A stretch of 16,104 nt of DNA from Comamonadaceae bacterium (GTDB taxonomy: Bacteria; Pseudomonadota; Gammaproteobacteria; Burkholderiales; Burkholderiaceae_C). Shown here piece after piece: positions 1-16,104 of the stretch. How positions within the stretch are numbered: position 1 is the first letter of the stretch; every line of letters starts with the position of its first letter. The stretch lies in contig CANHUM010000007.1 in NCBI GenBank assembly GCA_947463845.1, forward strand, positions 1 through 16,104. The letters run 5' to 3'. The position numbers and the translations under genes are program-made. Below the pieces are notes generated by a model, which saw only the letters and a program-made list of their open reading frames with translations, ran no database searches and was not told where the DNA came from.

Positions 1-115
1 GCGCACGGTGATCGGCACGGGTGGATTCGAGCAGGGTGATGGCTTTGGCCATGGCGCGACGCTGCTGCGGCGCAGTGCCGTGCAGCAAACCTTCGAGCAA
101 GTGCGCAGGCGTCAT
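1..115 (-). CDS. meaB: MeaB/ArgK-type GTPase, methylmalonyl-CoA mutase chaperone (N-terminal fragment)
   Basis: Only the first 38 codons are in the window; the gene continues beyond base 1. The protein starts MTPAHLLEGLLHGT and has an Arg/Ala-rich helix (QQRRAMAKAI) followed by TLLESTRADHR. This matches the N-terminal helical region that precedes the G domain in MeaB/ArgK GTPases. Those proteins gate cofactor loading and protect adenosylcobalamin-dependent methylmalonyl-CoA mutase. The start lies 28 bases after the mutase stop on the same strand with no hairpin between, so the two are almost certainly one operon, which strongly supports the call. A purine-rich AGAGG sits about 16 bases before the ATG, a little far for a ribosome binding site. 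The GTPase motifs lie outside the window and cannot be checked. Confidence 0.8.
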   Translation of the reverse strand, partial: MTPAHLLEGLLHGTAPQQRRAMAKAITLLESTRADHRA

Positions 116-143
116 GGCAAGCGGCCTGGTGCCTCTGGGGCGA

Positions 144-2300
<2,157 letters not shown>

Positions 2301-2361
2301 GGCGCTGTGCTTTCGGTTCAAAAATGACTGGGGTGAATTTTGGCAGCTCTGGGCGGATACT

Positions 2362-2420
2362 GGCTTACAAGTACCGTGATTCATAATTATTGATGCAGAA
2401 TATTCTAACCGGCTTACAAT
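2362..2420. promoter_or_regulatory. scpA/gntR divergent control region with direct repeat and palindromes
   Basis: The 182 bases between scpA and the divergent regulator contain an exact 9-base direct repeat GGCTTACAA at 2362-2370 and 2411-2419 (49 bases apart). Between the copies are a perfect palindrome AGAATATTCT at 2397-2406 and ATAATTAT at 2383-2390. This AT-rich patch stands out from its GC-rich surroundings and is the likely place for both promoters. A weak plus-strand candidate for the regulator is TTGATG (2390-2395) with TACAAT (2415-2420), but the 19-base spacing is long. A weak minus-strand candidate for scpA is TTAGAA with TATGAA, 17 bases apart. That the repeats are the operator of the neighbouring GntR protein is inference. 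I saw no cobalamin riboswitch-like structure. Confidence 0.4.
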
Positions 2421-2482
2421 TCAGCATCTGAAAATCCAGCTTCGATGTTCTGACTCGCTGCAACAACCGGCTCCCACACACC

Positions 2483-3118
2483 ATGTCCGCCCTGTCTCTC
2501 GCCCCCCGCGCACTCTATGAAGAAGTGGCTGAACTGCTGCGTCAGCGGATCTTTGCGCGCGAGTTGGAGCCGGGCAGCTGGATCGACGAGTTGCGCATTG
2601 CCGAAGCCCTGGGCATCAGTCGAACCCCCTTGCGAGAGGCCCTCAAGGTCCTGGCGGCCGAGGGGCTGGTGACCATGAAGGTCCGCCGGGGTGCCTACGT
2701 CACAGAAGTGAGCGAAAAAGACCTGCGCGATGTGTACCACCTGCTGGCCTTGCTGGAGTCGGATGCTGCCCGCGTGGTGGCCCAAAACGCCAGCGCCGAA
2801 CAGATGGCTCAGATCAGCGCCTTGCACCAAGACCTGGAAAAAGCCACCCAGGACCGGGACCAATTCTTCAAAATCAATGAAGCCTTTCACATGCTGCTCA
2901 TGGAATTGGCCGACAACCGCTGGCGCGACCAGATGGTGGCCGATCTGCGCAAGGTGATGAAGCTCAACCGGCACAGTTCGTTGTTCAAAGAGGGGCGCAT
3001 TGAGCAATCCCTGACCGAGCACCGCGCCATCGTACAAGCCCTGACGCAACGTCAGCCGGAATTGGCGGCCGAGCGCATGTCAGCGCACTTCATGAACGGC
3101 TTGCAAGCCGCCCAATGA
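2483..3118 (+). CDS. GntR-family transcriptional regulator, FCD subfamily
   Basis: A 211-residue DNA-binding repressor or activator. Residues about 10-75 form the GntR winged helix-turn-helix (LYEEVAELLRQRI, then LRIAEALGISRTPLREAL with the family SRTPLREAL recognition helix, then a wing RRGAYVTEVS). Residues about 80-205 form the all-helical FCD effector domain. Its metal-site histidines are visible in INEAFH, LTEHRAI and MSAHF. The position that is often Asp just before the first His is Asn here (INEAFH), a common variant. FCD proteins usually sense small carboxylic acids. Being divergent from scpA-meaB, it probably responds to a metabolite of propionate or methylmalonyl-CoA metabolism; this is inference. 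No Shine-Dalgarno is evident before the ATG. The 3' end is 15 bases from the convergent dusA stop. Confidence 0.9.
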   Translation: MSALSLAPRALYEEVAELLRQRIFARELEPGSWIDELRIAEALGISRTPLREALKVLAAEGLVTMKVRRGAYVTEVSEKDLRDVYHLLALLESDAARVVAQNASAEQMAQISALHQDLEKATQDRDQFFKINEAFHMLLMELADNRWRDQMVADLRKVMKLNRHSSLFKEGRIEQSLTEHRAIVQALTQRQPELAAERMSAHFMNGLQAAQ

Positions 3119-3133
3119 AACCGTTGGCGATGT

Positions 3134-4141
3134 TCAATCGGTGATCGCGGCGCCACGCGCCAGCGCAGCGCGCGCCAATTGCCAGACTTGTCGCGGGGGC
3201 AAAGGCTTGAGTTTGTGGTCGCTCCAGACCTGGCGCCACAAACGCCCGCCGCGCTGGCCGTGGTAGAGGCCCAGCATGTGGCGGGCAATCGCGTACCAAG
3301 GGCAACCATCTTCGGCGAAAGCCCGCTCCATGTAAGCCACCATGGCCTCCTCCACCGACTCGCGGCTGGGAACCTCATGGGCGTCATCGAAAAATTCTGC
3401 GTCCCAAGAGCCTAAAAGCCAGGGGTTGTAATAGGCTTCGCGGCCGACCATCACACCGTCAGCATGCTGCAGATGCTGCGCGATCTCTGGGTTGGTCTTG
3501 ATGCCGCCGTTCACTGCAATCAGCAAATCGGGAAAATCCTTTTTGAGCTGGTAGGCCAGCTCGTAACGCAGCGGCGGGATTTCACGGTTTTCCTTTGGGC
3601 TCAGGCCATCGAGCCAGGCATTGCGGGCATGCACGATGAAAACCTTGCAACCGGCATCGCTCACCGTACCCACAAAGTCACGCACGAAATCGTAGCTTTC
3701 GATGCGGTCAATGCCAATCCGGTGCTTCACCGTGACCGGGATATCGACCACGTCGAGCATGGCTTTCACACCGTCAGCCACGGTGCGTGGCTCGTTCATG
3801 AGACAAGCACCAAAAGCGCCGCGCTGCACGCGGTCACTGGGACAACCGCAGTTGAGGTTGATCTCGTCATAACCCCATTCCTGACCCAGTTTGGCCGCAT
3901 AGGCCAAGTCGGTCGCTTCACTGCCACCCAGCTGCAGGGCCACCGGATGCTCTTCGGCATTGAAGCGCAAGTGACGCTGCACACTGCCGTGGCGCAGGGC
4001 ACCCGTGGTCACCATCTCGGTGTAGAGCAAGGTGTGACGGGTGAGTAGGCGGTGAAAAAAACGGCAATGGCGATCGGTCCAGTCCATCATCGGCGCCACC
4101 GACAGGCGCCAAGGACTCAAACTTGTTGGGGCATCAGACAT
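3134..4141 (-). CDS. dusA: tRNA-dihydrouridine(20/20a) synthase DusA
   Basis: FMN- and NADPH-dependent enzyme that reduces uridines 20 and 20a in the D-loop of tRNA. The 335-residue protein has the DusA opening RLSVAPMMDWTDRHCRFFHRLL (residues about 12-33). The catalytic region is NLNCGCPSDRV (95-105), with the conserved cysteine in the GCP motif, followed by GAFGACLM. The flavin phosphate-binding segments are AVNGGI (209-214) and VMVGREAYYNPWLL (230-243). The early DWTDRHCRFFHR block and the length separate DusA from DusB and DusC. The gene is probably transcribed alone: a strong terminator for phaB lies 28 bases upstream, and an extended -10 element sits directly before the ATG. It converges on the GntR gene. 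Confidence 0.95.
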   Translation of the reverse strand: MSDAPTSLSPWRLSVAPMMDWTDRHCRFFHRLLTRHTLLYTEMVTTGALRHGSVQRHLRFNAEEHPVALQLGGSEATDLAYAAKLGQEWGYDEINLNCGCPSDRVQRGAFGACLMNEPRTVADGVKAMLDVVDIPVTVKHRIGIDRIESYDFVRDFVGTVSDAGCKVFIVHARNAWLDGLSPKENREIPPLRYELAYQLKKDFPDLLIAVNGGIKTNPEIAQHLQHADGVMVGREAYYNPWLLGSWDAEFFDDAHEVPSRESVEEAMVAYMERAFAEDGCPWYAIARHMLGLYHGQRGGRLWRQVWSDHKLKPLPPRQVWQLARAALARGAAITD

Positions 4142-4147
4142 AGACTG

Positions 4148-4156
4148 ATTATCCCA
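4148..4156 (-). promoter_or_regulatory. Extended -10 promoter element of dusA
   Basis: On the minus strand the sequence reads TGG GATAAT, an extended -10 element (TGn followed by a hexamer with five of six TATAAT matches). It is separated from the dusA ATG by only six bases (CAGTCT). Transcription normally begins about seven bases after the hexamer, which would be the A of the ATG, so the mRNA may be leaderless. No good -35 box is present at 16-18 bases, because that position falls in the hairpin of the upstream terminator. The only Shine-Dalgarno-like motif, GGAGG, lies 16 bases before the ATG, upstream of the predicted start of transcription. Confidence 0.5.
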
Positions 4157-4168
4157 GCCTCCAAAACA

Positions 4169-4188
4169 AACCCCGCCTAGGCGGGGTT
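4169..4188 (-). terminator. Rho-independent terminator of the pha operon
   Basis: A perfect 20-base palindrome: arms AACCCCGCC and GGCGGGGTT around a central TA. On the minus strand it is followed by TTTGTTTTGG, a usable though interrupted T-tract. It lies about 65 bases after the phaB stop on the same strand and 28 bases before dusA. It therefore separates phaB from dusA. The loop is very tight as written, so the innermost pairs probably open. Confidence 0.8.
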
Positions 4189-4189
4189 G

Positions 4190-4252
4190 GAGAGAGTGCT
4201 TCGTTGCGCGCGCAATGACGCGGTGTTCATGGCGAGCAAAGCGACGCCATCT
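4190..4252. repeat. Degenerate inverted pair resembling a dispersed intergenic repeat
   Basis: Between the phaB stop and the terminator, the minus strand contains CGTCATTGCGCGCGCAACG followed by AAGCACTCTC (about 4190-4221). This resembles the widely dispersed bacterial repeat of the form GTCATTGCGAGCgaAGCGAAGCAATC. A second, more degenerate copy in opposite orientation, TTCATGGCGAGCAAAGCGAC then GCCATCTTC on the plus strand (about 4225-4252), abuts the phaB stop. The two form an imperfect inverted repeat of roughly 28 bases per arm. The similarity to the dispersed repeat is from memory and unverified. No gene is visible here. Confidence 0.4.
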
Positions 4253-4990
4253 TCAGCCCATGTGCAAGCCGCCGTTGACTGCGAAGTCAGCGCCCGTGGT
4301 GTAACCGCCGTCTTCGCTGGCCAACCAAGCGATGATCGAAGCGATCTCGCTGGGCTTGCCCAAACGCTTGACAGGCACGGTGGCCACGATTTTTTCCAGC
4401 ACGTCGGGGCGGATGGCGTTGACCATGTCGGTACCGATGTAGCCGGGCGACACGGTGTTGACCGTCACGCCCTTGGTGGCCAATTCTTGGGCCAAGGCCA
4501 TCGAGAAACCGTGCATACCGGCTTTGGCGGCCGAGTAGTTGGTTTGACCGGCTTGACCTTTTTCACCGTTGACCGAGCTGATGTTGATGATGCGGCCCCA
4601 GCCCTTTTCCACCATGTCAGCAACAACCTGTTTGGTCACGTTGAACATGGAATCCAGGTTGGTGTTCATCACAGCATCCCAGTCTTCGCGGCTCATCTTG
4701 ATGAACATGCGGTCCTTGGTGATGCCCGCGTTGTTCACCAGCACGTCGATGGGGCCGTGCTCGGCCTTGGTTTTGCTGAAGGCTTCTACCGTAGAGTCCC
4801 AATCACCCACGTTGCCCACCGAGGCGTAAAACGTGAAACCCAAAGCTTTTTGTTCATCCAGCCACTTGGTGTAGTCGCGGGTCGGGCCGCAACCGGCGAT
4901 GACCTTGAAACCCTCTTGGTGCAAGCGTTGGCAAATGGCGGTACCGATGCCACCCATGCCGCCCGTGACGTAAGCTACTTTTTGACTCAT
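4253..4990 (-). CDS. phaB: Acetoacetyl-CoA reductase PhaB (NADPH-dependent)
   Basis: Reduces acetoacetyl-CoA to (R)-3-hydroxybutyryl-CoA, the monomer for polyhydroxybutyrate. The 245-residue short-chain dehydrogenase has the Rossmann motif TGGMGGIG (residues 9-16), NNAG (86-89), and a catalytic Ser139, Tyr152, Lys156 triad in ISSVNG and NYSAAKAG. It ends in the PhaB-type tail ADFAVNGGLHMG. The ATG at 4990 follows a strong AGGAGA (4996-5001) and fits the family start MSQKVAYVTGG. The longer in-frame extension to 5071 reads back into the end of phaA and is not used. It is the third gene of phaC-phaA-phaB, 37 bases after phaA, followed by a terminator. Confidence 0.96.
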   Translation of the reverse strand: MSQKVAYVTGGMGGIGTAICQRLHQEGFKVIAGCGPTRDYTKWLDEQKALGFTFYASVGNVGDWDSTVEAFSKTKAEHGPIDVLVNNAGITKDRMFIKMSREDWDAVMNTNLDSMFNVTKQVVADMVEKGWGRIINISSVNGEKGQAGQTNYSAAKAGMHGFSMALAQELATKGVTVNTVSPGYIGTDMVNAIRPDVLEKIVATVPVKRLGKPSEIASIIAWLASEDGGYTTGADFAVNGGLHMG

Positions 4991-5027
4991 GACTGTCTCC
5001 TTTTGTTGATTGAGTGGGTCTGGAAAA

Positions 5028-6209
5028 TTAAACGCGTTCGATGGCCAAGGCCACGCCCATGCCGCCGCCAATGCACAAAGCGGCCAGGCCCTTTTGGGCT
5101 TGCGTACGTTGCATTTCGTGCAGCAAGGTCACGAGGATTCGGCAACCGGACGCGCCAATGGGGTGACCAATGGCGATGGCGCCCCCGTTGACATTCACCT
5201 TGGCGGGATCGATGTCCAGCGCCTGGTTGACCGCGCATGCTTGTGCAGCAAACGCCTCGTTCAGTTCGAACAGATCCACATCGCTGGCCTTCCAGCCGGC
5301 GCGGGCCAAGGCTTTTTGTGAGGCGGGTACCGGGCCCATGCCCATGGTGGCGGGGTCCAAACCGCTGGTGCCGAAAGCAGCGATACGGGCCAAGGGCTTG
5401 AGTCCTAAAGCTGAAGCCTTCTTGGCGCTCATGACCATCACGGCGGCGGCGCCGTCGTTGATGCCTGAAGCATTGCCCGCTGTCACGCTGCCGGCCTTGT
5501 CAAATGCGGGGCGCAGACCGGCCAAGACCTCCACGGTGGTTTTCTTGTTGATGAACTCGTCAGTGTTGAACACCACGGGGTCACCTTTGCGCTGAGGGAT
5601 GACGATATCCACGATTTCGTCCTTGAACTTGCCGGCTTCTTGTGCGGCAGCGGCTTTGCGCTGACTGCCTGCGGCCAGGGCGTCCTGCATATCGCGTGTG
5701 ATCCCGTGTGCCTTGGCCACGTTCTCCGCGGTGATGCCCATGTGGTATTGGTTGTAGACATCCCACAGGCCGTCGACGATCATGGTGTCGACCATTTTCC
5801 AGTCGCCCATGCGCTGGCCCTCGCGACTGCCATTCAAGACATGCGGGCTGGCACTCATGTTTTCCTGACCACCGGCAATGACAATTTCGCTGTCGCCCCA
5901 AGCCACGGCTTGGGCGGCCAACATCACAGCCTTCAACCCAGAGCCGCACACCGCGTTGATGGTCAATGCAGGCGTTTCCTTGGCCAGACCCGCTTTCATC
6001 ATTGCTTGACGAGCAGGGTTCTGCCCCACGCCAGCGGCCAAAACCTGGCCCATGATCACTTCGCCGACGGCATCCACGGGCAAACCACTGCGTGCAAGCA
6101 AACCCTGGATGACCACACTGCCCAATTCTGTGGCAGGCGTCTTGGCGAGAGAGCCACCAAATTTGCCCACAGCAGTTCGGGCGGCGGCGACGATGACGAT
6201 GTCTTGCAT
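5028..6209 (-). CDS. phaA: Acetyl-CoA acetyltransferase (beta-ketothiolase) PhaA
   Basis: Condenses two acetyl-CoA to acetoacetyl-CoA, the first step of polyhydroxybutyrate synthesis. The 393-residue biosynthetic thiolase has its nucleophile Cys88 in NAVCGSGLKAV, His349 in GGAIAIGHPIGASG and Cys379 in LCIGGGMGVALAIERV. These are the same positions as in the characterised Cupriavidus necator enzyme. The start MQDIVIVAAARTAVGKFGG is canonical and follows TGGAGA (6215-6220). It lies 25 bases after phaC and 37 bases before phaB, with no terminator between, so all three are co-transcribed. Confidence 0.97.
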   Translation of the reverse strand: MQDIVIVAAARTAVGKFGGSLAKTPATELGSVVIQGLLARSGLPVDAVGEVIMGQVLAAGVGQNPARQAMMKAGLAKETPALTINAVCGSGLKAVMLAAQAVAWGDSEIVIAGGQENMSASPHVLNGSREGQRMGDWKMVDTMIVDGLWDVYNQYHMGITAENVAKAHGITRDMQDALAAGSQRKAAAAQEAGKFKDEIVDIVIPQRKGDPVVFNTDEFINKKTTVEVLAGLRPAFDKAGSVTAGNASGINDGAAAVMVMSAKKASALGLKPLARIAAFGTSGLDPATMGMGPVPASQKALARAGWKASDVDLFELNEAFAAQACAVNQALDIDPAKVNVNGGAIAIGHPIGASGCRILVTLLHEMQRTQAQKGLAALCIGGGMGVALAIERV

Positions 6210-6234
6210 TTTTGTCTCCAGTGATAAAAACGAG

Positions 6235-7950
6235 TCAGGCCTTGGCCTTCACATAGCGGCCCGGAGCCGCTTCGATGACTTTGAACTTCTGGCCTTTGCC
6301 GTAAGTTTTAGGTGCAGCGATTTGCTTGCCTGCATGGCCCTTGAGCCAGTTAGACCAATCGGTCCACCAGCTGCCAGGCACCTCTTTGGCGCTGGCGATC
6401 CAGTCGTTCACATCGGCTGGAAACTTGGTGCCCTCGCTCAGCCAATGGCTGCGCTTTTTGGCCGCAGGTGGGTTGATCACGCCCGCGATGTGGCCCGAGG
6501 CGCCCATCACAAAACGCTTCTTGCCCGGCAGCACTTGCGTGCTGGCATAAGCCCCGCCAATCGGCACGATGTGATCTTCTCTTGAACCATAAACATAGAC
6601 GGGTAAATCGACTTGACCCAAATCAATGCGCTCGCCACAAACTTGGGTTTTTCCAGGCTCGACCAGGTTGTTTTCAAGGTAGGTGTTGCGCAAATACCAT
6701 GCGTAAAAAGGGCCGGGCAAATTGGTCGAATCGCTGTTCCAGTAAAGCAAATCAAAAGGCGGCGGTGTCTCACCCTTGAGGTAATTGCCCACCACATAAT
6801 TCCAGACCAAGTCGTTCGGGCGCAAAAAGCTGAAGGTGGACGCCAGATCTTGTCCCTTGAGCAGACCGCCTTGGCCCATTTGCTGCTCACGGAATTTGAC
6901 GAAGTTCTCATCAATGAACACGTCCAGAATGCCGGTATCGGTGAAATTGATCAGCGTGGTCAGGAACGTGGCACTGGCCACTGGCTGCTGACCGCGTGCG
7001 GCCAAGACTGCCAGAGCGGTGGACAAGATGGTGCCGCCCACGCAAAAGCCCAGGGCGTTGATTTTGGGGGCGCCTGTGATGGCTTGGACCGTGTTGATCG
7101 CCTCGATCGCGGCGTGCTCGATGTAGTCGTCCCAGGTCTTTTGTGCCATGGACTCATCGGGGTTGCGCCAGCTCACCACGAATGTCCTGTGCCCTTGGCT
7201 CACCGCGTAGCGGATGAGCGAGTTTTCGGGCTGCAAGTCCAGAATGTAGAACTTGTTGATGCAAGGCGGCACGAGTAAAAACGGCTTTTCGTACACCTTG
7301 GCGGTGAGCGGCTTGTATTCGATGAGCTGGAAAAATTCGTTTTCGAAGACCACCGCACCTTCGGTGGTGGCCACGTTCTTGCCCACCTCAAACAGACTTT
7401 CATCGGTCATTGAAACATGACCTTGTTGGATGTCGTGCAACAGGTTTTTCACGCCCTTGGCGATGCTCTCGCCTTGGGTTTCAATGGCTTTCTTTTGGGC
7501 CTCGGCGTTGAAGGCCAAAAAGTTACTGGGCGCAGCCGCAGCCACCCATTGCTCGACAGCAAAGCGGATGCGGGCGCGTGTTTTTTCATCCGCCTCCACG
7601 GCTTCGGCCAGACCCATCAGGATGCGCGCATTGAGCAAGTAAGTGGCGGCATTGAAGGCCGCCATCGGATTGGTCGACCATGCTTCGCCTGAAAAGCGAC
7701 GGTCTTTGACTTGCAAACTGTTTTGCAGGCTCTGATTCCACAAATCAGTCGCATCTTTAAAGTACTGCCCTTGCAAGGCTTGCAGTTTTTCAGGGGAGAA
7801 TTGGACGACAGGCGTGCCGTCCTGTGCTGTTTTCAGTCCGCCCAAATCCATGGATTGAAAATGCCGCATGGCCTCACCCCAGCTTTTCGTGAGGTTGCTG
7901 TGAAAGCCATCACCCATTTGGGACCAGAATTGCGAGGTAGCACTGCTCAT
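6235..7950 (-). CDS. phaC: Class I poly(3-hydroxyalkanoate) synthase PhaC
   Basis: Polymerises (R)-3-hydroxybutyryl-CoA into polyhydroxybutyrate at the granule surface. The 571-residue alpha/beta-hydrolase-fold enzyme has the lipase-like box GFCVGG with nucleophile Cys303, Asp459 in YGSREDHIVPI and His487 in GASGHIAGVINPP. This is the Cys-Asp-His triad of class I synthases. The N-terminal region (1-180) is the class I granule/dimer domain and the PWYINK-like segment is present as VPPCINKFYILDL (228-240). An AGGAGA at 7957-7962 precedes the ATG. It heads the phaCAB operon. No phaR or phasin gene is in the window, although those often lie nearby in relatives. I could not identify a convincing promoter in the 88-base gap to the divergent gene. 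Confidence 0.97.
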   Translation of the reverse strand: MSSATSQFWSQMGDGFHSNLTKSWGEAMRHFQSMDLGGLKTAQDGTPVVQFSPEKLQALQGQYFKDATDLWNQSLQNSLQVKDRRFSGEAWSTNPMAAFNAATYLLNARILMGLAEAVEADEKTRARIRFAVEQWVAAAAPSNFLAFNAEAQKKAIETQGESIAKGVKNLLHDIQQGHVSMTDESLFEVGKNVATTEGAVVFENEFFQLIEYKPLTAKVYEKPFLLVPPCINKFYILDLQPENSLIRYAVSQGHRTFVVSWRNPDESMAQKTWDDYIEHAAIEAINTVQAITGAPKINALGFCVGGTILSTALAVLAARGQQPVASATFLTTLINFTDTGILDVFIDENFVKFREQQMGQGGLLKGQDLASTFSFLRPNDLVWNYVVGNYLKGETPPPFDLLYWNSDSTNLPGPFYAWYLRNTYLENNLVEPGKTQVCGERIDLGQVDLPVYVYGSREDHIVPIGGAYASTQVLPGKKRFVMGASGHIAGVINPPAAKKRSHWLSEGTKFPADVNDWIASAKEVPGSWWTDWSNWLKGHAGKQIAAPKTYGKGQKFKVIEAAPGRYVKAKA

Positions 7951-8038
7951 TGAAGGTCTCCTGAACCATTTTTTTTCAAATCCCCTGAATCAGAGTATCT
8001 TCCAAATTGTTGTCACCTAAATTACAAACCCCAAAAAG

Positions 8039-8362
8039 ATGTACTTGGTAGTCATTGCCTGGCTTTACGTCACCTTGCTCATGGCCCTGGCCGAGGCATT
8101 CAGTTCCCAAGGCAGTGTGTTGGGGGCCATCATCACTTTCGTGCTGTACGGCCTGTTGCCCATGGCATTGGTGGTTTACCTGATGGGAACCCCTTTGAGA
8201 CGAAAGGCCATTCGGCGATCCGAGCAGAATGCTCGGGAGCAAGCATCGGCCGCGGCCTTGTCAGAAAATTCAAGCATCCAGCCAGATGCAAGCGGCCATC
8301 CGACCGCTGTTCCCGAGAAGGCGACTGTCCCTGCGGTGCGAAAAGAAAATTTCGGGTCGTGA
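8039..8362 (+). CDS. Small two-helix membrane protein of unknown function
   Basis: I do not recognise a characterised family; I have an unverified recollection of similar proteins beside pgeF and phaC in related bacteria. The 107-residue product has a hydrophobic N-terminal segment (residues about 3-19) and a second one (about 27-50, VLGAIITFVLYGLLPMALVVYLMG). A positively charged stretch TPLRRKAIRR (51-60) follows, then a polar, Ala/Ser/Pro-rich and probably disordered tail. The positive-inside rule puts both ends in the cytoplasm. It is divergent from phaC, 88 bases away. Its last 30 codons (8270-8362) lie antisense to the end of pgeF, so the C-terminus is constrained by another gene. There is no strong Shine-Dalgarno (AAAAAG only). 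The well-formed membrane segments lie outside the overlap, which argues that the gene is real. Confidence 0.7.
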   Translation: MYLVVIAWLYVTLLMALAEAFSSQGSVLGAIITFVLYGLLPMALVVYLMGTPLRRKAIRRSEQNAREQASAAALSENSSIQPDASGHPTAVPEKATVPAVRKENFGS

Positions 8363-9070
8363 AACAGTACACCAGGCAGATGTGCTGTCATTGCCGTGAA
8401 TGCGGGTCAGCCCCATAGACTGCAAGCGCAAACGGGCTAAACCCGCCAGATCGGCTTTGAACTTGCCATCGGCTTGAGCTTGAAACATGCCCTTGACGGC
8501 ATCAGAGCCATCATCAAAGGCACTCAAGACCTCAGCGCCGACCTCGAAGGCCTCTTGACCAATGCAAGGCCCCAGCCAGGCCAGCACGTTGGAAACATCG
8601 CAGCCAGCTTGGGACAGGTCCGACATCAATGTTTCGAGGACACCCCTGCCCTGCTGCCCTGCCAGCCCTCGCCAACCCGCATGGGCGGCAGCGACCCACT
8701 GGCCTGAAGCGGCACACAAAAGCACGGGCAAACAATCGGCCACCATGATGGCGCAGGCCGGCCCTGATTCCCGAGTCCAGCTGGCATCAGCCTCCCAACC
8801 ATCTGGGGTTGAAGGGGCCAATTTGACGGACGTGACCCCGTGGACTTGTTGCAGGAAAACAGGCCGTCTCCCCAAGCAGTGCGCCAAATGGTCACGGTTG
8901 GTCTGGACATGCGATGGCACGTCCCCTACGTGGGTGCCCAGATTCATGCTGGCCCACGGCCCGGCAGATACCCCCGCCTGGCGGGAGGTCATCACCGCCT
9001 TGACATGGAAGGGTGCAGGCCAATCCGGTTGAATCCAATGGGCAGGGAAGTGATGCATGTCGAAAATCAT
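8270..9070 (-). CDS. pgeF: Peptidoglycan editing factor PgeF / purine nucleoside phosphorylase (YfiH, DUF152)
   Basis: Members of this family, once called polyphenol oxidase or laccase, act on purine nucleosides (phosphorylase and adenosine deaminase activities). In E. coli the protein prevents wrong amino acids in the cell-wall stem peptide. The 266-residue protein keeps the zinc ligands His77 (LQQVHGVTS), Cys113 (ADCLPVLLC) and His130 (AAHAGWRGLAG). It ends in the usual FFSHRRD..GRMAACIWL block, so the 3' end overlapping the convergent small membrane gene is genuine. The start could be 9070 or 9058; 9070 is preferred because only it has a weak purine match (CGGA) upstream. It is divergent from aat and co-oriented with phaC, an order seen in other Burkholderiales. 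No terminator is visible between it and phaC. Confidence 0.93.
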   Translation of the reverse strand: MIFDMHHFPAHWIQPDWPAPFHVKAVMTSRQAGVSAGPWASMNLGTHVGDVPSHVQTNRDHLAHCLGRRPVFLQQVHGVTSVKLAPSTPDGWEADASWTRESGPACAIMVADCLPVLLCAASGQWVAAAHAGWRGLAGQQGRGVLETLMSDLSQAGCDVSNVLAWLGPCIGQEAFEVGAEVLSAFDDGSDAVKGMFQAQADGKFKADLAGLARLRLQSMGLTRIHGNDSTSAWCTVSRPEIFFSHRRDSRLLGNSGRMAACIWLDA

Positions 9071-9115
9071 AATGGCATCAAATCCGAGAAACGCTATTTG
9101 TTGTGTAATTGTTCA

Positions 9116-9889
9116 ATGACCCCAACCGCGAAGGCCGCTCAGCCAGAATTGCCCTGGATTGCCGAGGGCGAGGCTTTGCCTCACGCGTCCAGCGCTTGGG
9201 GGGCTTGCACACCCGCACCAGGTCTTTTGGCGGCCGGCAATGACTTGTCGGCCCAGCGTCTGATTGAAGCCTACAGCCAAGGCATCTTTCCCTGGTTCAG
9301 CGAGGGCCAACCTGTGCTTTGGTGGAGCCCCGATCCACGCATGGTTCTGATCACGGAACAATTTCGCCTGCACCGCTCCCTGAGGCAATCCTTGCGCCGA
9401 TGGACACAGGCTCCCGGTTTTCAATTGTGTTTTGACCGCGATTTCGGGCAAGTGATTCGTCGATGCGCCGCATGTCACCGCCATGGACAAAAGGGCACTT
9501 GGATTGTTCCAAAGATGGTCGAAGCTTACGAAGCACTGCACAGGATGGGTTGGGCCCACAGCAGCGAAGTCTGGGTTGAAAATGAACTGGTGGCGGGGCT
9601 TTATTTCGTCAATCTGGGAGGCGCCTTGTTTGGTGAATCCATGTTCACCACCATCACGGATGGATCCAAGATGGCCTTGGCCAGCTTGGTGAGCGTCTGT
9701 CTGCAACATGGCATTCAGGTCATCGACTGTCAACAAAATACGCCTCATCTGGCCTCTCTCGGCGCACAAGAAATACCCCGCAGCGATTTTCTCAACCGTA
9801 TCCAGCAATTCATCGATCGTCCGGGCATTGATTGGAAGCGTCAATCCTTGTATTGGCCCGCTTTGCAGTCACTGAAAGTTTGTCCATGA
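9116..9889 (+). CDS. aat: Leucyl/phenylalanyl-tRNA-protein transferase Aat
   Basis: Transfers Leu or Phe from aminoacyl-tRNA to N-terminal Lys or Arg, creating a destabilising N-terminus read by ClpS-ClpAP. The 257-residue GNAT-like protein shows [24 protein letters not shown] (56-61), WWSPDPR (69-75), GESMF (173-177) and the DCQ segment (204-206), all family hallmarks. I chose the ATG at 9116 because homologues start just before the ELPW.. region. The frame upstream to 8840 is antisense to pgeF. No Shine-Dalgarno precedes the ATG, but TGTAAT lies six bases upstream, so a very short or absent 5' UTR is possible. It overlaps bpt by four bases (ATGA). Confidence 0.95.
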
Positions 9890-10623
9890 CACATCTCCAA
9901 GAGCTTCCCCTGCAGACCCTGCAGTTTTATGCCACTGCGCCTTATGCCTGCAGTTATCTCCCCAAACGTTCTGCGCGATCCCAAGTGGCCACCCCCAGCC
10001 ATCTGATCCACAACGAGGTGTATTCCGATTTGGTCGCGCAAGGTTTTCGACGCAGTGGCCTGTTCACCTACCGCCCTTATTGCGATGGTTGTCAGGCTTG
10101 TCAGCCTCTGCGTGTCCTGGTCAAGCAATTCAGTCCAGACCGCAGCCAACGCAGAGCCCTGCGGGCCCACCAACATTTGACCGTCCGGGTTTTGGATCTG
10201 CATTTCAATGCAGAACACTACGCCCTGTATCTGCGCTATCAGAACGCGCGTCATCCAGGTGGTGGCATGGATCAGGACAGCATTGACCAGTACAGTCAGT
10301 TTTTGCTGCAAAGTCGCGTGAATTCGCGCATCGTTGAATTCAGGGAAGCCACCGAAGATCACCACCTGGGCGCACTCAAAATGATCAGCATCGTGGACGT
10401 GCTCAACAACGGCTTGTCTGCGGTCTACACGTTTTATGAACCGGAGGACAAAGCTTGCTACGGCACTTTCGGCGTGCTTTGGCAGATTCAGCAAGCCGCA
10501 AAATTGGGACTTGACTATGTGTATCTGGGCTACTGGATAGAGGACAGCCCCAAAATGAATTACAAATCAAGATTCAGACCGTGTGAATTGCGCGCCAAAG
10601 GTGAGTGGTCACCGCTGCCTTGA
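9886..10623 (+). CDS. bpt: Bpt, leucyltransferase for N-terminal Asp/Glu (ATE-like aminoacyl-tRNA-protein transferase)
   Basis: Bacterial Bpt proteins move Leu from tRNA onto N-terminal Asp or Glu, the second arm of the bacterial N-degron pathway. The 245-residue protein is homologous to eukaryotic arginyltransferase. Its N-terminal domain has APYACSYLP with Cys22 and the cysteine cluster CDGCQACQ (Cys66, Cys69, Cys72). The C-terminal GNAT-like domain has [19 protein letters not shown] and [19 protein letters not shown]. The ATG at 9886 overlaps the aat TGA as ATGA, implying translational coupling and matched output of the two transferases. Leu rather than Arg specificity is inferred from bacterial family members and not readable directly. 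The longer in-frame start at 9832 inside aat is unnecessary. Confidence 0.93.
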
Positions 10624-10661
10624 GGCGGGCCCGCTTTCACACCTCGTGCTTGAACCCGCCT
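10623..10661. repeat. Inverted repeat between bpt and the IclR gene
   Basis: AGGCGGG at 10623-10629 and CCCGCCT at 10655-10661 form a 7-base inverted repeat with 25 bases between. The left arm also forms a compact palindrome GCGGGCCCGC at 10625-10634. The right arm covers the -35 edge and spacer of the iclR promoter. It could be a weak bpt terminator (no T-run follows) or an operator for autoregulation by the IclR protein; neither is demonstrated. Confidence 0.35.
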
Positions 10662-10678
10662 ATTTCACAGCGTAAAAT
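10650..10678 (+). promoter_or_regulatory. Sigma70-type promoter of the IclR-family gene
   Basis: TTGAAC at 10650-10655, a 17-base spacer, and TAAAAT at 10673-10678. The -35 matches TTGACA in four of six positions and the -10 matches TATAAT in five of six, with ideal spacing. Transcription would start near 10685, giving a 13-base 5' UTR to the ATG at 10698. This supports that start over the longer frame beginning inside bpt. Confidence 0.7.
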
Positions 10679-10697
10679 AGCATCGGATCTGCAGTAC

Positions 10698-11480
10698 ATG
10701 ATGAAAAAAGACTCCGCTCTCCTCGCCTCTCCTACCATTCAGGTCATTGAACGGATGTTCACCCTGATTGACGTTCTGGCATCCCGAGAAGAGGCGATCT
10801 CGCTCAAGGAGATCAGCCAGAAAACCGGCCTGCACCCATCCACGGCCCACCGCATTCTCAATGACCTCGCCACAGGCCGTTTTGTAGACCGTCCTGAAGC
10901 GGGCAGTTACCGGTTGGGCATGCGCTTGCTCGAATTGGGCAACTTGGTCAAAGGCCGTCTGAATGTGCGCGATGCAGCCTTGGTGCCCATGCGCGATTTA
11001 CACAAGCTGATCCAGCAACCCGTCAACCTCAGCATGCGCCAAGGCGATGAGATTGTTTACATCGAGCGCGCTTACAGCGAGCGGTCTGGCATGCAAGTGG
11101 TTCGTGCCATTGGGGGACGTGCGCCGTTGCACCTGACCTCTGTGGGCAAGCTTTTCCTGGCGGCAGACGATCCCCTGCGGGTGCGCTCCTACGCCACCCG
11201 CACCGGCCTGTCGGGTCAAACACGCAACAGCATCACGCAGTTGCAAGTGCTTGAAAGGGAACTGGCCCGTGTGAACCAATCGGGTTTTGCGCGAGACAAC
11301 GAAGAACTGGAATTGGGTGTGCGCTGTATTGCTGCAGGCATTTACGACGACCAAGGAAAATTGTTGGCTGGGCTGTCCATATCGGCACCCGCTGACAGAT
11401 TGGACGAGAGTTGGTTGCCGAAGTTGCAGGAAACAGCCAAGGCCATCTCCAGCACATTGGGTTACCCCACAGGGCCCTGA
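10698..11480 (+). CDS. IclR-family transcriptional regulator
   Basis: A 260-residue regulator. Residues about 12-70 form the IclR winged helix (IQVIERMFTLIDVLA, then SLKEISQKTGLHPSTAHRILNDLATGRFVDR). Residues about 85-255 form the IclR effector domain (RDAALVPMRDLHKLIQQPVNLSM, GGRAPLHLTSVGKLFLA, GFARDNEELELGVRCIAAGIYD, LLAGLSISAPADRL). Both domains are complete. The ATG at 10698 is preferred because it fits the promoter at 10650-10678; a second ATG follows immediately at 10701. The effector and target genes are not evident: neighbours are bpt upstream and the convergent pbpG downstream, neither a typical catabolic target. It may act mainly elsewhere in the genome or on itself. Confidence 0.9.
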   Translation: MMKKDSALLASPTIQVIERMFTLIDVLASREEAISLKEISQKTGLHPSTAHRILNDLATGRFVDRPEAGSYRLGMRLLELGNLVKGRLNVRDAALVPMRDLHKLIQQPVNLSMRQGDEIVYIERAYSERSGMQVVRAIGGRAPLHLTSVGKLFLAADDPLRVRSYATRTGLSGQTRNSITQLQVLERELARVNQSGFARDNEELELGVRCIAAGIYDDQGKLLAGLSISAPADRLDESWLPKLQETAKAISSTLGYPTGP

Positions 11481-11493
11481 GGGACCAGGCCGC

Positions 11494-11517
11494 GCAGCCC
11501 ATTCAACCTAGGGCTGC
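11494..11517. terminator. Candidate bidirectional hairpin between iclR and pbpG
   Basis: GCAGCCC (11494-11500) and GGGCTGC (11511-11517) form a perfect 7-bp stem with a 10-base loop in the 48-base gap between two convergent genes. The position suits a shared terminator. There is no T-tract on either strand, so efficient intrinsic termination is uncertain. Confidence 0.35.
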
Positions 11518-11528
11518 AATGCAGGCGT

Positions 11529-12719
11529 TCAGCCAGGCAAATATTGGCGGGCCAATGGTTGGCCTGAATGCAAGGCTGGTTTATTTTCGAGCCAATGACG
11601 GACCCTTTCGGCATCACCCAAGCGACTGAATTTACCTGCCGAATCCAGGAACACCATGATCAACTTGCGACCGGACACCTGGGTTTGCATCACCAAGCAC
11701 CGCCCTGCTTCTGAGATGTAGCCTGTTTTCTGCAAACCGATATCCCAAGCTGGATTTTTGACCAATCGGTTGGTGTTGTTGTATTGCAGAGTACGACGCC
11801 CAACCTCCACCTCACGTCCGTGCGAAGTAGACCACTCCCTCAGCATGGGCTCCTTGTAGGCCGCAGACACCAAAACGGCCAAATCACTGGCACTCGATTG
11901 GTTGCGACTGGACAAGCCTGTAGGCTCGACATAGCGGGTGTCTTTCATGCCCAATGACGAAGCCCGTTGGTTCATGCGCTCAACAAAGACGCCCAAACCA
12001 CCGGGATAAGTCCGTCCCAACGCATTGGCGGCACGGTTTTCGCTGGACATCAAGGACAAATGCATCAAATCTCCCCGACTCAAAACCGTTCCAACGGCCA
12101 ATCGAGAAGAGCTGCCCTTCTCAGTATCCACATCCGCTTGCGTGATTTTGATGAGTTCGTCCATAGAAAGGTTGGACTCGGCGATCACCAAACCTGTCAT
12201 CAACTTTGTCAACGACGCAATCGGCAAGACCGCATGGTCATTCTTTCGGTACAAGATTTCGTGCGTGTCTTGATCGACAACCAGCGCGACACTGGAATGC
12301 AAATCCAATGCATCCGACGTGGCATGCAGGCCCGCCAACTGGCCAAATGAAGCACGAACGGGTCTGGCTTGAGAGGGATTCAGATTGCGGTCATTGCGAA
12401 CTTGTTTGACTGTGGCGCTTGTGTTCTTGGCCGATTTGGCAGATGCAGGCGCCTTGGCTTTGCTGACCGAGTGACCCTTCTGAGGATTGCGCTTGGCGGT
12501 CGCCACAGGCTTGTTTTTGGCGCCTTGGGATTTGCTCGCCGCAACCGAGCCCTCCTTGGGCTTGACCGACTTGTCCGATGGTCGAGAGACAGGTTTGCTG
12601 GATTGGGCATATGCCGCGCCCGATGTCCAGACCAATGCTGACGAGAGAACCAGTGTCAAAACCAAACCCCAAGATTTTGAGTTGGTTTTGGGCAGAGAGA
12701 AAAGGAGAGCGAGGTTCAA
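11529..12719 (-). CDS. pbpG: D-alanyl-D-alanine endopeptidase/carboxypeptidase, PBP7-like (peptidase S11)
   Basis: A periplasmic penicillin-binding protein that trims or cleaves peptidoglycan crosslinks. With the TTG start at 12719 it has 396 residues. They comprise a signal peptide with hydrophobic core GLVLTLVLSSALVW and likely cleavage after AYA near residue 38, a Lys/Ser/Ala-rich linker (about 40-115), and then the S11 domain. Catalytic motifs are SLTK (169-172), SEN (226-228) and KTG (331-333). The frame contains no ATG between the leuA terminator and the signal peptide, so a non-ATG start is required. TTG at 12719 is preceded by AGGA seven bases away. Longer reading to 12794 would start inside the leuA terminator. 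An out-of-frame ATG (ATGCGCCCTTGA) overlaps the TTG, so a one-base error or frameshift at the CCC run is also possible. PbpG rather than DacA is suggested by the domain length and C-terminus (no amphipathic anchor seen). Confidence 0.88.
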   Translation of the reverse strand: MNLALLFSLPKTNSKSWGLVLTLVLSSALVWTSGAAYAQSSKPVSRPSDKSVKPKEGSVAASKSQGAKNKPVATAKRNPQKGHSVSKAKAPASAKSAKNTSATVKQVRNDRNLNPSQARPVRASFGQLAGLHATSDALDLHSSVALVVDQDTHEILYRKNDHAVLPIASLTKLMTGLVIAESNLSMDELIKITQADVDTEKGSSSRLAVGTVLSRGDLMHLSLMSSENRAANALGRTYPGGLGVFVERMNQRASSLGMKDTRYVEPTGLSSRNQSSASDLAVLVSAAYKEPMLREWSTSHGREVEVGRRTLQYNNTNRLVKNPAWDIGLQKTGYISEAGRCLVMQTQVSGRKLIMVFLDSAGKFSRLGDAERVRHWLENKPALHSGQPLARQYLPG

Positions 12720-12761
12720 GGGCGCATCCTGTGAGATCAAAAGCCGAGTCAAGGTTGGCAG

Positions 12762-12788
12762 TGTATACAAATAAAAAAAGTCACGCAA
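12762..12788 (-). promoter_or_regulatory. Candidate promoter of pbpG overlapping the leuA terminator
   Basis: On the minus strand, TTGCGT (12788-12783) and TATACA (12767-12762) are separated by 15 bases, which is short. The -35 lies in the 3' arm of the leuA terminator and the spacer is its T-tract. Transcription would begin near 12755, leaving about 35 bases before the TTG start with its AGGA. The evidence is positional and by consensus only. Confidence 0.4.
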
Positions 12789-12810
12789 GAACAATAACTT
12801 GCGTGACTTT
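12777..12810 (-). terminator. Rho-independent terminator of leuA
   Basis: A perfect 13-bp stem (AAAGTCACGCAAG with CTTGCGTGACTTT) around an 8-base loop, starting 34 bases after the leuA stop. On the minus strand it is followed by TTTTATTTG, making seven T residues in a row across the stem end. It is one of the strongest intrinsic terminators in the window and sets the left boundary of leuA transcription. Confidence 0.92.
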
Positions 12811-12843
12811 ATTCAAGCCGAATGGTAATGAAAAAATATGCGT

Positions 12844-14382
12844 CTATCCCTGTGCCGCCACCCGGTCTGCCTTGCTTTGCAATTTGTTCAAGGCGCTCAG
12901 ATAGGCCTTGGCCGAGGCCACGACGATATCCGGGTCAGAGCCAACGCCATTGACCACGCGTCCACTGTTCTGCAAGCGCACGGTGACTTCGCCTTGGCTC
13001 TCGGTCGAACCACTGATGGCATTGACCGAATACAACACCATCTCGGCACCACTCTTGATGAACGATTCAATGGCTTTGAGCGAAGCATCCACAGGCCCAT
13101 TGCCATCGGACGCACTGCGCACTTCTTTGCCATTCACTGTAAAAACCACAGAGGCATGGGGACGCTCACCGGTTTCACTGTGTTGGGCCATGGAGACGAA
13201 ACCATACTGCTCTTTCTCGGTGGTCACGCTCTCGTCGCTGACCAAAGCCAGGATATCCTCGTCAAAGATCTCGCTCTTGCGGTCGGCCAACTCCTTGAAT
13301 TTGGCAAAAGCGTTGTTGATTTCAGTCTCACTGTCGAGCGTCACGCCCAGATCCTCCAAGCGCTGCTTGAAGGCATTTCGGCCACTGAGCTTGCCCAAGA
13401 CGATCTTGTTGGTGGTCCAGCCCACATCTTCAGCCCGCATGATTTCATAAGTGTCACGCGCTTTGAGTACACCGTCCTGATGGATGCCTGAAGCATGCGC
13501 AAAGGCATTGGCTCCGACCACCGCCTTGTTGGGTTGAACCACGAAACCGGTTGTCTGGCTGACCATGCGACTGGCGGCCACGATGTGGCTGGTGTCGATG
13601 CCGACATCGAGTCCAAAGTAGTCCCGCCGGGTCTTGACGGCCATGACCACTTCCTCCAAAGAGCAATTGCCCGCACGCTCACCCAAACCGTTGATCGTGC
13701 ACTCCACTTGACGCGCGCCGCCAATTTTGACGCCAGCCAGGGAGTTGGCCACCGCCATTCCCAGGTCATTGTGGCAATGAACCGACCAGATGGCTTTGTC
13801 CGAATTGGGAATACGTTCACGCAGGGTTTTGATGAAATTGCCGTACAACTCTGGAACGGCATAGCCCACGGTGTCGGGCACGTTGATGGTGGAGGCGCCT
13901 TCGGCAATGACCGCCTCCAGGATGCGACACAAAAAGTCCATGTCACTGCGGTAGCCATCTTCCGGGCTGAATTCGACATCAGCCACCAAATTGCGCGCAA
14001 AACGAACCGATTGTTTGGCCTGCTCAAACACCTGATCAGGCGTCATGCGCAACTTCTTTTCCATATGAAGCGGCGATGTGGCAATGAAGGTATGGATTCG
14101 TCCACTGTTGGCGCCCTTGAGCGCCTCTGCTGCGCGTGCGATGTCACGGTCATTCGCCCGGGACAAAGAGCAGATCGTTGAGTCCTTGATGGCATCAGCG
14201 ATGGACTTCACGGCTTCGAAATCACCATTGGAGCTGGCGGCAAAACCAGCTTCGATCACATCCACGCGCAGCCGCTCCAACTGACGGGCAATGCGCAGCT
14301 TCTCATCGCGGGTCATGGATGCCCCCGGTGATTGCTCGCCATCGCGCAGGGTGGTGTCGAAAATAATCAATTTGTCAGTCAT
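12844..14382 (-). CDS. leuA: 2-isopropylmalate synthase LeuA
   Basis: Condenses acetyl-CoA with 2-oxoisovalerate, the first committed step of leucine synthesis, with leucine feedback inhibition. The 512-residue protein has [12 protein letters not shown] (9-20), the metal ligands HCH (His202, His204) in [11 protein letters not shown] and GERAGN (234-239). After the catalytic TIM barrel and linker comes the C-terminal LeuA regulatory domain (about 385-510), so allosteric control by leucine is expected. The ATG at 14382 has AGGAG five bases upstream. The GTG at 14388 overlaps that ribosome binding site and is not used. It is preceded by a leucine-rich leader peptide and attenuator and followed by a strong terminator, so it forms its own regulated unit downstream of pssA. 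Confidence 0.97.
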
Positions 14383-14425
14383 GTTCACTCCTGGTCAGTA
14401 ACCCGCAAATCCAAGCAAAAATGCA

Positions 14426-14457
14426 AAAGGCCCGATGCGAGTGGCATTCGGGCCTTT
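14426..14457 (-). terminator. Attenuator terminator hairpin upstream of leuA
   Basis: The minus strand has AAAGGCCCGAATGC and GCATCGGGCCTTT, pairing over 13 bp with one bulged A and a 5-base loop CACTC. It is followed by TGCATTTTTGC, a broken T-run. Its place between the leader peptide and leuA, on the same strand, marks it as a conditional terminator. The hairpin is nearly self-complementary on the other strand too, but no plus-strand gene needs it. Confidence 0.85.
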
Positions 14458-14477
14458 AGGGAAAATGTTTGCGTGCG

Positions 14478-14531
14478 CTACACATCCCGCCCGAGGGGCG
14501 CTAGCAGTAGTGCAATCAAAGAAAAATTCAT
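14478..14531 (-). CDS. leuL: leu leader peptide (17 residues)
   Basis: The peptide reads MNFSLIALLLAPLGRDV and ends in TAG. Five of 17 residues are leucine, three of them consecutive and encoded CTA CTG CTA, with CTA seemingly uncommon in the surrounding genes. An isoleucine precedes them and a valine closes the peptide, so other branched-chain amino acid shortages might also be sensed. No proper Shine-Dalgarno precedes the ATG; instead an extended -10 element lies six bases upstream, suggesting translation from a leaderless mRNA. The peptide itself probably has no role beyond sensing translation at leucine codons to control leuA. The symbol is by analogy with the enteric gene. Confidence 0.82.
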   Translation of the reverse strand: MNFSLIALLLAPLGRDV

Positions 14532-14537
14532 AGGTTC

Positions 14538-14546
14538 ACTTTAGCA
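14538..14546 (-). promoter_or_regulatory. Extended -10 promoter element of leuL-leuA
   Basis: The minus strand reads TGC TAAAGT, an extended -10 with four of six matches to TATAAT. Six bases (GAACCT) separate it from the leader ATG at 14531, so transcription should begin at or next to that ATG. The -35 region is poor (GACAGC at 18 bases). It lies in the 48-base gap after pssA, the only space for a dedicated promoter. Confidence 0.5.
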
Positions 14547-14579
14547 CAATTCAAAACAAGTGCTGTCGTGCAAAGGACA

Positions 14580-15395
14580 TCACTGGTGCAAACCCCGCTC
14601 ATCCGGGTCATCTGTTGAAGTGCTGATCATGCTGGTCGGCTGACCTTGTGCCTTGCGCCAAAGGTAAATCACATAACCACTCAAACCATAAGCGACAAAC
14701 AGACCGAACAGAACTGTGGGTGGGTCAATGTTCACCACAGCGATTCCCAGCGCGACCAAAACCAAGGTGGCAAATGGCACGCTTTTCTTCATGTGCATGT
14801 CCTTGAAGCTGTAAAACGGCACATTGGTCACCATGGACAAGCCCGCAAACAGGCAAACAGCAAACATCCCCCACGACACCGCTTTGGGCGAAACGGCGTT
14901 CTCAAACATGATCCATACAAAGCCCATGACCAAGGCCGCTGCCGCAGGCGAAGGCAAGCCCTGGAAATAGCGCTTGTCCACGACGCCAGTATTCACATTG
15001 AAGCGCGCCAGTCGCAGCGCTGCACAGGCGCAATAAACAAATGCTGCGATCCAGCCCCAGCGACCCAATTCCTTGAGTGTCCAGACGTACGCGATCAAAG
15101 CGGGGGCTGCGCCGAAAGACACCATGTCGGAGAGAGAGTCCATCTGCTCGCCAAAAGCACTTTGGGTATTGGTCATTCGGGCTACGCGACCGTCCAGACT
15201 GTCCAGCACCATGGCACTGAAAATGCCCACAGTAGCCAGTTCAAAACGCCCGTTGATGGCCATCACGATGGCATAAAAGCCAGCAAACAAGGCCGCCAGG
15301 GTGATCATGTTGGGCAACATGTAAATGCCTTTTGAGGGCTTGCGCACCAGCGTCGAGGCCTCTGCGTCATCAGCGGTGTCGTTGGCTTTGTTCAT
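14580..15395 (-). CDS. pssA: CDP-diacylglycerol-serine O-phosphatidyltransferase PssA (CDP-alcohol family)
   Basis: Makes phosphatidylserine from CDP-diacylglycerol and serine in the inner membrane; decarboxylation then gives phosphatidylethanolamine. The 271-residue protein has the exact CDP-alcohol phosphotransferase signature D-x2-DG-x2-AR-x8-G-x3-D-x3-D from Asp65 to Asp90. About six to eight hydrophobic helices span residues 25-255, with a polar tail ending in ERGLHQ. This is the polytopic type, unlike the peripheral PLD-like PssA of E. coli. The ATG at 15395 follows AGAGG at eight bases. ilvC lies upstream beyond a terminator, and the leu leader lies 48 bases downstream with no terminator in the gap, so pssA transcripts may run into the leu attenuator. 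Confidence 0.95.
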   Translation of the reverse strand: MNKANDTADDAEASTLVRKPSKGIYMLPNMITLAALFAGFYAIVMAINGRFELATVGIFSAMVLDSLDGRVARMTNTQSAFGEQMDSLSDMVSFGAAPALIAYVWTLKELGRWGWIAAFVYCACAALRLARFNVNTGVVDKRYFQGLPSPAAAALVMGFVWIMFENAVSPKAVSWGMFAVCLFAGLSMVTNVPFYSFKDMHMKKSVPFATLVLVALGIAVVNIDPPTVLFGLFVAYGLSGYVIYLWRKAQGQPTSMISTSTDDPDERGLHQ

Positions 15396-15464
15396 CGTCC
15401 ATTCCTCTTGCGGTGTTTCGAATCCATCCCTTGTCAGCCAAGTTTAAGGCAGACCCAGCACCCG

Positions 15465-15492
15465 AAAAAAAGGCCACCTCAGTGGCCTTTTT
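15465..15492 (-). terminator. Rho-independent terminator after ilvC
   Basis: GGCCAC (15472-15477) and GTGGCC (15482-15487) pair around a 4-base loop CTCA. The stem is extended by flanking A and T runs (AAAAA at 15467-15471 with TTTTT at 15488-15492). On the minus strand it ends in seven T residues, 21 bases after the ilvC stop. The symmetric A/T runs would make it work in either direction. It separates ilvC from pssA, at least partly. Confidence 0.9.
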
Positions 15493-15513
15493 CAAACTCG
15501 CCCATTGGCCAGA

Positions 15514-16104
<591 letters not shown>

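Follow-up and report, generated by a model that had tools for sequence, protein, structure and literature searches.

The gap between pssA and leuA in the Comamonadaceae genome examined here very likely carries a leucine-sensing, ribosome-mediated transcription attenuator of leuA, the leader peptide of which would be translated from a leaderless message. We analyzed a 16,104-nt stretch of DNA (the window), and the element lies on its minus strand. An original prediction, made from the letters of the window alone, had proposed such an attenuator at 14412-14546; all parts were found in the sequence at the claimed place, and that span holds every part from the −10 box to the U tract. A short Leu-rich open reading frame (ORF) precedes a leucine-pathway gene, an intrinsic terminator lies between the two, and an antiterminator that is mutually exclusive with the terminator can be drawn.

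Following the minus strand, an extended −10 promoter element, TGCTAAAGT (TG-C-TAAAGT; 14538..14546, with TGTG starting at 14548), is located 6 nt 5′ of the ATG of a 17-codon leader peptide ORF (14478..14531). The encoded peptide, MNFSLIALLLAPLGRDV, is read from the ATG at 14531 to the TAG stop at 14480-14478 and contains five Leu, with the consecutive control codons CTA CTG CTA (Leu 8-10) at 14502..14510; no Shine-Dalgarno (SD) sequence precedes it. Both the 17-residue, five-leucine leader and the small hairpin just past its Leu codons were therefore present as predicted. This hairpin 1, the putative anti-antiterminator (14468..14520), consists of the core CGCCC-CTC-GGGCG at 14500-14488 and outer stems. 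The antiterminator (14448..14494) pairs TCGGGC (14489-14494) with GCCCGA (14448-14453); the six-base pairing of the original prediction was thus recovered, but as no more than the outer section of a longer hairpin, predicted in the window to continue inward through GGGA/UCCC and a further short stem. The intrinsic terminator, AAAGGCCCGA...TCGGGCCTTT (14418..14457), has arms at 14457-14448 and 14435-14426 and a loop of 12 nt, and the T-rich tail predicted behind it exists as TTTTGCATTTTTG, a U tract that is interrupted. The strand, the −10 box with the apparent leaderless start, and the longer antiterminator around the six-base pairing had been absent from the prediction.

Downstream of the terminator lies the putative regulated gene, leuA (minus strand, 12844..14382), which encodes 2-isopropylmalate synthase (NCBIfam PRK00915 group, E 2.8e-273; TIGR00973, E 1.2e-211). 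Its likely start is the ATG at 14382, 5 nt past AGGAG, and the GTG at 14388, given as the leuA start in the ORF list, overlaps the leuA SD. On the other side, pssA (minus strand, 14580..15395; NCBIfam TIGR00473) ends only 48 nt before the leader ATG. Upstream of pssA and on the same strand is ilvC (15514-16095; NCBIfam ketol-acid reductoisomerase models), which is cut by the window end.

Folding of the 135-nt stretch gave −44.7 kcal/mol (z −3.35), with 2 of 200 shuffles as good, and the terminator alone gave −20.2 kcal/mol (z −5.87), with 0 of 200 shuffles as good. The ORF segment plus hairpin core alone was no stabler than its shuffles (z −0.42; 67 of 200 as good). Simple scans of the window called neither a terminator nor a promoter, because they restricted loops to 3-8 and required a −35 box. 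The pattern CTACTGCTA-N4-16-GGGC occurred once in the 1.69-Mb genome, and because its backwards control occurred once too, the case is carried by recurrence in relatives and not by rarity in the genome.

The closest named relatives of the window LeuA were Comamonadaceae such as Limnohabitans (95-96% identity). We took leuA loci from named genome contigs (80 loci) and from 200 same-family genomes (182 with leuA at E 1e-100), and 4 duplicates were removed from the 111 loci in total, the window counted. A strong terminator and an ORF then preceded leuA at 81 loci, 25 lacked such a terminator, and one had the terminator but no ORF, its contig starting too late; several of the 25, among those listed, end in the apparent C-terminus of another LeuA-family protein. 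Setting aside the odd leaders L007, L064, and L090 reduced the 81 to 78, and a 93% similarity filter left 68, of which 64 were aligned (alignment A1), with the divergent L055, L078, L080, and L081 omitted. A covariance model, R1, was built from this 64-leader alignment with the promoter sequence not included, and it matched 143 of the 200 family genomes at E 1e-5, covering 108 of 141 genera. Twenty of the 57 family genomes that had no R1 match at this cutoff were then opened (12 from the listing and 8 deduced from their absence among the matches). In 18 of them, a Leu-rich ORF was seen behind an extended −10 box (a poor one in L266), and when searched as short loci these 18 all matched R1 once E values up to 1 were admitted, 17 of them at 3.2e-4 or better. 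Leaders of a divergent type, with AR, RAR, or RVR at their end, were observed in L260, L261, L265, L267-L272, L274, L276, L277, and similar loci; these leaders mostly have TGA stops, altered hairpins (GCGCGCG facing CGCGCGC in L269 and L276), and poor R1 scores.

Across 399 genomes of the order, R1 matches listed at 40 bits or more came only from the same family (11 of the 12 listed) and from four genomes of a second family, f10, and the best match outside these two, among the matches listed, scored 35.4 bits. Fifteen order-wide loci of 28-36 bits (L127-L141) did not resemble leuA leaders, as the downstream ORFs listed for them do not begin like LeuA. The counts given below refer to 121 model hits, 117 from the same family and 4 from f10, which comprise 116 of the 120 places of at least 40 bits among the 200 family genomes, G330, and the four f10 places; G125, G123, G025, and G063 were left out, and 25 weaker places are not among them. 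As R1 was trained on Leu-rich leaders with terminators, the same features in its hits are partly there by construction, and the counts are not independent events, since related sequences share history.

At least three Leu codons were present in all 121 leaders (range 3-7), LL in 121, and LLL in 96. Our ORF picker prefers Leu-rich ORFs and was hence also run on controls: on the opposite strand, at least three Leu codons were found in 38 of 121 ORFs and LLL in 1 of 121, and 1000 random places yielded 128 and 11, respectively. Conservation of the Leu-rich frame in relatives, a check proposed with the original prediction, was thus borne out. The leaders were mostly 17-19 codons long (107/121), and the distance from ATG to GGGC was a multiple of 3 in 92 of the 101 leaders where GGGC was found. 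Furthermore, CTA accounted for 280 of 554 leader Leu codons versus 14 of 2990 in leuA of 80 loci, where it is the rarest Leu codon, and for 1 of 285 in eight window genes. In the control ORFs, CTA made up 46 of 236 Leu codons on the opposite strand and 55 of 858 at random places, which can include leaders. The CTA bias may be partly due to pairing of CUAC with GUAG in hairpin 1.

The prediction had also raised multi-amino-acid sensing, by which the attenuator would respond to all branched-chain amino acids with its Ile and Val codons included. The window leader does contain an ATT two codons ahead of the Leu run and a GTG at its end. Counted at any position, however, Ile was found in only 54 and Val in only 38 of the 121 leaders, against Leu-Leu in every one; by geometry, the Val codon lies past the antiterminator strand, so that a ribosome stalled there would be expected to favor termination. 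This makes sensing of all three amino acids very improbable: the Ile and Val codons are not conserved, and the element would therefore read leucine only.

We then consider where the leader transcript begins. The box TGnTAnnnT was located 6, 7, and 8 nt before the leader ATG in 35, 53, and 18 of the 121 model hits (106 in total) and at these distances in 0 of 121 opposite-strand and 3 of 1000 random-place controls. These spacings were counted from an ORF pick blind to the promoter; the first-round spacing for 81 loci is not quoted because its ATG choice favored a nearby −10 box. Fifteen hits had no −10 at 6-8 nt, 7 of them having none and 8 having one at 9-19 nt, and at least two of the 15 are due to a wrong ATG pick. 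The box-aligned profile of 35 sequences reads TGTGnTAnAnT, and positions −37 to −19 are little conserved (at most 0.35 bits). The extended −10 promoter is a textbook motif for which little upstream conservation is expected. In keeping with a leaderless attenuator of the Sinorhizobium meliloti trpL type, the SD was almost always missing: an SD core preceded 2 of 121 leaders versus 95 of 104 leuA starts, and mean anti-SD duplex energies were −0.79 kcal/mol for leaders, −6.66 kcal/mol for leuA starts, and −1.92 kcal/mol for shuffled leader upstreams. A start 6-8 nt past the box would coincide with the ATG or slightly precede it, and therefore the leader mRNA is probably leaderless, its predicted 5′ end being no more than about 2 nt from the ATG.

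Alternatively, this could be a classical attenuator with an ordinary 5′ UTR, whose transcripts begin at a more distant upstream site, such as an unseen promoter, or arrive by read-through out of pssA, the TGnTAnnnT box then not being the main start. The short distance to pssA and the position of ilvC-pssA upstream on the same strand would suit such a transcript. So would the other 2 of the 20 opened genomes, L264 (G033) and L275 (G088), where no leader was found, no R1 match occurred at E up to 1, and pssA abuts leuA, so that leuA can probably be co-transcribed; these two loci are apparent natural losses of the attenuator and would be useful natural controls. Nevertheless, given the regular spacing of the box and the missing SD, a longer transcript would offer little on which translation could begin, and the low conservation from −37 to −19 also speaks against an upstream start, which we consider rather unlikely.

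All 121 model hits have a terminator-like hairpin, which is to some extent built in because the terminator is part of the model, and the terminator is the best conserved part of the alignment. In the 64 aligned sequences, 95.2% of its cells were paired, and compensatory changes were observed at two pairs that switch together (A-U 49/C-G 15 and G-C 50/A-U 14). Double changes in the terminator numbered 32 versus 7.5 in shuffles, and the pairs with any double change numbered 3, no more than in shuffles (2.7). It could be argued that the hairpin mainly serves as the terminator of the ilv-pssA transcript and that the Leu-rich ORF is incidental. A terminator would not be out of place behind pssA, and its being the best conserved part, together with the ordinary stability of the hairpin core alone, agrees with this; but the leader frame, the CTA bias, and the promoter box are kept before LeuA in two settings, and an incidental ORF is not expected to hold the rare CTA at 50%. 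The chance that the hairpin merely ends the ilv-pssA transcript is in our estimate minimal, and we return to its role in attenuation.

In the 64 sequences, 83.0% of the cells of hairpin 1 were paired, and slid positions gave 31-50%. In the outer stem of hairpin 1, the leader stop-codon region is the partner of the Leu codon run, and the fold of the first 71 nt, at −20.5 kcal/mol, is similar in stability to the antiterminator, the segment of which folds at −18.3 kcal/mol in the window. The outer helix of the antiterminator was 96.4% paired versus 95.7% in shuffles, with three of its six pairs invariant, and its conservation has two explanations because the same GGGC also pairs inside hairpin 1. 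At least four of the six outer pairs were kept in the minimum free energy fold of 64 of 64 sequences, and among the model hits the GGG paired into the terminator arm in 117 of 119 (2 of the 121 dropped out) with a mean z of only −1.5; both sets of folds used segments starting at the free strand, which favors that pairing by design. Within that limit, the loss of the alternative pairing in relatives, which had been named with the prediction as grounds for refutation, was not seen; the pairing can form there, and together with the Leu frame kept in 121 of 121 leaders it supports a ribosome-mediated attenuator of leuA as far as sequence tells. The inner antiterminator helices were variable and only 54-56% paired in register, and by pair counting the extended antiterminator was not clearly above shuffles on any measure.

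Covariation in TCGGGC/GCCCGA, which the prediction had suggested looking for, is thin, as three pairs never vary, and what speaks for it are coordinated triples. The informative triple comprises the base before CGGGC, its partner in the first terminator arm, and a third base in the second arm. Among the 64 sequences, A/T/A occurred 27 times, A/T/G 24 times, and others 13 times; T/A/T was found in the window only and G/C/G in L086 only, both of which keep antiterminator and terminator paired. Having T/A/T, the window therefore differs from the usual set at all three bases together. The pair formed by the base before CGGGC is broken in 10 of the 64 sequences, indicating that this antiterminator pair is not essential. 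In a swap test with the 121 leaders, own arms gave −12.79 kcal/mol versus −12.46 kcal/mol for permuted arms, a small margin that 1 of 2000 permutations equaled or bettered, and in 36 divergent leaders the test was not significant (694 of 5000 permutations as good). Furthermore, when nt 1-84 of the window leader were folded without a ribosome, the antiterminator was preferred over hairpin 1, and in the full leader hairpin 1 plus terminator was preferred. Hairpin 1 could therefore protect only kinetically. Such fold preferences by length are as would be expected of a switch governed by timing.

On this anatomy we propose the following course of events. RNA polymerase would start at the predicted 5′ end from the extended −10 promoter, as the spacing suggests, and a ribosome would load on the 5′ AUG without an SD. 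When charged tRNA-Leu is ample, the ribosome would pass CTA CTG CTA, reach the stop codon, and cover the antiterminator strand; GGGC would be withheld from the terminator arm by hairpin 1 or by the ribosome, the terminator would form, and transcription would stop about 115 nt out. When charged tRNA-Leu is scarce, above all the CUA-reading one, the ribosome would stall at codon 8 or 9 and block the 5′ arm of hairpin 1, leaving UCGGGC free to pair with GCCCGA before the second terminator arm is made, and with the antiterminator formed the polymerase would continue into leuA. A ribosome shields about 12-15 nt past its A site. By this geometry, UCGGGC (nt 38-43) would stay largely exposed during a stall at codon 8 or 9, which would allow the antiterminator, and would be hidden once the ribosome stands on the stop codon (nt 52-54), which would allow the terminator. 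The scheme would be that of classical attenuation, differing from it in the start and the small size.

The gene behind the switch is not always the same. Leader-to-leuA distances were compared in 115 leader rows, the model places in the 200 family genomes numbering 145. A leader lay 15-75 nt before leuA of the window type (leuA-I) in 68 rows and 1474-1843 nt before it in 46 (45 at 1.69-1.84 kb and one at 1474 nt), and in one row leuA-I was on another contig. The statement that leuA stands alone behind pssA therefore holds in the window but not in every relative, leuA being some 1.5-1.8 kb further on in those 46 rows. The intervening gene, which was read in G070 and G111 (full) and in G122 and G128 (N-terminus), G111 not being among the 115 rows, reads as a second, distantly related 2-isopropylmalate synthase gene, leuA-II, confirmed by NCBIfam in G070 (PRK03739 and leuA_yeast models). 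In L255 (G070) and L251 (G111), leuA-II and then leuA-I stand in tandem behind one attenuator. Such an arrangement would account for the LeuA-family C-termini met at several of the 25 loci that lack a terminator directly before leuA. At the f10 loci, the next gene begins like leuA-II in 4 of 4 (L256 confirmed by NCBIfam), and no leuA-I follows at L254 and L256, the two opened further. G044 has two leaders, L248 (contig C12) and L151 (contig C77), one each before leuA-II and leuA-I. The switch thus seems to have persisted through a change of the enzyme downstream of it, and its occurrence before two distantly related LeuA enzymes suggests that regulator and enzyme have been shuffled separately.

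No match to the Rfam Leu_leader family (RF00512) was found in the window and none at threshold (50 bits) in 12 relatives; in 20 relatives, the best score was 26.0 bits (E 0.051) in one, below the gathering threshold. Likewise, no Rfam family reached threshold in the window or the 12 relatives, and the search of the 20 relatives gave, up to E 1, a total of 6 matches, none of which reached its gathering score. A riboswitch or other catalogued RNA was rejected on these grounds, and the weak Thr_leader match in the window (23.5 bits) and the Leu_leader match were treated as chance-level similarity of leader shape.

The leu attenuator of Salmonella and E. coli (leuL; RF00512) shares with the present element the Leu run, rare CUA, the hairpin, the antiterminator, and the terminator before leuA. 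In contrast to it, the element described here has no SD, has its promoter at the ATG, and precedes leuA alone or leuA-II/leuA-I rather than leuABCD. The E. coli leu leader has 28 amino acids and 4 Leu, according to a passage of PMC6123439, compared with mostly 17-19 codons here; of the original view that the leader is shorter and the antiterminator more compact than in enterics, the first part stands, and the antiterminator in the window exceeds six bases. Regarding the control codons, passages of PMC1183508 state that changing three CUA to CUG lowered the sensitivity of the Salmonella leader and that, in theory, no leu codon suits control in E. coli better than CUA.

Leaderless attenuator leaders have precedents as well. 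The ribosome-dependent attenuator RNA of Sinorhizobium meliloti trpL (rnTrpL/peTrpL) begins with the leader-ORF ATG, as predicted here (passages of PMC7298713 and PMC10117765), whereas it senses Trp, belongs to the Alphaproteobacteria, and has known trans roles. Actinobacterial attenuators, namely the mycobacterial polycysteine ORFs and Corynebacterium ilvBNC, also have a leader ORF on a leaderless mRNA according to parts of PMC13236596 and PMC11857589, the mycobacterial likeness being drawn from the title of a reference cited by the former, Canestrari et al. 2020; they concern other amino acids and another phylum, and the leaderless leader ORF is the only feature by which they are likened. 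The actinobacterial LEU element, as described in a portion of PMC1262725, has an upstream ORF with a Leu codon run before leuA, as here, but is a pseudoknot in which Leu codons pair with the leuA SD, whereas here a terminator is present and Leu codons pair with the stop-codon region.

Searches of the open-access literature listed no report of the element, subscription papers lying outside their scope. Vitreschak et al. 2004 is reported to treat proteobacterial attenuators, among which a case from betaproteobacteria may figure. A wide survey of premature terminators does not mention leuA in its main text, as far as this was covered (PMC2965389). Each ingredient has been described before: leucine attenuators, CUA control codons, and leaderless attenuator leaders. 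The element is best called a putatively leaderless leu attenuator family of Burkholderiales; it would operate in the manner of the enteric leu attenuator, but by score it is not a member of RF00512.

Further elements were noticed at other loci. In the same genus, a TGnTACACT box was found 9 nt before the ATG of an ORF upstream of trpE in 6 of 8 loci (L289, L290, L291, L292, L293, and L295), L288 and L294 being cut by contig ends. The ORF has 27-31 codons, contains GAW(P/S)WR, and lies about 255-300 nt upstream of the trpE match; judged by sequence, it probably encodes a trp leader peptide and has a near-leaderless start of a similar kind. Up to about 200 nt upstream of ilvB, a strongly conserved block was seen in 10 loci (L278-L287), reading TTGCAATTGAAAAAA...GCAAACGGATCACC...AAGGTTTTTCGTTAGAGAAATTCACAAAGGTTGAA in most, and no leuA-type leader was found there. 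The Rfam ilvH RNA (RF02993) was found above threshold downstream of the ilvB match in 2 of 3 ilvB loci searched (L281:3226-3293 and L283:3242-3309).

On circumstantial grounds, namely the absence of an SD, the promoter box, the place behind pssA, and the W-x-W ORF with a similar −10 before trpE, we tentatively raise a broader, and in our view doubtful, reading: leaderless attenuation could be a lineage-wide design in these Burkholderiales, and the element could be an insulator as well as a leucine sensor. Because the sensor ORF would be translatable only on transcripts starting at its own AUG, the attenuator would then answer its own promoter alone, and every polymerase arriving by read-through from ilvC-pssA would be stopped at the terminator. 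By analogy with rnTrpL/peTrpL, the released leaderless RNA of about 115 nt or the 17-residue peptide might act in trans.

For the family itself, the finding adds an RNA family for which no Rfam entry was found, present in most sampled genomes of one betaproteobacterial family and in some of a second, and it provides another natural test of CUA as the preferred leucine control codon. A testable question absent from textbook attenuation also arises, namely how ribosome and polymerase would keep step when the sensor ORF stands at the 5′ end and has no ribosome-binding site.
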